Shown one piece after another: positions 1 to 64,000 of a DNA stretch of 64,000 bases; the first letter of the stretch is position 1; each line of letters opens with the position of its first letter. The position numbers and the translations under genes were made by a program. Source of the stretch: Egibacter rhizosphaerae (lineage in GTDB: Bacteria; Actinomycetota; Nitriliruptoria; Euzebyales; Egibacteraceae); assembly GCF_004322855.1 (NCBI RefSeq), contig NZ_CP036402.1:1674001-1738000 (forward strand), written 5' to 3'. The notes beneath the pieces are model-generated. The model saw only the letters and a list, made by a program, of their open reading frames with translations. It did not search any database and was not told the DNA's origin.

Positions 1-838
1 AGAAGATCTTGGCCGCGACCCCGGGCTTGTCGGGCACCCGGCGGACGACGAGCTTGCCCTCGCTCGTGTCGTGCGCGACGCCCGAGATGATCGCCTGCTC
101 CATGGTTCCGTCCCTCTCGACCCAGGTGCCCTCGTGAAACGTGAAGGAGCTCCGCACGTGGATGCGGACCCCGTGATTGCGCGCGTACTCGACGGAGCGG
201 ACCTGCAGCACCTTGGCGCCGCTCGCCGCAAGCTCGAGCATCTCCTCGTGCGTGACGCGGTCGAGCTTGTGTGCTCGCGGGGCGATGCGCGGGTCCGCGG
301 TGTAGACCCCGTCGACGTCGGTGTAGATCTCGCAGAGGTCGGCCTCGAGAGCGGCGGCGAGCGCGACCGCGGTCGTGTCACTGCCACCGCGCCCGAGCGT
401 GGTCACGTCCTTCGAGTCGCGGGAGACTCCCTGGAACCCGGCGACGATGACGACGTGGCCCTCATGGATCGCGTCGGTGATGCGCCCCGGCGTGATGTCG
501 ATGATGCGGGCCTTGCCGTGGCTCGCATCGGTGATGATGCCGGCCTGGCTGCCGGTGAAGCTCCGGGCGGTGAGGCCGCGCTCGCTGATGGCCATTGCGA
601 GCAGGGCCATCGAAATCCGCTCGCCCGCGGTGAGCAGCATGTCGAACTCGCGCCCCGGCGGGATCTCGCTGATCTCATGCGCTTGGCGGATGAGCTGGTC
701 CGTCGTCTTGCCCATCGCGGAGACGACCACGACGACATCGTCACCGTCGCGCTTGGCGCGCGCGATCCGATCCGCCACCGCCTGGACCCGATCGGTGTCC
801 GCGACACTCGACCCACCGAACTTCTGAACGACGAGCAC
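1..838 (-). CDS. lysC: aspartokinase (partial, C-terminus outside window)
   Basis: Aspartate kinase phosphorylates L-aspartate, the first step towards lysine, threonine and methionine. Read on the minus strand from a GTG at 836-838, the protein begins [12 protein letters not shown], the amino-acid-kinase signature. It continues through the [17 protein letters not shown] nucleotide/aspartate-binding segment and the TADPRI motif. The end visible at base 1 ([16 protein letters not shown]) is the start of the first regulatory ACT domain. About 279 codons are present of a usual 400-420. No other in-frame start lies close upstream, so the GTG is chosen. The family is feedback-inhibited by lysine and/or threonine through the ACT domains, which are mostly cut off here. 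Confidence 0.95.
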
Positions 839-1036
839 CCACGCACTCCCACGGTCGCGGACAGGACGCTCCCATGCTAGCCAGTGACCGTCACCGCTCG
901 CGCTCGTGGATCGGCGGTCCCCACGACGAGCCCCGTACCACGGGGCGAGAAGGGGGCAAGTCCACGCGCCTGCCACGCACGCCCGCGGTCCTCACGCTGG
1001 TGGACACCGACATCGATCGGAGAGGAGGAAACCGCC

Positions 1037-1234
1037 ATGCGCACGAAGACGATCCGCCGTCTCAGCATCATGTCGGCCGCGCTGCTGTCCCTGGGCCTGG
1101 TGGCCTGCGAGGACATCGAGGATGCCGGTGACGAGCCGGCCGATGACGGGGTCGAGGAGCCCGACGACGAGCTCGACGAGGACCTCGACGACGAGGGCGA
1201 CGGCCTCGACGACGAGGGTGACGACCTCGACTAG
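1037..1234 (+). CDS. small acidic lipoprotein
   Basis: A 65-residue protein of unknown function. A clear ribosome-binding site (AGAGGAGG, about 8 bases ahead) selects the ATG at 1037 over an upstream in-frame start. Residues 1-23 form a signal peptide with basic MRTKTIRR and a hydrophobic core, ending in the lipobox LVAC, so Cys24 should be lipid-anchored on the outer face of the membrane. Residues 25-65 are almost only Asp, Glu, Gly, Leu, Pro and Ala, with the spaced pattern DDELDEDLDDEGDGLDDEGDD. It has no globular domain. It resembles the acidic linkers of the solute-binding lipoproteins in this window, but here the linker is the whole mature protein. It is probably monocistronic, with a terminator hairpin downstream. 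Confidence 0.75.
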   Translation: MRTKTIRRLSIMSAALLSLGLVACEDIEDAGDEPADDGVEEPDDELDEDLDDEGDGLDDEGDDLD

Positions 1235-1291
1235 CCGCACCGGCGAGGCCGAGGCCTCGCCACCGACGCAGCCAAGCGTCGCGACCACCCT

Positions 1292-1319
1292 GCGCCGCGG
1301 CCCAGAGAGGCCGCGGCGC
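1292..1319. terminator. bidirectional hairpin between the lipoprotein gene and recR
   Basis: Perfect 11-bp inverted repeat GCGCCGCGGCC / GGCCGCGGCGC (1292-1302 and 1309-1319) with a 6-base loop. It sits between the convergent ends of the lipoprotein gene and recR and touches the recR stop codon. There is no strong U tract, as is common in high-GC actinobacteria. Confidence 0.6.
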
Positions 1320-1912
1320 TACACCTCCGTCCGACCGGTGAAAGCACGGCCGAGGGTCACCTCGTCGGCGTACTCCAGATCGCCTCCCACCGGCAATCCC
1401 GACGCGATGCGGCTGACGCGCACTCCGGTCGCCTTGAGTTGGCGCGCGAGGTAGCTCGCGGTCGTCTCCCCCTCGATGTTGGGATTCGTCGCGAGCACGA
1501 CCTCCTGCACGTCCTCGTCGGTCAGCCGGCTCATGAGCTCGGCGATGCGCAGCTGCTCCGGCCCGACCCCATCGATCGGGCTGATGGCACCGCCGAGCAC
1601 GTGGTAGCGGCCCCGGAACTCGCTCGTCTTCTCGATGGCCATGAGATCGCGTGGTTCCTCGACGACGCAGATCAGCCGTGGGTCGCGCCGGGCATCACGG
1701 CAGATGCGACATTCCTCGGCCTCGCTGACGTTCCCGCACCGGACGCAGAAGCGCACCTCGCTCGCAACGCGTGTGATCGCGTTCGCGAGCCGCTCGGAGT
1801 CGGCGCTGTCGACGGTCAGGAGATGAAAGGCGATCCGCTGGGCGCTCTTCGGTCCGACCCCGGGCAGGCGACCCAGCTCGGTGATGAGGTCCTGGACGGG
1901 ACCCTCGTACAT
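1319..1912 (-). CDS. recR: recombination mediator protein RecR
   Basis: RecR works with RecF and RecO to load RecA on gapped single-stranded DNA. The 197-residue product has the usual family length and order: helix-hairpin-helix with [17 protein letters not shown] (residues 16-32); a four-cysteine zinc finger at about 56-71 (CVRC and CRIC); then a Toprim domain with CVVEEPRDL (82-90) and the conserved [17 protein letters not shown]. The ATG at 1912 starts [10 protein letters not shown], the typical N-terminus. It lies 14 bases after ybaB, and dnaX precedes that, which is the conserved bacterial order dnaX-ybaB-recR. Confidence 0.97.
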
Positions 1913-1926
1913 CGGCCGGCGCCCGC

Positions 1927-2238
1927 CTAGACCATGCCGGGCGGCAGCCCGAGCTCGCCGGCCAAGCCGCCGAGCTGGTCCTGCTCGTACTCGTTCGCCG
2001 CACGCAGCGCCTCGTTCACCGCCGCGACCACGAGGTCCTGCAGCATCTCGACGTCCTCGGGGTCGACGACGTCGGGGGAGATCTCGACCGCGCGCGCCTC
2101 GCTGCCGGTGCCGTTGAGGGTCACGGTGACCATGCCGCCGCCCGCGCTGCCGGAGACGTCGGCTGCGGCGATCTGCTGCTGCGCCTGCTCGAGCTTGGCT
2201 TGCATCTCCTGCGCCTGGCGCATCATCTGCGGATCCAT
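1927..2238 (-). CDS. ybaB: YbaB/EbfC family nucleoid-associated protein
   Basis: A 103-residue DNA-binding protein of the YbaB/EbfC family, homodimeric and nucleoid-associated. The N-terminal half is a helix rich in Met, Gln and Ala ([19 protein letters not shown]). The core [41 protein letters not shown] is the family signature. It lies between dnaX and recR on the same strand, as in most bacteria, which supports the call more than sequence alone. Confidence 0.95.
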
Positions 2239-2306
2239 CGGAGCCTCGGCGGTCGGGGGTCGGGTTGCGGTTCCGGGACAAGCCTACCCGGGCACCGCGA
2301 GATCGG

Positions 2307-4292
2307 TCAGCCGCGGTGGTCGTCGATGACGGTCGCCCCGAGCTCTCGGGTGACCGTCTCGATGGCTTGCTCTTGCAGGGCATCCGGGTCGGGAGTCGCG
2401 CCGACGGCCTCCTGGGCCTCGCGCTCGGCCACCGACTCCCCTTCGGCGTCGGCAGACACGCTGGGCGTGGACCCCGTCGGGGCGGCGTCGAGGTCCTCCT
2501 GCAACACGCAGGTGAGCCGCAGGCGCTCACCGAGCACTCGCTCGACCGCCCCACTGATCAGCTCGGCGTTGTCGGGCTGGCTGCAGCGATCGACGTGATA
2601 TGCCCAGGGGAACCCGACGGTCACGACGTCCCCCTCGCGCGCGAGCGGGCGGCCGTGCGCCAGGAAGGACGCGACGGACTTGCGGGGAACCGCCTCGACG
2701 ATCCGGTCCCACGACCGGCGCAGCTGCCCGACATCCACACCCGACGCAGTCGGGGCCCCCGCGTCGGAGGCAGGGGCCGATCGGGGCTCCGTGGCCGGCC
2801 CCACTTCGGACGCGGACACCGCACCCGGATCGGAGCCCGCGTTAGGCTCGGACTCCCCATCGTCGGCGGGCAGGACCTCGAGCTCGGGCACGGCACCGGG
2901 CTCGGGCACGCCACCGGGCTCGGGCACGCCACCGGGCTCGGGCACGCCACCGGGCTCGGGCGGCGCGTCCCGCACCGGCTCGGGCTCCGGCGTGGGCTCG
3001 GGATCGGGGGGACGGGGATCCGGCGTCGGGGTCGGGATCGGTGACGGATCGGGCTCGGGGACCGGGCCCGGCTGCGGCGGCGGGGTGGGCTCCGGCACCG
3101 GCTCGGGCTCCGGCGAGTCCGCAGCCCTCTCGCCGGCGGGTACCGCCGCCGAACTGCGCTCGAGGCGGTCGAGCCGAGCGGCGAGCGCCCCTGGATCCCC
3201 TGCCACATCGGGCAGGGCGGCCTTCGCGAGCGCGAGCTCGAGGGGCAGCCGGGCGCTGCCCCGGCGCATCTGCGTCTCGGCCTCGGTGAGCAGCTCCATG
3301 GCTCGCACGAGCTCGGCGCGCCCGATCCGCTCAGCCTGTGCGCGGAGCCGCTCGAGGCGTTCGGCGGTCGTGGTGACGAGCTGCTCGCCGGGAGCGACCT
3401 GCACGAGGAAGACCGCCCGCAGGTGCTCGACGAGATCCCGAGCCAGTTGGCGGACGTCATGGCCCTGCTCGATCGCTCGGTCGAGCAAGGCGCAGCAATC
3501 CGCCACCTGCCCGGTCCCGATCGCGTCGGCCAGATCGGTGAGCAGTGCGTCGGGTACCGAGCCGAGCACGTCGGCGACGCCGTCGACGGTGACGTCGGGC
3601 CCGGTGAACGCGACGACCTGGTCGAGGATCGACAGCGTGTCGCGGACACTGCCGTCGCCCGCACGGACGACGAGATCCCGCGCGTCGCTCTCGACGGTGA
3701 GGCCCTCGGCGGCCGCCACCTGCTCGAGGAACGCGGCCAGCTCGGACCCGCCGACCCGCTTGAAGTCGAAGCGCTGGGTGCGGGAGAGGATCGTGTCGAG
3801 CACCTTGTGCGGCTCGGTCGTCGCGAAGACGAACACGACGTGACCGGGGGGCTCCTCGACGGTCTTGAGGAAGGCGTTCCAGCCGGCCGTCGACAGCATG
3901 TGACACTCGTCGACGATGTAGACCTTCGTGCGAGCGGACGCGGGCGCGAACGCGACGCGGTCACGCAGCTCGCGCACGTCGTCCACCCCACCGTGACTCG
4001 CCGCGTCGATCTCGATCACGTCGACGTGGCTGCCACCCGCGATCTGCTCGCAGTGCTCGCAGGTCCCGCACGGGGTCGCGGTCGGGCCGTCCCGGCAGTT
4101 CAGGGATTTCGCGAGGATGCGCGCCGTGGACGTCTTCCCGGTCCCGCGCGGTCCGGTGAAGAGGTACGCGTGGTGCAGGCGGTCGTCGTCGACGGCCTGG
4201 GAGAGCGTCTCGGTGATGTGCGCCTGCCCGACGACCTCCTCGAAGGTCTGCGGACGGTGCTTGCGGTACAGCGAGATGGAAGCCACGCCCAC
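2307..4292 (-). CDS. dnaX: DNA polymerase III subunit gamma/tau
   Basis: Clamp-loader ATPase of the replicative polymerase. The 661-residue product opens with [17 protein letters not shown]. Walker A is GPRGTGKT (about 47-54), the zinc-binding cysteines are [16 protein letters not shown] (about 70-85), Walker B gives [10 protein letters not shown], and the sensor is [21 protein letters not shown]. After about residue 370 a long Pro/Glu-rich linker begins, including four near-identical hexapeptides of the type PEPGGV, before the tau C-terminal domain. The start at 4292 is followed two codons later by an alternative GTG, which would give the more typical [12 protein letters not shown]. It heads the dnaX-ybaB-recR group, and the SRP RNA gene lies just upstream on the same strand. 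Confidence 0.97.
2887..2958. repeat. four tandem 18-bp units in the dnaX linker
   Basis: Unit GGCACGCCACCGGGCTCG begins at 2887, 2905, 2923 and 2941; the first copy has one mismatch (G for C). Each unit encodes six residues, so changes in copy number keep the dnaX frame and only alter the length of its disordered Pro-rich linker. Confidence 0.9.
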
Positions 4293-4479
4293 ACTCCGGT
4301 CACTACGAGGCGTCCTGCGCCGGCCGTGAGGACGTTGCGCTCGGTACGGTCCGCCACGCCGGCGCTTCTGCCCGTGGCACGGGCACGGTCCGGGATCCGG
4401 TACCCGGGATACTGACTGCGGCGCTCCGTGCGGGCCGCCGCGGGCACCACCGGACGGGCGACGAAGTGCGGCGTGACCG

Positions 4480-4580
<101 letters not shown>

Positions 4581-4645
4581 TCCGCGGCGGGGTGGCGATG
4601 GTAGCAGCGGCACCGACCATCTCGCGGGCCGACCCGGGCACGCGC

Positions 4646-5734
4646 CTAGGCCGCGGGACGGAAGGGGCAGTCGAGCGGCTCGACGTCGACCGGCCGGATG
4701 TTCGGCGCGCCGCTCTGGAGCAGCACGTTCACCGCCTCGTCGAACGACGCGACCGGATACAGCTCCATGCTCGTGTCGTCCGGGAGCAGCTCGTGGGCCT
4801 CCTCGAACTGGGTCGCCGGGACGAGGAACACGTCCGCCCCCCGCTCGTGCGCGGCGAGGGCCTTCAGGTCCACCCCCCCGATGCGCCCGACTACGCCCTG
4901 GCTCGTGAGGGTTCCGGTCCCGGCGATCCGGCGCCCCCCGGCGAGGTTGAGCGACGGGTCGCTCTGGTCGTACACCGCCAGACCGATCATGAGCCCGGCA
5001 CTGGGGCCCCCGATCCGTCCGCTCTCGACATCGACGGGCACGGGCAACTCGACCCGGGAGTTCAGGGTTTCCAGGTTGACCCCGATCGCGGGCTGCTCCT
5101 GCCCGTCGATCGTCAACTCGGACGGGGTGATCTCGACGTCGTGCTGCTGACCCCCGCGCTCGATGCGCAGGACCATCGGTTCGGTGTCGTCGATGGCCGC
5201 CCGCAGCTCCGCCTCGGTGCCGATCGCCTGCCCGTCGACCCCGATGATCACGTCACCGCCGCGCAACAGGCCTTCAGCGGGGCTGTCCTCCACGATCCCG
5301 GTGACCCGCGCGCCGTCCCCGATGAGGCGGTCCGGGTCCACTCCGAATCCGGCGGCCTGCAGCCCGAGGGCGGCCGCGCGCTGCGCGGTCTGCGAGAACA
5401 CGCGCCGCTGCCCCGCGAAGTGGTCCCGGTCGTCGACGCCGGGGGTCACGACGCGGTCGTCGGGCCGCAGCCGAGCCGAAGGATCGACCGCACTCGCGAC
5501 CACCCCGAACGGGGTGGCGCGCCTGAGGCTCACGGTCGTCAGCATGAAGTCGCCGTGCACCGGCAGGGTGTCCTCGGCATGGACGTCGACGCAGCCGCCG
5601 AGGGTCACGACGCTGCCCGTGGTCTCGACGAAGTAGGGCAACGGCGCTCGGAATCCCGCGGCCACGATCAGCACGATCCCCACCACCAGGAACCAGGCGG
5701 GCCACCGCTTGAGCCAGCCCATCCGCGATCTCAC
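4646..5734 (-). CDS. YlbL-type secreted PDZ-Lon (S16) protease
   Basis: A 362-residue membrane-anchored serine protease of the YlbL family. Residues 12-27 are a single N-terminal membrane anchor, the PDZ domain spans about 135-205 (GLLRGGDVIIGVDGQ), and the Lon-type proteolytic domain spans about 215-350. The catalytic dyad is visible: Ser245 in GGPSAGLMIGLAVYD and Lys291 in GGVDLKALAA. Family members degrade extracytoplasmic substrates; in Bacillus, YlbL is linked to degradation of a cell-division inhibitor after DNA damage. The GTG start overlaps the stop of the upstream S2P-like gene by 4 bases, so the two are probably co-translated; an ATG four codons in is possible. Confidence 0.9.
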   Translation of the reverse strand: MRSRMGWLKRWPAWFLVVGIVLIVAAGFRAPLPYFVETTGSVVTLGGCVDVHAEDTLPVHGDFMLTTVSLRRATPFGVVASAVDPSARLRPDDRVVTPGVDDRDHFAGQRRVFSQTAQRAAALGLQAAGFGVDPDRLIGDGARVTGIVEDSPAEGLLRGGDVIIGVDGQAIGTEAELRAAIDDTEPMVLRIERGGQQHDVEITPSELTIDGQEQPAIGVNLETLNSRVELPVPVDVESGRIGGPSAGLMIGLAVYDQSDPSLNLAGGRRIAGTGTLTSQGVVGRIGGVDLKALAAHERGADVFLVPATQFEEAHELLPDDTSMELYPVASFDEAVNVLLQSGAPNIRPVDVEPLDCPFRPAA

Positions 5735-6846
5735 CGGCCGACCCCTCTCACGTCGTCGCCGACCAGGAGGCCGACCGGCCGACCCAGCTCGGTGACCAGC
5801 ACGCTCTCGCCCGGGGACTCCAACAGGCGGTCGAGGGCATCCTCGGCCGACTCGTCCGCCTCGACGTGGTGGTCGGTGAGGGACTCGGCCGCCTCGTCCG
5901 CGTCGACGTGGTGGTCAGTGAGGAGCTCCGCTGCCGGCGTCACGCTCATGGCGACACCGGTGGCCCCGGGGGGTCCGGGCGCGTCAGCCCCGCTCACGTC
6001 CGATGGCAGGGGACGCATCAGATCACGGACGCGGGTGCTCGCGAGGGCTTGCCGCCAGGTCGCCCAGCGTCGGGCCTGCCAGGCGGCCTGGAGGAGGAAC
6101 CCTCCGGCGAGCAGGGTGAAGACCCAGTTCGTGAGGCCGAGCAGGGCCGCATAGAGCAAGGGCCCGGTGATCAGCGGTTGCGGCCCTCCGGCCATCCCGT
6201 AGACGCCGGCCGCGAGGAGGGCGAGGGCGACCACGATCCCCCCGGTCGCGGTGGCCCGTGCCGCCCGTGCCGGCCGCGCGCCCAGCGCCCATGCGACCGC
6301 GCTGACCAGGCGTCCTCCGTCCAGCGGCAGCGCCGGCACCAGCGCGGCCATCCCCAGGAAGAAGTTCGTCCACGCGAGGTACCCGGTGACCACCCCGAAC
6401 GGGTTCTGCGCCGGCGCGATCGAGTAGATGAGGCCGCTGGCACTCGCGAGCGCCAGGTTGGTGAAGGGGCCGGCGGCCGCGACCGCGGCGGCATCACGGG
6501 GGCGTGGAGCAGCGTGCAATCCGCGCACGGTCCCGCCCACGAGCGCGAACGTCAACGAGCGGGGACGCAGACCCAATTCGTGCGCGATGGCGAGCTGCGC
6601 GGCGTCTCGAGCGAGCAGGCTGGCGAGGGCGAGGGTCACGCCGACCGCGACCGCACCCGCGATCCCCGCCCAACCGAACGGCCACAACAGCGTGGCGAAG
6701 CGATCGACGAGGACCCAGACGATGAGCCCGCACACCAGCAGCCACGAGAGGTGGACCCGCACCGTGAGCCCGTGCGGGGTCGCGAGCGTGGCCGTCCGCA
6801 GCATCACGGGGCGGCTCAGCGCGGCGACGGCGCTCTCGCGGTTCAT
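5731..6846 (-). CDS. site-2-protease-like membrane protein with degenerate zinc motif
   Basis: A 371-residue polytopic protein of the SpoIVFB-like S2P fold, followed by what looks like part of a CBS domain (about 325-371, ending VLVTELGRPVGLLVGDDV). At least five hydrophobic segments are visible between residues 33 and 255. The third metal-ligand motif is present as PLDGGRLVSA (Asp176). However, the HExxH position, expected just ahead of the IAHELGLRPRSLTF stretch, reads RDAAQ (residues 80-84), so both zinc-binding histidines and the catalytic glutamate are missing. Residues 307-340 hold a twofold repeat (LLTDHHVDADEAAE / SLTDHHVEADESAE). It is likely inactive as a protease. Its coupling to the YlbL-type protease suggests an accessory or substrate-presenting role, which is an inference. 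Confidence 0.8.
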   Translation of the reverse strand: MNRESAVAALSRPVMLRTATLATPHGLTVRVHLSWLLVCGLIVWVLVDRFATLLWPFGWAGIAGAVAVGVTLALASLLARDAAQLAIAHELGLRPRSLTFALVGGTVRGLHAAPRPRDAAAVAAAGPFTNLALASASGLIYSIAPAQNPFGVVTGYLAWTNFFLGMAALVPALPLDGGRLVSAVAWALGARPARAARATATGGIVVALALLAAGVYGMAGGPQPLITGPLLYAALLGLTNWVFTLLAGGFLLQAAWQARRWATWRQALASTRVRDLMRPLPSDVSGADAPGPPGATGVAMSVTPAAELLTDHHVDADEAAESLTDHHVEADESAEDALDRLLESPGESVLVTELGRPVGLLVGDDVRGVGR

Positions 6847-6997
6847 GGGCTCGTGCGATCCCGTAGCGGCGGTCCTTCCGGGCTACGCCCCATCCTGTCG
6901 AGCGCGCCGGGTTCCCGCTCGACCGGCCGCATGAGGGACGCTCTGGCATGGACGAAAACGAGGCCGCGACCGATGCGGTTCCCACCACGCCCACCGA

Positions 6998-7024
6998 CCC
7001 GGGGTCCTGGCACACCGCCCCGGG
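6998..7024 (-). terminator. hairpin terminator of the hexuronate operon
   Basis: Inverted repeat CCCGGGG (6998-7004) / CCCCGGG (7018-7024) with a 13-base loop. It lies about 11 bases beyond the stop of the last operon gene on the minus strand. It is GC-rich without a U run. The rest of 6847-7034 shows no gene. Confidence 0.45.
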
Positions 7025-7034
7025 CGGCACTGAC

Positions 7035-8030
7035 TCATCCGGCATCGGGGGCCAGCACGGTCTTCATGCCCTCGCCGCGAGCGACGCGCTCCACGGCATC
7101 CACGTAGCTCTCGAGCGGCAGGGGCTGGTCGACCAGCGAGTGGAGATCGATCGCGCCACGATGCAACAGATCGAGGGCGGGCTGGAAGCTGTACCGTTTC
7201 GACATCGAGCCGAGGAGGGTCAGTTCCCGCTTGAACAGCTCGTAGGGTGAGAAGCCGGCCACGGCGTCGGCGGGCGCCACCCCGAGCAGCAGGTACCGGC
7301 CCCCAGGGGCGAGTCGGGCGATGCCGGCCTCGATGGCGGCGATCGATCCCGTCGCGTCCACGACCGCCTCGTACGAGGCCTCGTCCGTCCTAGCGACATC
7401 GTCGAAGGTGGTATCGGCCCAATCGGCCGCCCGTGTGCGCCGGACTTCACCGCGCTCGCACAAGTCGACGCGTGTCGCCCCGGAAGCCCGCATGAGCTTC
7501 CCGGCCAGCGCACCGATCACGCCGCCCCCGACGACCAGTACGGAGATGCCCGCGACGGAGCCGAGCCGCTCGGCTCCCCGCACCACGCAAGCCAGCGGTT
7601 CGGTGAGCGGGGTCCAGGACTCGGGCAGGTGCTCGGGCCAACGAAAGACGTTGACCGCGGGGACCGACACATACTCCGCGAAGGCGCCGTCGACGGTGTC
7701 GCCGATGGCGCCCCAGCCCAGGCACAGGTTGTAGCGCCCGGACCGGCAGTAGCGACATCGGCCACAGGTCAGGGTGCAATCGGCCGCGGCGAACTCTCCC
7801 TCGTCCAACCCGTCGACCTCGGCGCCGACCGCGACCACCCGACCTGCGAACTCGTGACCAGGGACGATGGGGTACGGAGTGGGCGGGAACAAGCCCTCGA
7901 AAATGTGCACGTCCGTACCGCAGAGGCCGGCTCCGGACACCTCGACGATCACATCACCCCGCCCGGGAACCGGATCGGCACGGTCGATCACCTCGGCACG
8001 ACCCGGTTCGTACAGCACCACCGCGCGCAT
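7035..8030 (-). CDS. zinc-dependent alcohol dehydrogenase family protein (hexuronate operon)
   Basis: A medium-chain zinc dehydrogenase of 331 residues. The catalytic-zinc motif is GLCGTDVHIFEG with GHEFAGRV, and the structural-zinc cysteines are CGRCRYCRSGRYNLC. The Rossmann motif is VLVVGGGVIGALAGKL. An ATG at 8030 gives the usual N-terminus MRAVVLYEPG; the longer upstream reading is not supported. It is the last gene of the eda-kdgK-ABC-manD operon, 44 bases after manD. A reasonable role is NAD(P)-dependent interconversion of D-fructuronate (or a related keto-uronate) and D-mannonate, replacing UxuB, which is absent. That role rests on context only; substrates of this family cannot be read from sequence. 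Confidence 0.8.
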   Translation of the reverse strand: MRAVVLYEPGRAEVIDRADPVPGRGDVIVEVSGAGLCGTDVHIFEGLFPPTPYPIVPGHEFAGRVVAVGAEVDGLDEGEFAAADCTLTCGRCRYCRSGRYNLCLGWGAIGDTVDGAFAEYVSVPAVNVFRWPEHLPESWTPLTEPLACVVRGAERLGSVAGISVLVVGGGVIGALAGKLMRASGATRVDLCERGEVRRTRAADWADTTFDDVARTDEASYEAVVDATGSIAAIEAGIARLAPGGRYLLLGVAPADAVAGFSPYELFKRELTLLGSMSKRYSFQPALDLLHRGAIDLHSLVDQPLPLESYVDAVERVARGEGMKTVLAPDAG

Positions 8031-8074
8031 GACACCCTCGTTCGATCCGGATGCGGAGGGGCCCTCGGCCAGGC

Positions 8075-9283
8075 TCACCAACTGTGGACGGTGCCGTCCC
8101 AACGGCGAGCCACCGGAAGGTAGGCCCGCTGGTACGGGAAGTCCGCCGCCCGCTCCTCGTCGACCTCGACCCCGAGGCCCGGACTGTCCGAGACGTGCAG
8201 CATGCCCTCCTCGAGCCAGTACCCCACACGGAAGACCTCGTGCGCCTCCTCAGGGTGCCGCATGTACTCCTGAAGCCCGAAGTTGTGCACCGCCGTCTGG
8301 AAGTGCAGCGCCGCCCCGAGGTTGACCGGGGACAGATCCGTGGGTCCGTGGCAGGCCGTGCGCACGTGGTAGAGCTCGGCGAGGTGCGCGATGCGTTGGA
8401 GATGGGTGAGGCCCCCGGCGTGCGCTACTGTCGTTCGGATGTAGTCCAGTAGCTGCTCGCCGATCAACTGGTGTGCGTCCTGGATCGTGTTGAACACCTC
8501 GCCGATCGCGATCGGGGTCACCGTATGGTGTCGGACGAGCCGTAGCGATTCCTGCGCCTCGGCCGGCACGGGATCCTCGAGCCAGAACAGCTGGTAGGGC
8601 TCGAGCGCCTTGCCGAGCTGGGCCGCCTCCCTCGGGGTGAGACGGTGATGGGCGTCGTGCAGCAGCTCCACCTCCCAGCCGAGCTCCGCGCGGGCGCGTT
8701 CGAAGAGTTGGGGCACGCCTCGCAGGTACGGGCCGGGCTCGAAGGTCTCCTCGATGGGGTGGTCAGGTGCCGCCGGCTCATAGTAGAGATCGCCTCGCCC
8801 CACGCCGTAGGGCTGCTCGAGACCCGGCAGGCCCGATTGCAGTCGGACCGCGCGGTATCCCATGTCGATGTAGCCGCGGGCGGCGGCGATGGCACCGTCG
8901 ATGGTCGACCCGTTGGCGTGTCCGTAGACGGTGACCCCGCGTCGAGCGCGTCCCCCGAGCAGGTTGTACACGGGTGTGTCGAGCAGCTTCCCCTTCAGGT
9001 CCCACAGCGCGACGTCCACCGCTCCGATCGCGGTCATGGTGACCGGTCCCCGACGCCAGTAGGCGCCCTTGTAGAGCGAGTGCCAGATGTCCTCGATCTC
9101 CGTCGCGTCGCGACCGATCAGCAGAGGTAGCACGTGGTCGTCGAGGTAGCTCGCGACGGCGAGCTCCCGCCCGTTGAGCGTCGCGTCGCCGTAGCCACGC
9201 AACCCTCGGTCCGTCTCGATGAGGAGCGTGACGAAGTTGCGCCCCGGGCTGCAGACGAGGGTGCGCGCGTCGGTGATGCGCAT
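8075..9283 (-). CDS. manD: D-mannonate dehydratase, enolase superfamily
   Basis: Converts D-mannonate to 2-keto-3-deoxy-D-gluconate. The 402-residue product has the full ManD pattern: start [20 protein letters not shown], then [20 protein letters not shown], and the catalytic Arg147 and Tyr159 pair (AVRLQ and [14 protein letters not shown]). Metal-ligand regions are [16 protein letters not shown] and AIGEVFNTI, and the tail is [21 protein letters not shown]. These features, including the YGVGRG segment, separate high-activity ManD from the low-activity gluconate-type relatives, as known for this family. The ATG at 9283 has AAAGGATGG upstream. Its product feeds KdgK and Eda encoded in the same operon. 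Confidence 0.93.
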
Positions 9284-9315
9284 GGGAGAGCCATCCTTTC
9301 GGTGGTGGCAGCGGG

Positions 9316-10224
9316 CTAGCCCTTGACGGCGCCGATCGCGAGGCCGCGGACGATGTGCCGTTGCACTGCCAGCGCCATCGCGACGACGGGTAGCACCATG
9401 AGCGTGGCCGCGGCCGCGATCGCGCCCCAGTTGACCTGGCCGTAGCTCATGAAGTTGAACACGGCGACGGGCAGCGTCTCGGTCGACCGTCCGCTGATCG
9501 GGATCGAGAACATGAAGTGGTTCCAGCTGAAGATGAAGCCCACGATGCTCGACGCGACGAGCCCCCCACGCACCATCGGCAGCGCGACGAGCAGGAACGT
9601 GCGGAACACGCTCGCCCCGTCCACCGCGGCGGACTCCAGCACCTCGGTCGGCAGCTCCTCGAAGAAGCTGATCATCAGCCACGTCACGAGTGGGAGGACC
9701 ACGATCAGGTGGACCGCGATCATCCCGCGGTAGCTGTCGATGAGTCCGGCCCGACTGAAGAGGATGAACCACGGGATCAGAAAGGTGATCCCGGGTGTGA
9801 TGCGAGAGGACAGGATGATCAGCGCGAACTTCGGCACGTTCCAGCGCGCGACGGCGTAGGCCGCGGGCAGGCCCACCACCCAGGAGATGACCAGCGCCCC
9901 GGCGGCGATGACGAGCGAGTTCAAGGCGAATCGAACGAAGTCGGTCTGCTCGAACACGGCCCGGTAGTTGTCGAGCGTCGGTGTGAACGTCCACTGATGG
10001 TCGGCGGCCGTGATATCGACCGGCGACATCAGGGACGTGGTGACCATGTAGTAGAAGACGAAGAGGAACGGAACGAGCACGACCACGAGCAACGTGTAGA
10101 ACCCGATCGTCCGCAACGGTCCCCGCACCCGCACCCAGGTGCTGTTGGGGTCGCGCACGGGACGGGGCTCGCGCTCAACGGGGGCCATCTCGTCAGAGCG
10201 CTCGGTGTCGGTGGTGGTGCCCAT
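9316..10224 (-). CDS. carbohydrate ABC transporter permease (MalG/CUT1 type)
   Basis: Inner-membrane subunit of 302 residues with six predicted membrane segments. The cytoplasmic loop [29 protein letters not shown] is the EAA motif that contacts the ATPase. The C-terminal [13 protein letters not shown] is typical of MalG-type subunits. It follows the partner permease with a 3-base gap and precedes manD, so it imports the operon's sugar acid or oligosaccharide. Confidence 0.92.
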
Positions 10225-10227
10225 CCC

Positions 10228-11178
10228 TCAGTCCTTTGCTCGACGGAAGCGCAGCAGGAGCACCGCGCAGCCCAGTACGACGAGGAAGTAGACGATCAGC
10301 ATCGCGGCGGAGTAGCCGAACCGCATGTACTGGAAGGTCGTGTTGTAGACGTAGATGTTGAGGGTCTCGGTCGCGAAGCCCGGCCCTCCTTGCGTTATCA
10401 CGAGGATGATGTCGAACGTCTTGAGGGCCTCGATCAGGCGGAACACGACCGCGATGATGACCACGGGTCGCACCATCGGCAGGATGACGAACCAGAACCG
10501 TTGCCAACCGTTCGCACCGTCGACGGACGCAGCCTCGAGCGGCTCCTCGGGGAGCGCTGACAGCCCCGCGAGCGTGATCAACGCGATGAGCGGCGTCCAC
10601 TCCCACACATCGACCGCCGCGAGTGACCACAACGCGGTGGAGGCGCTCGAGGTCCACGCGAGCGGCGGCATGCCGATCGACGTGAGGATGTCGTTCAGGA
10701 TGCCCAACTGGGGCTGGAACATCAGGCGGAATATCAGGGCGATCGCGACGGGTGTGGCGATCATGGGCATGAGCATGATCGAGCGGATCATCCCGCGGGC
10801 GCGGAACTCGCGATGGAGGAACACCGCGATCGCGACGCCCAGGACGGTCTGGAAGGTGATCGCCACACCGGTGAACAGGAAGGTTCGGCCGAGAGCCAGG
10901 AGGAATCGCTGGTCCTCGAGGAGCCGTTGGAAGTTGTCCAGTCCGACGAACTGCGGCGGTTGGTCGATGCCCCCGACCCACTCGTGAACCGAGAGGTAGA
11001 GGGTGTACGCGACCGGGAACGCCATCATGACGACCACGAACGCCACGCCCGGCGAGACGAAGACGCCGACGACGTGGCGGTCCACGAAGGAGGCGACGCG
11101 GTCGCCGAGCCCTCTCGACCCCCGGCTCCCCGGGGGCCCGCTGGGACCCTCCCCCTGGGTTGCGACCTCGGACGCCAT
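10228..11178 (-). CDS. carbohydrate ABC transporter permease (MalF/UgpA type)
   Basis: First membrane subunit of the CUT1 importer, 316 residues from the ATG at 11178 (MASEVATQGEGPSG). It has six hydrophobic segments, starting at about residue 38. The EAA loop reads EEPLEAASVDGANGWQRFWFVILPMVRP, and the family's TQGGP motif follows (ILVITQGGPGFATETLNIYVY). An upstream in-frame start at 11232 would lie inside the intercistronic hairpin and is less likely. No ATPase gene belongs to this operon, so the pair probably uses a shared MsmX/MsiK-type ATPase encoded elsewhere, as is known for many CUT1 systems. Confidence 0.92.
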   Translation of the reverse strand: MASEVATQGEGPSGPPGSRGSRGLGDRVASFVDRHVVGVFVSPGVAFVVVMMAFPVAYTLYLSVHEWVGGIDQPPQFVGLDNFQRLLEDQRFLLALGRTFLFTGVAITFQTVLGVAIAVFLHREFRARGMIRSIMLMPMIATPVAIALIFRLMFQPQLGILNDILTSIGMPPLAWTSSASTALWSLAAVDVWEWTPLIALITLAGLSALPEEPLEAASVDGANGWQRFWFVILPMVRPVVIIAVVFRLIEALKTFDIILVITQGGPGFATETLNIYVYNTTFQYMRFGYSAAMLIVYFLVVLGCAVLLLRFRRAKD

Positions 11179-11195
11179 GGCCTCGCTCCTGTACG

Positions 11196-11238
11196 CGGGC
11201 CATGGCGGACGGCGCCTCGCGCCGCCCGCCATGGCCCG
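11196..11238 (-). promoter_or_regulatory. strong intercistronic hairpin after the solute-binding gene
   Basis: Perfect 13-bp arms CGGGCCATGGCGG (11196-11208) and CCGCCATGGCCCG (11226-11238) enclose a second 5-bp stem GGCGC/GCGCC with a 3-base loop. It lies between the stop of the binding-protein gene and the start of the permease gene. Such hairpins commonly protect or attenuate mRNA so that binding protein outnumbers permease; that role here is inferred. Confidence 0.7.
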
Positions 11239-11249
11239 ATGTCGGACTG

Positions 11250-12683
11250 CTACTCCTGCTCGACGATCCGGTTGAAGTCCTCGGCGGCGGCTTCAGCCGC
11301 TGCTTCAGCCTCCTCGCCGCTCGTCTCGATCGATCGCACGATCCCCTCACCGATGGCGTCGCGGACCTCCGGGACCGGCACGACGTCGGGCGTGGTGCGC
11401 CGCGCCTCGGGTAGCTGCTCCTCGAACACCTCGACCCACTCGTCGGGGTAGAAGTCTCCGTATTCGGTGGACTCGCGGGCGCCGGTGACCCCGGCGTCCT
11501 GCACCTGTTGAACAACCTCGGGGCTCGTCGCCCACTGGACGAAGTACCACGCCGGCTCCTTGTTCTCCGACGCGGAACTGATCGCGATCGCCCAGGCCCA
11601 GAACGTGTGGGCGTGCCCGCCCGGCCCCTCGGGCACCGGTGCGAAGCCCACGTCATCGGCCACGGCCGACTCGTCCGGGTCGATCAGGTCGGCCGAGAAC
11701 ACGCTGGCGTCGGTGAGCATGGCGACCTCACCCTGCTGGAAGAGGGGGATGTTCTCCTCCCAGGAGTTGTTGATCACCCCGGATGGGCCGTACTCGCCCA
11801 GCAGGCGGCCGTAGTACTCGAACGCCTCGACGCCTTCGGGGCTGTCGAAGTCCGCCATCCCTTCGTCATCGCTCCAATCCGCCCCATGGGCGTACAGGAA
11901 GGCGGCGATCTTCGTGACGGCGGCGGCGGTGCGGCCACGCGTCGCGAACGCTCGCATCCCGTCGGGGTCGTCGATCTCCGCGGCGACCTCCTCGAGCTCC
12001 TCGAGCGTCTCCGGAGGCTCGAGGCCGTGCTCGTCGAGGACGTCCTCGCGGTAGAAGAGCATGTCCGTCTCGATCTGGATCGGCATGCCGATCAACTCAC
12101 CGTCCTGCTCGTGGTCGGCGACCGGACGGTCGGCCATGTCGTCGAAGTCGTAGTCGTCAGCGGTCAGTGAATCGTCCTCGAGGTAGGGATAGAGGTCCTC
12201 GTACCACCCGGAGTCGTGGTATCGCCCACCCTCCTGAAGAGCACTGGTCATGAAGACGTCGATGTCGTCGGACCGCGCCGTGAGCTCGGTGGTCACCCGC
12301 TGGCGGAACTGCTCCTCCGGCTGCGCGTCGGCCTCGACGGTGATTCCCGTCAACTCCTCGAACTCGGGGATGAGCGGCTCGATCTCCTCCTGCCAAGGGT
12401 GCTGGTTGAGGGCCACGCGGATCGTCTCACCCTCGTGGCGATCCCAATCGAAGTCGCCGTCCTCGGCGTCCTCGGCGACGTCCTCGCCGTCATCCTCCTC
12501 GTCCGCGGGGTCCGCGTCGGCCTCGTCCTCCTCGTCGGCAGGCTCTTCCTCCCCGGGCTCGTCCTCCTCATCGTCGACAGCCTCTTCGTCCTCCGCACAA
12601 GCTGCCGCCAGGAGCCCCAGCACCAGCACGGCGACGAGGGTCAGCATCCAGCGGGGCACTGCTCTACGAGTGTCGGTGTGCAT
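11250..12683 (-). CDS. extracellular sugar-binding lipoprotein (CUT1)
   Basis: Solute-binding protein of 477 residues. The signal peptide ends in the lipobox LLAAAC (Cys29), followed by about 50 residues that are nearly all Asp, Glu, Ala and Pro, a flexible acidic tether. The binding domain then begins at GETIRVALNQHPWQEEIEPLIPEFEELTGITVE, a typical bacterial solute-binding family 1 opening, and continues with FYREDVLDEHGLEPPETLEELEEVAAEI and WAWAIAISSASENKEPAWYFVQWATS. The ATG at 12683 is chosen because an upstream extension lacks a signal peptide. It lies first among the transport genes, 164 bases after kdgK, and is followed by a stabilising hairpin. Confidence 0.92.
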   Translation of the reverse strand: MHTDTRRAVPRWMLTLVAVLVLGLLAAACAEDEEAVDDEEDEPGEEEPADEEDEADADPADEEDDGEDVAEDAEDGDFDWDRHEGETIRVALNQHPWQEEIEPLIPEFEELTGITVEADAQPEEQFRQRVTTELTARSDDIDVFMTSALQEGGRYHDSGWYEDLYPYLEDDSLTADDYDFDDMADRPVADHEQDGELIGMPIQIETDMLFYREDVLDEHGLEPPETLEELEEVAAEIDDPDGMRAFATRGRTAAAVTKIAAFLYAHGADWSDDEGMADFDSPEGVEAFEYYGRLLGEYGPSGVINNSWEENIPLFQQGEVAMLTDASVFSADLIDPDESAVADDVGFAPVPEGPGGHAHTFWAWAIAISSASENKEPAWYFVQWATSPEVVQQVQDAGVTGARESTEYGDFYPDEWVEVFEEQLPEARRTTPDVVPVPEVRDAIGEGIVRSIETSGEEAEAAAEAAAEDFNRIVEQE

Positions 12684-12847
12684 CGGCTCTCCTTGCGTTG
12701 CGTTGGTCCTTGCGCTCGTCGCGGGCGGGGTCTCAGTGAGGCCGCGCTCGGAGCAAGGCCTCGTTCGTGCTACTCCGGTTCCGATCGCTTCCTCGTTCGG
12801 TGATGGGTCGTGCACTGGCGAGTGATGAGCGAATACGTGGTGTCGGA

Positions 12848-13945
12848 TCAACGGACAACTCGCACCGTGCGCGCATCGATGGCTGCCTCGACCTCGTCGA
12901 GTGAGACCATCGAGGTGTCCCCGGGCGTCGTCATCGTCAGCGCCCCGTGGGCGGCCCCGTACTCGACGGCAGTGGGCATCGGTTTGCCGGCCAGCAGCGC
13001 GTAGATCAGCCCTGATGCGAAGCCGTCGCCGCCCCCCACGCGGTCGTAGATCTCCAGGCCTTCTCGAGTCGTCGCCTGGTGGAACGCGCCCTGCGCGTAG
13101 GCGATCGCCCCCCAGTCGTTGCGGTTGGCCGTGGTGGCATGCCGCAGCGTGGTACCGACGACCTGAACGTTCGGGAAAGCCCCGACGACCTCGCCGATCA
13201 TCCGCTTGAAGTTCGTCGGGTCGAGTTCCGCGAGGTCCGGGTCAGTGCCTTTCACCTCGAAGCCGAGGGCGGCCGTGAAGTCCTCCTCGTTGCCCAACAT
13301 CACGTCGACGTAGGGAGCAAGGGCACGATTCACCTCGATCGCACGCTCCTGCCCCCCCTGAGCCGCCCAGAGCCCCCGGCGGTAGTTGAGGTCGTAGGAC
13401 ACGAGCGCACCGCTCGCCTTCGCGACCTGCAGCGCCTCCAACAGCACATCGATGCTCTGGGGCGCCAACGCCGCGTAGATCCCGCCGGTGTGGAACCACC
13501 GCACTCCCTCCTCGTGGAAGAGCTGTGCCCAATCGATGTCCCCGGGCCGCATCTCCGCGATCGCGGTGTGTCCGCGGTCGTACACGCTTCGGGCGGGGCG
13601 GATCCCATAACCCTTCTCCGTGAAGTTCAGGCCGACCCGGCCGTTGCCCCCGAACCCGTCGTAGGGCGTCCAGTGCACATGGCGGGTATCGACTCCGCCG
13701 GCCTGCATGAGGCCCTGAACGAGCCGCCCGACCTCGTTCTCGACCAGTGCGGTGACCGCGGCCGTGCGCAGTCCGAAACAGCTCGCGAGCGCGCGCGCCA
13801 CGTTGTACTCGCCCCCGCCCTCCCAGACGTCGAATGAGCGAGCCGCGCGGATCCGTGTCCAACCAGGGTCGAGTCGGAGCATCACCTCCCCCAGCGAGAC
13901 GCAGTCCCAGCGGGCTGCCCCCGCCTCCTTGATGTCCAGGCTCAT
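12848..13945 (-). CDS. kdgK: 2-keto-3-deoxygluconate kinase, PfkB family
   Basis: Phosphorylates 2-keto-3-deoxygluconate (KDG) to KDPG. The 365-residue product has the PfkB fold: SLGEVMLRLDPG at the N-terminus, the GGGEYNVARALA sugar-binding segment, and the C-terminal DRVGGGDGFASGLIYALLAG signature. In that signature the anion hole is GGGD and Asp is the catalytic base. The start at 13945 (MSLDIKEAG) overlaps the end of eda by 4 bases, giving coupled expression. Assignment to KDG rather than another ketose rests on the adjoining manD and eda. Confidence 0.87.
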   Translation of the reverse strand: MSLDIKEAGAARWDCVSLGEVMLRLDPGWTRIRAARSFDVWEGGGEYNVARALASCFGLRTAAVTALVENEVGRLVQGLMQAGGVDTRHVHWTPYDGFGGNGRVGLNFTEKGYGIRPARSVYDRGHTAIAEMRPGDIDWAQLFHEEGVRWFHTGGIYAALAPQSIDVLLEALQVAKASGALVSYDLNYRRGLWAAQGGQERAIEVNRALAPYVDVMLGNEEDFTAALGFEVKGTDPDLAELDPTNFKRMIGEVVGAFPNVQVVGTTLRHATTANRNDWGAIAYAQGAFHQATTREGLEIYDRVGGGDGFASGLIYALLAGKPMPTAVEYGAAHGALTMTTPGDTSMVSLDEVEAAIDARTVRVVR

Positions 13946-14634
13946 GACCACTCCTCTGCGGGCCGGGGGCGGCATTCGGTAACCAGACGCGCAGTCGCCG
14001 CCACACGGTCGGTGATGGCCTGCCAGTGGCCCTCAGCGAGCTCGTTCGACGGGAGCAGCTGCGAGCCGAGCCCGACGCACGCGGCTCCCGCGTCGAACCA
14101 CGCGCTCAGCGAATCCGTCGTCGGTGCGACGCCCCCGGTGGGCATGAGCCGCGACCATCGCGACGGCCCCAGCACCGAACGGATGAGCTCGGGACCCCCA
14201 GCCGCGCCCCCCGGGAAGACCTTGACGATCTCGGCGCCCAGCTCTTCGGCCCGCGCGATCTCGGTCGGGGTCGCGCAGCCCGGCAGGTACCCGACCTTGC
14301 GACGATTGCAGACTCTCGCGACGTCGGGGTCCAGCGTCGAGGAGACGACGAACGACGCCCCCGCGTTCAGGTACAGCGACGCGGTCTCCGCATCGGGCAC
14401 GGAACCCGCGCCGAGCACCACGTGCGGCAGTTCCCGCTGACAGACGCGTTCGAGCTCCAGGAAGACCTCGTAGGCACCATCGCCGCGATGCGTGAACTCG
14501 AGGGTCCGCCCCCCGCCGGCTGCGACGGCGTGCAGCGCCTTCGACGCACGGTCCGGGTCCGGATCGTGGAAGAGCGGGACGAAGCCCTGGCGGAGCATCA
14601 CCACCAGGGCCTCAAGGCGAGTGAACCGAGCCAT
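13942..14634 (-). CDS. eda: 2-dehydro-3-deoxy-phosphogluconate aldolase
   Basis: Cleaves KDPG to pyruvate and glyceraldehyde 3-phosphate. The 230-residue TIM barrel has the Schiff-base lysine in EIVKVFPG (Lys138) and the class I pair Glu46/Arg50 in TLEFTHR. It also has GAGSVPDAETA, a phosphate-binding MPTGGV segment and AACVGLGSQLL. The ATG at 14634 is preceded by AGAAGGG. It is the first gene of the minus-strand hexuronate operon, directly downstream of the palindromic region shared with the divergent IclR gene. Confidence 0.93.
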   Translation of the reverse strand: MARFTRLEALVVMLRQGFVPLFHDPDPDRASKALHAVAAGGGRTLEFTHRGDGAYEVFLELERVCQRELPHVVLGAGSVPDAETASLYLNAGASFVVSSTLDPDVARVCNRRKVGYLPGCATPTEIARAEELGAEIVKVFPGGAAGGPELIRSVLGPSRWSRLMPTGGVAPTTDSLSAWFDAGAACVGLGSQLLPSNELAEGHWQAITDRVAATARLVTECRPRPAEEWS

Positions 14635-14670
14635 GCACCCTTCTTTGCGTTGCGGCAGCGACGACGGTCC

Positions 14671-14695
14671 GTCCACATAGGTGGACGATATCCAC
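14671..14695. promoter_or_regulatory. candidate IclR operator: overlapping inverted repeats
   Basis: GTCCAC-ATAG-GTGGAC (14671-14686) overlaps GTGGA-CGATA-TCCAC (14681-14695), giving alternating half-sites GTCCAC, GTGGAC and TCCAC at about 10-base phase. They sit between the divergent eda and IclR starts. This is the only strong dyad in the 121-base gap, and phased dyads are a usual IclR target. Direct binding is inferred. Confidence 0.6.
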
Positions 14696-14755
14696 TAGCG
14701 TGAACGACAGCATGGACGCCTTGCACGGCACTGTCAACAGGGGGAGACTTCGCCC

Positions 14756-15517
14756 GTGGCGAACGAGACGAGCGAGCGGGAAGCCAAGTCGGCGGTCCGA
14801 ACCATCCAGATCCTCGAACGGCTCACCGAACCCGACGGGCCGACCCTCGCGGAACTGGCGCGCGACCTCGGAGCCCCGAAGAGCAGCATCCATGCCGTGG
14901 TGCAAACCCTGATCCGCCGCGGATGGGTCGACCGTGACGGCGCGGGGAGGCTGAGCATCGGCGGGCGAGCGCTCCTGGTGGGCACCGCCTACCTGGACGC
15001 CGACCCGGTCGTGGCACTCGCGCGCCCGGTCCTGGACGAGCTGGTCGCCGAACTCGACGAGACCGTGCACCTCGGCCGTCTCGACGGGACGGACATCGTC
15101 TACCTCGCCAAGCGCGAGTCGACTCAGCAGCTGCGCATGTTCTCGGCCGTCGGACGCCGGTTGCCCGCCTACGCGACCGCGCTCGGCAAGGCCCTCCTCG
15201 CCCAGCTGCCCGAGGACCGGTTGGAGGCACACCTTCCCGAGCGGCTCGAAGCGCTCACCGAGGCGACCCTCACCGACCGCGGGGAGCTACGCGACCAGCT
15301 GGCACAGATCCGAGCCCAGGGCTGGTCGGCTGACGAAGGCGAGAACAGCGAGGGGATCGCGTGCCTCGCGGTCGCGGTGCCCTTGCACGATCCCCCTCAG
15401 GACGCCCTGTCGTGTTCGGTGCCCACGGTGCGGTTCGGGCCAGAGCGCCGGGAGGCCGTCCGCCAACGGCTCCTACGCGCCCGCGACGAGCTCGCACACA
15501 CGCGGGCACTGGCATGA
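14756..15517 (+). CDS. IclR family transcriptional regulator of the hexuronate operon
   Basis: A 253-residue regulator. It has an N-terminal winged helix (AVRTIQILERLTEPDGPTLAELARDLGAPKSSIHAVVQTLIRRGWVDRDG, about 12-62) and a C-terminal effector-binding IclR domain with LGRLDGTDIVYLAKRES, RLPAYATALGKALLAQLPED and EGIACLAVAVPLHDP. The start is GTG at 14756 with GGGGGAGA ahead. It diverges from eda across a palindromic region, so it most likely controls the hexuronate genes in response to KDG or a related acid. Its stop overlaps the start of glsA (ATGA). Confidence 0.9.
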   Translation: MANETSEREAKSAVRTIQILERLTEPDGPTLAELARDLGAPKSSIHAVVQTLIRRGWVDRDGAGRLSIGGRALLVGTAYLDADPVVALARPVLDELVAELDETVHLGRLDGTDIVYLAKRESTQQLRMFSAVGRRLPAYATALGKALLAQLPEDRLEAHLPERLEALTEATLTDRGELRDQLAQIRAQGWSADEGENSEGIACLAVAVPLHDPPQDALSCSVPTVRFGPERREAVRQRLLRARDELAHTRALA

Positions 15518-16524
15518 CCCGCGCGGACGAGCGCGACCAACGGTCGTCCGCGGATGGTGCGCAAGGGCCGCACGACCTCGATCCGACGGTCACCGGGGAC
15601 CTCGACGAGGTCCTGGCGGGAGCGCTCGAGCACGCCCGCCCGTACGCCGAGGAGGGCACGCTTCCGACCCGGGCCCCGTCGGTGGCCGAGGTCGATCCGA
15701 CCCGCTTCGGCATCGCCGCGGTGGAACTCGACGGGACGGAGCACGTGGCCGGTGAGGCCGACACGCCCTTCCCCATCCAGAGCATCTCGAAGGTCTTCTC
15801 GCTCGTGCTCGCGATGCAGAAGGCCGAAGACGGGCGCGGCATCGAGGCCGAGCTCTGGCAGCGGGTCGGCGTCGAGCCCTCGGGGGACCCGTTCAACTCG
15901 CTCGTTCAGCTCGAGCACGAGGAAGGTGTCCCGCGCAACCCGATGATCAACGCGGGTGCGCTCATCGTCGACGACGTCCTGGTGACCCACTGCGAGGACC
16001 CGCCGGGCGACATGCGGTCGCTCGTGAGCGAGCTCGCCGGCGAGCCGCTCGACCTCGACGGGACCGTCCTCGAGCAGGACGGGGAATCGGGTCACCGCAA
16101 CCGGGCGATGGCCTACCTGATGAGCTCGTTCGGCAACCTCCGGAACCCGATCGATCGAGTGCTCGACACCTACGTCCACCAGTGCGCCGTCTCGATGACC
16201 ACCCGTCAGCTGGCGCGGGCCGTGCGGTTCCTGGCGAACCATGGTGTGGACCCGGCGACGGGCCGCCAGGTCCTGGAACCGGCCTCGGCCCGCCGCGTCG
16301 CCGCGATCATGCTCACCTGCGGGACGTACGACGCCGCGGGCGAGTTCGCGTTCAACGTCGGGCTGCCCTGCAAGAGCGGGGTCGCCGGCGGCATCGTCGG
16401 GACCGTCACCGACACGATGGGCGTCTGCGTCTGGTCCCCGCCGCTGGCGCCGTCGGGCAACTCGGCCGGAGGGACCGCGGCCCTCGCCTACCTCGCGGAG
16501 CGGCTGCGGATCTCGCTCTTCTAG
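15514..16524 (+). CDS. glsA: glutaminase
   Basis: Hydrolyses L-glutamine to glutamate and ammonia. The 336-residue protein has the beta-lactamase-like fold with the catalytic SxxK as QSISKVF (Ser90, Lys93). Other family landmarks are VGVEPSGDPFNSL, PRNPMINAGAL, GHRNRAMAYLMSSFGN, MLTCGTYDAAGEFAFNVGLPCKSGVAGGI and a C-terminal GNSAGG. The ATG at 15514 overlaps the IclR stop by 4 bases, so it is translated with the regulator, an unexpected partner. Its stop codon TAG shares CTAG with the stop of the convergent DUF1992 gene. Confidence 0.94.
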   Translation: MTRADERDQRSSADGAQGPHDLDPTVTGDLDEVLAGALEHARPYAEEGTLPTRAPSVAEVDPTRFGIAAVELDGTEHVAGEADTPFPIQSISKVFSLVLAMQKAEDGRGIEAELWQRVGVEPSGDPFNSLVQLEHEEGVPRNPMINAGALIVDDVLVTHCEDPPGDMRSLVSELAGEPLDLDGTVLEQDGESGHRNRAMAYLMSSFGNLRNPIDRVLDTYVHQCAVSMTTRQLARAVRFLANHGVDPATGRQVLEPASARRVAAIMLTCGTYDAAGEFAFNVGLPCKSGVAGGIVGTVTDTMGVCVWSPPLAPSGNSAGGTAALAYLAERLRISLF

Positions 16525-16946
16525 TTCCCGGTGGAGCCATCCCCCTGCCGGCGGACGTGGTCGCGCCAGCGCCGCACGACCTCGTCGGGGTCGAGTGGCG
16601 CCACATCGGACGGCGGTCCGGTGGCGGGACGCGCGTTGACCTCGCGGATCCGCTCGTTCAGCTCGTCGACGAGCCGGCGGACGGCGCGTTCGGACCGCAT
16701 CCCGTCGATGCGGTCGAGAGTGCGTTCGACCTCCCGCCGCAGCGCGATCGTCTCGGGGGTGAGCGAGAGGTTCTCGCGCCGCACGAGCTGCTTGACCCAC
16801 CACATCTCGTCACGGGGGCGATCGAGGTCGGGCAGCGGCTTGCCCTTGCTCGGCAGGTCGTCGAACTCGCCGCGCTCCTGCGCTTCGCGGATCTGGCGAT
16901 CGACCCACGTCTCGTGCGGCATTCCCGGCGGTTTCCGCTCGGTCAT
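16521..16946 (-). CDS. DUF1992 (DnaJ-homologue C28-like) protein
   Basis: A 141-residue protein of the DUF1992 family. The signature is WVDRQIREAQERGEFDDLPSKGKPLPD followed by WWVKQLVRRENLSLTPETIALRREVE. No transmembrane or J domain is visible. Molecular function is not established in bacteria; eukaryotic members are called DNAJC28-like. It lies convergent to glsA and downstream of the importer genes. The 117 bases ahead of it contain the direct repeat GCCCGGTGC and no gene. Confidence 0.85.
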   Translation of the reverse strand: MTERKPPGMPHETWVDRQIREAQERGEFDDLPSKGKPLPDLDRPRDEMWWVKQLVRRENLSLTPETIALRREVERTLDRIDGMRSERAVRRLVDELNERIREVNARPATGPPSDVAPLDPDEVVRRWRDHVRRQGDGSTGN

Positions 16947-17040
16947 GGTCCCATGGTCGCACGAGTGGCATCCCCCGGCCGACGGACCCGCGACAGTTCG
17001 GTGGGGACGGCCCGGTGCGGCCGGCCCGGTGCTGCGTTGG

Positions 17041-17080
17041 CCATCAACCGCGGCGCGACGCCATCAACCGCGGCGCGACG
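17041..17080. repeat. perfect 2 x 20-bp tandem duplication at the permease 3' end
   Basis: CCATCAACCGCGGCGCGACG is present twice in direct succession (17041-17060, 17061-17080). It covers the stop codon and last codons of the NitT-type permease. The duplication regenerates the same C-terminal SRRG end in another frame, so it looks like a recent slippage or duplication. Confidence 0.9.
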
Positions 17081-17888
17081 CGGTCAAGCGCTGCGTGAGG
17101 GCGTCGATCACGAACCCGAGCGCCCCGATGACGAGGATCGTCGCCGTCAGGTCGTCGTAGGCGAGCCGGTCGCGGCTGTCGAGCACGTAGTACCCGAGCC
17201 CGGAGTCGACGCCGAGCATCTCCGCGGGCACGAGCACGACCCAGGCGATCCCGACCGCTACCCGGGAGCCCGTGCGCACGTGGGGCCGCACCCCGGGTAC
17301 GACGACGTGGCGCACCACCTCCCAGCGGCTCGCCCCGAGGCTGCGCGCCACCATCGGCCACCCCGGCTCGAGCTCGCCGACGCCCGCGACGGTGTTCATC
17401 AGGAGCGGCCAGACGGCTGCGACCGCGATGAGGAACACGACCGGCCCGTCGCCGACCCCGAACGCGATGATCGCGACCGGTGCCCACGACAACGGCGAGA
17501 TCATCCGCGCGAACTGCAGCACCGGGCCGGCGGCTTGGTGGACGGTCGAGACCAGCCCGATGAGCAGCCCCGCGGGCACGCCGAGGGCCGCCGCGATCGC
17601 GAGTCCGCCCGCGAGCCGACGGAGGCTGTCGAGCGCGTGGGGAGCGAGCACTCCCCCGCCGACCAGCTCGACGAGCGCGGCGAACGCCGGACCGGGCCCG
17701 AACCGGACGAGCATCGCGTCGTCGGCGGGCAGCACGGCCGTGACCAGCCACCACAGCACGACGGTCAGCCCGGCTCCGACGAGCGCGAGACCGGCACGCC
17801 GGCCGGTGGCGCGGGCACGCCCGCCTCCCGCGCCGCGCTGGGGGAGGAAGGCCGGGGCGATGGGCTCGGGCGTGGGGGTGGCTGCCAC
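17064..17888 (-). CDS. ABC transporter permease, NitT/TauT/SsuC type
   Basis: Membrane subunit of 274 residues from a GTG at 17888 (VAATPTPEPIAPAF). The longer upstream reading lies inside the binding-protein gene. Six hydrophobic segments are present. The EAA loop is GWPMVARSLGASRWEVVRHVVVPGVRPHVRTG, followed by AVGIAWVVLVPAEMLGVDSGLGYYVLDSRD, the conserved stretch of nitrate, sulfonate and taurine permeases. It is the last gene of the cluster DUF4242-flavoprotein-ATPase-binding protein-permease. The substrate is unknown; an organosulfur compound fits best with the flavoprotein next door. Confidence 0.9.
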   Translation of the reverse strand: MAATPTPEPIAPAFLPQRGAGGGRARATGRRAGLALVGAGLTVVLWWLVTAVLPADDAMLVRFGPGPAFAALVELVGGGVLAPHALDSLRRLAGGLAIAAALGVPAGLLIGLVSTVHQAAGPVLQFARMISPLSWAPVAIIAFGVGDGPVVFLIAVAAVWPLLMNTVAGVGELEPGWPMVARSLGASRWEVVRHVVVPGVRPHVRTGSRVAVGIAWVVLVPAEMLGVDSGLGYYVLDSRDRLAYDDLTATILVIGALGFVIDALTQRLTASRRG

Positions 17889-17889
17889 G

Positions 17890-19134
17890 TCAGACCCCGA
17901 TCTGCTCGTCGCGGGCGAGGTCGGTGAGGCCGAACGCCCCGGGCCCGCCCAGCTCGTCGATCGCGTCGCGTGCGAACGCGCCGGCGACGAGCTCACGGTG
18001 TGCGCGCCGGGGCTCGAGCTCGGCGAGGAACCCGTCGCGGCCCTCGACCTCCGTGTTGCGCATCCGCCGCACCAGCTCCTCGGTGTAGGAGGGGAAGGGG
18101 AACGGTTGGAAGTCGATGCGCGGACTCTCCCACTCGGGGCGCGAGACCGCGCCCGATTCCCGGTAGGCGGGATCGTCGATGCCGGTGAGTGCGCGCTCGA
18201 TCACCGGGCGCGGCTGGGGCAGGTAGCCGTCGCCGTCCCCGGAGAGGACGTGGGCGGTCGCCTCGCGATCCTCCCGGGCGTCGAGTTGCGCGCGGGCCAC
18301 CGCACCGACGATGGCGGCGACACGATCGGGATGGCCCTCGACCAGGTCGTCGTGCACGACGGTCACGCAGCAGGCGTGCTGCCGCCACACGTCGCCGGTG
18401 AAGCGCAGGATCCGGCCGATCCCGCCGACCTCGGCGGCCGCGTTGAACGGGTCGGCCACGATGTAGCCGTCGATCGACCCGGCCTCCAACCCCGGTGGCA
18501 TGTCCGGCGGCGCCATGACCAGCAGCTTGACCTCCCCGGCCTCGGGATCGGGTTCACCGCGGAGCACCGGCCGCAGGCCCCCCTCGGCGAACAGCATCTG
18601 CAACGCGATGTTGTGGATCGAGTACCAGAACGGCACCGCGACCGTCCCGCCGGCGAGGTCGGTGATGGAGTCGATCTCGTGTCGCACGGTGAGGGCCGAC
18701 CCGTCGGTGTGGTTCCACGCGACGATGCGCGCGGGATAGCCCTGGTCGAACCGCAGGTGCACCGCCATCGGCATCAGCAGGTGCACGACGTCGACCTGGC
18801 GCGCCTGGAAGGCTTCGGCGATCGGCGCCCAGCCCCGGAACAGCCTCGGCTCGTCGACGGTGAGTCCCGCGTCCGCGTAGTGGCCGTTGGCCTCGGCGAG
18901 GACGAGCGGGGTCGCGTCGGTGATCGGCAGGTAGCCGATGCGCAGCGGTCGCTCGGGATCGCCGACCGGCTCCGCGGCGCCGGTCTCGGCGAGTCCGGGG
19001 GTGCAGGCGTTCAGCACGCCGCCGCCCGCGGCGAGGGCCCCCGTGGCACCGAGCGAGCGGAGCAGCCGACGTCGGCTCATGGTCCCGCGGCCGACGGGAG
19101 CCGCGCCGCGCGAACGGGTCGTCGAACCGGTCAC
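17890..19134 (-). CDS. NitT/TauT-type solute-binding lipoprotein with Tat-like signal
   Basis: A 414-residue binding protein. The N-terminus has MSRRRLLRSLGATGALAAGG, a Tat-type twin arginine (about residues 21-23), and a lipobox VLNAC (Cys44), so it is probably exported folded and lipid-anchored. The mature part opens RPLRIGYLPITDATPLVLAEANGHYADAGLTV, typical of NrtA/CmpA/SsuA proteins, and contains the hinge region APPDMPPGLEAGSIDGYIVADPFNAAAEVGG. It has no acidic linker, unlike the other binding proteins here. The GTG start overlaps the ATPase stop by 4 bases; initiation at Met19 is also possible. Confidence 0.88.
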   Translation of the reverse strand: MTGSTTRSRGAAPVGRGTMSRRRLLRSLGATGALAAGGGVLNACTPGLAETGAAEPVGDPERPLRIGYLPITDATPLVLAEANGHYADAGLTVDEPRLFRGWAPIAEAFQARQVDVVHLLMPMAVHLRFDQGYPARIVAWNHTDGSALTVRHEIDSITDLAGGTVAVPFWYSIHNIALQMLFAEGGLRPVLRGEPDPEAGEVKLLVMAPPDMPPGLEAGSIDGYIVADPFNAAAEVGGIGRILRFTGDVWRQHACCVTVVHDDLVEGHPDRVAAIVGAVARAQLDAREDREATAHVLSGDGDGYLPQPRPVIERALTGIDDPAYRESGAVSRPEWESPRIDFQPFPFPSYTEELVRRMRNTEVEGRDGFLAELEPRRAHRELVAGAFARDAIDELGGPGAFGLTDLARDEQIGV

Positions 19135-19880
19135 GGCGCCTCCGCCGCGTCCGAGACAGCAGTGGTGTCCTCGCGGTACGCGGCGACGACCTCATCGCGC
19201 AGCGGGTGGTCCCGGAGCCCGTCGCGGTCGATCCCCTCGACGTCCCACGTCCGCGCGACGGCACCGCCGGACAGCAGGCCCACGCGGTCGCCGAGCAGCA
19301 GCGCCTCGTCGACGTCGTGGGTGACGAACACCGCGGTCAGCGCCGTCTCCCGGCGCACCCGGCGCAGGTGGTCCTGCAGATCGGCTCGGCTGGCGGGATC
19401 GAGCGCCCCGAGGGGTTCATCCAGCAGCAGCAGCTCGGGGCGCCGGGCCAGGGCCCTGGCCAGCGCGACCCGCTGTGCCTGTCCCCCGGAAAGCCGCGTC
19501 ACGTCGGCGTCGATCAGCTCGCCGAGCCCGACGGTGGCGAGCAGTGCGTCGGCGTCGACGACGAGGTCGTCGTTCGCTCGGAACCGCTCGGCGAGCGTGA
19601 TGTTGGCTCGCACATCGAGCCAGGGCAGCAGCAGCGGCTGCTGGAACACCGTCGCCGCCCGGGGCGGGGCGCCGGTGGCCGGGAACATGACCTGACCGTC
19701 GCTGAGCTCGTCGAGACCGGCCAGGATGCGCAGGAGCGTCGACTTCCCGGACCCGCTGGGGCCGATCAGCGCGAACCACTCCCCCTCGCCGACCGCGAGG
19801 TCGAGGCCGCACAGGACCGCCGGCTCGTAGGGGCCGTATCGCTTGGTGCCGTCGGCTACGCGGAGCGTGAGAGTTCCCAT
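19131..19880 (-). CDS. ABC transporter ATPase, NitT/SsuB type
   Basis: ATPase of 249 residues. Walker A is GPSGSGKST (40-48), the Q-loop is VFQQPLLLPWLDVRANITL, the signature is LSGGQAQRVALARAL, Walker B is LLLLDEPLGALDP and the H-loop is VTHDVDEALLLGDRV. The LPWLTV-like segment after the Q-loop is characteristic of nitrate, sulfonate and taurine ATPases. The start lies 25 bases inside the 3' end of the flavoprotein gene, a strong sign of co-translation with it. Confidence 0.92.
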   Translation of the reverse strand: MGTLTLRVADGTKRYGPYEPAVLCGLDLAVGEGEWFALIGPSGSGKSTLLRILAGLDELSDGQVMFPATGAPPRAATVFQQPLLLPWLDVRANITLAERFRANDDLVVDADALLATVGLGELIDADVTRLSGGQAQRVALARALARRPELLLLDEPLGALDPASRADLQDHLRRVRRETALTAVFVTHDVDEALLLGDRVGLLSGGAVARTWDVEGIDRDGLRDHPLRDEVVAAYREDTTAVSDAAEAP

Positions 19881-20950
19881 CGCAGCTGGGCCTCCGTAGG
19901 TGATTGGACGGGCAGGAACGCCGCCTCGCGCAGGCGCCGCGCCGTCGGACTGGTGCGCAGGTAGCCGGCGCCGCCGGCGACCGTGGTCTCGAGCGTGGTC
20001 GCCTCGCCGGCGAGCCCGGCGACCTCGAGCCGCAGCGCGAGCAGCTCGCCGGCGTCGCAAGCCGTCGTTGATGCGTCGGCCTCGGCCGCCAGCGCGGCGA
20101 GCCGCGCGTCCGAGGTGCGCAGGCGCCCCTCCAGCGAGTCCGCATCCTCGGCGAACACGGCGGCCGCACCGTCGAGCCGATCGCGGGCGGAGGCCGCGGC
20201 GGCCTCGGCGAGCCCGAGACAGAACGCCGACTGCAGGAGCAGGAACGCAGGGCGCACGCTCGCGAGGAACGGATCGATCCGCTCGGTCAGGACCTCGTCC
20301 CCGGTGACCTCGATCCCTTCGAGGCGGATCGAGGACGAACGGGTCGCCTGCAGCGCGAGCAGCGGCGGTTCGTCGCGCACCTCCACGCCCTCCCGGTCGA
20401 GGGGCAGCGCCACGACCAGGTCGTGCCCGTCGTCCGGATCGCGGCTGCCCGTGGTGGCAGCGGGAAGCACGACGACCGTGTCCGGGTAGAGGTTCGACGC
20501 CCACCGGACCTGCCCGTCGAGTCGCCAGCCCCCGTCGATCGGGGTCGCGGTCACGGTCAACTCGCCGAGCCCGGCGGCCTGCTGGAACGCGCTCGCCATC
20601 GCGGTGGAACCCGGGCGTGCGCCTCGCCGCAACGCGTCGAGGGTCCCCGCGTCTCGCTCACCTCCCCAGCGCGCGAGGTACTCGATGACCGCACGGTGGG
20701 CCCAGACGCTGAAGGCGCTCGCGAGATCCTGGCGGGCGACCGCTCGGACGATGGCGACCATGTCGGCGAGCGATCCGGGCAGACCCGGCGCCCCGAGATC
20801 GAGCAATCCGCGCTCGCCCAGCCAGCCGAGCCCGCCGCGGGTCGGGGCTCGGTCGGCATCGATCTCGGCGACGCGGGCGCCGAACCAGTCCTCCACCTCG
20901 TCGAGGTTGGAGGCGACGTGCGGAGCGGTGGCGGTCGACAGCGTCGTCAC
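19856..20950 (-). CDS. acyl-CoA-dehydrogenase-like flavoprotein
   Basis: A 364-residue member of the acyl-CoA dehydrogenase fold. The N-terminal helical part (LGWLGERGLLDLGAPGLPGSLADMVAIVRAVARQD) is followed by the beta domain with VTATPIDGGWRLDGQVRWASNLYPDTVVVLPA and a C-terminal helical domain (VAGGAGYLRTSPTARRLREAAF). The glutamate base of true acyl-CoA dehydrogenases is not obvious. Close relatives in this fold include the flavin-dependent SfnB and DszC-type oxygenases of organosulfur metabolism. Its place between a DUF4242 gene and an SsuABC-like importer favours such a role, though the substrate is not readable. The start is GTG at 20950. Confidence 0.8.
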   Translation of the reverse strand: MTTLSTATAPHVASNLDEVEDWFGARVAEIDADRAPTRGGLGWLGERGLLDLGAPGLPGSLADMVAIVRAVARQDLASAFSVWAHRAVIEYLARWGGERDAGTLDALRRGARPGSTAMASAFQQAAGLGELTVTATPIDGGWRLDGQVRWASNLYPDTVVVLPAATTGSRDPDDGHDLVVALPLDREGVEVRDEPPLLALQATRSSSIRLEGIEVTGDEVLTERIDPFLASVRPAFLLLQSAFCLGLAEAAAASARDRLDGAAAVFAEDADSLEGRLRTSDARLAALAAEADASTTACDAGELLALRLEVAGLAGEATTLETTVAGGAGYLRTSPTARRLREAAFLPVQSPTEAQLRWELSRSA

Positions 20951-20955
20951 GGCGG

Positions 20956-21480
20956 TCAGCGCTCCTCGAGTTCGTGGAAGCGGTCGATCGGGGCCTCGAC
21001 GGCCTCGCGGGCGCGACGAACGGCGTCGGCGTCCTCGCCGTCGTAGAAGCAGAGGCACTTGTCGACGTCCTCGCGCACGTAGGTGCGCAGGAAGGTGGCC
21101 TCGGGGACCTCCGCGTACTTGGGCGCGTTCGCCTTCTTGCGGGCCAGGTACGCGTCCATCGTGAGATCGGCGGGCAGGTCCCACTCGACGAGGTAACGGC
21201 CGCTGCCGCGACGTGCCTTGACGTCCTCGAGTTCCGCACCGACCAGACGCACCGGATCGACGGTGTCGAAGGCGACGCCGCCGGCCTCGAGCGCGCGGCG
21301 CGGGCCGTCGTCCGCGGCGTGCTCGGCGACGATGAACGCCCGCTTCGCGTCGGCGGTGACCTGCGCCTCGATGACGTCACCCCCGTCGCCGGCGATGACG
21401 TCGGCGACGCGCTCGAGCAGGCCGTCGATCGCGGCACGTTCGGGTTCGGCCGGGGAGAGCTCGATCAGATGCAAGGGCAT
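20956..21480 (-). CDS. DUF4242 protein, probably a two-domain ferredoxin-like fold
   Basis: A 174-residue protein. The C-terminal part (YLVEWDLPADLTMDAYLARKKANAPKYAEVPEATFLRTYVREDVDKCLCFYDGEDADAVRRAREAVEAPIDRFHELEE) matches the DUF4242 pattern, whose few studied members (such as a Streptomyces nickel-binding protein) are small ferredoxin-like dimers. The N-terminal half looks like a second, diverged copy of the same fold. The ATG at 21480 has CGAGGAGTCC before it. It is the first gene of the five-gene cluster. The function is unknown; metal or small-ligand binding for the flavoprotein step is a guess. Confidence 0.75.
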   Translation of the reverse strand: MPLHLIELSPAEPERAAIDGLLERVADVIAGDGGDVIEAQVTADAKRAFIVAEHAADDGPRRALEAGGVAFDTVDPVRLVGAELEDVKARRGSGRYLVEWDLPADLTMDAYLARKKANAPKYAEVPEATFLRTYVREDVDKCLCFYDGEDADAVRRAREAVEAPIDRFHELEER

Positions 21481-21668
21481 GGCGGGGACTCCTCGCGGGT
21501 GGAGAACGTGAACGGACGGGGTGACCCCGTCCGCGCACCGCGTGGACGGCGCGCTGCGACCCTGGATAGCGGGCAACGAGGCCCGAGGGGTGGGCGGTCG
21601 GGGTTGCAACGGTTCTTAAGGTCCGCCGATCGCCGGCCCGTCGGGGCGGCTCTCCGTGGCGCGCTCGG

Positions 21669-23606
21669 TCAGCCCGACCAGTCCGCCAGCGCGGCCCGGA
21701 GGCCGCTGGGCCGCTGGATCCGGCGCGCGAGGGCGGCGCGCACGACCTCCTCGGAGCCGACGAGCGTGGCCGCTTGGCGCGCGCGGGTGAGCCCGGTGTA
21801 GACGAGCTCACGGGTGCAGATCCGCGAGTCCCGTCGCGGCAGAACCACCACGGCGTGCGTGAACTGCGAGCCCTGCGCCTTGTGGATGGTCATCGCGAAC
21901 GACGTGTCGTGGGAGGGCAGGCGCGCCGGCGCCAGATGGGTCGCGCCGCCGTCGGCCGCCGGGAACGCGACGAGGCGTCGCGCGTGACCGTCGCCGGTCG
22001 GGGTCTCCGTGACGACCCCCACGTCCCCGTTGAACAGCTGCCGCTGGTAGTCGTTCTCGGTGACGAGCACCGGTCGACCGGGGAACCAGGGCTCGTCGAT
22101 GCGCACGCCTCGCTCTCCGAGCCATTCGCTCACCGCGGCGTTCCACCAGGCCACGCCGCCGGGGCCGTCACGGTGAGCGCAGAGCACCCGCACCGCCGCC
22201 AACGCCTCGAGGGCCTCCCCCGTCCTGCCGGCCTCGGCGAGATCGCAGACGAGCCGGTAGGCGTCGCCCACCGACGCGACGAGCTCCGAGGGACCGCCGC
22301 CATCGGCGTCGGGCTGCCGCCAGTCCACCTCGTGGTGCGGGTCGTCCCCCACGGCACGGAGAGCGTCGAGAGCCGGCGCGGGATCGTCGTCGAGCTGCCG
22401 GATCGCCTCCGCGACCAGGCCGATCCCGCCGGTGGCCTCGAAGCGGTGACCCCGGGTCAGGCGAACGACCGAGCGAGCGATCGGCGGCTCGGTCCCGGAG
22501 GTCGACGGGACCGCCCGGCTCGCGGGGACGGCCGGACCCACGAGGTCGCCGAGCACCGCGCCGGCCTCGACGCTGGTGAGCTGGTCGGGGTCGCCGACGA
22601 GCACGAGCCGTCCCTGTTCGCCGACAGCGTCGGCAAGCTTCGCCATCATGGGCAGCGAGACCATCGAGGCCTCGTCCACCACCACGAGGTCGTGCGGCAG
22701 CGGACGGTCGCGGTGGTGGCGGAACCGGCTGCCGTGGTCGGGGCGCACGCCCAGGAGACGATGCAGCGTCACCGGCTCGAGGGCGGAGAGGTGCTCGGTG
22801 ACCCACGGGGGCAGGTCCAGGGTGGCCAGCCCCTCACGCAGCGACTCCGCCAAGCGCCGCGCGGCCTTGCCCGTCGGGGCCGCGAGCCCGACGAGCGGCG
22901 CGTCGACCGGCCGACCGGCCCGTTCCAGCAGTGTCGCGAGCAGCCGCACGACGGTGGTGGTCTTCCCGGTCCCCGGTCCGCCCGTGACGATCGCGAGACC
23001 GCGGGTGACACCGAGCTCGACCGCCGCGGCTTGGGGATCGCTCGGCGGAGACCCGGCGCTCGCGACGGTCGTGCCCGCGAGGTCGCGCAGCCGCCGTGCG
23101 AGCTCCTGCTCGTAGCGCCAGTACCGTTCCAGGTAGAGGCGGCCGTCGCACCAGACCAGCGGGCGCGCCTGACCGTCGGCAGTGGACCCGGGATGCTCGT
23201 GCCGGGTCGCCGCCCGCACCATGGGGCTCGAGGCGACCGCCTCCGCCCAGGTCGCCGGATCGGGCCAATCGAGGGAGCCGAGGCGCTCGAGCTCCTCCTC
23301 GGGCCCCAGGTCGAGCACCACGTGCTCGTGGACGTGCGCGAGGTCGACGCACACGTGACCGACCCGAGGCGCCCGGACCGCGAGCGCGGCCGCGAGAACC
23401 GCCCGCGGATCCTCCGCGCCCGTCAGCGCGGCGAGGCCGGCCGCGACGTCGGCGTCGGCGTCGGCGAGCACCCCGGCGGCCCGGAACGACCCCAGCCCGG
23501 CGGCCGCCTCGGGACCGAGGCGACGCTCGGTCGCGGGCGGCAGGGTCGCGAGGCTCTCGCCACCCGAGGTCACCATCCTCCCGGGGTGGTCGGGCTGGCC
23601 GGTCAC
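21669..23606 (-). CDS. recD: exodeoxyribonuclease V subunit alpha
   Basis: 5'-to-3' helicase of RecBCD. From the GTG at 23606 the product has 645 residues. Walker A is GGPGTGKTTTVVRLL, followed by GLAAPTGKAARRLAESL, LHRLLGV, the DEAD-like VVVDEASMVSLPMMAKL, VGDPDQLTSVEAGAVLGD and the C-terminal helicase motifs AMTIHKAQGSQFTHAVVVLP and YTGLTRAR. The start overlaps the recB stop by 4 bases (GTGA). A same-frame open reading frame continues upstream within recB but carries no RecD features, so the shorter start is taken. Confidence 0.95.
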   Translation of the reverse strand: MTGQPDHPGRMVTSGGESLATLPPATERRLGPEAAAGLGSFRAAGVLADADADVAAGLAALTGAEDPRAVLAAALAVRAPRVGHVCVDLAHVHEHVVLDLGPEEELERLGSLDWPDPATWAEAVASSPMVRAATRHEHPGSTADGQARPLVWCDGRLYLERYWRYEQELARRLRDLAGTTVASAGSPPSDPQAAAVELGVTRGLAIVTGGPGTGKTTTVVRLLATLLERAGRPVDAPLVGLAAPTGKAARRLAESLREGLATLDLPPWVTEHLSALEPVTLHRLLGVRPDHGSRFRHHRDRPLPHDLVVVDEASMVSLPMMAKLADAVGEQGRLVLVGDPDQLTSVEAGAVLGDLVGPAVPASRAVPSTSGTEPPIARSVVRLTRGHRFEATGGIGLVAEAIRQLDDDPAPALDALRAVGDDPHHEVDWRQPDADGGGPSELVASVGDAYRLVCDLAEAGRTGEALEALAAVRVLCAHRDGPGGVAWWNAAVSEWLGERGVRIDEPWFPGRPVLVTENDYQRQLFNGDVGVVTETPTGDGHARRLVAFPAADGGATHLAPARLPSHDTSFAMTIHKAQGSQFTHAVVVLPRRDSRICTRELVYTGLTRARQAATLVGSEEVVRAALARRIQRPSGLRAALADWSG

Positions 23607-26600
23607 GCGCCCTCCGATCCGGTCGCGAGCAGCTGACTGCAGTCCTCGACGAGCCGACCGGACGGGTGCCACGCCCACACCCCGCACGAGCCGCCGTCCG
23701 CGCGCCTCGCGGCGGCACCGGCCATGCCGCGGACGAAGAGATAGGCCACCCCGGCCAGGTCGCGGTCTGGGTCGTAGGCGGAGCCGAGCCGGCTGCGCAG
23801 ATGCCGGTGCACGGCCACGAGGTAGAGCACGGCCTGGAGCTGGTACGCGTGCGGGCGCATGGCCGCGTGCAGGGCCTCGGGGCGGTAGTGCCAGACGGTG
23901 GAGCGCTCCGCGGGCACATCGTTCGCGGGGTCCGCGCGCTCGCCGAGCCACGTGGTCTTGTAGTCGACGACGAGGTAGCGCTTCCGGCCCGCCACCGGGA
24001 TGCGGGCCACGAGGTCCACCGATCCGGTCAAAAAACCCCGCACCCGGCGATCGTGCGGCCCGGTGCGCAGCACCTCGGCGACGTCGCGCCCGTCCGGGTG
24101 TGCGTCCAGGACCTCCGCCAGCCGCGCGAGCGTGACCCACCCGGTGGGCTCGTCCCCGCCCGCCAGCGGCAGCTCGAACGCGAGCTCGTCCAACCGGTCG
24201 GCTCGAGGGATGTCGCTCAGTCGTGCGTCCCCGAGATCCGCTCCGAGGGGAGTCGCCAGCACGCCACCGAGCCCGGCGACCAGGCGGTCGCGATGGCTGG
24301 CATCGAGCACGCTGGAGCGAGCGACGATCCGATCGGTGACCGACGCCAACCCGTCGCCGACCCCTGTAACCGACGCCAACCCGTCGCCGACCCCTGTAAC
24401 CGACGCCAACCCGTCGCCGACCCCTGGGGCCGCGCGGAAGTCGGTGAGCTCCAGGATCCGGTGCACGGCGTCGCCGAAGGCCGGCCCCCGTGGGAGATCG
24501 GCGAGCGGCAGGTCGGGCTCCGGGCCGGCGGCCGGGTGGTCGAGGCCGGCCGTGGCGTCGACGAGTTCGAGCTGGTCGGCCTCGTCGTCGCCCCGACCGA
24601 GCTCGCCCCGCGCCTCCTCCGGTGGGGTCTCGATGTGGCGAGCGAGGCGGGTGAAGCTCGCACGCTGCCAGGCGCGGTCGAGGCGTCGCGCGAACGGCCG
24701 CACCGCCAACGGACCGGCCTCGCCCATGGTGGGCGGGGTCCACGGCTCCGGCGCGTCCGGGGGGGCAGCGAGCTCCTCGATCCCGATGATCGGGCCCTCG
24801 TCGACCGCCGCCTCCCGGCGGCTCCGATCGGCCAGCGACCCGAGGTCGGCGCGCAGGTCGGCCTCGTCGCGCGCGCCCGCGGCCTTGCCGGCCTCGAACG
24901 AGTCCGTCCCGGCGGGGCGGTGCAGCAGCGCGGCGAGCGGGGATTCCTCGGCTTCGCTGAACCGGCCCCACCAGACGACGGCGTGATGCGCAGCGCGCGT
25001 GAGCGCGACGTAGGCGAGGCGCAGGTTCTCCTCGTGGCGCTGGCGGCGGGCCAGCTCGAGGTTGTCCCGCTTGGGCTCGCCCCGCTGGTCGGTGTGCACG
25101 TCGAGCACCCGGGCGTCGTCGTCGGGATCGTGGAACCGGAGCACCTTCTTGTCGCGCTCGGCGAGCAGGCGCCCGTCCCAGAGGAAGGGGCACAGCACCA
25201 CGGGGTACTCGAGCCCCTTGCTCGCGTGGACGGTCACGACCTGCACCGCGGCGTCGTCACGCTCGAGACGCAGTTCCGCGTCCTCGGTGGCCGGGGTCTC
25301 GCCCTCGCGCGCCTCCTCGCGGGTCGCCAGCAACCAACCGACCAACGCGGCGGGCCCGAGACGTTCCGCGTGCTCCACCGCGTGCAGCCGCTCGGCGAGG
25401 TGCGAGAGGTTCGCGGTCGCGCGCTCACCGTCGGACGTGGCGAGCAGGCGCGGCCACACCTCGGCGTCCGCGAAGACGGTGCGCAGGGCCGTCATGACCC
25501 CCCGTTCGTGCCACAGCCGACTCCATTCGCGCAGACGCCCGACCCAGCGCTCCCACGCCTCCTCGTGGGCCGGGTCGAGCAGGTCGGCGGCCCGCCAACC
25601 GAACAGCCGGGTGGCGGCTGCCGTGCGGGCGAGCGATTCGCGGCCGGGCTCCCGGAGCGCCTCCAGCAACCGCAGGAGCTCGGTGGCCTCGGTCGAGGCG
25701 AACACGCTGCCGGCGCGGGCGAGCGTGGCGGGCAGCCCACAGGCGAGCAGCCGCTCGTGGACCCGCGTGGCCTGACGGTTGGTGCGCACGAGCACGGCGA
25801 TGTCGCCCGGCGCGAGCTCGCGGGTCTCCCCGTCCCGCGTGAGCCGCGGACCCTCGGCCAGTAACCCCCGGATCTGGGACGCGACGTCGGTGGGCAGGTG
25901 CCGTTCCGCCCAGCCCTTCGTGATCCGCGGTCGCTCCTTGCCCGTCAATCCGGCGTCGGGGGCGGCCGCGTCGGTGGACACGAACCGCAGACGCAGTCCT
26001 GGGCGGACGCCGCCGTCGGGCCACGCGAGCCCGTCGTCGCGATGGTGGGCAACGGCCCGTACGGGGGGGGCGTGCAAGCGTGGATCCGCGAACGCGCCGG
26101 CAGGCGTGAACAGCGCGTTCACCGCATCGAGGAAGCGTTGGTCGCTGCGCCAGTTCACCGGCAGGCTGAACCGGCGGTCGGGCGGGATCTGATCGCGCGC
26201 ACGCAGGTAGGTGGGGAGGTCGGCCCCGCGGAAGCCGTAGATCGCTTGCTTGGGGTCCCCGATCAGGACGAGTCGCTGGTCCCCGAACGCCCGGGCGAAG
26301 ATCGTCCACTGCAGCGGGTCGGTGTCCTGGAACTCGTCGACGAGCGCGGCGTCGTAGCGGCCACGGACGGCATCGACGACCGCGCCGCTGCGCTCCGGAT
26401 CGCTGAGCGCGTCGGCGAGGCGACGCAGCTGGTCGTCGAACGCCAGGGCCCGCCGCTCGCGCTTGCGGCGGTCGGCTTCGACGCGAGCGTTCGCCGCGAA
26501 CCGGGCCAACCAGTCGCTGGACGAACGGTGGCAGGCCTCGACGAGGTCGATCGCCGCATCGAGGACCGGGTGCCATCCCCGTTCCCGGTCGCCACGGAAT

Positions 26601-27496
26601 CGGCCGAGCAACCACCCGATCCCGCACTCGGCCATCCAGTCCCGGCTGTCCGGCAGTCCAGGCGTCGAGTCCAGCCACGCGTCGACGCGCTCGACGGTCC
26701 GCTCGCACGGGTCGTCGCCGTTGCTGCGCCTCCAGCTCGTCAGCCCGTCGGGGCCCGTGAGGGCCCGCAGTTCCTCGGCCAGCCGATCGCGGTGCGCCGC
26801 CCAGACGTCGGCGAAGGCCTGGCACGCCGCCGACCACTCCTGCGTTCCCGCCGGTGCCGTGGGATCGGGCAGCAGGCGCGGCGCCACCCCCGCGGTGGCG
26901 GCCACCACGAGCTCCTCCCGGTCGGCATGGTCGATCCTGGCGACATCGCGCAGGTAGGCGTACCAGCCGGGGTCCGCGCCCCGCAGCTCGCGCGCCGCGA
27001 GGTCGTCGGCGACCTCCTGTTGCAGCGGCCGTTCGTCCTGCAGCAGCTCGGCGTCGAGATCCACCGCCGTCTCGAGCGCGCTCACGGTGAGCATGCGCTG
27101 GCAGAACCCGTGGATGGTCGTGATCGTCGCCTCGTCGAGCTGTTCGCTCGCTCGCCGCAACGCCTTCCCGCGGCGGGCGACCTCGGTGGGGTCCTCGCCA
27201 GCGCCGACGATGAGCGCGGCCGCCGCATCGTCTTCGAGAGCCCGGCCCGGATCGGCCTCCGTGACAGTCCGGGCGACCTCCGCAAGGCGAGTCCGGACCC
27301 GTTCCCGCAGCTCCGAGGCCGCGGCTCGGGTGAACGTGACGACGAGCAGACGGGGTAGCTCGATCCCGCGCTCGGCGACCAGTCGCGCCACGAGCGTGGT
27401 GATCGTGTGGGTCTTGCCCGTGCCGGCACTCGCCTCGAGCAGCGTGTGTCCGTCCGGCAAAGGGCCCCGGGGATCGAAGTCCTCCAGCGCGCTCAC
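23603..27496 (-). CDS. recB: exodeoxyribonuclease V subunit beta (helicase-nuclease)
   Basis: RecB is the 3'-to-5' helicase and the nuclease of RecBCD. The 1297-residue product carries Walker A LLEASAGTGKTHT (about 19-31), VTFTRAAASELRERV, IHGFCQRML, VDEFQDTDPLQW, LIGDPKQAIYGFRGAD, TVHASKGLEYPVVLCPF and YVALTRAAHHAV. Near the C-terminus lies the nuclease motif YLVVDYKTTWLG, with GDAVHRILE further upstream. Between helicase and nuclease parts a decapeptide repeat (GVGDGLASVT, three copies) is inserted by a 30-bp tandem repeat. The GTG start at 27496 overlaps the recC stop by 4 bases. Confidence 0.96.
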   Translation of the reverse strand: MSALEDFDPRGPLPDGHTLLEASAGTGKTHTITTLVARLVAERGIELPRLLVVTFTRAAASELRERVRTRLAEVARTVTEADPGRALEDDAAAALIVGAGEDPTEVARRGKALRRASEQLDEATITTIHGFCQRMLTVSALETAVDLDAELLQDERPLQQEVADDLAARELRGADPGWYAYLRDVARIDHADREELVVAATAGVAPRLLPDPTAPAGTQEWSAACQAFADVWAAHRDRLAEELRALTGPDGLTSWRRSNGDDPCERTVERVDAWLDSTPGLPDSRDWMAECGIGWLLGRFRGDRERGWHPVLDAAIDLVEACHRSSSDWLARFAANARVEADRRKRERRALAFDDQLRRLADALSDPERSGAVVDAVRGRYDAALVDEFQDTDPLQWTIFARAFGDQRLVLIGDPKQAIYGFRGADLPTYLRARDQIPPDRRFSLPVNWRSDQRFLDAVNALFTPAGAFADPRLHAPPVRAVAHHRDDGLAWPDGGVRPGLRLRFVSTDAAAPDAGLTGKERPRITKGWAERHLPTDVASQIRGLLAEGPRLTRDGETRELAPGDIAVLVRTNRQATRVHERLLACGLPATLARAGSVFASTEATELLRLLEALREPGRESLARTAAATRLFGWRAADLLDPAHEEAWERWVGRLREWSRLWHERGVMTALRTVFADAEVWPRLLATSDGERATANLSHLAERLHAVEHAERLGPAALVGWLLATREEAREGETPATEDAELRLERDDAAVQVVTVHASKGLEYPVVLCPFLWDGRLLAERDKKVLRFHDPDDDARVLDVHTDQRGEPKRDNLELARRQRHEENLRLAYVALTRAAHHAVVWWGRFSEAEESPLAALLHRPAGTDSFEAGKAAGARDEADLRADLGSLADRSRREAAVDEGPIIGIEELAAPPDAPEPWTPPTMGEAGPLAVRPFARRLDRAWQRASFTRLARHIETPPEEARGELGRGDDEADQLELVDATAGLDHPAAGPEPDLPLADLPRGPAFGDAVHRILELTDFRAAPGVGDGLASVTGVGDGLASVTGVGDGLASVTDRIVARSSVLDASHRDRLVAGLGGVLATPLGADLGDARLSDIPRADRLDELAFELPLAGGDEPTGWVTLARLAEVLDAHPDGRDVAEVLRTGPHDRRVRGFLTGSVDLVARIPVAGRKRYLVVDYKTTWLGERADPANDVPAERSTVWHYRPEALHAAMRPHAYQLQAVLYLVAVHRHLRSRLGSAYDPDRDLAGVAYLFVRGMAGAAARRADGGSCGVWAWHPSGRLVEDCSQLLATGSEGA
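24341..24426. repeat. 30-bp in-frame tandem repeat within recB
   Basis: Unit CGACGCCAACCCGTCGCCGA plus CCCCTGTAAC occurs at 24341-24370 and 24371-24400, with a partial third copy at 24401-24426. Copies are identical where they overlap. Thirty bases equals ten codons, so gain or loss keeps recB in frame and changes a Gly/Ala/Ser-rich linker just before the nuclease domain. Confidence 0.93.
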
Positions 27497-30400
27497 GGTT
27501 TGCCCCCACGGTCGAGGAGCGGGTCCCAGATCGTCCGCGCCGCCGTGATCCAGGCCTGATCGATGAGGGCGTCCAACGGCACGTCGTCGCCGAGCGCGAG
27601 CGCCACGGCGTCGTCGGTGCGCTCCCCGTCGTCACGGGAGCCGTCCCAGGCGGTCCGCGCCGCCTTGAGCGCCGCGGCCTCGCCTTCCCGACCGAGCCGG
27701 TCCACGTAGGCCGCCCCGGTTTTCGGCATCACCGGGAGCGGTTCGCCCTGGCCCCGACGGAGCAGCCGCAGGAGCTCGACCAGCCGGTCGCGGGCGTAGG
27801 ACGCCGGCGCCTCGTCGGGCAGGGTGAGGCGCACGCTGCTCGCCTGGCCGCGCCCCTGGGAACTGCGTCCGACGACGACCGCCTCGCACACACCGGCAGT
27901 CACCCCGGCGGCGAGCAGGCGCGGCCAGGCCCGCAGGGACGCTCGGGCGTCGAGCCGCGAGGCCTGCACGGTGACGAGACGCTCCCCGACGCGCTCGTCG
28001 ATCGTGCCGACCAGCCGGTGAGCGACCCCGTCCACGTCCAGGGCCAGATCGACCTCGACCGGCTCGGCGGCCCAGTCGGCGGGGTCGGTGACGTCCTCGG
28101 CCGAGAGCCCACGGAGCAGTGCACGCAGGTCGCCCCCGACGTCGTCCAGGACGTACCCGCCCGGCGTGCCCGCCGGCACCGCTCCCCGACGCAGCGCGGC
28201 TTCCCGCCATCGTTCGAGATCCGCTCCCCCGCGCCAGCGCTCGAGCTGCTCCTCGAGGGCGCTCCAGCGTTCCAGCCCGGCGAGTTCGAAGGGGTCGCGG
28301 TCGTCCATCACGCCCTCGCGCAAGGCGATGGCGAGACCCAGGCGATCGCGCAGCACTTGGCGCAACGGGTTGCGCAGGAACCGATCGAGCACCACGAGGT
28401 CGACCGTGACCGGCTCATCGCCGGGCTCATCGCCGGCCAACCCCCCGGACAGGAACGCACCGGCCGGCCGCCGTCCCTCGGTGTAGGCGCGGGCGGCCGC
28501 CAGCCGCTGGGGGTCGAAGCTCCGGAGCCCGGGCACGGCTCCGGCCTCGTCGTCCGGGCCCTCCCGAAAGTAGGCGGGATCGAACGGGTGCAGCGGGTGG
28601 TGCACCACGAGCTGCCCGGCGTCGCGGGCGGGAAGCCCGGTCGTGCACGCGACCGTCTCGAGGAGCTCGGCGACCGGGGCGCACGGTGGGGACGGCTCGT
28701 TCGTGCGCGGGTCGTGGCTCGTGTACGTCACCACCAGGTGCTCGCGCGCGGCCATGATCGCGTCGAGCAGGAGCTGGCGGTCCTCCCGGCGCGCGTCACG
28801 GTCCGCCGGCTGGGGTGCGGACGCCACGAGGTCGAAGCCGAGCGGGGAGGACGCGCGAGGGAACACCTCGTCGTCGACGCCGAGCAAGCACACCACGCGG
28901 TGCGGGACCGCACGCAGCGGCGCCGGCTCGCAGACGGTGATCGCACCGGTCGCGTAGGCGGCGGCCGCTGGGTGGCGTCCGAGCCTGGCGGCGAGCTCGC
29001 CGCGGATCTCGGTCAGGGTGAGGAGGACGGGACTCGGCGGGGGCTCGGCCCCGGACCCGTCGCGACGGGTGGGATCCGGCCGCGAGTCGTCGACGAGCCC
29101 CTCGAGAACCTCGCGTACCTGCTCGCGCTGCCACGCATCGTCACGGCCGACCGAGGCGACGGCGTCGAGCGCGTCGAGGAGCGCGTCCCGCCACTGCGCG
29201 ACCGACCGCGGCTCGCGCAACCCTCGGGTGTGGGCGAACACGGTTTGCAGTGCCCTGCTCACGCGACCGAACCGCTCGACGTCGTCGCCCTCGAGATCGT
29301 CGTACGGCACGGCCTCGCCGACGACCCGGTCGGCCACGTCGGGCATCGCCACGCCGAGCCGCAAGCGATCGAGCCCGGCCTCCCAGGTGTGGGCCGCGTC
29401 CTGAACCCACCCGTGGGAGGCCCGGTACTCGGCGTCGATGCCCCAGCGGATCCCCGTCGCGCGGACCCATGCGTCGAGTGCATCGAGGTCCCGGTCCTCG
29501 AGGTCGAACCGACGGCGGATCGCGGCAGCGGCCAACAGGTCGAGCACGGCGGAGGCACTGACGCGTGCGTCGGGCAGGTCGAGCAGCCCGAGCAGCACCA
29601 CGGCGACCTCGTTGGCGGCGTCGAGTCGCCGGTCGGCGATACGCGCCGGCAGCGGCGGGGCGCCGGCGACGGTGTCGTCCGACGTATCGTCGAACACCGC
29701 CGCGATCAACGGTGCGTAGGTGTCCAGGTCGGGGGTCATCACGAGCACGTCCCGGGGCTCGAGGGCCCGCACGTTCTCACCCCCCGGATGATCGGCGAGC
29801 AGGCCGGTCAGGACCTCCCGCAGCACCTCGACCTGCCGTGCGGGGCCGTAACAGCCGTGAATCTGCACGGTGGTGTCGCGCGCGCACGACGGCGTCTCGT
29901 CCGGGCGGCGGTCCGCGGCGAGGTCACGCTGCACCCGCTCGAGCAGCGTCCCCCGGTCGTCGACGTCCCCGGCCGCGCGGGTCGCATCGCGCACCTCGGA
30001 GGGGATCGAGGCGCACGCCCACCCCATGCCGAGGCCGACCCCGCCCAACGACGACAGCAACGGGTGGTCGGGCTCGGCGACGGCGAGCTCGCCGGGCATG
30101 GCATCGTCGATGTTCGTCGGAGGCGCCGCGGGCCAGAGCGCCGGCGAGGCGACGAGCAGGTAGACGGTCGTGTCGACCACCTCGCCCAGCGCCGACAGCA
30201 GCCGCAGGTGCGCGGGGGGCAGGGCAGTCACCCCGAAGACGCTGACGCGGGGAGGCAGCCCGGCGGGGTCGACCTCGCCGGCGCGCAGGGCCGTGATGGC
30301 GTGCTCGAGCCGGGACGCCGCGCTCGCCGTGCCGAGTCGCTCGCAGAGGTGGCGCCAGAGCCACGGCTGCCAAGCCCAGCGTGGATCCAGCCGTTCGCGC

Positions 30401-31032
30401 GGCGCGGGCGAGCCACCCGCCCACGCGTGGCCCAGGTCCGCTCCGGGACCGACGTCGTGTCCGGCCTCCCAGGCGGCGACCATGCGCGGGCGCAGCAGCG
30501 CGTAGCGGTCGAAGGTGTCGGCGATCCGTCGAGCGAGGGGCAGCCGCCGGGCGAGCGCGGGCTCCCCCCCGTCGGTCAGGTGCTCGCCCAGCGGGGCGAG
30601 GCGCGAATCCCGGGACGGCCCTCGGTCGGCCGCGAGGTCGTCGAGCACCTCGAGCACGGGCCACGTCAGGCGTTGGGGCCGCCATGCCGAGTGTGCGGCC
30701 CCGGTCCCGATCGTGGCTTCGACGACGTGCTCGACGAGCCCGCCGGGGAACGGGAACTCGAGCCCGGCGCAGATCCCGTCCGCGATCCCGTCGTGGAGCC
30801 CGGCACGACCCCCCCGCTCGGCGAGTCGCTGGGACAGCCAGCGCTCCGACCCCCGGCTCGGGACCGCCACCGGTTCGAGCACCATCGGATCACCCAGGGG
30901 CTCGTCGCGCAGCCGGGCGGCGAGCGACTCGACGAGGACCTCGAGGCGGTGATCACGCACGATCTCGAGCAGCGTCGCGCTCCTTTCGAATGCCGCTGGT
31001 TCCGCACGTCGCTGGTCGACGACAGCGTCCAC
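27493..31032 (-). CDS. recC: exodeoxyribonuclease V subunit gamma
   Basis: RecC is the Chi-recognition scaffold of RecBCD. The 1179-residue product shows the family's scattered signatures: VAVPSRGSERWLSQRLAERGGRAGLHDGIADGICAGLEFPFPGGLVEHVV near the N-terminus, VSVFGVTALPPAHLRLLSALGEVVDTTVYLL, a dead-helicase segment VLVMTPDLDTYAPLIAAVF, and FPRASSPLGFDLV with LVVTYTSHDPRTNEPSPPCAPVAELLE. The start GTG at 31032 is the best-placed one but not backed by a strong ribosome-binding site. It is first in recC-recB-recD, with both following junctions overlapping by 4 bases. Confidence 0.92.
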   Translation of the reverse strand: MDAVVDQRRAEPAAFERSATLLEIVRDHRLEVLVESLAARLRDEPLGDPMVLEPVAVPSRGSERWLSQRLAERGGRAGLHDGIADGICAGLEFPFPGGLVEHVVEATIGTGAAHSAWRPQRLTWPVLEVLDDLAADRGPSRDSRLAPLGEHLTDGGEPALARRLPLARRIADTFDRYALLRPRMVAAWEAGHDVGPGADLGHAWAGGSPAPRERLDPRWAWQPWLWRHLCERLGTASAASRLEHAITALRAGEVDPAGLPPRVSVFGVTALPPAHLRLLSALGEVVDTTVYLLVASPALWPAAPPTNIDDAMPGELAVAEPDHPLLSSLGGVGLGMGWACASIPSEVRDATRAAGDVDDRGTLLERVQRDLAADRRPDETPSCARDTTVQIHGCYGPARQVEVLREVLTGLLADHPGGENVRALEPRDVLVMTPDLDTYAPLIAAVFDDTSDDTVAGAPPLPARIADRRLDAANEVAVVLLGLLDLPDARVSASAVLDLLAAAAIRRRFDLEDRDLDALDAWVRATGIRWGIDAEYRASHGWVQDAAHTWEAGLDRLRLGVAMPDVADRVVGEAVPYDDLEGDDVERFGRVSRALQTVFAHTRGLREPRSVAQWRDALLDALDAVASVGRDDAWQREQVREVLEGLVDDSRPDPTRRDGSGAEPPPSPVLLTLTEIRGELAARLGRHPAAAAYATGAITVCEPAPLRAVPHRVVCLLGVDDEVFPRASSPLGFDLVASAPQPADRDARREDRQLLLDAIMAAREHLVVTYTSHDPRTNEPSPPCAPVAELLETVACTTGLPARDAGQLVVHHPLHPFDPAYFREGPDDEAGAVPGLRSFDPQRLAAARAYTEGRRPAGAFLSGGLAGDEPGDEPVTVDLVVLDRFLRNPLRQVLRDRLGLAIALREGVMDDRDPFELAGLERWSALEEQLERWRGGADLERWREAALRRGAVPAGTPGGYVLDDVGGDLRALLRGLSAEDVTDPADWAAEPVEVDLALDVDGVAHRLVGTIDERVGERLVTVQASRLDARASLRAWPRLLAAGVTAGVCEAVVVGRSSQGRGQASSVRLTLPDEAPASYARDRLVELLRLLRRGQGEPLPVMPKTGAAYVDRLGREGEAAALKAARTAWDGSRDDGERTDDAVALALGDDVPLDALIDQAWITAARTIWDPLLDRGGKP

Positions 31033-31174
31033 TCCGTCCTACGCCCGGGCCCACGCGCCCCCGCGGATGCGCCGGTCGCCGGCAACGGCACACGCTACCG
31101 CCCACGTGTGACATGCCGGTGCCGAGTAGACCGTGCTGGTGCCGGGCTCACCGTATCGCCGCCACCGGAGGTCC

Positions 31175-31220
31175 TTGACGAATCCCACCTCGGTCGTATG
31201 CTGCCGATTGAAGGGTTTCA
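31175..31220 (+). promoter_or_regulatory. candidate promoter and LacI-type operator of the PotD-like operon
   Basis: TTGACG (31175-31180), a 16-base spacer and TATGCT (31197-31202) form a good sigma-70 type promoter pointing at the transporter operon. The dyad TGAA-GGGT-TTCA (31209-31220) lies exactly where transcription should begin, a classic place for LacI repression. The LacI gene is the last gene of the same operon. The rest of the 305-base gap to recC shows no gene. Confidence 0.45.
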
Positions 31221-31337
31221 GTCGAAGGTCGCGCCACAGCCGCGAGTGGGCACTCGCGGCGATTCCAGCCAACGACACGCAGTGGACGAGGTCGTCGTCG
31301 GCTCACCACTCCCGGCGACCTGACAGGAGGATGCGCC

Positions 31338-32516
31338 ATGAGACGAACGCGGTTCTGGCAGTTGCTCGCCGTGGCGGTGGGGGCGCTGCTGCTGGTCAGT
31401 GCCTGCGGGGACGACGAGGTTGCTGACACGGAACCAGAGGAGGACGAGGACGCAGCAGCCGACCCCGAGGAGGACGACAGCGCCGAGGCCGGGGAAGACG
31501 ACGCGGACACGGGGGACCGGCCCTTCGAGGGTGAGACGCTCACGGTCTTGAACTGGCAGGACTTCGGTTCGGACACGGAGTACGCCATCGAAGGCTTCGA
31601 GGAGCGCACCGGGGCGACCGTCGAGCACGTCTACCACTCGAGTGGCGAGGAGTTGCGGGAGACCTTGCGGACGGGCGGGATCGGCGAGATCGACGTGACG
31701 AACCCGAACTTCAGCTTCCTCCAGCAGATGGTGGAGGAGGACATGCTCCAGCCGCTCGACGCCGACCGGATCCCCAACCTCGAGCACGTGTACGACGACT
31801 TCATGGACAGCGAGGAGCTGTACGCCGGCGACGAACTCTACGGCGCACCGTGGATCTGGGGCAGTACGGGGCTCACCTACAACACCGATCACTTCGATGA
31901 GGAGCCCACCTCCTGGGAGGTCCTCTGGGACGAGGAATGGGAGGGCCAGGTCGGTTTCATGGACAGCCCCATCGAAGCGATCATGCTCACCGCCCTCTAC
32001 CTCGGTGAGGATCCGCATGATCCCGATCTCGGCGCGGTGGAGGAGGCCTTGATCGACATGCGGCCCAACGTCGAGCTCTACTGGTCGTCGTTCGACGACT
32101 GGAACCGTGCGTTCACGACGGAGTCGATCAGCGTCGGCAACTTCTGGGCCGGGGATGCGGGACGCATGATGGAGGAGGGCGAGCCCGTCGGGTACACGAT
32201 TCCCGAGGAGGGCGCCGTCGGCTGGATTGACGCTTGGACCGTCATCGCCGACGCGCCGAACCCCGAGCTGGCTCACGAGTGGATCGATTGGATGATCAGC
32301 GAGGAGTTCCTCTCGGAGTGGGCCGAGGACCCGGAGGGCGGCGCCCCGGCACCCGCGAACGAGCTGGCTGCGGAGGGCCTCTCCGACGCAGCGCAGGAGC
32401 GCATTCAGGACGATGCCGAGGATGTGGACAACCTCGCGATCATGAGCACGCTGTCGCAGGAAGAGCAGCAGGAGTACACCGACTTGCTCTCCCAGGTGAA
32501 GGCCGGCGCGGAGTGA
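31338..32516 (+). CDS. PotD-like solute-binding lipoprotein
   Basis: A 392-residue extracellular binding protein. The signal peptide ends in the lipobox LLVSAC (Cys23), then an acidic linker follows (about residues 25-62). The mature domain starts LTVLNWQDFGSDTEYAIEGFEERTGATVEHVYHSSGEELRETLRTGG, typical of spermidine/putrescine-type binding proteins, and ends with WIDAWTVIADAPNPELAHEWIDWMISEEF. Ligand identity is uncertain: the operon encodes a glycosidase and an amidase-like hydrolase rather than polyamine enzymes. The ATG at 31338 follows GACAGGAGG. Its stop overlaps the permease start (GTGA). Confidence 0.9.
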   Translation: MRRTRFWQLLAVAVGALLLVSACGDDEVADTEPEEDEDAAADPEEDDSAEAGEDDADTGDRPFEGETLTVLNWQDFGSDTEYAIEGFEERTGATVEHVYHSSGEELRETLRTGGIGEIDVTNPNFSFLQQMVEEDMLQPLDADRIPNLEHVYDDFMDSEELYAGDELYGAPWIWGSTGLTYNTDHFDEEPTSWEVLWDEEWEGQVGFMDSPIEAIMLTALYLGEDPHDPDLGAVEEALIDMRPNVELYWSSFDDWNRAFTTESISVGNFWAGDAGRMMEEGEPVGYTIPEEGAVGWIDAWTVIADAPNPELAHEWIDWMISEEFLSEWAEDPEGGAPAPANELAAEGLSDAAQERIQDDAEDVDNLAIMSTLSQEEQQEYTDLLSQVKAGAE

Positions 32517-33460
32517 GCAGGACGCGCCCCGCGGGCGGCGCCGCCGAACCGGGCGCCGCTCGTGGCGTGGCGACCGGAGCTCGTGGGCGTTCCCTGCGGT
32601 GGCAGCGGTTCGCCCGCGGAACCCTGATGGGGCCCAGTGCCCTGGTCCTGGGGTTTCTGGTGGTGCTGCCGCTGATCCTGCTGGTCTACTTCGGGCTGTT
32701 GAGCGGCCCGGGGGTCGACGGTCCGATCACCGGCGCGGAGTGGCGCGGCATCGTCTCGGATCCCGCCTTCTACGGGCGGCTGCTCGCTCGCTCGTTGATC
32801 CTGGGACTGGCTGCGGCCGCCATCACGATCGCGATCGGATGGCCGACCGCTTGGGCCCTCTCGCGCCACGCGGTCCGCGTGCGGTCGCTCTATCTCGCCC
32901 TGATCATCATCCCGCACCTCACGTCCTCGCTCCTGTTGATCTACGCGATGTACGTGCTCCTCCAGCCGGGGGGGCCGCTCATGGCCGCCCTGGGCGCCAC
33001 GGGCGTCGCCGATGCGAGTGACACCATCCTGTTCACCAGGTGGGCGGTGCTGATCATGCTGGCCTACCTGTTCCTGCCGTTCATGGTCATGGCGCTCTAC
33101 GCCTCCGTGGAGCGGATCGACTCGACGATGCTGCTCGCAGCCCGCAGCCTCGGCGCGAACGGATGGCAGCGCTTCTGGCACATCGTGTTCCCCGTCACGC
33201 TCCCGGGCATCATGGCCGGACTCGTCATCGTCTTCACGCCTGCGGCGGGCTCGTTCGTGGAGGCCCAGATCCTCGGGGGGACGGACGGCATGATGTTCGG
33301 CACCGTGATCAGCGAACAGGTGTCGAGGGTCAACAACCAGCCCCGCGCCGCGGCGATGTCGATCATCCTGCTCGTCTCGATCCTGCTCCTGCTCGCCGCG
33401 TTGCGCGCGGCTGGCCAGCGCAGCTTCCCGGGAGCGATGCGACGGGAGCGAACCCGATGA
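32513..33460 (+). CDS. ABC permease, PotB type
   Basis: A 315-residue membrane subunit read from a GTG at 32513. The first hydrophobic segment is GPSALVLGFLVVLPLILLVYFGLL and there are six in total. The coupling loop is ERIDSTMLLAARSLGANGWQRFWHIVFPVTLPG. The first 35 residues are polar and Arg/Gly-rich. It is coupled by 4-base overlaps to the genes on both sides. Confidence 0.92.
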   Translation: MSRTRPAGGAAEPGAARGVATGARGRSLRWQRFARGTLMGPSALVLGFLVVLPLILLVYFGLLSGPGVDGPITGAEWRGIVSDPAFYGRLLARSLILGLAAAAITIAIGWPTAWALSRHAVRVRSLYLALIIIPHLTSSLLLIYAMYVLLQPGGPLMAALGATGVADASDTILFTRWAVLIMLAYLFLPFMVMALYASVERIDSTMLLAARSLGANGWQRFWHIVFPVTLPGIMAGLVIVFTPAAGSFVEAQILGGTDGMMFGTVISEQVSRVNNQPRAAAMSIILLVSILLLLAALRAAGQRSFPGAMRRERTR

Positions 33461-34389
33461 GCACCTCGACTCGGGTGGACGGGCAACCGGTCGGCACGGC
33501 CACGGACGCGAACGCGGCGACGGGCGCCTCCCGTACCCCCCGCCCCTCGGTGCAGGATGCCCGCGCTCGCCGCGGCCGCCGAGGGTGGGTCGCCTGGCTC
33601 TGGTTCGTCCTCGCCCTCGTCTACGCCCCGGTGCTCCTCGTGATGGTGCTGTCGTTCAACGCCTCGCAGTACGGGACACTGCCATTCGAGGCCACCACGG
33701 AGTGGTACGCAGCGCTGGCTCGGAACACGGCGCTCGTCGAAGCCACCAGCCGCAGCATCGTCCTCTCCGCGAGCGTGGCGGCTGCGGCGGCCGTCTTGGG
33801 TACCGCCCTCGCGCTCTGGATGGTCCGGTTCGCTCGCCTGGGGTTCACGCTGTTCACCGCCCTACTGACCACGGCGATCACGATCCCGTGGCTCATTCTC
33901 TCGGTCGCGATGCTCCTCGTGGCCAACGCCGTGGGTCTCGGCCGCAGCCTGCCCATGCTCTTCCTCGGCAGTCTGGCGGTGGCGTTGCCCTATGTCGTAC
34001 TCGTCGTCCTCTCGCGCTTGCAGGGGCTCGGGACCGAGCTCGAGCTCGCAGCACGCTCACTGGGAGCGCGGCCCCTCAGAGCCTTCCTGGTGGTCACCCT
34101 CCCGCTGATATCCAAAGCCGTCCTGGGCGGGACGCTGCTCGCGTTCGTGATCACGTTCAACAACTTCCCGATCCACTTCTTCCTCGCACCGTTCGGCTTC
34201 AACACGTTGCCCATGGAGATCTACGCGTACGTGCGCACGGGCTACGACCCCGACATCAACGCGCTCGCGACCGTACTCATCGGCGTCGCGGTGACGCTCG
34301 GGATCGCGGTGCTGCTGCTGACGCGTCGCCGTGCCCGTGCACCGGGAGCGACCTCTGGCCTGCAGCTGTGGCGTGACGGGGCGCCGTGA
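33457..34389 (+). CDS. ABC permease, PotC type
   Basis: A 310-residue partner permease from the ATG at 33457. A polar N-terminal region of about 45 residues precedes six hydrophobic segments. The coupling loop reads LGTELELAARSLGARPLRAFLVVTLPLISKA, followed by GGTLLAFVITFNNFPIHFFLAP. In the polyamine branch this last segment usually contains SFDD; here it is TFNN, which hints at a non-polyamine substrate. It overlaps the previous gene by 4 bases. Confidence 0.92.
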   Translation: MSTSTRVDGQPVGTATDANAATGASRTPRPSVQDARARRGRRGWVAWLWFVLALVYAPVLLVMVLSFNASQYGTLPFEATTEWYAALARNTALVEATSRSIVLSASVAAAAAVLGTALALWMVRFARLGFTLFTALLTTAITIPWLILSVAMLLVANAVGLGRSLPMLFLGSLAVALPYVVLVVLSRLQGLGTELELAARSLGARPLRAFLVVTLPLISKAVLGGTLLAFVITFNNFPIHFFLAPFGFNTLPMEIYAYVRTGYDPDINALATVLIGVAVTLGIAVLLLTRRRARAPGATSGLQLWRDGAP

Positions 34390-34446
34390 GGTCCGGGCCC
34401 GGCCAAGGATCCGGCACACCTACGGCGGACTGTGAGGTGCGAGGCG

Positions 34447-35580
34447 ATGGCTGATCTGGAGCTCGACGACGTCTGGATGTCGTACCCCGGCTCCCCCTCG
34501 GTCCTGCGGGGGCTCACACTGCGCGTCGCCGACGGGGAGTTCTACGCGATGGTCGGCCCGTCAGGGTCCGGGAAGACCTCGATCCTGAAGGTGCTCGCGG
34601 GATTCGTGGAGCCCGATCAGGGGAGCGTGGTACTCGACGGTCGAACGATCAACGGAGTGCCCCCCGAAGACCGCGACCTCGGCATCGTCTTCCAGAGCTA
34701 CGCGCTCTTCCCGCACATGACCGTGGCCGACAACATCGGATTCGGGCTGCGGATGCGCGGCGTGCGCGGAAAGCGGCGGTCGGGCCGGACCGCCGAGCTC
34801 CTCGACCTCGTGGGACTGCCGGGACTGGAGCACCGCTATCCCGATGAGCTCTCGGGCGGACAGCAGCAGCGGGTCGCCCTCGCGCGGGCGCTCATCACCG
34901 AACCAAAGGCCCTCCTGCTCGATGAGCCGCTGAGCGCGCTCGACCGCAAGATCCGCCAGGACATGCAGGCCGAGCTGCGACGCATCCAACGGGAAACGCG
35001 GGTCACCGCCATCATCGTCACCCACGACCAGGAGGAAGCGCTGGCCCTCGGTGACCGCCTCATGGTGCTCGAGGGCGGGGGGGTCCAGCAGGAAGGCTCC
35101 CCCGAGGATGTCTACCGTCGGCCACGCAATCGGTTCGTCGCGACGTTCCTGGGGGCCGCGAACCTCTTCCCCGGGCGCGTCGAATCGTCGGAGCCCTCGG
35201 TTGTGTCGCTGGGCGAGGGACTCGTGGTCCGCGGACTCGATCTGCCCGACCACGCGGGCACCGGTGACCTCGTCGAGGTCTGCGTCCGACCTGAACACTG
35301 GGAGGTACTGGAGGCTGCGGAGGTCCCGAGTCAACCCACCGACGGACTCCTCCTCGACGCTCGCATCGAGACCGTCCAGCTCGCGGGCCAGGTGGTCGAC
35401 TGCCGAACCTCCACCATCCTCGGATCGGTGGCGGTCACGGTGCTGTCCCCGCAGGCCCGGACGACGCGCGAGGGCACGAGTGTACGTCTGCGCGCGGCCC
35501 CCCGGGAGGTGCACGTCTTCGATCATGGATCGGCTCGGGAGGCCGTCGGCGGGGACGCCACGACACCGACGGTGACCTGA
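34447..35580 (+). CDS. ABC ATPase, PotA type with TOBE domain
   Basis: ATPase of 377 residues from the ATG at 34447; an upstream GTG at 34432 has no better ribosome-binding site. Walker A is GPSGSGKTS, the Q-loop is VFQSYALFPHMTVADNI, the signature is LSGGQQQRVALARAL, Walker B is ALLLDEPLSALDRK and the switch is VTHDQEEALALGDRL. The C-terminal 110 residues form the regulatory TOBE region (GAANLFPGRVES ... CVRPEHWEVL). It completes a full importer together with the three genes upstream. Confidence 0.93.
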   Translation: MADLELDDVWMSYPGSPSVLRGLTLRVADGEFYAMVGPSGSGKTSILKVLAGFVEPDQGSVVLDGRTINGVPPEDRDLGIVFQSYALFPHMTVADNIGFGLRMRGVRGKRRSGRTAELLDLVGLPGLEHRYPDELSGGQQQRVALARALITEPKALLLDEPLSALDRKIRQDMQAELRRIQRETRVTAIIVTHDQEEALALGDRLMVLEGGGVQQEGSPEDVYRRPRNRFVATFLGAANLFPGRVESSEPSVVSLGEGLVVRGLDLPDHAGTGDLVEVCVRPEHWEVLEAAEVPSQPTDGLLLDARIETVQLAGQVVDCRTSTILGSVAVTVLSPQARTTREGTSVRLRAAPREVHVFDHGSAREAVGGDATTPTVT

Positions 35581-35610
35581 CGCCGCCCCACGAGCGAGCA
35601 AGGAGCCAGC

Positions 35611-37917
35611 GTGGTACGACCGAGCAGCGTGGCCCGTCGCTGGGGCACCTGGCACCCGGGATACCCCACCGCCCTCAGCGACGTATCCAGCGGCCTCCAG
35701 CTTCGTCTGGCGGCCTACAGCGGGCGCGCGGGAGCGGTCATCGACTTCGCGGGCGCCGCAGGGGTCGTGTTCGGCACGCACCGACTCGACTCGGGGTACG
35801 TGGAGCTCGACCTGGCCGTGGGCGACAGTCGCTTCCGACTCGAATGGGCCAAGCCGACCGACGACCCCACCGTGGTGATCGGCCGAACGACGCTCGTCGA
35901 AGCCGCCGAGCTCAAGCTGCGCCTGTGGTCGCTGCTCATCGTCGAAGTCGATCGAGCCGCGGGACGTCTCGCGGACGCGGCCCTCGCACCCGTACCGGCG
36001 CGCCCTGCCGGCTTCGACGAGGCCCCGCTGCTGATCCAGGCGCGTGCCCGCAGCGAGCACCTCGCGCTGGTCACCGATCCCGAACCACCGATCTGTGGCG
36101 GCTACGCGTCCGCGACGGACGCCTTCGACGAACTGGAACGCGAGGGGTACGTTCCGCCTGCTCGCGACGTCCCGAGCACCCCCGGCGCCGCGGTGGCACG
36201 ATTCAACCACGAGGCCGTGAGTGTGGTGCGATTCGCCGCCGCGTTGGCGACCGATCCGGAGACCGCGGCGACGAAGGCCCGGATGGCCCTGGCGGAGGCC
36301 GACGGGACCATCGACGCCGCCGTCAGCGTCTCGCGGACGGAACACGAGGGGCCTGAAAGCCGCAACCACGACGGACGGGCTGTCGCGCGTTCAGCGGAGG
36401 CGATCCGCGACGTGGTCGCATGGAACACCTGTTACGACCCTGAGAACGTGCGCTGGTACACGGGTCCGAGTCGACGCTGGGCGGCCGCGAAGTTCGGCGG
36501 ATGGCTGGTCTGGCAGACCGACGTCCTCTACAACGCCCTGCTCGCAGCGACGCTCGGCGACGCCGAGCTCACCACGGCGAACCTCGACGCCGTGCTCCAC
36601 GGCGCCCAACCGGCCGGCAACCTGCCGTGCCTGCTGAGCCAGCGCAGCGAGTGGGTCGACCGTGCCCATCCCCCGATCGCCGCCTGGGTCGTGTGGAGCT
36701 GCGCGGCGCGGCTCGGTGATCGCTCCCTGCCCGCCCGCCACTTCGACACGCTGTTGCGGGCGCACCGCTGGTGGGACGACGCGCGGTCCGCCGGTGCCGG
36801 TCTCGTGACGTACGGGACGTCGCCGACCGGACGGGGGCTGTACGCGGGCACGGAGCTCGCGGCCCGCAACGAATCCTCGATGGACAACTCTCCGATGTTC
36901 GACGGGGTCTCGCTCACCGACGACGCGCGGGTGCTCAACATGACCGAAGTGGGCGTGAACGCGCTGCACGTCCTCGACGCGGAGGTCCTCGCGAGCATGG
37001 CGCGCGAGTTGGGACGGACCGAGGAGGCCGAGGCGCTCACGGCTGCCGCAGAGGCTCGTGCCGAGGCTGTGCGCCTGCACTTGTGGGACCCGCAGCGCCG
37101 AGTGTTCGCCGGCCGATGGCGCGACGGTGGGTTCGTCGAGTCGCTGACACCCACGAGCTTCTTCCCCCTTCTCGCTGGTATCCCCGATCCTGACCAGGCC
37201 CGCGCACTGGTTGATGAGCACATCCGGGACCCGGCGGCCTTCTGGGGCGCCCCGGCCCTGCCAGCGAACGCCTTGTACGAACCGGCGACCAACGAACGGT
37301 CGTACTGGCGTGGTCGGGTCTGGCCCCCGCTCTCGTACCTCGTCCACGTCGGCTTGCACCGGTCAGGGCAACGGACCACGGCCGCCGAGCTGGCTCACGG
37401 AGCATCGGAGTTGTTCCACCGCCTGTGGCGCAACGATCGCGTCGCGCTCGAGAGCTACCACATCGCAGCCGATGGACAGCATCGGCACCCGGATGTCGAC
37501 GACTTCTACGGCTGGGCGGCGTTGCTGCCCCTGCTGGCACTCCTAGAAGCGGGAGACGTAACTCCCTGGGACGGAGTCCGGGTCGGGCCGGGCACGGGGG
37601 AGGTGTTGTTGGACGGCCGATGGTGGGGTGTCGCCACCGACCGCGACCTCGTGCGGCTGCGGCCCCCCGGAGGCGGCGAGCTGCGCGCGGAAGGCGTTCG
37701 CTACCTCACGCACGTCCGGATCGAGGCCCGCGTCGTCGCCGCGACGGTGCCGGCTGCAACCGTGCCGATCCGCGTGACGTGGTCCCCGGCACCGCTGGGG
37801 GTGCTCGCGGGGCTCGTCGACGGGGTCGCGACGAACATCGAGACGGTAGACGACGCCGCGACCCTGGTGATTCCCCCGCGGCCCGAGCCCGCGCACGTCG
37901 AACTGGTCCGAGCCTAG
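35611..37917 (+). CDS. glycoside hydrolase family 63-like (alpha,alpha)6-barrel enzyme
   Basis: A 768-residue cytosolic enzyme with no signal peptide. The N-terminal third is a beta-sandwich-like region; the rest is an (alpha/alpha)6 barrel of the GH63/mannosylglycerate-hydrolase type. Recognisable segments are WAAAKFGGWLVWQTDVLYNALLA, carrying the probable catalytic acid Asp, the substrate-binding ESSMDNSPMFD, and NERSYWRGRVWPPLSYLVHVGL with the second acidic residue just before it. Family members cleave alpha-glucosides or alpha-mannosyl-/glucosyl-glycerate. It lies 30 bases after the importer ATPase with AAGGAG before its GTG start, so it likely hydrolyses the imported glycoside. Confidence 0.78.
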   Translation: MVRPSSVARRWGTWHPGYPTALSDVSSGLQLRLAAYSGRAGAVIDFAGAAGVVFGTHRLDSGYVELDLAVGDSRFRLEWAKPTDDPTVVIGRTTLVEAAELKLRLWSLLIVEVDRAAGRLADAALAPVPARPAGFDEAPLLIQARARSEHLALVTDPEPPICGGYASATDAFDELEREGYVPPARDVPSTPGAAVARFNHEAVSVVRFAAALATDPETAATKARMALAEADGTIDAAVSVSRTEHEGPESRNHDGRAVARSAEAIRDVVAWNTCYDPENVRWYTGPSRRWAAAKFGGWLVWQTDVLYNALLAATLGDAELTTANLDAVLHGAQPAGNLPCLLSQRSEWVDRAHPPIAAWVVWSCAARLGDRSLPARHFDTLLRAHRWWDDARSAGAGLVTYGTSPTGRGLYAGTELAARNESSMDNSPMFDGVSLTDDARVLNMTEVGVNALHVLDAEVLASMARELGRTEEAEALTAAAEARAEAVRLHLWDPQRRVFAGRWRDGGFVESLTPTSFFPLLAGIPDPDQARALVDEHIRDPAAFWGAPALPANALYEPATNERSYWRGRVWPPLSYLVHVGLHRSGQRTTAAELAHGASELFHRLWRNDRVALESYHIAADGQHRHPDVDDFYGWAALLPLLALLEAGDVTPWDGVRVGPGTGEVLLDGRWWGVATDRDLVRLRPPGGGELRAEGVRYLTHVRIEARVVAATVPAATVPIRVTWSPAPLGVLAGLVDGVATNIETVDDAATLVIPPRPEPAHVELVRA

Positions 37918-37939
37918 AAGGCTCACACAAGGGGGTGGA

Positions 37940-38566
37940 ATGGCAGTCGACTCCGGCCGTGCGCTGGTGGTCCTGGACCTGCAGCGCGTCGTGGGCCCCG
38001 GCGGCCCCTGGGAGGTTCCCGGCATCGAACGGATCCTGCCCTCGGTGCGACAACTGATCGGCGCCTTCGGCTCGGCGACGGTGCTAACGAGACATCGGCT
38101 CGCACATTCCGGACCGGGAACCTGGTCCGCCTTCGCTCAGCGCTGGGCAGCGCTCGATGAGGAACCCGAGTGGTGGGATCTGCTCGACGAGGTCTCGGCG
38201 ACGATGCCGCAGGGCGCCTCGCTGATCGACAAACACACCTACTCGGCCTATCCCGCCCCGGAACTGAGCGAACGGCTCAGCGGCCCGGCGACCGAGCTCG
38301 TTCTGGCGGGTTGCGAAACCGATTGCTGCGTCGCGGCGACCCTGTTCGCGGCTGTCGACGCCGGGGTCCCCGTCAGCCTCGTGGAGAACGCGGTCGTGGG
38401 CCCCGACCCCGAGAGCCACTCGGGGCTGATCGCGGCGGCGCGCCGACTCCCCGAACAAGTGCGCGTCGTCACCGCCTCCGAGGCGCTCCGGCGTCCGTAC
38501 CCGGCGGGGGGCAACCCACAGAAGCACGGCGCCCCGCCCAGCGAACGTGGGGGAGCCAATGAATGA
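37940..38566 (+). CDS. isochorismatase-family cysteine hydrolase
   Basis: A 208-residue hydrolase with the family triad: Asp13 in LVVLDLQR, Lys98 in LIDKHTYSAY and Cys130 in LAGCETDCCVAATLF. Members act on amides, carbamates, nicotinamide or isochorismate; which applies here cannot be told. The C-terminal 20 residues after RRPYPAGG are unlike the family core. It lies 22 bases after the glycosidase and overlaps the LacI gene by 8 bases, so it is probably part of the same catabolic route, for example releasing an amide-linked aglycone. Confidence 0.85.
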   Translation: MAVDSGRALVVLDLQRVVGPGGPWEVPGIERILPSVRQLIGAFGSATVLTRHRLAHSGPGTWSAFAQRWAALDEEPEWWDLLDEVSATMPQGASLIDKHTYSAYPAPELSERLSGPATELVLAGCETDCCVAATLFAAVDAGVPVSLVENAVVGPDPESHSGLIAAARRLPEQVRVVTASEALRRPYPAGGNPQKHGAPPSERGGANE

Positions 38567-39602
38567 CCGGGGGCGCTTGCGACGCAAGGCGGTAACGATT
38601 CACGACGTGGCGACGCGGGCGGAGACTTCGATCGGTACCGTCTCGCACGTGATGTCGGGCAAGGCGCCCGTGGCGCCCACGACACGTGACCGCGTCATGC
38701 GTGCAGCCGACGAGCTCGGCTACCGCCCGAACCGTGTCGCACGCTCCCTGATCCTGCAGCAAACGCACATGATCGGCATGGTCGTGCCGGACATCGCGAA
38801 TCCGTTCTTCGCGGAGCTGGCCGCCGCCGTGGAGAACACCGCCCGGGCTCGTGATTACTGCGTCGTCCTCGGCGGTGTCGAGAACGACCCCGAGCGAGAG
38901 TCGATCTACATCGCGGAGTTGCTGGAGCGTGGGGTCGACGGCCTGCTGCTGGCGGTGACCGCCGACAGCGCGGCCCTCGGGAGGGTCCTGGGCGACCACC
39001 CAGCCGTCGCGATCGACCGTGTCCCCAGCGGTTGGTCGGCCAGCAGCGTCACCACCGACGACCGCCAAGCCCTCCGACTCGCTGTCGAGCACGTCGTCGA
39101 GCTCAACCACCAGCGCATCGGGTTCCTGGGGGGCGACGAACGGTTGCCGCTCGCTCGCGGGCGACGGGCCAGCTGGCGTGAAGCGATGCAGGGGCATCGG
39201 CTCGCGCCCGTGTGGGAGGATGCCGGACCGTTCACGATGGAATCGGGGGAATCGGCCGGTGAGCGACTGATGGCGCTGCCGCCGAGCGAGGCCCCGACGG
39301 CTGTGGTGGCCGCGAACGACCTGCTGGCGTTGGGCTTGCTCCGCGCCGCTCAACGCCGCGGCGTGAGGGTGCCGGAGGATCTCTCGATCATCGGCTATGA
39401 CGACATCCCCTACGCAGAATTGAGCATGCCCGCGCTGACTACTGTGGCCCAGCCGATCCGCTCGGTTGGCCAGCGGGCGACGACGCTTCTGCTGGACCTG
39501 ATGAACGCTGAGACGACCAACGCGCGGGCACTGCAGCTCGCCCCCTGGGTGGTCGTGCGCCAATCGACGGGGCCGGCGCCCAGGACGCTGAGAACCCGGT
39601 GA
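38559..39602 (+). CDS. LacI family transcriptional regulator
   Basis: A 347-residue repressor. The helix-turn-helix is VTIHDVATRAETSIGTVSHVMSGKAPVAPTTRDRVMRAADELGYRPN with the hinge helix RVARSLILQQT. The periplasmic-binding-protein-like effector domain carries IGMVVPDIANPFFAELAAAVE, VDGLLLAVTADS, HQRIGFLGGDE and SIIGYDDIPYAELSMPALTTVAQP. The ATG at 38559 is preferred over a GTG four codons upstream because GGGGGAG lies just ahead of it. As last gene of the PotD-like/GH63 operon it should sense the imported sugar and act at a dyad near 31209-31220, an inference. Confidence 0.92.
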   Translation: MNDRGRLRRKAVTIHDVATRAETSIGTVSHVMSGKAPVAPTTRDRVMRAADELGYRPNRVARSLILQQTHMIGMVVPDIANPFFAELAAAVENTARARDYCVVLGGVENDPERESIYIAELLERGVDGLLLAVTADSAALGRVLGDHPAVAIDRVPSGWSASSVTTDDRQALRLAVEHVVELNHQRIGFLGGDERLPLARGRRASWREAMQGHRLAPVWEDAGPFTMESGESAGERLMALPPSEAPTAVVAANDLLALGLLRAAQRRGVRVPEDLSIIGYDDIPYAELSMPALTTVAQPIRSVGQRATTLLLDLMNAETTNARALQLAPWVVVRQSTGPAPRTLRTR

Positions 39603-39648
39603 CGAAGCTGCGCCATGGCGTCCCCCCTCGATCGCTGCGTCGCAACGA

Positions 39649-40611
39649 CTATGCGTCGCCGGGCTCGAGCGCACCTACCGCCGCGAGGATGTGGTCCCAG
39701 AAGCGGGCATGGTCGAGTTCGAGACCAACCTGCGCGTTGGGTTCCCACCCGGTGCGGCTCGCCAGATCGACGACCGTGGCCCCCCGGGTGTGCGTGCCGT
39801 CGAGTTCGATCCGCATCGGCACGAACGCACAGCTCACCGCTTCGGGATCGATGAGGTGAGCGATCGCGACGGGGTCGTGCACCGGCGGTGCGTCGAACCC
39901 GAACGCCTCGCGATACGCCTCGCGGAAGAACGTGAGCAACTCGACGCAGATCCCGGCGAGCGGGGTGCCGAGCTCGGAGATCCGGGTGAGCACCTCGGGC
40001 GTCGCGGTCGCCTGGTGGGTGACGTTCAGCCCGTGCCACACGGTCGGGACCCCGCTGTGCAGCACCTCGGAGGCGGCCTCGGGATCGGTGAAGATGTTGA
40101 ACTCGGCGTACGGGGTGCGGTTCCCCCGCTCGGTCGAACCGCCCATGATCGCGATGCGCTCGATGCGCTCCCGGTCCTCGGGGTACCGACGGAGCAGCGT
40201 CGCCAGGTTCGTCAGGGGTCCCACGCCGACGAGGGTGAGCGGCTGCTCGGCCTCCGCCAGCAGTTCGTGCATGAGGTCTACCGCGTGACGCGGGTCGAGC
40301 GGCACGGTCGGCGTCCCGAAGCTCGGCCCGTCCAGACCGCTGTCCCCGTGGATGTCCCCGGCGGTCTCGAGCTCGCCCGCGAGCGGTTGGTCGCACCCGG
40401 CAGCGACCGGCACGTCGAGGCCCGCGACCGTGCACACGCGCCGAGCGTTCAACGTCGTCTTCTCGAGCGTCTGGTTGCCGGCCACCGTGGTGACCGCGCG
40501 CAGGTCGATCGTCGGATGCGCGCCGGCGAGCAGGATCGCGACCGCGTCGTCGTGGCCGGGGTCGCAGTCGAGGATGACCGGCGTCGGGCCGGTCCGGTCG
40601 TTGTGGGGCAT
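39649..40611 (-). CDS. inosine-uridine preferring nucleoside hydrolase family protein
   Basis: A 320-residue enzyme that hydrolyses the N-glycosidic bond of ribonucleosides. The calcium-binding signature DCDPGHDDAVAILLA is intact. Further motifs are VTTVAGNQTLEKTTLNA, HGDSGLDGPSF, LVGVGPLTNLATLL, AIMGGSTERGNRTPYAEFNIFTDPEAA, and the late PPVHDPVAIAHLIDPE with the catalytic-region histidine and aspartate. The ATG at 40611 gives MPHNDRTGPTPVILDCDPG. It is convergent with the LacI gene and divergent from a second, damaged nucleoside hydrolase gene. Confidence 0.92.
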   Translation of the reverse strand: MPHNDRTGPTPVILDCDPGHDDAVAILLAGAHPTIDLRAVTTVAGNQTLEKTTLNARRVCTVAGLDVPVAAGCDQPLAGELETAGDIHGDSGLDGPSFGTPTVPLDPRHAVDLMHELLAEAEQPLTLVGVGPLTNLATLLRRYPEDRERIERIAIMGGSTERGNRTPYAEFNIFTDPEAASEVLHSGVPTVWHGLNVTHQATATPEVLTRISELGTPLAGICVELLTFFREAYREAFGFDAPPVHDPVAIAHLIDPEAVSCAFVPMRIELDGTHTRGATVVDLASRTGWEPNAQVGLELDHARFWDHILAAVGALEPGDA

Positions 40612-40766
40612 CGCGCGTCCTCTCGACGTCGGGGGGTGGGCCGGGCGAGCTGGGGCCCCACTGGCTGGGTGGGTCCCGTGCGGTGCCGACCGGACACGCG
40701 CATTCAACCGCACGTTCACACCGCGGGTACCCGCGGTTTCCGCGGACCATCGACGAGGAGTCCGGA

Positions 40767-41728
40767 ATGAGCGAGGCACGACGCCTGCTGATCGACACCG
40801 ACACCGCGTCGGACGACGCCATCGCGCTCCTGCTCGCGGTCGCCGCGCCCGACGCTCGGATCGATGCCGTCACGACGGTCGCGGGCAACGTCGGGGTCGA
40901 GCAGTGCACACGGAACGCGCTGACCACGCTCGAGATCGCCGGCGCGCTCGACGTGCCGGTGCACACGGGTGGTGCTCGCCCCCTGTTGCGCGATCCCGTC
41001 ACCGCGACCGACGTGCACGGTTCGGACGGCATGGGCGACTCGGCCCTGCCCGTGCCGGCGCGACCACCCGAGCCGGAGCACGCCGTTGACGCCCTCGTGC
41101 GTCACATCAACGCCAGCCCCGAGAGGCTCACCCTCGTGACCCTCGGACCCCTCACCAACGTCGCGGCCGCGCTCACCCGGGACCCGGGCCTCGCCCAACG
41201 GCTCGCGGGCGTGTACGTGATGGGAGGCGCCGCGGACCACTTCGGCAACGTCTCGGCGGTCGCCGAGTTCAACGTGTGGGCCGATCCCGAGGCGGCGGCG
41301 GTCCTGCTGCGCTCGGGGGCGTCACCACCCGGGTGCACTTCGACGACGAGGATCTCGCCGCCCTGACGGCCTCCGGCGACCCGGCCGCGGCGTTCGCCGC
41401 CGGGATCCTTCCGCACTACCTCGACGTGGCGGCGTCGCGCACGGGCCAACGGCGCTGCGCGCTGCACGACCCGCTCGCGGTCGCGGCGGCCGTCGATCCC
41501 TCGGTGGTGACCACCGAGGCGCTGCCGGTCCGGGTCGAAACCGCCGGCGGCTGGACCCGGGGGATGACGGTCGTCGACCTGCGCTCGCGCCGCGGGGGCT
41601 CGGCCGCCGGCGACGCTCCGCTCACCGACGTCGCTCTCGGGGTGGAGGCCGAGCCGGTGCGGGCCATGCTGCACGCGCGTCTCGCGTCCTCTGCCGTGCA
41701 GCAGCACGATCGAGGCGCGCTGGCGTAG
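40767..41728 (+). pseudogene. nucleoside hydrolase gene with frameshift near 41314-41322
   Basis: The first frame encodes MSEARRLLIDTDTASDDAIALLLA, VTTVAGNVGVEQCTRNAL, VHGSDGMGDS, VTLGPLTNVAAAL, VYVMGGAADHFGNVSAVAEFNVWADPEAAAVLLRSG and then leaves the family pattern. The second frame resumes with VTTRVHFDDEDLAALTASG, RRCALHDPLAVAAAVDPS and MTVVDLRSR to the end at 41728. Compared with the neighbouring intact paralogue, about nine residues are missing at the junction, consistent with a net loss of about 25 bases. This is either a true inactivating deletion or an assembly error. The first signature is DTDTASDD instead of DxDxGxDD, a further difference from the family. Confidence 0.8.
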
Positions 41729-41779
41729 CGTGGCCGCGCGACATCATCGTCCCCACGCGACCAGGGAGCGGAGGCGAAC

Positions 41780-42439
41780 GTGACCACCAAGACCGTCGGC
41801 CTGTCCGACGAACTGCAGGGATACCTGCTCGACCACAGCTCGAGCCCCGACGCGCTGTTGCGCGACCTGATCGAGGAGACACGCGAGCACTACGCCGACC
41901 GCACGAACCTGCAGATCGCCCCCGAGCAGGGCGGGCTCCTCACGCTGCTCACCCGGCTGGCGGGCGCGCGCACCGCGGTCGAGGTCGGGACCTTCACCGG
42001 GTACTCCGCCATCTGCATCGCGCGCGGCCTCGCCCCGGGCGGCCGGCTGACCTGCTGCGACAACAGCGAGGAGTACACCGCCGTGGCCCGGCGCTACTGG
42101 CAGCGGGCCGGCCTCGACGACGTCATCGACCTGCGCCTCGGCGACGCCCACGAGACGGTCAGCCGGCTGCCCCACGACCCGCCGGTGGACCTCGCGTTCG
42201 TCGATGCCGACAAGGGCGGCTACCACGCCTACTACGAGGAACTGCTCGCCCGCCTCTCCCCCCACGGCATGATCATCGTCGACAACGTCCTCTGGAGCGG
42301 CCGAGTGCTCGACTCCGAGCCGTCCGGCGACACCGCGACGCTCGTCGACTTCAACGCCCGGGTCGCGGCCGACGAGCGTGTCGAGGTGCTCATGCTGCCC
42401 GTGGGCGACGGGCTGAGCCTCATCACCCGAGCAGGCTGA
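41780..42439 (+). CDS. class I SAM-dependent O-methyltransferase (CCoAMT-like)
   Basis: A 219-residue methyltransferase of the caffeoyl-CoA/catechol O-methyltransferase family. The SAM motif is AVEVGTFTGYSAICIARGL, with LTCCDNSEEYTAVARRYWQ and the metal-binding FVDADKGGYHAYYEELLARLSPHGMIIVDNVLWSGRV. The start is GTG at 41780 with GGGAGCGGA upstream. The methyl acceptor is not predictable. It is transcribed ahead of the zinc importer genes but separated by their operator. Confidence 0.9.
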   Translation: MTTKTVGLSDELQGYLLDHSSSPDALLRDLIEETREHYADRTNLQIAPEQGGLLTLLTRLAGARTAVEVGTFTGYSAICIARGLAPGGRLTCCDNSEEYTAVARRYWQRAGLDDVIDLRLGDAHETVSRLPHDPPVDLAFVDADKGGYHAYYEELLARLSPHGMIIVDNVLWSGRVLDSEPSGDTATLVDFNARVAADERVEVLMLPVGDGLSLITRAG

Positions 42440-42492
42440 GCGCGGCGCCGATCCTCGGGCTGCGCGTGGCCGGCCGATCCCGTACGCTAGCC

Positions 42493-42505
42493 GCAAGTCA
42501 CTCGC
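42493..42505. promoter_or_regulatory. candidate metal-repressor operator, site 1
   Basis: GCAAGT-C-ACTCGC, a near-perfect 6-1-6 palindrome preceded by GCTAGC, 13 bases ahead of the TTG start of the importer ATPase gene. The same box, perfectly symmetric, lies ahead of the binding-protein gene (44287-44299). Presence at both promoters of one metal importer suggests a Zur-, MntR- or Fur-type site. Confidence 0.65.
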
Positions 42506-42518
42506 AGGAGAGGTCGGA

Positions 42519-43400
42519 TTGCAGCTGGTCCCGGGCAACGGCGCCGCGACGAGCGAGCCCCCCGCGGTCGCGTTTCGTGACGTGGCCGCCGGCTACGGCG
42601 GCCGGACGGTCATCGGGCAGGGCGACGGCGGCATCGACTGGCGCGTCGAACGTGGCGCCTTCGTCGGTGTGGCGGGTCCCAGCGGCGCCGGGAAGACGAC
42701 CCTGGTGCGCCTGCTCACCGGGCAGGCCGAGCGTCACCGCGGTCGGGTCGAGGTGCACGGCCACGACGTGGCGCGTGGAGGGACCCGGCGGATCGGCTAC
42801 GTGCCTCAACTCGGAACCATCGACTGGGACTTCCCCCTGACCGTGGAACAGACGGTGCTGCTCGGCGGCACGGCCGACAGCCGACCGACCCCGTGGTTCA
42901 GCCGACGTGAGCGGCGCCACGCACGCGCGCTGCTCGACCGGCTCGGGATCGGCGATCTCGCGCGACGCCACATCCGCGAGCTCTCCGGCGGCCAGCAGCA
43001 GCGCATGTTCCTCGCGCGCGCGATGGTGCGCGACAGCGACGTGCTGCTGCTCGACGAACCGACCAGCGGGGTGGACCTGCGCACGCGCCTCGACATCCTG
43101 GAGCTGCTCGGCGACCTGAACGCCGAGGGGCTGACCGTGGTGCTGACCACCCACGACCTCAACTGGGTCGCCGCGCACCTGCCCCGGGTCGCGTTCCTCA
43201 ACGGCCGCATCGTCGCCGAGGGCGCCCCGGCCGATGTCGTGACGCCCGGGATCCTCGAGGAAGCGTACGGCAGCCGGATGCGGGTGGTCCACGCGGACGG
43301 TCGCGTCGTGGTCACCGACGAGTACGGGGCCCTCGACGGGACCTCGGAGGCGCCGCACCCACCGGCTCTACGGGACGCCGCGGCCTCCGTGACACCGTGA
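42519..43400 (+). CDS. znuC: zinc/manganese ABC transporter ATPase
   Basis: ATPase of 293 residues. It starts at a TTG at 42519 with AGGAGAGGT upstream. Walker A is GPSGAGKTT, then IGYVPQLGTIDWDFPLTVEQTVLLG, whose DWDFP segment is typical of zinc/manganese importers. The signature is LSGGQQQRMFLARAM, Walker B is LLLDEPTSGVDLRTR and the H-loop is LTTHDLNWVAAHLPRVAFLNG. The permease start overlaps its stop. Metal choice between Zn and Mn cannot be settled from this subunit. Confidence 0.9.
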   Translation: MQLVPGNGAATSEPPAVAFRDVAAGYGGRTVIGQGDGGIDWRVERGAFVGVAGPSGAGKTTLVRLLTGQAERHRGRVEVHGHDVARGGTRRIGYVPQLGTIDWDFPLTVEQTVLLGGTADSRPTPWFSRRERRHARALLDRLGIGDLARRHIRELSGGQQQRMFLARAMVRDSDVLLLDEPTSGVDLRTRLDILELLGDLNAEGLTVVLTTHDLNWVAAHLPRVAFLNGRIVAEGAPADVVTPGILEEAYGSRMRVVHADGRVVVTDEYGALDGTSEAPHPPALRDAAASVTP

Positions 43401-44278
43401 GCTGGCCGGAGCTGCTCACCGAGCCGTTCACGTACGACTTCTTCGTGCGGGCGATGGCGGCCGGCCTGCTCGTCGGGGCCCTGTGCGGAGCGATCAGCGT
43501 GTTCATCGTGCTGCGGCGGATGAGCTACGTCGGCCACGGCCTCGCGCACAGTGTCCTGGGGGGCGTCGCCGTCGGCGTCGCCCTCGGCTACCACGAGTAC
43601 CTGGGGGCGGTCGTCGCGACGCTCGTCAGCGCGCTGTTGATCGACCGGATCACCCGGCGGCGCGGGCTGCACGCCGACGCCGCGATCGGAATCGTGACCA
43701 CGGCACTGTTCGCGCTCGGCATCGCCGTGGTGAGCCGTCTGGACTCGCCCCGCGTGAGTACCGAGGCGCTCTTGTTCGGCAACCCCCTCGCGGTGACCTC
43801 CACGGACCTGTGGCTCGCCGTCGGCGTCGCCGGGGCGTTCACCGCGACCCTGTTCGCGTACTACAAGCCGCTCGTGTTCGTGTCGTTCGATCCGGAGGTG
43901 GCTCGGGTGCACGGCGTCCGCGCCGGCCTCATGGAGTTGCTGTTCAACGTCCTCACGGCCGCCGTGGTGATCGTGTCGGTGCGCGTGCTCGGCGTGTTGC
44001 TGGTCGCTGCTGCGGTCGTGATCCCCGCCGCGTTCGCGCGCCTCGTGACGCACTCGTTCGGCGCGATGGTGGCGATCGCGACGGCGGTCGGCGTCGTCTC
44101 GAGCGTGGTGGGACTCTACGGGTCGTATCACCTCGACGTCGCCAGCGGCCCGATGATCGTGCTGACCGGCGCCGCGCTGTTCGCGGTCGCCTTCACCGGC
44201 ACGGCGCTGCGCACCCGCTCGAGACTGCGTCGGGCACGCTCGCACGGGGATGTTGCGCGACCCGCGCCCACTGTCTAG
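43397..44278 (+). CDS. znuB: zinc/manganese ABC transporter permease
   Basis: A 293-residue membrane protein of the metal ABC-3 family. It has eight or nine hydrophobic segments, beginning FFVRAMAAGLLVGALCGAISVFIVLRRMSYVGHGLAHSVLGGVAVG. The core motif FVSFDPEVARVHGVRAGLMELLFNVLTAAVVIVSVRVLGVLLVAAAVVIPAAFARL is characteristic. The GTG start at 43397 overlaps the ATPase stop by 4 bases. Confidence 0.93.
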   Translation: MSWPELLTEPFTYDFFVRAMAAGLLVGALCGAISVFIVLRRMSYVGHGLAHSVLGGVAVGVALGYHEYLGAVVATLVSALLIDRITRRRGLHADAAIGIVTTALFALGIAVVSRLDSPRVSTEALLFGNPLAVTSTDLWLAVGVAGAFTATLFAYYKPLVFVSFDPEVARVHGVRAGLMELLFNVLTAAVVIVSVRVLGVLLVAAAVVIPAAFARLVTHSFGAMVAIATAVGVVSSVVGLYGSYHLDVASGPMIVLTGAALFAVAFTGTALRTRSRLRRARSHGDVARPAPTV

Positions 44279-44286
44279 CCTTTGTC

Positions 44287-44299
44287 GCAAGTCACTTGC
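44287..44299. promoter_or_regulatory. candidate metal-repressor operator, site 2
   Basis: Perfect palindrome GCAAGT-C-ACTTGC in the 74-base gap between permease and binding-protein genes, extended as TCGCAAGTCACTTGCAA and preceded by CTAGCC. It differs from site 1 in one base of the palindrome. It implies a separate, co-regulated promoter for the binding-protein gene. Confidence 0.7.
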
Positions 44300-44352
44300 A
44301 ACAAGTAGCGGTGCGCAGCCCAGCGAGGCCTGCTCGGCGGAAAGGCTCCCAG

Positions 44353-45621
44353 ATGCGACCGACAGGGCGTCGAACGTTGGTGACGCTGACCGGCGTACTC
44401 GGCCTGGTGCTCCTCGCGAGCTGCGGGGACGACACACAGCAGACGGCGAACGAATCACGGGACGACACCACCGAGGGGCGCGAGGAGTCCGACCGTGACA
44501 CCGGCTCCGAGGACATCGAGCCCGAGGAGGAGACCGGTGAGGACGGCGGCGAGGACGGTGACGCGGACCGCGCGGACGCGGACGACGCCGACGAGCAGGC
44601 CGACGACGGGGGGCTGCTCGTGGTGAGCTCGGTCGCGCCGATCGCCGAGCCGATCGAGCGCGTGCTCGGCGACCGTGGCGAGGTGGCCACGCTCGTCCCG
44701 GACGGCGCGGACTCGCACACCTACGAACCGTCACCCAGCGATGTCGCCCCGCTCAGCGAGGCCGACGCGTTCATCGGCAACGGGTTGGGCCTCAACGACG
44801 CCTCGGTCGACCTCGCCGAGGCGAACCTGCCCGACGACGCACCACTGGTGCTGCTCGGCGACGAGGCCCTCGAGGCCGACGACCTCTCTCACGAGCACTG
44901 GCACGACCACGACAACGGGCACACCCACGACGAAGACGACGGCCACACCCACGACGAGGACGACGGCCACACCCACGACGACGACAACGGCCACACCCAC
45001 GACGACGACAACGGCCACACCCACGACGACGACGGCCACGCCCACGACGAGGACGGCGCCCCCAACCCGCACGTGTGGACAAGCGTGCCGAACGTCACCG
45101 CCTACGTGGAGTCCACCGCGGAGGAGCTCGCCGACCTCGATCCCGACGGTGCCGACGTGTACCAGGAGAACGCCGCGAACTACACGGAGCAGCTCGACGC
45201 GCTGCACGAGGCGATCGCCGACAGCGTCGAGACCGTGCCCGACGGGCAGCGCCGGCTGGTCGTCTACCACGACGCCTGGTCGTACTTCGGCGAGGAGTAC
45301 GGCCTCGAGGTCACGGCGGCCGTACAGCCCGGCGACTTCTCGGAGCCGTCCGCCTCGGACGTCCGTGACATCATCGACCAGATCCAGGCCGAGGACGTAC
45401 CGGCCCTCTTCGGCAGCGAGGAGTTCCCCGCCGACGTGGTGTCGACGATCGCCGACGAGACCGGCGCCGCGTACGTCGGAGACCTCGCCGACGACCAGCT
45501 TCCCGGCGAGCCCGGGGACGTGGAGCACTCCTACGTCGGCATGATGGTCGACAACGTGTCGGTGATCGTGGACTCGCTGGGTGGCGACGCGAGCGCACTC
45601 AACGACGTGCTCGAGCGCTGA
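44353..45621 (+). CDS. znuA: zinc/manganese-binding lipoprotein (ZnuA/cluster 9)
   Basis: A 422-residue binding protein. The lipobox is LLASC (Cys24), followed by a 60-residue acidic linker. The cluster 9 fold provides metal ligands His122 (DSHTYEPSPSD), His240 (NPHVWTSVPN) and His306 (VVYHDAWSYFGEEYGLE). Between the first two lies a His/Asp-rich loop (about residues 182-235) with six GHTHDxDx units, the hallmark of zinc-type members, where it chelates extra zinc. This makes zinc more likely than manganese. The ATG at 44353 follows GGAAAGG. A palindromic operator lies just upstream. Confidence 0.93.
   Translation: MRPTGRRTLVTLTGVLGLVLLASCGDDTQQTANESRDDTTEGREESDRDTGSEDIEPEEETGEDGGEDGDADRADADDADEQADDGGLLVVSSVAPIAEPIERVLGDRGEVATLVPDGADSHTYEPSPSDVAPLSEADAFIGNGLGLNDASVDLAEANLPDDAPLVLLGDEALEADDLSHEHWHDHDNGHTHDEDDGHTHDEDDGHTHDDDNGHTHDDDNGHTHDDDGHAHDEDGAPNPHVWTSVPNVTAYVESTAEELADLDPDGADVYQENAANYTEQLDALHEAIADSVETVPDGQRRLVVYHDAWSYFGEEYGLEVTAAVQPGDFSEPSASDVRDIIDQIQAEDVPALFGSEEFPADVVSTIADETGAAYVGDLADDQLPGEPGDVEHSYVGMMVDNVSVIVDSLGGDASALNDVLER
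44917..45057. repeat. 24-bp tandem repeats encoding the His-rich loop of ZnuA
   Basis: Six units of the type GGCCACACCCACGACGAxGA at 44917, 44941, 44965, 44989, 45013 and 45034; the fifth is 21 bases. Each encodes GHTHDxDD/N. The third and fourth units are identical, suggesting recent expansion by slippage, always in frame. Confidence 0.92.
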
Positions 45622-45635
45622 CCGGCCGGTCAGCG
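45616..45635. terminator. 20-bp perfect palindrome holding both convergent stop codons
   Basis: CGCTGACCGG-CCGGTCAGCG spans the TGA of znuA (45619-45621) and the TGA of the Fe-ADH gene on the other strand (45630-45632). It is the only dyad in the 8-base intergenic space and probably acts as a two-way terminator, although it has no U tract. Confidence 0.55.
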
Positions 45636-46787
45636 GGCGCGGGCGAGGATCTCGCGGCGCTCGTCCACGGTCAGTTCGATCGGGTTGCCCTGCATCGAGC
45701 TCGACCGTCCCGCGGCCTCGACGACCGCCGGCAGGTCCTCCTCGGTCACGCCGTACTCCGCCAGGCCGGGCACGTCGAGCGACTCGACCAGTGCGCGCAG
45801 CCACTCCACGGCGTCCTCGACGGTGGCGTCGGGGTCCCCGGTCAGCAGCGCGCCGACCTCCCGGTAGCGCAGGAGCGCGCGCCCGTCGGGGTCGCGCTCC
45901 TGCAACGCCCGCACGTTGACCGCGGTCGCGACGGGCAGCAGCCGCCCGCACACGGCGCCGTGCGGCGCCGGGCGCAGCCCGCCGAGCGGCCCCGCGAACC
46001 CGTGCACGGCGCCGAGCTTCGCGTTGGCGAGCGCCAAACCGCCGTAGAGGCTCGCGAGCGCCATCTCGGAGCGGGCGTCGAGATCGTCGCCGTCACGGTG
46101 AGCCCTCGGCAGCGCCCGTGCGGCCCGAGGGATCCCGTCCCGACACAACGCGTCGGTCGTGGGCGTCGCCAGGTGACTGGTGAAGGGCTCGATCAGCTGG
46201 GTGAGCGCGTCGAGGCCACTCGCGGCCGTGACCGTGGGCGGGACGCCACGGGTCAGCTCGGGGTCCACGAGCGCGAGCGCGGGGACCATCGCGGGATCGC
46301 GCAAGCTGACCTTGACCCCGCGCTCGGGAACGCCGAGCACCGCGTTCTTCGTCGCCTCGGAGCCGGTGCCGGCCGTCGTCGGGACCGCGATCTGCGGCAG
46401 GGGCGTCCCGTCGAGCGGTTGCGCGTCCCCCACCACCTCGAGGTAGCGGCGGGCCGGGCCGGAGGCGCCGGCCAGACCCGCGATCGCCTTGCCGGTGTCG
46501 AGGACGCTGCCTCCCCCGACGCTCACGACGAGGTCGACGCCGGCCTCCCGAGCGTGTGCCGTGCCCTGCTCGGCCACCTCCACCGTCGGTTCCCCGCTGA
46601 CCGACCACGTGTCGTACGCGACGCCGGCGGCGTCGAGTTGCTCCGCGGCGACCTTCACGCGTTCCGGACGGGAGCCGGTGACGAGCAGCGCGCGGGAGCC
46701 CATCGTTGCCGCGGCCGCGCCGAGCTCGGCGACGCGCCCGGCGCCGAACGCGATCCGTCGCGGAGCGACGAAGTCGAACCGCACCAC
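45630..46787 (-). CDS. iron-containing alcohol dehydrogenase family protein
   Basis: A 385-residue group III dehydrogenase. The nucleotide region is GGGSVLDTGKAIAGL (91-105). The metal region is AASGLDALTQLIEPF and LGAVHGFAGPLGGLRPAPHGAVCG. Of the usual ligands Asp193, His262 and His276 are present, but the second ligand position is Gln197 instead of His, and the relay His is Gly266; this DALTQ form defines a known-looking subfamily whose activity is unclear. It is the last gene of the minus-strand inositol operon, 59 bases after iolA, and may handle a semialdehyde side product. That role is an inference. Confidence 0.85.
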   Translation of the reverse strand: MVRFDFVAPRRIAFGAGRVAELGAAAATMGSRALLVTGSRPERVKVAAEQLDAAGVAYDTWSVSGEPTVEVAEQGTAHAREAGVDLVVSVGGGSVLDTGKAIAGLAGASGPARRYLEVVGDAQPLDGTPLPQIAVPTTAGTGSEATKNAVLGVPERGVKVSLRDPAMVPALALVDPELTRGVPPTVTAASGLDALTQLIEPFTSHLATPTTDALCRDGIPRAARALPRAHRDGDDLDARSEMALASLYGGLALANAKLGAVHGFAGPLGGLRPAPHGAVCGRLLPVATAVNVRALQERDPDGRALLRYREVGALLTGDPDATVEDAVEWLRALVESLDVPGLAEYGVTEEDLPAVVEAAGRSSSMQGNPIELTVDERREILARAR

Positions 46788-46846
46788 GCGCCTCCCTGCT
46801 CGGGCTCCGGAGATCCGGCCGCCACGGGACGGCCTCCCCCGCGAGG

Positions 46847-48349
46847 CTACCGTGCGGTGGGGAACCCGCGGTCGATGCCGCGCTCGGTGGGGTCGGGCCA
46901 GCGCGAGGTGACCACCTTGCCGCGCGTGTTGAACTGCACGCCCTCGGGCCCGTGGATGTGCAGGTCACCGAAGAGCGACTCCTTCCAGCCTCCGAACGAG
47001 TGGTAGGCCATCGGCACCGGGATCGGCACGTTCACGCCGACCATGCCCACCTCCACCTCGTGGTGGAACCGGCGCGCCGCGCCCCCGTCGTTGGTGAAGA
47101 TCGCCGTGCCGTTGCCCCACCGGTTGCGGTTCACGAGGTCGATCGCCTCCTCGAACGAGTCCGCGCGCAACAGCACCAGCACGGGGCCGAAGATCTCGTC
47201 GGTGTACACGGTCATGCCGGGGGTGACGTGATCGAAGAGGCTGGGCCCGAGCCAGTGCCCGCCGTCGTCGCCGTCGATCGGGTGGTCGCGCCCGTCGTAG
47301 GCCAGGGTCGCGCCCTCGGCGACGCCCGCTGCGAGGTAGCCGGCGACCCGGTCGCGGTGTTCGGCGGTGATGAGCGGCCCCATGTGCGCGTCGGGATTGG
47401 TGCCGGCTGCGACCTCCAGGCCCTTCAGCCGTTCGGTGATGGCCGGCGCGAGCGCGTCGCCGACACCGCCGACGGCGACCGCGGCGCTGATCGCCATGCA
47501 GCGCTCACCCGCCGAGCCGTAGGCCGCACCGACCAGCGCGTCCGCCGTGACGTCGAGGTCGGCGTCGGGGAGCACAACCGCGTGGTTCTTCGCGCCGCCG
47601 AGCGCCTGGACCCGCTTGCCGTGCTCGACCGCGGTCCGCTGCACGTGCCGGGCGACCGGTGTCGAGCCGACGAACGACACGCCGTCGACCTCCGGGTGGG
47701 TGAGCAGCGTCTGCGCGGCCTCCCCGGTGCCCTGCACGACGCCCACGACCCCGGGCGGCACCCCGGCCTCGTGCGCGAGCTCGGCCAGGCGCAGCGACGC
47801 CGAGGGGTCCTTCTCGCTGGGCTTGAGGACGAACGCGTTCCCGCAGGCGATCGCGATCGGCAGCATCCACAGCGGCACCATCACGGGGAAGTTGAACGGC
47901 GTGATGCCCGCCATCACCCCCACCGGTTGCCGGACCGACCAGCTGTCGACGTTGGTCGACACGTTCTCGGTGTGCTCACCCTTCAACAGATCGGGGATGC
48001 CGCACGCGTACTCCACGACCTCGAGGCCGCGCTGCACCTCCCCGGCCGCGTCGTCGGCGACCTTGCCGTGCTCGGTGACGAGGAGGTCCACCAGCTCGTC
48101 CCGGCGCGCGTTGAGCAGCTCCCGGTACGCGAACATCGTCGTCTTGCGCCGTCCCAGGGAGGCATGGCGCCACTCGCCGAAGGCGGCGCGCGCGGCCCGG
48201 ACCGCGCGGTCCGCCGCCTCGCCGCCGCCCGCGGGCACCCGGCCGACCACCCGGCCGGTGGCGGATTCCGTCACACCCACCGTCTCGGCGGCGGCCTCCT
48301 CGACGCGCTCCCCGGCGATCCAGTGGGGGACCATCGGTGCGTTGCTCAT
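46847..48349 (-). CDS. iolA: methylmalonate/malonate-semialdehyde dehydrogenase (acylating)
   Basis: CoA-dependent oxidation of malonate semialdehyde to acetyl-CoA and CO2, the last step of inositol breakdown. The 500-residue product shows GVMAGITPFNFPVMVPLWMLPIAIACGNAFVLKPSEKDPS, VSFVGSTPVARHV, LGGAKNHAVVLPDADLD, the catalytic cysteine in GSAGERCMAISAAVAVG, and the C-terminal GMVGVNVPIPVPMAYHSFGGWKESLFGDLHIHG, which separates MMSDH from other aldehyde dehydrogenases. The ATG at 48349 overlaps the iolD stop by 4 bases. Confidence 0.95.
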   Translation of the reverse strand: MSNAPMVPHWIAGERVEEAAAETVGVTESATGRVVGRVPAGGGEAADRAVRAARAAFGEWRHASLGRRKTTMFAYRELLNARRDELVDLLVTEHGKVADDAAGEVQRGLEVVEYACGIPDLLKGEHTENVSTNVDSWSVRQPVGVMAGITPFNFPVMVPLWMLPIAIACGNAFVLKPSEKDPSASLRLAELAHEAGVPPGVVGVVQGTGEAAQTLLTHPEVDGVSFVGSTPVARHVQRTAVEHGKRVQALGGAKNHAVVLPDADLDVTADALVGAAYGSAGERCMAISAAVAVGGVGDALAPAITERLKGLEVAAGTNPDAHMGPLITAEHRDRVAGYLAAGVAEGATLAYDGRDHPIDGDDGGHWLGPSLFDHVTPGMTVYTDEIFGPVLVLLRADSFEEAIDLVNRNRWGNGTAIFTNDGGAARRFHHEVEVGMVGVNVPIPVPMAYHSFGGWKESLFGDLHIHGPEGVQFNTRGKVVTSRWPDPTERGIDRGFPTAR

Positions 48350-50244
48350 CGCGGGCTCCCTGCTCTCGTCGTTCGTGCCGGCTCGGCGTGGCTGCGCACG
48401 TCGGGGCGCCGTTGCTCGTAGTCCGCGCGCGCCGCGGTGACCCCGGGCTCGTCGCTCTGCTGCGCGACCGGGACATCCCACCACGCGCCGCCCGGCACGT
48501 CACCGGGCTCCGCGGCGACGTAGACGACCCGCACCCCCGTCACGTTCGCGGCCTCGGCCAGCGCGGCACGCAGCTCGTCGGTGGTCCCCACACGCCACAC
48601 GCGCGCGCCGAGGCTCTCGGCGTTCGCGGCGAGGTCGACGGGCAGCCGCTCGCCGGTGTAGTCGCCGGTGGCGGGGTCGCGCCGGCGATAGCGGGTCCCG
48701 AACCCCTCGGCGCCGACCGCGCCGGACAGCGCGCCGATGGACCCGAACCCGTGGTTGTCGACGAGCACGAGGGTGAGGTCGAGCGATTCCTGCAGCGCGA
48801 CGACGAGTTCCCCGGGCAGCATGAGGTACGAGCCGTCGCCGATGAGCACGAAGACCTCGCGCTCGGGCTCGGCGAGGCGCACGCCGATCCCTGCCGGGAT
48901 CTCGTAGCCCATGCACGAGTAGCCGTACTCGACGTGGTAGGTGCCCGGCTCCCCCGGCCGCCAGACCCGGTGCAGCTGACCCGGCATGCTCCCGGCCGCG
49001 TTGATGACCACGCCGTCCCGGCCCGCCGCCTCGTTGACCGCGGCGATCACCTGCGGCTGTGTGAGCACGCCACCGTCCCCCTTCAGGCTGGCGGCCAGTG
49101 CCTCCTCCCAGGCCGCCTTGCGCCGCCCCACCTCGGCGCGGTGCTCGTCGCCGATCGCCCACCCCTCGAGGGCGCGGTCGAGGGCCTCGATCGCCGCGCG
49201 GGCGTCGGCGACCAGCGGGACCGCCGAGAACTTGCGGGCGTCGGGAGCGGCCACGTTGACGTTGACGAACCGCACGTCCGGGTCGGCGAAGATCGTCTGG
49301 CTCGCGGTCGTGAAGTCGCTGTAGCGGGTGCCGATACCCACCACCACGTCGGCCTCGCGGGCGAGCTCGTTGGCGGCGTCGGTGCCCGTGACGCCCAGGG
49401 CGCCGACGGCCGCCGGGTGATCGGCCGGCAGCGCTGACAGGCCCGCCTGGGTCGCGGCGACCGGAACCCCCGTCCGCCGAGCGAAACGGGCGAGCGCGTC
49501 CGTGGCGTCGCTGTAGATCACGCCGCCGCCGGCGACGATCAGCGGGCGCTGCGCGCCGCGGAGCAGGTCGGCCGCCTCGCGCAGTTCCCGCTCGGCCGGC
49601 TCCGGCCGTGGCACCCGCCAGACCCGCTCGGCGAAGAGCGAGGCCGGGAAGTCGTGCGCCTCGGCCTGGACGTCCTGCGGCAACGCGATCGTGACCGCGC
49701 CGGTCTCGGCGGGATCGGTGAGCACCCGCAGCGCCTCCAGCAGCGCGTGGGGCAGCTGCTCGGCGCGCTCGACGCGGTCGAAGTAGCGGCTGACCGGGCG
49801 CAGCGTGTCGTTGACGCTGACGTTGCCGTCGCCGAAGTCCTCGAGCTGCTGCAGCACCGGCCGGGGGGTGCGGGTCGCGAAGACGTCGCCCGGCAGCAGC
49901 AGCACCGGCAACCGGTTGATCGTCGCGCCGGCGGCCGCGGTGACCATGTTCGTCGCGCCCGGGCCGACCGAGCTCGTGCAGGCGAGCGTCGAGAGCCGCC
50001 GACGCGCCCGCGCGTAGGCGGCCGCGGAGTGCACCATCGCCTGCTCGTTGCGCGAAAGGTAGTAGGGCAGGGCGTCCTGGCGCTCCTTGAGGGCGATGCC
50101 CAGCCCCGCGACGTTGCCGTGCCCGAAGATCCCGTAGCAGCCGTCCACGAAGCGCTGCGCGACGCCGTCCCGCTCGGTGTACTGCGCGGTCAGGAACGCG
50201 ACGATCGCCTGCCCCGTGGTCAACCGGTGCGTCGCCTCGCTCAC
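48346..50244 (-). CDS. iolD: 3D-(3,5/4)-trihydroxycyclohexane-1,2-dione hydrolase
   Basis: Thiamin-diphosphate enzyme that opens the inositol-derived ring to 5-deoxy-glucuronate. The 632-residue product opens LTTGQAIVAFLTAQYTERDG, then GCYGIFGHGNVAGLGIALKE, LACTSSVGPGATNMVTAAA (N-terminal Pyr domain), PLIVAGGGVIYSDAT (middle domain), YSCMGYEIPAGIG and the ThDP motif GDGSYLMLPGELVVALQESLDLTLVLVDNHGFGSI. These match IolD and not acetolactate synthase. The GTG at 50244 overlaps the iolB stop. The last 30 residues are unusual, Arg/Ala-rich. Confidence 0.95.
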   Translation of the reverse strand: MSEATHRLTTGQAIVAFLTAQYTERDGVAQRFVDGCYGIFGHGNVAGLGIALKERQDALPYYLSRNEQAMVHSAAAYARARRRLSTLACTSSVGPGATNMVTAAAGATINRLPVLLLPGDVFATRTPRPVLQQLEDFGDGNVSVNDTLRPVSRYFDRVERAEQLPHALLEALRVLTDPAETGAVTIALPQDVQAEAHDFPASLFAERVWRVPRPEPAERELREAADLLRGAQRPLIVAGGGVIYSDATDALARFARRTGVPVAATQAGLSALPADHPAAVGALGVTGTDAANELAREADVVVGIGTRYSDFTTASQTIFADPDVRFVNVNVAAPDARKFSAVPLVADARAAIEALDRALEGWAIGDEHRAEVGRRKAAWEEALAASLKGDGGVLTQPQVIAAVNEAAGRDGVVINAAGSMPGQLHRVWRPGEPGTYHVEYGYSCMGYEIPAGIGVRLAEPEREVFVLIGDGSYLMLPGELVVALQESLDLTLVLVDNHGFGSIGALSGAVGAEGFGTRYRRRDPATGDYTGERLPVDLAANAESLGARVWRVGTTDELRAALAEAANVTGVRVVYVAAEPGDVPGGAWWDVPVAQQSDEPGVTAARADYEQRRPDVRSHAEPARTTRAGSPR

Positions 50245-51155
50245 CGTTCCACCTCCGCTCGCTCGAGGGCCGCCGGCCACGGGCCGACCCGACCCCCGTG
50301 GCTCGTCAACGGCAGCCGCGGGTCCGGCTCGAGCTCGTCGAGCCACGACCGCTGCCAGGCGTAGGTCGGATCGTCGCAGAACGTCATCGCCCGCTGCTCG
50401 CCCGGTCCCGCCAGGACGTTCAGGTAGTACAGCTCGAACCCGGGCGCGGCGATGGAGGGGCCGTGGTAGCCCCGCGGGATCAGGAACGCGTCGCCGTCGC
50501 GGACGGTCTCGGTCGCGTCGATGGCCCCGTCGGGCGTGTAGAGCTTGTGGACCGCGAACCCGTCGCGACCGGCCACCTCGAAGTAGTAGATCTCCTCGTT
50601 GATGACCTCGCCGGGACGCTCCTCGTCGTGCTTGTGCGGCGGCCAGCTCGACCAGAGGCCGTCGGGCGTGAGGAGTTCCACCGCTATCAGCCGGTCGGCG
50701 CCGGGGAAGGCCTCGGGCTGGAGGAAGTTGTTCACCTGACGACAGGCGTTCCCGCCGCCGCGCACCTCGACGGGCACCTCCTCGGCGGGCCCGTAGACGG
50801 CTTGCCGGCGAGTGCGGGCCTCGGCGAAGGGCAATGCCACCCGGGCCCCGCGTTCGCTCTCGAGCGTGACCTCGCTGTCCCTGGGCACGTAGGCGAAGTC
50901 GCTGACCCGGTGGAAGACGCTCTCGCGTCCGGCCAGCGCGTATCGCTCGGTCTCGCAGGTCACCGTCAGCCCGCCGGACAGCGGCAGCACGGCCAGCTCG
51001 GTCGTCCCCGTGGCGATCGTGCGCGACCGACCGGGGGCGATTTCCAGCACCCGCAGGCCGGCGTGGTCCCAGCCCGCGCGCGCCGGGGTGATGAGCAGCG
51101 GGTCGTCGCCCTCGGTTGCCCGACCACGGGGCAGGAACACGTGCTCGTCGCTCAT
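50241..51155 (-). CDS. iolB: 5-deoxy-glucuronate isomerase
   Basis: Isomerises 5-deoxy-glucuronate to 5-keto-2-deoxygluconate. The 304-residue bicupin has NACRQVNNFLQPEAFPGADRLIAVELLTPDGLWSSWPPHKHDE, with metal ligands His-x-His and Glu, and NEEIYYFEVAGRDGFAVHKLYTPDG plus LIPRGYHGPSIAAPGFELYYLNVLAGP. The ATG at 51155 starts MSDEHVFLPRG. It lies 65 bases after the importer ATPase and overlaps iolD. Confidence 0.95.
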   Translation of the reverse strand: MSDEHVFLPRGRATEGDDPLLITPARAGWDHAGLRVLEIAPGRSRTIATGTTELAVLPLSGGLTVTCETERYALAGRESVFHRVSDFAYVPRDSEVTLESERGARVALPFAEARTRRQAVYGPAEEVPVEVRGGGNACRQVNNFLQPEAFPGADRLIAVELLTPDGLWSSWPPHKHDEERPGEVINEEIYYFEVAGRDGFAVHKLYTPDGAIDATETVRDGDAFLIPRGYHGPSIAAPGFELYYLNVLAGPGEQRAMTFCDDPTYAWQRSWLDELEPDPRLPLTSHGGRVGPWPAALERAEVER

Positions 51156-51220
51156 GCGCGTCTCCTCAGCGTCGTGTTGGGGCTCAGGGTCGCGAGCCGC
51201 ACGTCGATCGGGCGCGCCGG

Positions 51221-52204
51221 TCACGCCCGGTCGTCTCGGGAACCGGACCTCGGCCCGCCGTGCCCGTCGTCCCCGCCGTGCCCGTCCGGTGCCGCGTCGC
51301 CGCTGGTCGGCAGTTGCTCGAGCTCCTCGGCGAGGGCGTCAGCCAGCTCGCTGTCGACCTCGCTGTCGGCCGACTCGCGCAGCTCGTGGGACAACTCCTC
51401 GAGCTCCTCGCCACCGGCCATCATGGATAGCACCTCCTCGCGGCTGGTGTCCTGACGGTCGAACGTGCCGTAGCTGCGGCCGCGGTTGAGGATCGTGAAC
51501 CGGTCGGCGACCGGGTAGGCGTGGTGCACGTTGTGGGTGATGAAGATCACCCCGAGGCCCTGGTTGCGGGCTTTGAGCACGTAGTGCAGGACCTTGCCCG
51601 CCTCCTTTACGCCCAGCGCGGACGTCGGCTCGTCGAGGATCAACAGCTTCGCGCCGAAGTAGGCGGCGCGCGCGATCGCGATCGACTGGCGCTCGCCGCC
51701 GGACAGCGTACCGGCGAGCTGGAACGGGTCCCGGACGTCGATGCCGATGCTCGCCATCTGCTCGCGGGCGACCTGCGCGGCGTACTTCTGGTCGAAGACC
51801 TTGAACGGGCCCCAACCCTTCCGCGGCTCGTTGCCCAGGAAGAAGTTGCGGGTGAGGCTCATCAGCGGGATCGTCCCGACGTCCTGGTGGACGGTCGCGA
51901 TCCCGTGCTGCATCGCCTCGCGGGGACTCTCGAACCGCACCGACCGCCCGTCGAAGACGAACTCGCCCTCGTCGTGGTGATGCACCCCCGAGAGGATCTT
52001 GATGCAGGTCGACTTGCCGGCCCCGTTGTCACCGAGCAACGCCATGACCTCACCGGGACGCACGGTCATGTCGAGGTCCTTGAGGGCGATCACCCCCGAG
52101 AAGTACTTGGAGACGCCGCGCAGCTCCACCAGCGGGTCTCGCGCGTCGGCGGCCCCGTCGTGGCCGGAGACGGAGGTCCCCGCAGTGATCTCCTCGCTGG
52201 TCAT
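51221..52204 (-). CDS. ABC ATPase of the inositol importer (single-domain CUT2 type)
   Basis: ATPase of 327 residues. Walker A is GDNGAGKST, the signature is [15 protein letters not shown], Walker B is [15 protein letters not shown] and the switch is [15 protein letters not shown]. Sugar CUT2 systems usually have a fused double ATPase of about 500 residues; this one has a single domain, like FrcA of the fructose system. After about residue 265 it has a Glu/Asp- and then Gly/His-rich tail ([14 protein letters not shown]). The ATG overlaps the permease stop by 4 bases. Confidence 0.9.
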
Positions 52205-53265
52205 CTGGCCTCCATCGCTTTGCGTCGCAACCAGTTGTTCGCGACGACCGCCGCCAGCAGCAGGACGCCCAGGAACACGCGGAACCAGTCGCTGTCGATC
52301 CCGGCGAAGAAGATCCCCTGCCGCACGATCCCGAGGGTGAGCGCGCCGAACGCCGCCCCGACGGCTGAGCCGAAACCGCCCGTCAGCAGGGCCCCGCCGA
52401 TGACCGCCGCCGCGATGGCCTCGAGCTCGACGAGCTCGCCTCGCAGCGAGTCCGCGCTGCCCAGCGCCACGACCTGCAGGACGCCGACGAGGGTGGCCGC
52501 GCAGGCCGTTCCGATGAACAACAGCCACTTGACCCGGTAGATCGGCACCCCCGCGTTCCGGGCCGCGGTCCCGTGGCCGCCCGATGCGAAGATCCAGTTC
52601 CCCAACCGGGTGCGCAGCAGAATGTAGGTGGCGACCGCGACGAGCACGATCCACCAGAGGATCGGCGCATCGAACCCGCCGACCTCACCCGCCAGCAGGG
52701 CCACGAGGGGGCTGCCCTCGGTCGCGTCGCTCACCCCGCCGACCTGCGTGCGGCCGGTGAGTAGCCGGCTCACGGCGATCGTCAGGCCCCGCAGCGCGAA
52801 CAGGCCCGCGAGGGTCACGATGAACGACGGCAGGCCGGTCTTGCGCACGATGTACGCGTTGAGCGAGCCCCACGCGACCGCGAAGCCGAACGCCACGAGG
52901 ACCGCGACGCTCAGGGGCAGCCCGTAGAACGCCGTGAGCAGCGCGACGATCATGCCGCTCGCGCCGATCATCGACCCGACCGAGAGGTCGAACTCGCCGC
53001 CGATCATGAGCAGGGTGACGAACGTCGCCACGATCCCGAGGTAGGCGGCCACGAGCAGGTAGTTCGCTGCCCCGCCGAGGGTCAGGAAACCCCCGCCGGC
53101 CCAGACGGCGAAGATCGTCCACACCACGACGGTCCCGACGATGGCGCCGAACTCGGGACGGCGGAACAGTCGGGTGAAGAGGCTGACCTCGCGGACGCGC
53201 TCGTCCGGCGCCCCGCTGGCCGCCTCGGTCGATCGTTGTTCGCTGGGGGCCTTGGTCGCGGCCAC
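52201..53265 (-). CDS. ABC permease of the inositol importer (RbsC/FrcC type)
   Basis: A 354-residue membrane protein with about nine to ten hydrophobic segments. The family landmark is [39 protein letters not shown], then [25 protein letters not shown] and [38 protein letters not shown]. It starts with a GTG at 53265, 85 bases after the binding-protein gene, with a hairpin between. The position ahead of iolB, iolD and iolA makes myo-inositol the likely substrate. Confidence 0.92.
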
Positions 53266-53294
53266 GGCAACACTCCTCTCGCCGGGCCCCGCGA

Positions 53295-53328
53295 CCGGGG
53301 ACGCGGCGTGGTGTCACGCGCTCCCCGG
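53295..53328 (-). promoter_or_regulatory. intercistronic hairpin after the inositol-binding-protein gene
   Basis: Arms CCGGGGACGCG (53295-53305) and CGCGCTCCCCGG (53317-53328) pair over 11 bp with one bulged base. It lies between the binding-protein stop and the permease start, in the same relative position as the hairpin in the hexuronate operon. A role in keeping binding-protein mRNA abundant is likely. Confidence 0.65.
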
Positions 53329-53350
53329 CCGCGAGGTGCGGTGCGCCGTC

Positions 53351-54391
53351 CTAGCGCAGACCCTCCTCGGTCAGGTCCATGACATCGGCTGCGTCCTCCT
53401 GGAAGACGAAGCCGGGGCCGGTGAGCACCTCGCCCACCGGCATCGTGCCGGTCTCGGCCTGCTGGGTCAGCATGTGCACCGGAAGGTAGCCCTGCAGGTA
53501 CTGCTGCTGGTCGATCGCGAAGAGCATGTCGCCGGCGTCCACAGCGTCGAGGATGTCGGGGCCGAGATCGAACGTGCCGATCGCGACGTCGTCGGTCATG
53601 CCCTGCTCCTCGAGGGCGTTGATCGCCGGATCGGCCCCGAGCGGACCGAGCGCGAGGATGCCGTCGATGGTGTCGTCCTCGATCAGCGCGGCCTCGATCC
53701 GCTCCTGGCTCTCGACCGCGTCGGTCCCTTCGACGGCGAGTTGCCCCGCCTCCGCGCCGGCCTCCTCCATGGACTCGAGGAAGCCCTCGCACCGGAGATC
53801 CAGGGCGACGTTGCCCTGCTCGTGGTTGACGCACAGGGCGTTCGTGGCGCCGGCGTCCGCGAGCTCCGCGCCGCCCTCGTATCCGGCGAGCTCCTCGCTC
53901 TGCCCCACGTGCGCCAGCACGCCCATCTCCTCGTAGACATCGTCGCCGGAGTTCAAGGAGACCACGGGGATGTCGGCCTCGACCGCGGAGTTGATGGCGT
54001 CCTCGAGCCCATCGGCATCCGGAATGGACACCGCGATGCCGTCGGGCTCGTCGGCCACGGCGGCGTCGATCAACGAGCTCATCTCGACCATGTCGAACTC
54101 GTCGGGGGCCTGGTACGTGAAGTCGATGCCGAGGTCCTCGGCCGCGACCTCGGCGCCGTTGACGGCAACCGTCCAGAACGGGTCCGCCGCCTGGCCGTGG
54201 GTGATCATCACGATCTCGATGTCGTCGCGCTCCCCACCTTCGACCGCGACCTCACCGTTGTCGTCGGAGTCCTCCGCATCCGCGACGTCCTCGTCGATGT
54301 CCTCCGCCGGTTCGGTCTCGCACGCGGCGAGCACCAGCGCGACGAGGGCGAGCGGCAAGACGAGCGCCCAACGTGTCCTTCTCTGCGTCAT
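53351..54391 (-). CDS. sugar (inositol) binding lipoprotein, CUT2 type
   Basis: A 346-residue binding protein. The lipobox is LVLAAC (Cys24), followed by an acidic linker (about residues 25-55). The fold is periplasmic-binding-protein type 1: EIVMITHGQAADPFWTVAVNGAEVAAEDLGIDFTYQAP, PDGIAVSIPDADGLEDAINSAVEADIPVVSLNSGDD, GILALGPLGADPAINALEE and IDQQQYLQGYLPV, all typical of ribose/inositol binding proteins. The ATG at 54391 follows a GAGCCGAGATG context. A leader of about 200 bases separates it from the predicted start of transcription. Confidence 0.92.
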   Translation of the reverse strand: MTQRRTRWALVLPLALVALVLAACETEPAEDIDEDVADAEDSDDNGEVAVEGGERDDIEIVMITHGQAADPFWTVAVNGAEVAAEDLGIDFTYQAPDEFDMVEMSSLIDAAVADEPDGIAVSIPDADGLEDAINSAVEADIPVVSLNSGDDVYEEMGVLAHVGQSEELAGYEGGAELADAGATNALCVNHEQGNVALDLRCEGFLESMEEAGAEAGQLAVEGTDAVESQERIEAALIEDDTIDGILALGPLGADPAINALEEQGMTDDVAIGTFDLGPDILDAVDAGDMLFAIDQQQYLQGYLPVHMLTQQAETGTMPVGEVLTGPGFVFQEDAADVMDLTEEGLR

Positions 54392-54596
54392 CTCGGCTCC
54401 TCTATCGCCGTGTCGGGACGGCAGTGTTGACCGATGGCTGGTCGGGACGGAAAGGGGGGTGGCGGACTCACCGCCGAGCGGCTCATCGACCGCCGCCTGC
54501 CGTCGGCGCACCCATCTGCCCCTCCCACCGAGTGGTTGTCGGTCCGCCCGCCCCCCGCCGACGAGGGGCCGCGGACGGGGATTGACCCCGAGCGCG

Positions 54597-54632
54597 ACCG
54601 TAGGGTACGGTTCATCCAGTTGTCAAGACATT
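54597..54632 (-). promoter_or_regulatory. promoter and inositol-regulator box 1
   Basis: On the minus strand TTGACA (54621-54626) and TACGGT (54597-54602) are separated by 18 bases. The 13-base box TTGTCAAGACATT (54620-54632, plus strand), with the core palindrome TGTC-AA-GACA, covers the -35. It lies between the binding-protein gene and the GntR gene. The identical box recurs at 61819-61831. Predicted transcription starts near 54590; the leader down to 54391 shows no other structure that I can support. Confidence 0.75.
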
Positions 54633-54720
54633 AATCTCAATCGGCTCGAGTCGGGATCCGGTTCCGGCAGCCCGCCTCGAGGGTCCGACCGAACGGCTCC
54701 GCGGGCGATCAGCCGCGAGA

Positions 54721-55494
54721 ATGCCGGCAGACCACGGGGAGGTGGGAACGCTGGCCGACGCGCTGATGAACCTTCGCCTGGACCACGGCAGCCCGGTGCC
54801 GCTCTACCACCAGGCGGCCGTGGCGATCGAGCAGCTGATCGTCGACGGCGGACTGCCGCCGGGCGCCAAGCTCGAGAGCGAGGTCGAGCTCGCCGAGCGT
54901 CTGGGGATCAGCCGACCCACGATGCGGGCCGCGCTGAAGGAACTGGTCGACAAGGGGATGCTCGTCCGACGGCGCGGTGTGGGCACCGTCGTCGCGGCCG
55001 TGCCGATCACGCGTCCCCTCGCGCTCACGAGCCTGCACGACGACCTCGCGCAGAGCGGGCGCACGCCGACCACCCGGGTGCTCGGGCTGGAGCGAACCCC
55101 CTGCCCGGCGGAGGCCCGTGAGCCCCTGGGTCTCTCCGAGGAGGACGAGGTCGTCGACATGTGGCGCGTGCGCTACGCCGACGACCGAGCGATCGCGCTC
55201 ATGCACAACGTGCTCCCCGGGGATCTCGTCGAGCTCGGGGCCACACAACTCGAGCACACGAGCCTGTACCGACTGTTGCGCGACGCCGGCGTGGAGCTGC
55301 ACGCCGCGACGCAACGCCTTGGCGCCACCGCTGCCGACTCAGAGCAGGCCGACCGCCTGATGATCGAGCGCGGGAACCCGCTGGTCGCGGTCACCCGAAC
55401 GACCTACGACACGATGGCCCGCCCGATCGAGTACGCCCGACTGCTGTACCCGGCCGACAGCTACGAGGTCGAGATGACGCTGGTGGAACGCTGA
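54721..55494 (+). CDS. GntR/HutC family regulator of inositol genes
   Basis: A 257-residue regulator. The N-terminal winged helix is YHQAAVAIEQLIVDGGLPPGAKLESEVELAERLGISRPTMRAALKELVDKGMLVRRRGVGTVV (about 28-90), followed by a UTRA effector domain with LTSLHDDLAQSGRTPTTRVLGLE, EVVDMWRVRYADDRAIALMHNVLP and a final PIEYARLLYPADSYEVEMTL. It diverges from the inositol importer across box 1, the expected layout for an IolR-like repressor relieved by an inositol metabolite. The ATG at 54721 is used; a GTG seven codons in is possible. Confidence 0.92.
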   Translation: MPADHGEVGTLADALMNLRLDHGSPVPLYHQAAVAIEQLIVDGGLPPGAKLESEVELAERLGISRPTMRAALKELVDKGMLVRRRGVGTVVAAVPITRPLALTSLHDDLAQSGRTPTTRVLGLERTPCPAEAREPLGLSEEDEVVDMWRVRYADDRAIALMHNVLPGDLVELGATQLEHTSLYRLLRDAGVELHAATQRLGATAADSEQADRLMIERGNPLVAVTRTTYDTMARPIEYARLLYPADSYEVEMTLVER

Positions 55495-55558
55495 TGCGCC
55501 TCTCGGGCACCGCCTCCCCACCACCAGGACCGATGCCGTCGACCCGCAGGAGGCACGC

Positions 55559-56749
55559 GTGACCACCCGCCGGATCGGAGTCGGGACGGTCGGCCTGGGC
55601 TGGATGGGCCGCGTACACAGTCGGGCGTATCGCCGTCTGCGCGACCACTTCCCCGAGACGGTGGCGCGGCCGGAGCTGGTCATCGTGGCCGATGCCTCGC
55701 CGGACCGCCGCGCCGAGGCTGCCGACGTGCACGGCTACCGCGAGACCACCGACCAGTGGCAGCGCGTCGCGGAGCATCCCGACGTCGACGTGGTCAGCAT
55801 CGCCGTCCCCAACTTCCTGCACCGTGAGATCGCCATCGCCGCAGCTCGGGCAGGCAAGCACCTGTGGCTCGAGAAACCCTGCGGGCGCGTGCCGGCGGAG
55901 ACCGCCGAGATCGCCGAGGAGGTGGAACGGGCGGGGATCCACACGGCCGTCGGGTTCAACTACCGCTACACCCCCGCGGTCGAGCGGGCCCGGGAGCTCC
56001 TCGCCGCGGGCGCCGTCGGCACGCCCACGCACTATCGGGGGCACTTCCTCGCCGACTACGCGAGCGATCCTCGCGGTGGCCGCTCGTGGCGCTTCCAGGA
56101 GGCCTACGGAGGGCTGGGCGTACTGGGCGATGTGATGAGCCACGCGGCCGACATGGCCTGCCATCTGCTCGGCCCCATCGACGAGCTGTCGGCGGAACGC
56201 GCCGTGTTCGTCCCCGAACGGCCGCGAGTCTCGCTCGAGGCCAGCCACTTCGACGTCAGCGAGGACGCCGCGCTCGCGCCGGTCGAGAACGAGGACTACG
56301 CCGCGAGCCTCGTCCGGTTCGCGGGCGGTGCCCGCGGCACGCTCGAGGCCAGCCGCGTCACCGTGGGCCCGCACGTCCGCATGGCCTTCGAGCTCCACGG
56401 GACCGAGGGCGCGCTCGCGTGGGACTTCGAGCGGATGAACGAGCTGTGGCGATACGACCGCCGCGATCCCGACCCGGGCTACCGGCGCGTGTTGAGCGGG
56501 CCCGGCACCGCCGAGCACGGTCGGTTCCAACCCTCCGCGGGGATCGGGCTGGGCTTCGACGACCTGAAGGTCATCGAGGTGCACCGGTTCCTGGAGGGCA
56601 TCGTCGACGACGAACCCCGCGCCGCCGGTCTCCCCGAGGCCGCCGCCGTCATGGCCGTGATCGGCGCCATGCAGCGTGCGGCGCGAACCGGCTCACGGGT
56701 GACCGTCGAACCGCTCACCACCGCACCGTCCGGAGGGGCTACCCCATGA
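55559..56749 (+). CDS. Gfo/Idh/MocA family oxidoreductase, probable inositol-type dehydrogenase
   Basis: A 396-residue NAD(P)-dependent dehydrogenase. The Rossmann part is GVGTVGLGWMGRVHSRAYRRL and the catalytic motif is LWLEKPCGRVPAE (the EKP lysine). A TGVG-like region and the C-terminal sheet include GRSWRFQEAYGGLGVLGDVMSHAADMACHLLG with the active-site Asp/His. It is longer than most inositol 2-dehydrogenases. Together with the following iolG it may handle a stereoisomer such as scyllo- or chiro-inositol. The GTG start lies 64 bases after the GntR gene. Its stop overlaps iolG (ATGA). Confidence 0.85.
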   Translation: MTTRRIGVGTVGLGWMGRVHSRAYRRLRDHFPETVARPELVIVADASPDRRAEAADVHGYRETTDQWQRVAEHPDVDVVSIAVPNFLHREIAIAAARAGKHLWLEKPCGRVPAETAEIAEEVERAGIHTAVGFNYRYTPAVERARELLAAGAVGTPTHYRGHFLADYASDPRGGRSWRFQEAYGGLGVLGDVMSHAADMACHLLGPIDELSAERAVFVPERPRVSLEASHFDVSEDAALAPVENEDYAASLVRFAGGARGTLEASRVTVGPHVRMAFELHGTEGALAWDFERMNELWRYDRRDPDPGYRRVLSGPGTAEHGRFQPSAGIGLGFDDLKVIEVHRFLEGIVDDEPRAAGLPEAAAVMAVIGAMQRAARTGSRVTVEPLTTAPSGGATP

Positions 56750-57750
56750 GCCTGCGACTGGGCATTCTCGGCGCCGGCCGCATCGGCGGGCTGCACGCCG
56801 CGAACGCCGCCCACGCCGTTCCCGGCGTCTCGCTCGAGATCGTCGCCGACCCCGACGAGGCCGCCCGCTCACGACTGGTCGACGAGCTCGGGACGGCGGT
56901 GACCCCTCGCTGGGAGGACGTCGTGGGCGACGAGCGGGTGGACGCGCTCGTGGTCGCCTCCCCGACGGACCTGCATGCCGAGCAGGTCCGTGCGGCCGCC
57001 GACGCGGGCACGCCCGTGCTGTGCGAGAAGCCCCTCGACACCGACCTGGCCGTGATCGACGAGCTCCTCGGGCGCGTCGCCCGTCGCGGCACGCTGCTGA
57101 TGACCGGCTTCAACCGGCGATTCGATCCGCACCTCGCGACTCTGCGGGACCGAGTGGCCCGCGAACTCGGCGACATCTGGCAGGTCCGGGTCACCTCCCG
57201 GGACCCGGCGCCGCCTCCGACGGAGTACGCCGCGCGGGCGGGCGGCCTGTTGGTCGACATGACGATCCACGACTTCGACACCGTGCGCTTCGTCACCGGC
57301 TCGGAGATCACCGAGGTGAGCGCCTGGGGCACGGCGCGCATGCCCGAGACCCCGACGGGGGAGGCCGACACGGCCACGACGCTGCTGCGCCTCACCGACG
57401 GCGCGATCGCCACGATCGAGAACTGCCGTCGCTCGGCGCTCGGCTACGACCAGCGGGTCGAGGTCCACGGCGAGGGAGGCACGGCGTTCATGGACAACGT
57501 CGAGCCGACCTCCGTCCGCGTCGGGGACGGTGACGGCTTGCACCGCGCCCCACCCCCGCCGTTCTTCGTCGAGCGGTACGCGGCGGCGTACCGCGCCGAG
57601 CTCGCCGCCTTCCGGGACGCGGTCACCGGCGGGCCCGCACAGCCGTCCGGTTGGGACGGACGGCAGGCCGTCGCGGCCGCGCTGGCGGGGCAGCGCGCCC
57701 TCACCGAGGGGCGGCCGGTCCGGCTCGACGAGTTCGCTCCCGCGACGTGA
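56746..57750 (+). CDS. iolG: inositol 2-dehydrogenase
   Basis: A 334-residue Gfo/Idh/MocA enzyme that oxidises myo-inositol to 2-keto-myo-inositol. The nucleotide motif is LGILGAGRIGGLHAANAAH, the catalytic lysine is in PVLCEKPLD, and GFNRRFDP and GGLLVDMTIHDFDTVRFVTG (Asp and His of the active site) follow the inositol-dehydrogenase pattern closely. The tail FVERYAAAYRAELAAFRDAV is also typical. The length and motifs fit IolG better than the preceding paralogue. Confidence 0.9.
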   Translation: MSLRLGILGAGRIGGLHAANAAHAVPGVSLEIVADPDEAARSRLVDELGTAVTPRWEDVVGDERVDALVVASPTDLHAEQVRAAADAGTPVLCEKPLDTDLAVIDELLGRVARRGTLLMTGFNRRFDPHLATLRDRVARELGDIWQVRVTSRDPAPPPTEYAARAGGLLVDMTIHDFDTVRFVTGSEITEVSAWGTARMPETPTGEADTATTLLRLTDGAIATIENCRRSALGYDQRVEVHGEGGTAFMDNVEPTSVRVGDGDGLHRAPPPPFFVERYAAAYRAELAAFRDAVTGGPAQPSGWDGRQAVAAALAGQRALTEGRPVRLDEFAPAT

Positions 57751-57769
57751 CCGACGAGAAGGAGCCCCC

Positions 57770-59680
57770 TTGAGCACCGCGAGCCCCGAAACGAGCGCCG
57801 CCCCCGAGCCCGACCTGATCAGCGTCGGGCGGGTGTGCGTCGACCTGTACGCGGAGCAGGAGGGGGCCCCGCTCGAAGCCGTTCAGTCCTTCCGCACCTA
57901 CGTCGGCGGCAGCGCTGCCAACATCGCGGTGGGGGCCGCCCGGCAGGGCCTCGACGTCGCGGTGCTTACGCGGGTCGGCGACGAGCAGCTGGGACGACTC
58001 GTGCGCGAGCGCTTCACCGCCGAGGGCATCGACACGCGGTGGGTCACGACCGATCCCCAACGCCTCACGCCGATGGTGCTGCTCGCGGTGCGCCCCAGTG
58101 ACGACTTCCCCCGGATCTTCTACTACCCCGAGCCCGCGGACCTCGGCGTCCGCCAGGAGGACGTCGACGCCGCCCCGATCGAGCGTGCCCGTGCGTTCCT
58201 GCTCGGCGGCTCCGCGCTGATCGAGCCGGCCATGCGCTCGGCGATGCAGGCCGCGGTCAAGCGTGCCCGCGAGCACGGCACCCCCGTCGCCCTCGATCTC
58301 GACTACCGTCCCGTGCTCTGGGGCGTGGCCGACACCGCGCAGGGTGGGCAGATGACCGGCACCGATGCGGACGTGGTGCGCGCCTACGAGAGCGTGCTGC
58401 CCTCCTGCGAGCTCGTCGTGGGCACCGAGGAGGAGTTCCGGTCGGTGGTGGACGCCGACGACACGGAGGCGGCGCTGCGGGCGGTGCGCGAGCAGACCAG
58501 CGCGCTCCTCGTGATCAAGCACGGCGCCGCGGGGGCCACCGCCTACGCGGGGGCGATCTCGGAGGGCGAGCACGTCGCGGGCTTCCCCGTGGAGGTCTTC
58601 AATTCGGTCGGTGCGGGCGACGCGTTCATGAGCGGGTTCCTGCGGGCCTGGCTCGACGGCGACGCGCCGGCGCGGTGCATCGAGCGGGGCAACGCCGCCG
58701 GGGCGCTCGTGGTCTCGCGGCACGGGTGCTCCCCGGCGATGCCGACCACGGCGGAGCTGGACTACTTCCTGCCCCAGGCACGGACCCTCGAGCGGCCGCG
58801 TGAGGACGGTTGGCTCGCGCACCTGCACAAGGCCACGACGCGCCCCGCGGTGGACGACCTGCAGGTGCTCGCCGTCGACCACCGGTGGCAGCTCGAGGAG
58901 CTCGCCGAGGACCTGGGGGCGCCCCGCACGAGCGTCGCCCGGCTGAAGGGGCTGCTGGCCGAGGCGTTCACACGCGTTGCCGCCGACCTCGAGGGCACGC
59001 CGGGCATCCTCCTCGACGACGTGTACGGGCGGGAACCCCTCGAGGCCGTGACCGGGCAGGGCTACTGGGTCGCGCGCGCCGTCGAGCTGGCGGGCAGCCG
59101 CCCGGTCGCCCTGGCCGGAGGCGACGACGTGACCGCGACGCTGCGCCGTTGGCCCGCCGAACAGGTCGTCAAGTGCATGGTCTACTGCCACCCCGACGAC
59201 GACCCCGCCTTGTGGCACACGCAGGAGAGCCGCGTGCTGCGGCTCGCCGAGGCGTGCATGGACCTCGATCGCGCGTTGATGCTCGAGCTCCAGACGCCGT
59301 CCGGCCGCAGGTACGAGGGCGACGACCTCCCGCGGACGCTCGAGCGTTTCTACCGCATCGGTGTCCGCCCCGAGTGGTGGAAGCTGCCGCCCGTCGAGGA
59401 CGCCGAGCAGTGGTACGCGAGCGGCGAGGTCGTGCGACGTGGGGACCCGCACTGCCACGGCCTGCTCGTGCTCGGCCAGAGCGCCGCGACCGATCAGCTC
59501 GCCGCGAGCTTCGCCGCCGCGGCCCGGGAACCGCTCTGCAAGGGCTTCGCGGTCGGACGCTCGATCTTCGCCGGCCCCGCCAGCGACTGGTTCGGCGGCC
59601 GACTCGACGACGAAGCTCTCGTGAACGCGATCGCCGACAACTACCGCGCGATCGCCAGGCTCTGGGCGCAACGTCGCTGA
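57770..59680 (+). CDS. iolC: bifunctional 5-dehydro-2-deoxygluconokinase / DUF2090 aldolase
   Basis: A 636-residue fusion starting at a TTG (57770) with GAAGGAG ahead. Residues about 15-330 are a PfkB-type kinase (ISVGRVCVDLYAEQEGAPLEAVQSFRTYVGGSAANIAVGAAR, and NSVGAGDAFMSGFLRAWLDG as the catalytic signature), which phosphorylates 5-keto-2-deoxygluconate. Residues about 345-636 are DUF2090 (LQVLAVDHRWQLEELAEDLG ... VKCMVYCHPDDDP ... RPEWWKLPPVED). DUF2090 resembles class I aldolases and is thought to do the next step, cleavage to dihydroxyacetone phosphate and malonate semialdehyde, in place of IolJ. No separate IolJ is encoded in the window. Confidence 0.93.
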   Translation: MSTASPETSAAPEPDLISVGRVCVDLYAEQEGAPLEAVQSFRTYVGGSAANIAVGAARQGLDVAVLTRVGDEQLGRLVRERFTAEGIDTRWVTTDPQRLTPMVLLAVRPSDDFPRIFYYPEPADLGVRQEDVDAAPIERARAFLLGGSALIEPAMRSAMQAAVKRAREHGTPVALDLDYRPVLWGVADTAQGGQMTGTDADVVRAYESVLPSCELVVGTEEEFRSVVDADDTEAALRAVREQTSALLVIKHGAAGATAYAGAISEGEHVAGFPVEVFNSVGAGDAFMSGFLRAWLDGDAPARCIERGNAAGALVVSRHGCSPAMPTTAELDYFLPQARTLERPREDGWLAHLHKATTRPAVDDLQVLAVDHRWQLEELAEDLGAPRTSVARLKGLLAEAFTRVAADLEGTPGILLDDVYGREPLEAVTGQGYWVARAVELAGSRPVALAGGDDVTATLRRWPAEQVVKCMVYCHPDDDPALWHTQESRVLRLAEACMDLDRALMLELQTPSGRRYEGDDLPRTLERFYRIGVRPEWWKLPPVEDAEQWYASGEVVRRGDPHCHGLLVLGQSAATDQLAASFAAAAREPLCKGFAVGRSIFAGPASDWFGGRLDDEALVNAIADNYRAIARLWAQRR

Positions 59681-59789
59681 CCGGGCCCGCCCTTCGCACC
59701 CGCCTCCCGCGACCCGGACCCGGGGTTCGGACACTCGGGGAAGCGAGAGCCGAGGCACCAAGCACGAGGCGCGACGCGCGTGGTGCGCC

Positions 59790-60719
59790 CTAGAAGCCGC
59801 GCTCCCGCAGGAACCGCCGGTTGCGCCCCTGGGCCTCGCTCGCGTCGGCGATCGTCTCCTCGGGGCCGTGGATACGGTCCTGTTCGACCATGAGCCAGCC
59901 TTCGAAGCCGCCGGCCCTGATCCGCTCGCACAGCGTGTCGAGGTCGAGGCTGCCCTGGCCCAGCTCGCAGAAGATGTCCCGGCTCCACACCTCGTACATC
60001 CCGCCGCCCTCGTCGAGAGCGGCGCGTAGCCGGTCCTCGCGCACATCCTTGAGCTGGAGATGGTTGATGCGCTCGCGCCAGCGGTCGAACCCGACGACGA
60101 CGTCGGCGCCGGCCATGGCGAGATGACCGCTGTCGAAGCACAACGAGACGCGTGAGGCGTCGAGCAAGGCGTCGATCTCGTCGGCGGTCTCGACATAGGT
60201 GCCCGCATGGTGGTGGAACGTGCTGGCGAGCCCCGCGGCGGCGCACCGATCGACGGCATCGTCGAGGCGTGCTCCGGCTGCCTGCCACGTGTCGCGGGTG
60301 AGCCCGGGCGCGCGGGACGTTCCCCCTTCTCCGGGATGAGCCTGGCGGGTCGGATCGCCGGCGTCGGCCAGCGTCACCTTCGGATCGCGCGCGAGGCCGT
60401 GGTCCGCCGCGTCACGCAGGCGACCGATCGCGTCCCCGAGCCCCCCGAGGTCGTCCTCGTATCCGGGCTGCTCGGAGAACCGCATCGGCACGAACGCGCC
60501 GGCGAGCAGGAGCCCGTGGCGCGCGAGCCGATCACGCAGCTCCCCCGGGTCACCGAGGTAGCCCGGGGGGCCGAGATCGATGCCGTCGTAGCCGCTCTCG
60601 GCCACGGACGCCACCACCTCCTCCGGACCCGGGACGTTCGTGCCCTCTCGGCCCACGGTCAGCTCGAATGCGCCGTAGCTCACCGGCGCGTTCGCCACCA
60701 GGATCGTTCGCTCGGTCAC
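59790..60719 (-). CDS. iolE: inosose dehydratase-like TIM-barrel protein
   Basis: A 309-residue member of the xylose-isomerase-like sugar isomerase/epimerase fold. The N-terminus is ILVANAPVSYGAFELTV, then SGYDGIDLGPPGYLGD, STFHHHAGTYVETADEIDALLDASRVSLCFDSGHLAMAGAD (metal-binding His, Asp) and EGWLMVEQDRIHGPEETIADA. It is the only candidate in the window for dehydration of 2-keto-myo-inositol, so iolE is likely. A keto-acid epimerase like that of the Thermotoga inositol route uses the same fold and cannot be excluded. The GTG start overlaps the upstream dehydrogenase. The 109 bases between it and iolC hold a weak dyad (GCACCA/TGGTGC). Confidence 0.65.
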   Translation of the reverse strand: MTERTILVANAPVSYGAFELTVGREGTNVPGPEEVVASVAESGYDGIDLGPPGYLGDPGELRDRLARHGLLLAGAFVPMRFSEQPGYEDDLGGLGDAIGRLRDAADHGLARDPKVTLADAGDPTRQAHPGEGGTSRAPGLTRDTWQAAGARLDDAVDRCAAAGLASTFHHHAGTYVETADEIDALLDASRVSLCFDSGHLAMAGADVVVGFDRWRERINHLQLKDVREDRLRAALDEGGGMYEVWSRDIFCELGQGSLDLDTLCERIRAGGFEGWLMVEQDRIHGPEETIADASEAQGRNRRFLRERGF

Positions 60720-61789
60720 CCGGAGATCCTTCCGTCCGCGTCGTCGGGGGTGATGATCGCCTTGACGGCGTCACCGTTCCGGAGTTCCTCGAGGGCCGCA
60801 GGCAGCTCGGACAGAGACCACGTACCGCTGATGATCGGCGCCAGGTCCGGCGTACCGTGCTCGAGGGCGCGGATCGCGCTCGGAAAGCGTCCCTTGCCGA
60901 CGAAGGACCCGATCACCGAGAGTTCGCGCTCGGTGATGTCGATCTGGGGAACCTGCGGCCGCGCCCCGCTGTTCATGCCGAACAGCACGATGCGCCCAGC
61001 TGGCCGGACCATCCGCACGGCTTCGGAGAAGGCCGCTCCGGTCGCGTCGATCGCGAGGTCCGCCCCGAGCCCGCCCGTGCGCGCGGACAGCTCGCCGGTC
61101 GGCTCGGCCGCGTTCGGGTCGATCACCGCTGCGGCCCCCACCTCGAGTGCGATCTCGCGGCGCGGCGCCCGGGGCTCGACGATCACGACCACCGCACTGG
61201 CTGCCGCCAGTAGGGCGGTCCACATGAGGCCCACCGGACCCGCGCCGAGGACCACGGCGACCTCGTTCGGCACGGCCCGGACCTTCTCCAGCCCGTTCAT
61301 GACCGTGGCGAGAGGCTCGGAGAGGGCGGCCAGGGCGGTCGGCACCTCCTCGCCGATGGGATGACAGTTGGGGGCCGGCACACGGACGAACCGGGTGAGG
61401 CCGCCGTCGCGGAACACCCCGAGCGCGTCGAGGTCCTCGCAGAGGTTGGGGTGACCACGGCGGCACAGGGCACACATCCCGCAGGCGAGGATCGGGTCGA
61501 TCGCGACCCGCTCGCCGTGCGCCGGTCGGTCCACCGCGGCGCCGACCTCGTGCACGCGCCCGACGATCTCGTGACCGAGTACGATCCCCACCGTGGCCGG
61601 ATGGGCTGGCGGATCGCTGAGGATGTGGAGGTCCGTGCCGCAGACTCCGCACGCCTCCACCTCGACCAGCACGTCGTCGGCGCGCAACAGCGCGGGCTGC
61701 GGGCGGTTCTCGAATCCGAGCGTGCCTTCGGCGACGAGAACCGCGGCGGCTGGCACGCCCACCCCCTCCACGGAGTCCAGGACAGTCAC
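60716..61789 (-). CDS. zinc-dependent dehydrogenase of the inositol regulon
   Basis: A 357-residue medium-chain dehydrogenase. The catalytic zinc site is EACGVCGTDLHIL with GHEIVGRVHEVG, the structural zinc cysteines are CGMCALCRRGHPNLC, and the Rossmann part is VAVVLGAGPVGLMWTALLAA. The start is placed at a GTG (61787-61789) because the predicted transcript begins at that base, giving a leaderless mRNA; longer upstream readings would start before the promoter. It shares the regulator box with the importer operon and is coupled to the iolE-like gene. Possible roles are an alternative inositol or keto-inositol dehydrogenase, like the zinc enzyme in the Thermotoga inositol pathway; this is not proven. 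Confidence 0.82.
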   Translation of the reverse strand: MTVLDSVEGVGVPAAAVLVAEGTLGFENRPQPALLRADDVLVEVEACGVCGTDLHILSDPPAHPATVGIVLGHEIVGRVHEVGAAVDRPAHGERVAIDPILACGMCALCRRGHPNLCEDLDALGVFRDGGLTRFVRVPAPNCHPIGEEVPTALAALSEPLATVMNGLEKVRAVPNEVAVVLGAGPVGLMWTALLAAASAVVVIVEPRAPRREIALEVGAAAVIDPNAAEPTGELSARTGGLGADLAIDATGAAFSEAVRMVRPAGRIVLFGMNSGARPQVPQIDITERELSVIGSFVGKGRFPSAIRALEHGTPDLAPIISGTWSLSELPAALEELRNGDAVKAIITPDDADGRISG

Positions 61790-61795
61790 GTGCGG

Positions 61796-61831
61796 AAGGT
61801 AGGCAGAGGACGCCAACTTTGTCAAGACATT
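61796..61831 (-). promoter_or_regulatory. promoter and inositol-regulator box 2, leaderless start
   Basis: On the minus strand TTGACA (61820-61825), an 18-base spacer and TACCTT (61796-61801); six bases further begins the GTG start codon (61789). The identical 13-base box TTGTCAAGACATT (61819-61831) overlaps the -35 exactly as in box 1 upstream of the importer operon. The 67-base gap to the divergent methyltransferase gene contains nothing else. Confidence 0.75.
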
Positions 61832-61856
61832 CTCATCTACTCCGACCGTCGTCCCC

Positions 61857-62687
61857 ATGACCCGGCACGCCGACACGCCACCGACGGTGTCGGAATTGGC
61901 ACAGCGCTGGGCCGACGAGCTCGACGCGTGGGCGATCCCCGACGAGATCCTCGCCGCCGCTCCACGGTCCCCGCACGGCTTCAGCGTGGAGCGATTCGCG
62001 TCCAGGGCCGACGAAGCCCGGCGCGACGGCCCGAGCACCCCCACGTCCCAGCGTGCACACGCCCTGTTGCCGGCGGGTGGCACCGTGCTTGACGTGGGGT
62101 GCGGAGCGGGAGCGGCCAGCCTGCCCCTCGCCGGGCGCGCGGGCGCCCTCATCGGTGTCGACGAGTCCGAGGCATTGCTCGACGCCTTCGCCGACCGCGC
62201 TCGCCGGGAGCAGCTACGAGCGGAGACGGTGGGCGGCCGCTGGCCAGACGTGGCCGGGCGCGTTCCGATCGCCGACGTCGTCGTCTGCACCCACGTGGCC
62301 TACAACGTGCCCGACATCGACGCCTTCCTCGCCGCGTTGACCGCCCACGCGCGCCGCGCCGTGCTCCTCGAGGCGACGGTCACGCATCCGCTCAGCTGGA
62401 CGGCGCCGTTCTGGCGAGCGCTGCACGGCCTGGAGCGCCCGGAGGGCCCCACGAGCGAGCACCTCATCGCGCTCGTCCGCGCGCACGGGCGCCAGCCACG
62501 CATCGACCGGTGGGAGCAGCCCCAGCGCGCCGACCGCCCGGGCGACGACGCGACGACGTTCCTGCGACGTCACCTGTGCCTCACCGCGGACCGTGCCGAG
62601 CAGATCGGTGCCCTCCTCGAGGCTCACCCGCCGCCCCAACAACGGCGCGTTGTCTCGCTCGCCTGGCGCGCCGGCGCCGACCAGTAG
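61857..62687 (+). CDS. class I SAM-dependent methyltransferase
   Basis: A 276-residue protein. The SAM motif is GTVLDVGCGAGAASLPLAGRAGALIGVDESEALLDAFA (about 74-111), followed by IADVVVCTHVAYNVPDIDAFLAALTAHARRAVLLEATVTHP, typical of small-molecule class I methyltransferases. There is no specific substrate marker. The ATG at 61857 has no strong ribosome-binding site. It diverges from the inositol dehydrogenase and shares its short promoter region, so some co-regulation is possible but not needed. Confidence 0.83.
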   Translation: MTRHADTPPTVSELAQRWADELDAWAIPDEILAAAPRSPHGFSVERFASRADEARRDGPSTPTSQRAHALLPAGGTVLDVGCGAGAASLPLAGRAGALIGVDESEALLDAFADRARREQLRAETVGGRWPDVAGRVPIADVVVCTHVAYNVPDIDAFLAALTAHARRAVLLEATVTHPLSWTAPFWRALHGLERPEGPTSEHLIALVRAHGRQPRIDRWEQPQRADRPGDDATTFLRRHLCLTADRAEQIGALLEAHPPPQQRRVVSLAWRAGADQ

Positions 62688-62693
62688 CCGGAA

Positions 62694-62705
62694 CTGCGAT
62701 CGCAG
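62694..62705. terminator. 12-bp palindrome between convergent genes
   Basis: CTGCGATCGCAG lies in the 26-base gap between the convergent stops of the SAM methyltransferase and the DNA methyltransferase genes. It may be a weak two-way terminator; it is short and has no loop, so support is limited. Confidence 0.3.
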
Positions 62706-62713
62706 AAGCTTTG

Positions 62714-63802
62714 TCAGTGATCGCGCTGCTCCGACGCCGTCACGACCTCCCGAGCGACCGCGGCGGCGAGCGGCGGCGGAACGCTGTTGCCGAGCTGGGA
62801 CTGGACCGAGGCACGATTGCCGGCCAGGTCGAAGTCGTCGGGGTAGCCGAATAGGCGCTTGAGCTCGGGGACGCGCAAGCGGCGGTTCTCCCAGTGGAAG
62901 GGGCCGACGTTCGGTCCGGGCTGAGCCTGGATGGTGGGCGACGGCTTGTCGGGGGAGAGCTTGAGCAGGAACGACCAGTAGCGGCTGCGCCACTCGAAGA
63001 CTGGCTCGGGGTGGCCGCGCTCGGCGGTGAGGTGGAGGTAGTTCTCTCCCGGGGGGATCTGGGGCAGCAGGTGGCCCCACTTGCCGCGCACCTCCTCGCC
63101 AGCCTCGGGCTCGGTGGCCAGGCCCTCGAGCGCTTGGCCGGCGGTGACGTGCGGTCGCGCGAGGTTGCCGGTGTCGCGGCGCTCCCACTTGCCACCGTGC
63201 GTGGGGGCGGGCAGCTCGGGGCACGGCTCGTCCTTGGGCACGCCGACGATGAACAGGCGTGGCCGAGACTGAGCGACACCGTAGTCGGCGGCGTTGAGGA
63301 CCTTCCAGCGGTAGTCGTAGCCGGCAGCGTCGATCTCGCGGAGCAGCCGCCTGAAGGCTGGGCGGCTCGCCCGATTGTCGTAGGTGAGCGCGTAGACGTT
63401 CTCGAGAACGAACGCGCACGGCTGCGCCTGAGCGAGCACCCGCGTGTACTCCTGCAGGAGGCTCGCGTCGGGGTCGTGACCGGCGCGCTTCCAGTCGAGC
63501 CAGAAGCCGGACTTGGAGAAGGGCGTGCACGGAGGGCCACCGACGAGCAGGTCCGGTCGCTCGCCAGCGACAAGGCCGGCGGCGCCGAGGATCCGCTCGG
63601 TAGGGAGGTGGAGGATGTCCTCGCGGATGACCGGGGCGGCGAGGCCATGGAAGTTCTTCTCGAGTGTGTCGGCGGCGTCGTCATCGGGCTCGACAGCGGC
63701 GGCGACGGCGTAGCCGGCTTGCTCTATGCCAAGGTCAAGGCCGCCGGCGCCCGAGAACAGCGAGATCGCCACGCGTCGGCGTGCAGTAGTGGTGTCGATC
63801 AT
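62714..63802 (-). CDS. DNA (cytosine-5-)-methyltransferase
   Basis: A 363-residue C5 methyltransferase. Motif I is AISLFSGAGGLDLGIEQAGY, motif IV is LLVGGPPCTPFSKSGF with the catalytic cysteine in PPC, motif VI is AFVLENVYAL, motif VIII is YGVAQSRPRLFIVGVP, and motifs IX-X are SPTIQAQPGPNVGPFHWENRRLRVPELKRLFGYPDDFDLAGN ... QLGNSVPPPLAAAVA. The target recognition region lies at about 220-290. The ATG at 63802 gives MIDTTTARRR. No restriction endonuclease is visible before the window ends; it may be orphan or part of a system continuing beyond 64000. Confidence 0.93.
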   Translation of the reverse strand: MIDTTTARRRVAISLFSGAGGLDLGIEQAGYAVAAAVEPDDDAADTLEKNFHGLAAPVIREDILHLPTERILGAAGLVAGERPDLLVGGPPCTPFSKSGFWLDWKRAGHDPDASLLQEYTRVLAQAQPCAFVLENVYALTYDNRASRPAFRRLLREIDAAGYDYRWKVLNAADYGVAQSRPRLFIVGVPKDEPCPELPAPTHGGKWERRDTGNLARPHVTAGQALEGLATEPEAGEEVRGKWGHLLPQIPPGENYLHLTAERGHPEPVFEWRSRYWSFLLKLSPDKPSPTIQAQPGPNVGPFHWENRRLRVPELKRLFGYPDDFDLAGNRASVQSQLGNSVPPPLAAAVAREVVTASEQRDH

Positions 63803-63919
63803 GCCCGCAGCATGCCACGTGGATGTGACCAGACTCGGCAAGCGGGGCCCGGTGGCTGTGGACATCGGGCTGCCGGCGGCGGCATGAGAGCTTGGACCCG
63901 ATCGGATGTCCGCGGGGGG

Positions 63920-64000
63920 TCAGGTCCCGGGCAGCGTCGGCTGCCAGGTCTCGTCGACGGTGTGGAAGTTGTGGAGCTTGTCGGGGTAGTCCGGGTAGCG
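63920..64000 (-). CDS. C-terminal end of an unidentified gene (partial)
   Basis: On the minus strand the last 26 codons before a TGA at 63920-63922 read RYPDYPDKLHNFHTVDETWQ followed by PTLPGT. The stretch is open from the window edge, has actinobacterial codon use and lies 117 bases upstream of the DNA methyltransferase on the same strand. No family can be recognised from this fragment. Confidence 0.45.
   Translation of the reverse strand, partial: RYPDYPDKLHNFHTVDETWQPTLPGT

Follow-up and report, generated by a model that had tools for sequence, protein, structure and literature searches.

Site-2 proteases (S2Ps) of the CBS-tailed group (group III), represented by the M. jannaschii enzyme (3b4r) and SpoIVFB, are by sequence the nearest solved relatives of a protein encoded in the window, by which we mean the whole stretch of 64,000 nucleotides analysed here. 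With these enzymes the window protein shares the Pfam M50 domain, the membrane fold, the LDGG aspartate and apparently a CBS-type tail, but it carries RDAAQ in place of HExxH, has lost a conserved Asn and retains its CBS pair as a remnant. No bacterial pseudo-S2P was found in the open-licence papers searched, where the only named S2P pseudoprotease is the Arabidopsis chloroplast protein EGY3, predicted to be inactive from the loss of its active-site motif, conserved throughout plants and induced by stress (PMC9355673). Both EGY3 and the window protein are S2P homologues lacking the active-site motif; the window protein, however, is found in a single bacterial lineage and differs further in that its gene and that of a serine protease form an operon-like pair.

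This neighbouring serine protease has the same N-terminal membrane helix, PDZ domain and Lon-type Ser-Lys dyad as B. subtilis YlbL (PMC6051672) and SepM. According to a PLoS Genetics study (PMC6051672), YlbL clears the membrane division inhibitor YneA and contacts it in a two-hybrid assay; the study left the manner of recognition open and raised the transmembrane region or an adaptor as possibilities. YlbL is not known to have an S2P partner, which counts against a partner role for the window S2P. A cofactor role has been demonstrated for iRhom pseudoproteases with ADAM17 (PMC11248996). What that system shares with the window pair is, however, the idea alone, in which an inactive intramembrane protease serves as cofactor to a membrane-tethered protease that is active; iRhoms are of the rhomboid family, which is unrelated to S2P, and the cofactor role of the window S2P is one that we infer. 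Closer to the family itself, zinc-free preparations of SpoIVFB keep hold of their substrate, by beta-augmentation and via the linker (PMC11486902); an S2P that lacks zinc is thus still able to act as a binder.

Active-site residues of the window S2P

The gene (positions 5731–6846 on the reverse strand, as are all features below) encodes 371 aa from an ATG start and is an orthologue of the CBS-tailed S2P that is paired with a PDZ-Lon gene in Nitriliruptoria; its product matches Peptidase_M50 (Pfam PF02163) at 43.2 bits (cut-off 27.2). As the sequence-only reading had observed, R80-D-A-A-Q84 (codons at 6595–6609) occupies the position of HExxH. Alignment around the motif (ASLLA-RDAAQ versus ASILA-HELGH) is ungapped on both sides against 29 orthologues and one in-genome paralogue, and the assignment is therefore safe. 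Further losses had been overlooked by that reading, among them that of the first CBS half (see below): the E of a conserved RDE, present in 18 of 19 order-level orthologues, is A119 (6490–6492), and the N of the FNxxPxxPLDGG motif, found in all orthologues, is A168 (6343–6345). Furthermore, N130 replaces a conserved S three residues after GP in the orthologue alignment. Retained are L175-D176-G177-G178-R179 (6310–6324, by alignment), which lie inside a kept block (P171..P174-LDGGR-L180). The Asp of the LDG motif, D176, is accordingly present where HExxH is absent, at what we take to be the remaining, third zinc-ligand position of S2P. Since the two histidines that bind zinc, the glutamate of catalysis and the conserved Asn have all been replaced, the protein should neither hold zinc nor cut; judged from its residues, it is almost certainly zinc-less and, with high confidence, a catalytically dead, non-cutting S2P homologue. 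S2P ancestry combined with lost active-site residues, as established by the alignment and the survey described below, defines it as an S2P pseudoprotease, a status that had been proposed from the RDAAQ motif.

Modelling is in keeping with this assignment with respect to the fold. The predicted structure of the window S2P (mean pLDDT 64.9, with much of the membrane core at 70–86) has M. jannaschii S2P (3b4r) as its best solved match (Z 12.8, rmsd 4.2 over 142 residues, model positions 17–173); the S2P membrane fold is kept according to the model, and the retained membrane layout and LDGG(R) motif that had been described from the letters are borne out. AlphaFold gives no position for zinc, and pLDDT falls below 50 in the loop before LDGG (171–175) in the models of both the window protein and an active orthologue, so the structure neither strengthens nor weakens the sequence-based zinc case.

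A changed metal site or a new activity, formed through D81, Q84, H89-E90, D176 or the paired histidines (HH) in the tail, might be imagined from the facts that D176 and D81 remain and that H89-E90 is new in the window lineage. We consider this very improbable: there is no second His nearby, nine residues (about 13 Å of helix) separate H89 from position 80, both N168 and E119 have gone as well, and pLDDT is near 30 in the stretch that contains or adjoins the HH repeats. H89-E-L-G-L was also considered as a displaced HExxH and was rejected, as it has no second His and its "ELG" aligns to the DRG position of the orthologues; shifted reading frames through the RDAAQ region were likewise unneeded, the alignment being ungapped.

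To place the motif in its class, S2P homologues of this kind were collected by searches across 66 Nitriliruptoria genomes, yielding 71 non-redundant sequences. HExxH is present in 70 of these, the window S2P being the sole exception; the survey thus lends no support to RDxxQ as a motif conserved in a clade, as had been envisaged. The dead form is seen in one genome, other genera carry HExxH, and HEVGH stands at this position in the orthologue of the closest relative with a sequenced genome (Nitriliruptorales CSSed162cmA_423R1; G008 = L067), so RDAAQ represents one lineage-specific catalytic loss. The same genome contains two other M50 genes, of which one, at 0.80 Mb, is a CBS-type paralogue reading HELGH and the other, at 1.06 Mb, reads HEAGH; S2P activity as such is therefore not absent from the cell. 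A scan of genome contigs with the window S2P protein as query found no relative, and the PDZ-Lon alignment as query returned mostly Bacillota YlbL loci, 4 of 80 loci having such an S2P in the retrieved flank. Another very long-branched S2P of the class (L179, G058:C87) has an intact HExxH (VIAHELAHALVARALRL).

The sequence-only reading had held that close orthologues with an intact HExxH would make this either a single decayed copy or a sequencing error. Such orthologues exist and agree with the former, but not with the latter. The occurrence of the motif in one genome only is what an error of sequencing or assembly, or an ORF that arose by chance, would produce; this explanation is nonetheless vanishingly improbable, given that substitutions are spread over the whole gene, that the locus is conserved and that the M50 profile is matched. 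A local double frameshift is ruled out by the ungapped motif alignment, the gene-wide changes and the assembly of the genome as a single contig of 4.64 Mb.

Tail remnant and tempo of change

Erosion of the window S2P extends to its tail, where alignment, Pfam and the model together indicate a remnant of the second CBS repeat (5752–5868), the first CBS half being missing or disordered. The CBS domain is below Pfam detection here and is detected in four orthologues, in one of them over the cut-off. In the model, the tail (residues 271–365) resembles half of a CBS pair (~50 residues, Z about 6), and residues 281–324 have a pLDDT below 50, whereas the tail of an active orthologue, modelled in the same manner, is CBS-like throughout (pLDDT near 88). 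At the start of the remnant, and at the end of the weakly modelled stretch, lies a 42-nt tandem duplication (5842–5925) whose copies (5842–5883 and 5884–5925) are 88% identical, encode LTDHHVDADEAAES / LTDHHVEADESAED and are absent from the orthologues. This accounts for the twofold TDHHV-(D/E)ADE repeat that had been picked out from the translation; the metal or nucleotide sensing role suggested for it finds no support: the repeat is a product of duplication, and most of the region around it is predicted to be disordered.

Matched trees of 20 taxa were compared for S2P and for PDZ-Lon. The terminal branch of the window S2P has a length of 1.88 versus 0.28 for its sister L004 (about 6 times), while for PDZ-Lon the window lineage has 0.29 versus 0.24 for the same sister; as the partner's branch is normal and the S2P branch long, the acceleration is confined to S2P. 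The window S2P departs from the shared residue at 29 of 60 columns on which the other orthologues all agree (0–10 in any other orthologue), and its invariant columns changed at about the rate of the average position, which resembles general relaxation. Near-invariant columns are kept at 1 of 10 in the HExxH helix and 10 of 16 around LDGG, with a clustering of retained invariant columns that was not significant in a runs test over all columns (p 0.29).

These results could be explained by a relic, a gene that has been drifting since S2P activity became dispensable in the window lineage. The long branch and the changed invariant columns are as expected for such a gene, as are the loss of a CBS half and the tandem duplication in the tail; moreover, the S2P gene is missing from the locus in the sister family f3 and hence is dispensable there. 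Neutral decay was simulated starting from the L004 gene (200 runs; the identity ratio of 0.333 versus 0.637 corresponds to decay to about 0.5–0.6). At 157 conserved hydrophobic columns, the window protein has 5 polar and 17 non-hydrophobic residues, with 11 columns deleted, versus 13–17 polar and 31–39 non-hydrophobic residues under simulated neutral decay at matched divergence; the lowest non-hydrophobic count in the neutral runs was 20 (200 runs, equilibrium GC 0.72). GC3 of the window gene is 0.895 versus 0.82–0.84 under neutrality. There is no frameshift across the 371 codons and no in-frame stop, the latter having a P of about 0.04–0.1 under neutrality at 72% GC and being weak evidence alone, as an open frame lasts long in high-GC DNA and the absence of stops says little against a relic. 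Because the simulation was started from the relative L004 rather than from the true ancestor, and indels were outside the model, we take these comparisons (hydrophobicity, GC3 and the lack of stops) as moderate evidence that selection for a membrane protein continued through much of the fast phase. With membrane-segment hydrophobicity and GC3 retained to a degree that almost no neutral simulation of equal divergence reached, and with the PLDGGR block and the gene overlap intact, a relic is the less likely reading, though a serious one, and the pseudo-S2P is probably still a functional protein.

The gene pair and a possible non-cutting role

The S2P gene is followed by the gene of a 362-aa YlbL-type PDZ-Lon membrane serine protease (4646–5734), which it overlaps by four nucleotides (GTGA, 5731–5734) at the stop/start junction, an arrangement already visible to the sequence-only reading. 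The partner is intact by Pfam, alignment and tree: it matches PF17820 (29.9 bits) and PF05362 (29.8 bits), and its catalytic Ser245 (in GGPSAG) and Lys291 are kept and invariant. It scores below the cut-off of the SepM equivalog NF041438 (117.8 bits versus 200). The conserved block continues with dnaX (2307–4292) and then ybaB, recR, aspartokinase and asd, named from size, homology and position. The nearest relative shares with the window both the 4-nt overlap and a gene order of S2P–PDZ-Lon–dnaX–ybaB–recR–aspartokinase–asd, and its Lon is 62–63% identical to the window PDZ-Lon; the comparison firmly supports orthology of the two S2Ps. In the 30 class pairs examined, the PDZ-Lon gene lies behind the S2P gene, overlapping or abutting it. 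The class-wide pair (L003–L031, L156–L175) adjoins dnaX–ybaB–recR in most genomes with flanks compared. No published description of the pairing turned up in a small literature search directed at other questions.

Stop/start overlaps of 1 or 4 nt occur in almost all S2P–PDZ-Lon pairs of the class and are kept in the window, and this raises an explanation in which the frame is maintained mainly as its translation feeds the overlapping PDZ-Lon start, whatever the protein itself does. Such a leader cistron would account for an open frame combined with an eroded function. It would place no demand on the PLDGGR block or on the hydrophobicity of membrane segments, yet both are kept, and we judge it to be quite unlikely, more so than a relic.

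Sister family f3 bears on the relation between the two proteins. There, the Lon gene before dnaX (adjacency seen in G024 and G029) is short, without the PDZ stretch, and has no S2P gene upstream (L225 and L227, the Lon of L227 being 261 aa). An apparent joint loss of S2P and PDZ in f3, with both kept in the window, suggests that S2P and the PDZ of its partner belong together. This link comes from a single loss event, which we count among the points against the explanation preferred below.

Taken with the conservation of the locus and the preserved hydrophobicity, the joint loss lends indirect support to the plausible idea, suggested at the outset, that the pseudo-S2P may regulate the PDZ-Lon protease or present substrates to it, and the protein is more likely to have been kept as a membrane binding partner of PDZ-Lon than as a mere relic. 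That it acts on this partner at all comes slightly short of an even chance, and a lineage-specific S2P pseudoprotease serving as non-cutting adaptor or brake of PDZ-Lon is, to the same degree, a serious possibility. The full scheme, more tentative still and drawn by analogy with iRhom–ADAM17, is that of a bacterial S2P pseudoprotease that evolved in place, whose zinc-less cleft binds substrate and which, as a membrane adaptor or brake, acts on the PDZ-Lon product of the overlapping gene. Under the preferred explanation, the ancestral pair would have consisted of a site-2 protease, active and CBS-tailed, and a PDZ-Lon serine protease anchored in the membrane; in relatives the pair may cut in sequence, first outside the membrane and then inside. 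In the window lineage, replacement of the zinc-binding and catalytic residues of HExxH and of the Asn before PLDGG has almost certainly abolished zinc binding and cutting. The membrane core, the GG of the re-entrant hairpin and the PLDGGR block survive, with translation presumably coupled to that of the partner by position. Most likely, the old substrate cleft would still bind membrane segments, either from clients or from the partner, so that the pseudo-S2P would act as non-cutting adaptor or brake and PDZ-Lon would make the sole cut.

A bacterial pseudo-S2P within a conserved S2P–PDZ-Lon pair would provide a simple system for the role of a non-cutting S2P membrane cleft, and the pair of S2P and YlbL-type protease genes that occurs across the class beside dnaX and recR is a candidate two-step membrane-protein degradation unit. 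Within the same block, the dnaX product of the window has a long, proline-rich linker in which a GGVPEP-type repeat occurs four times.
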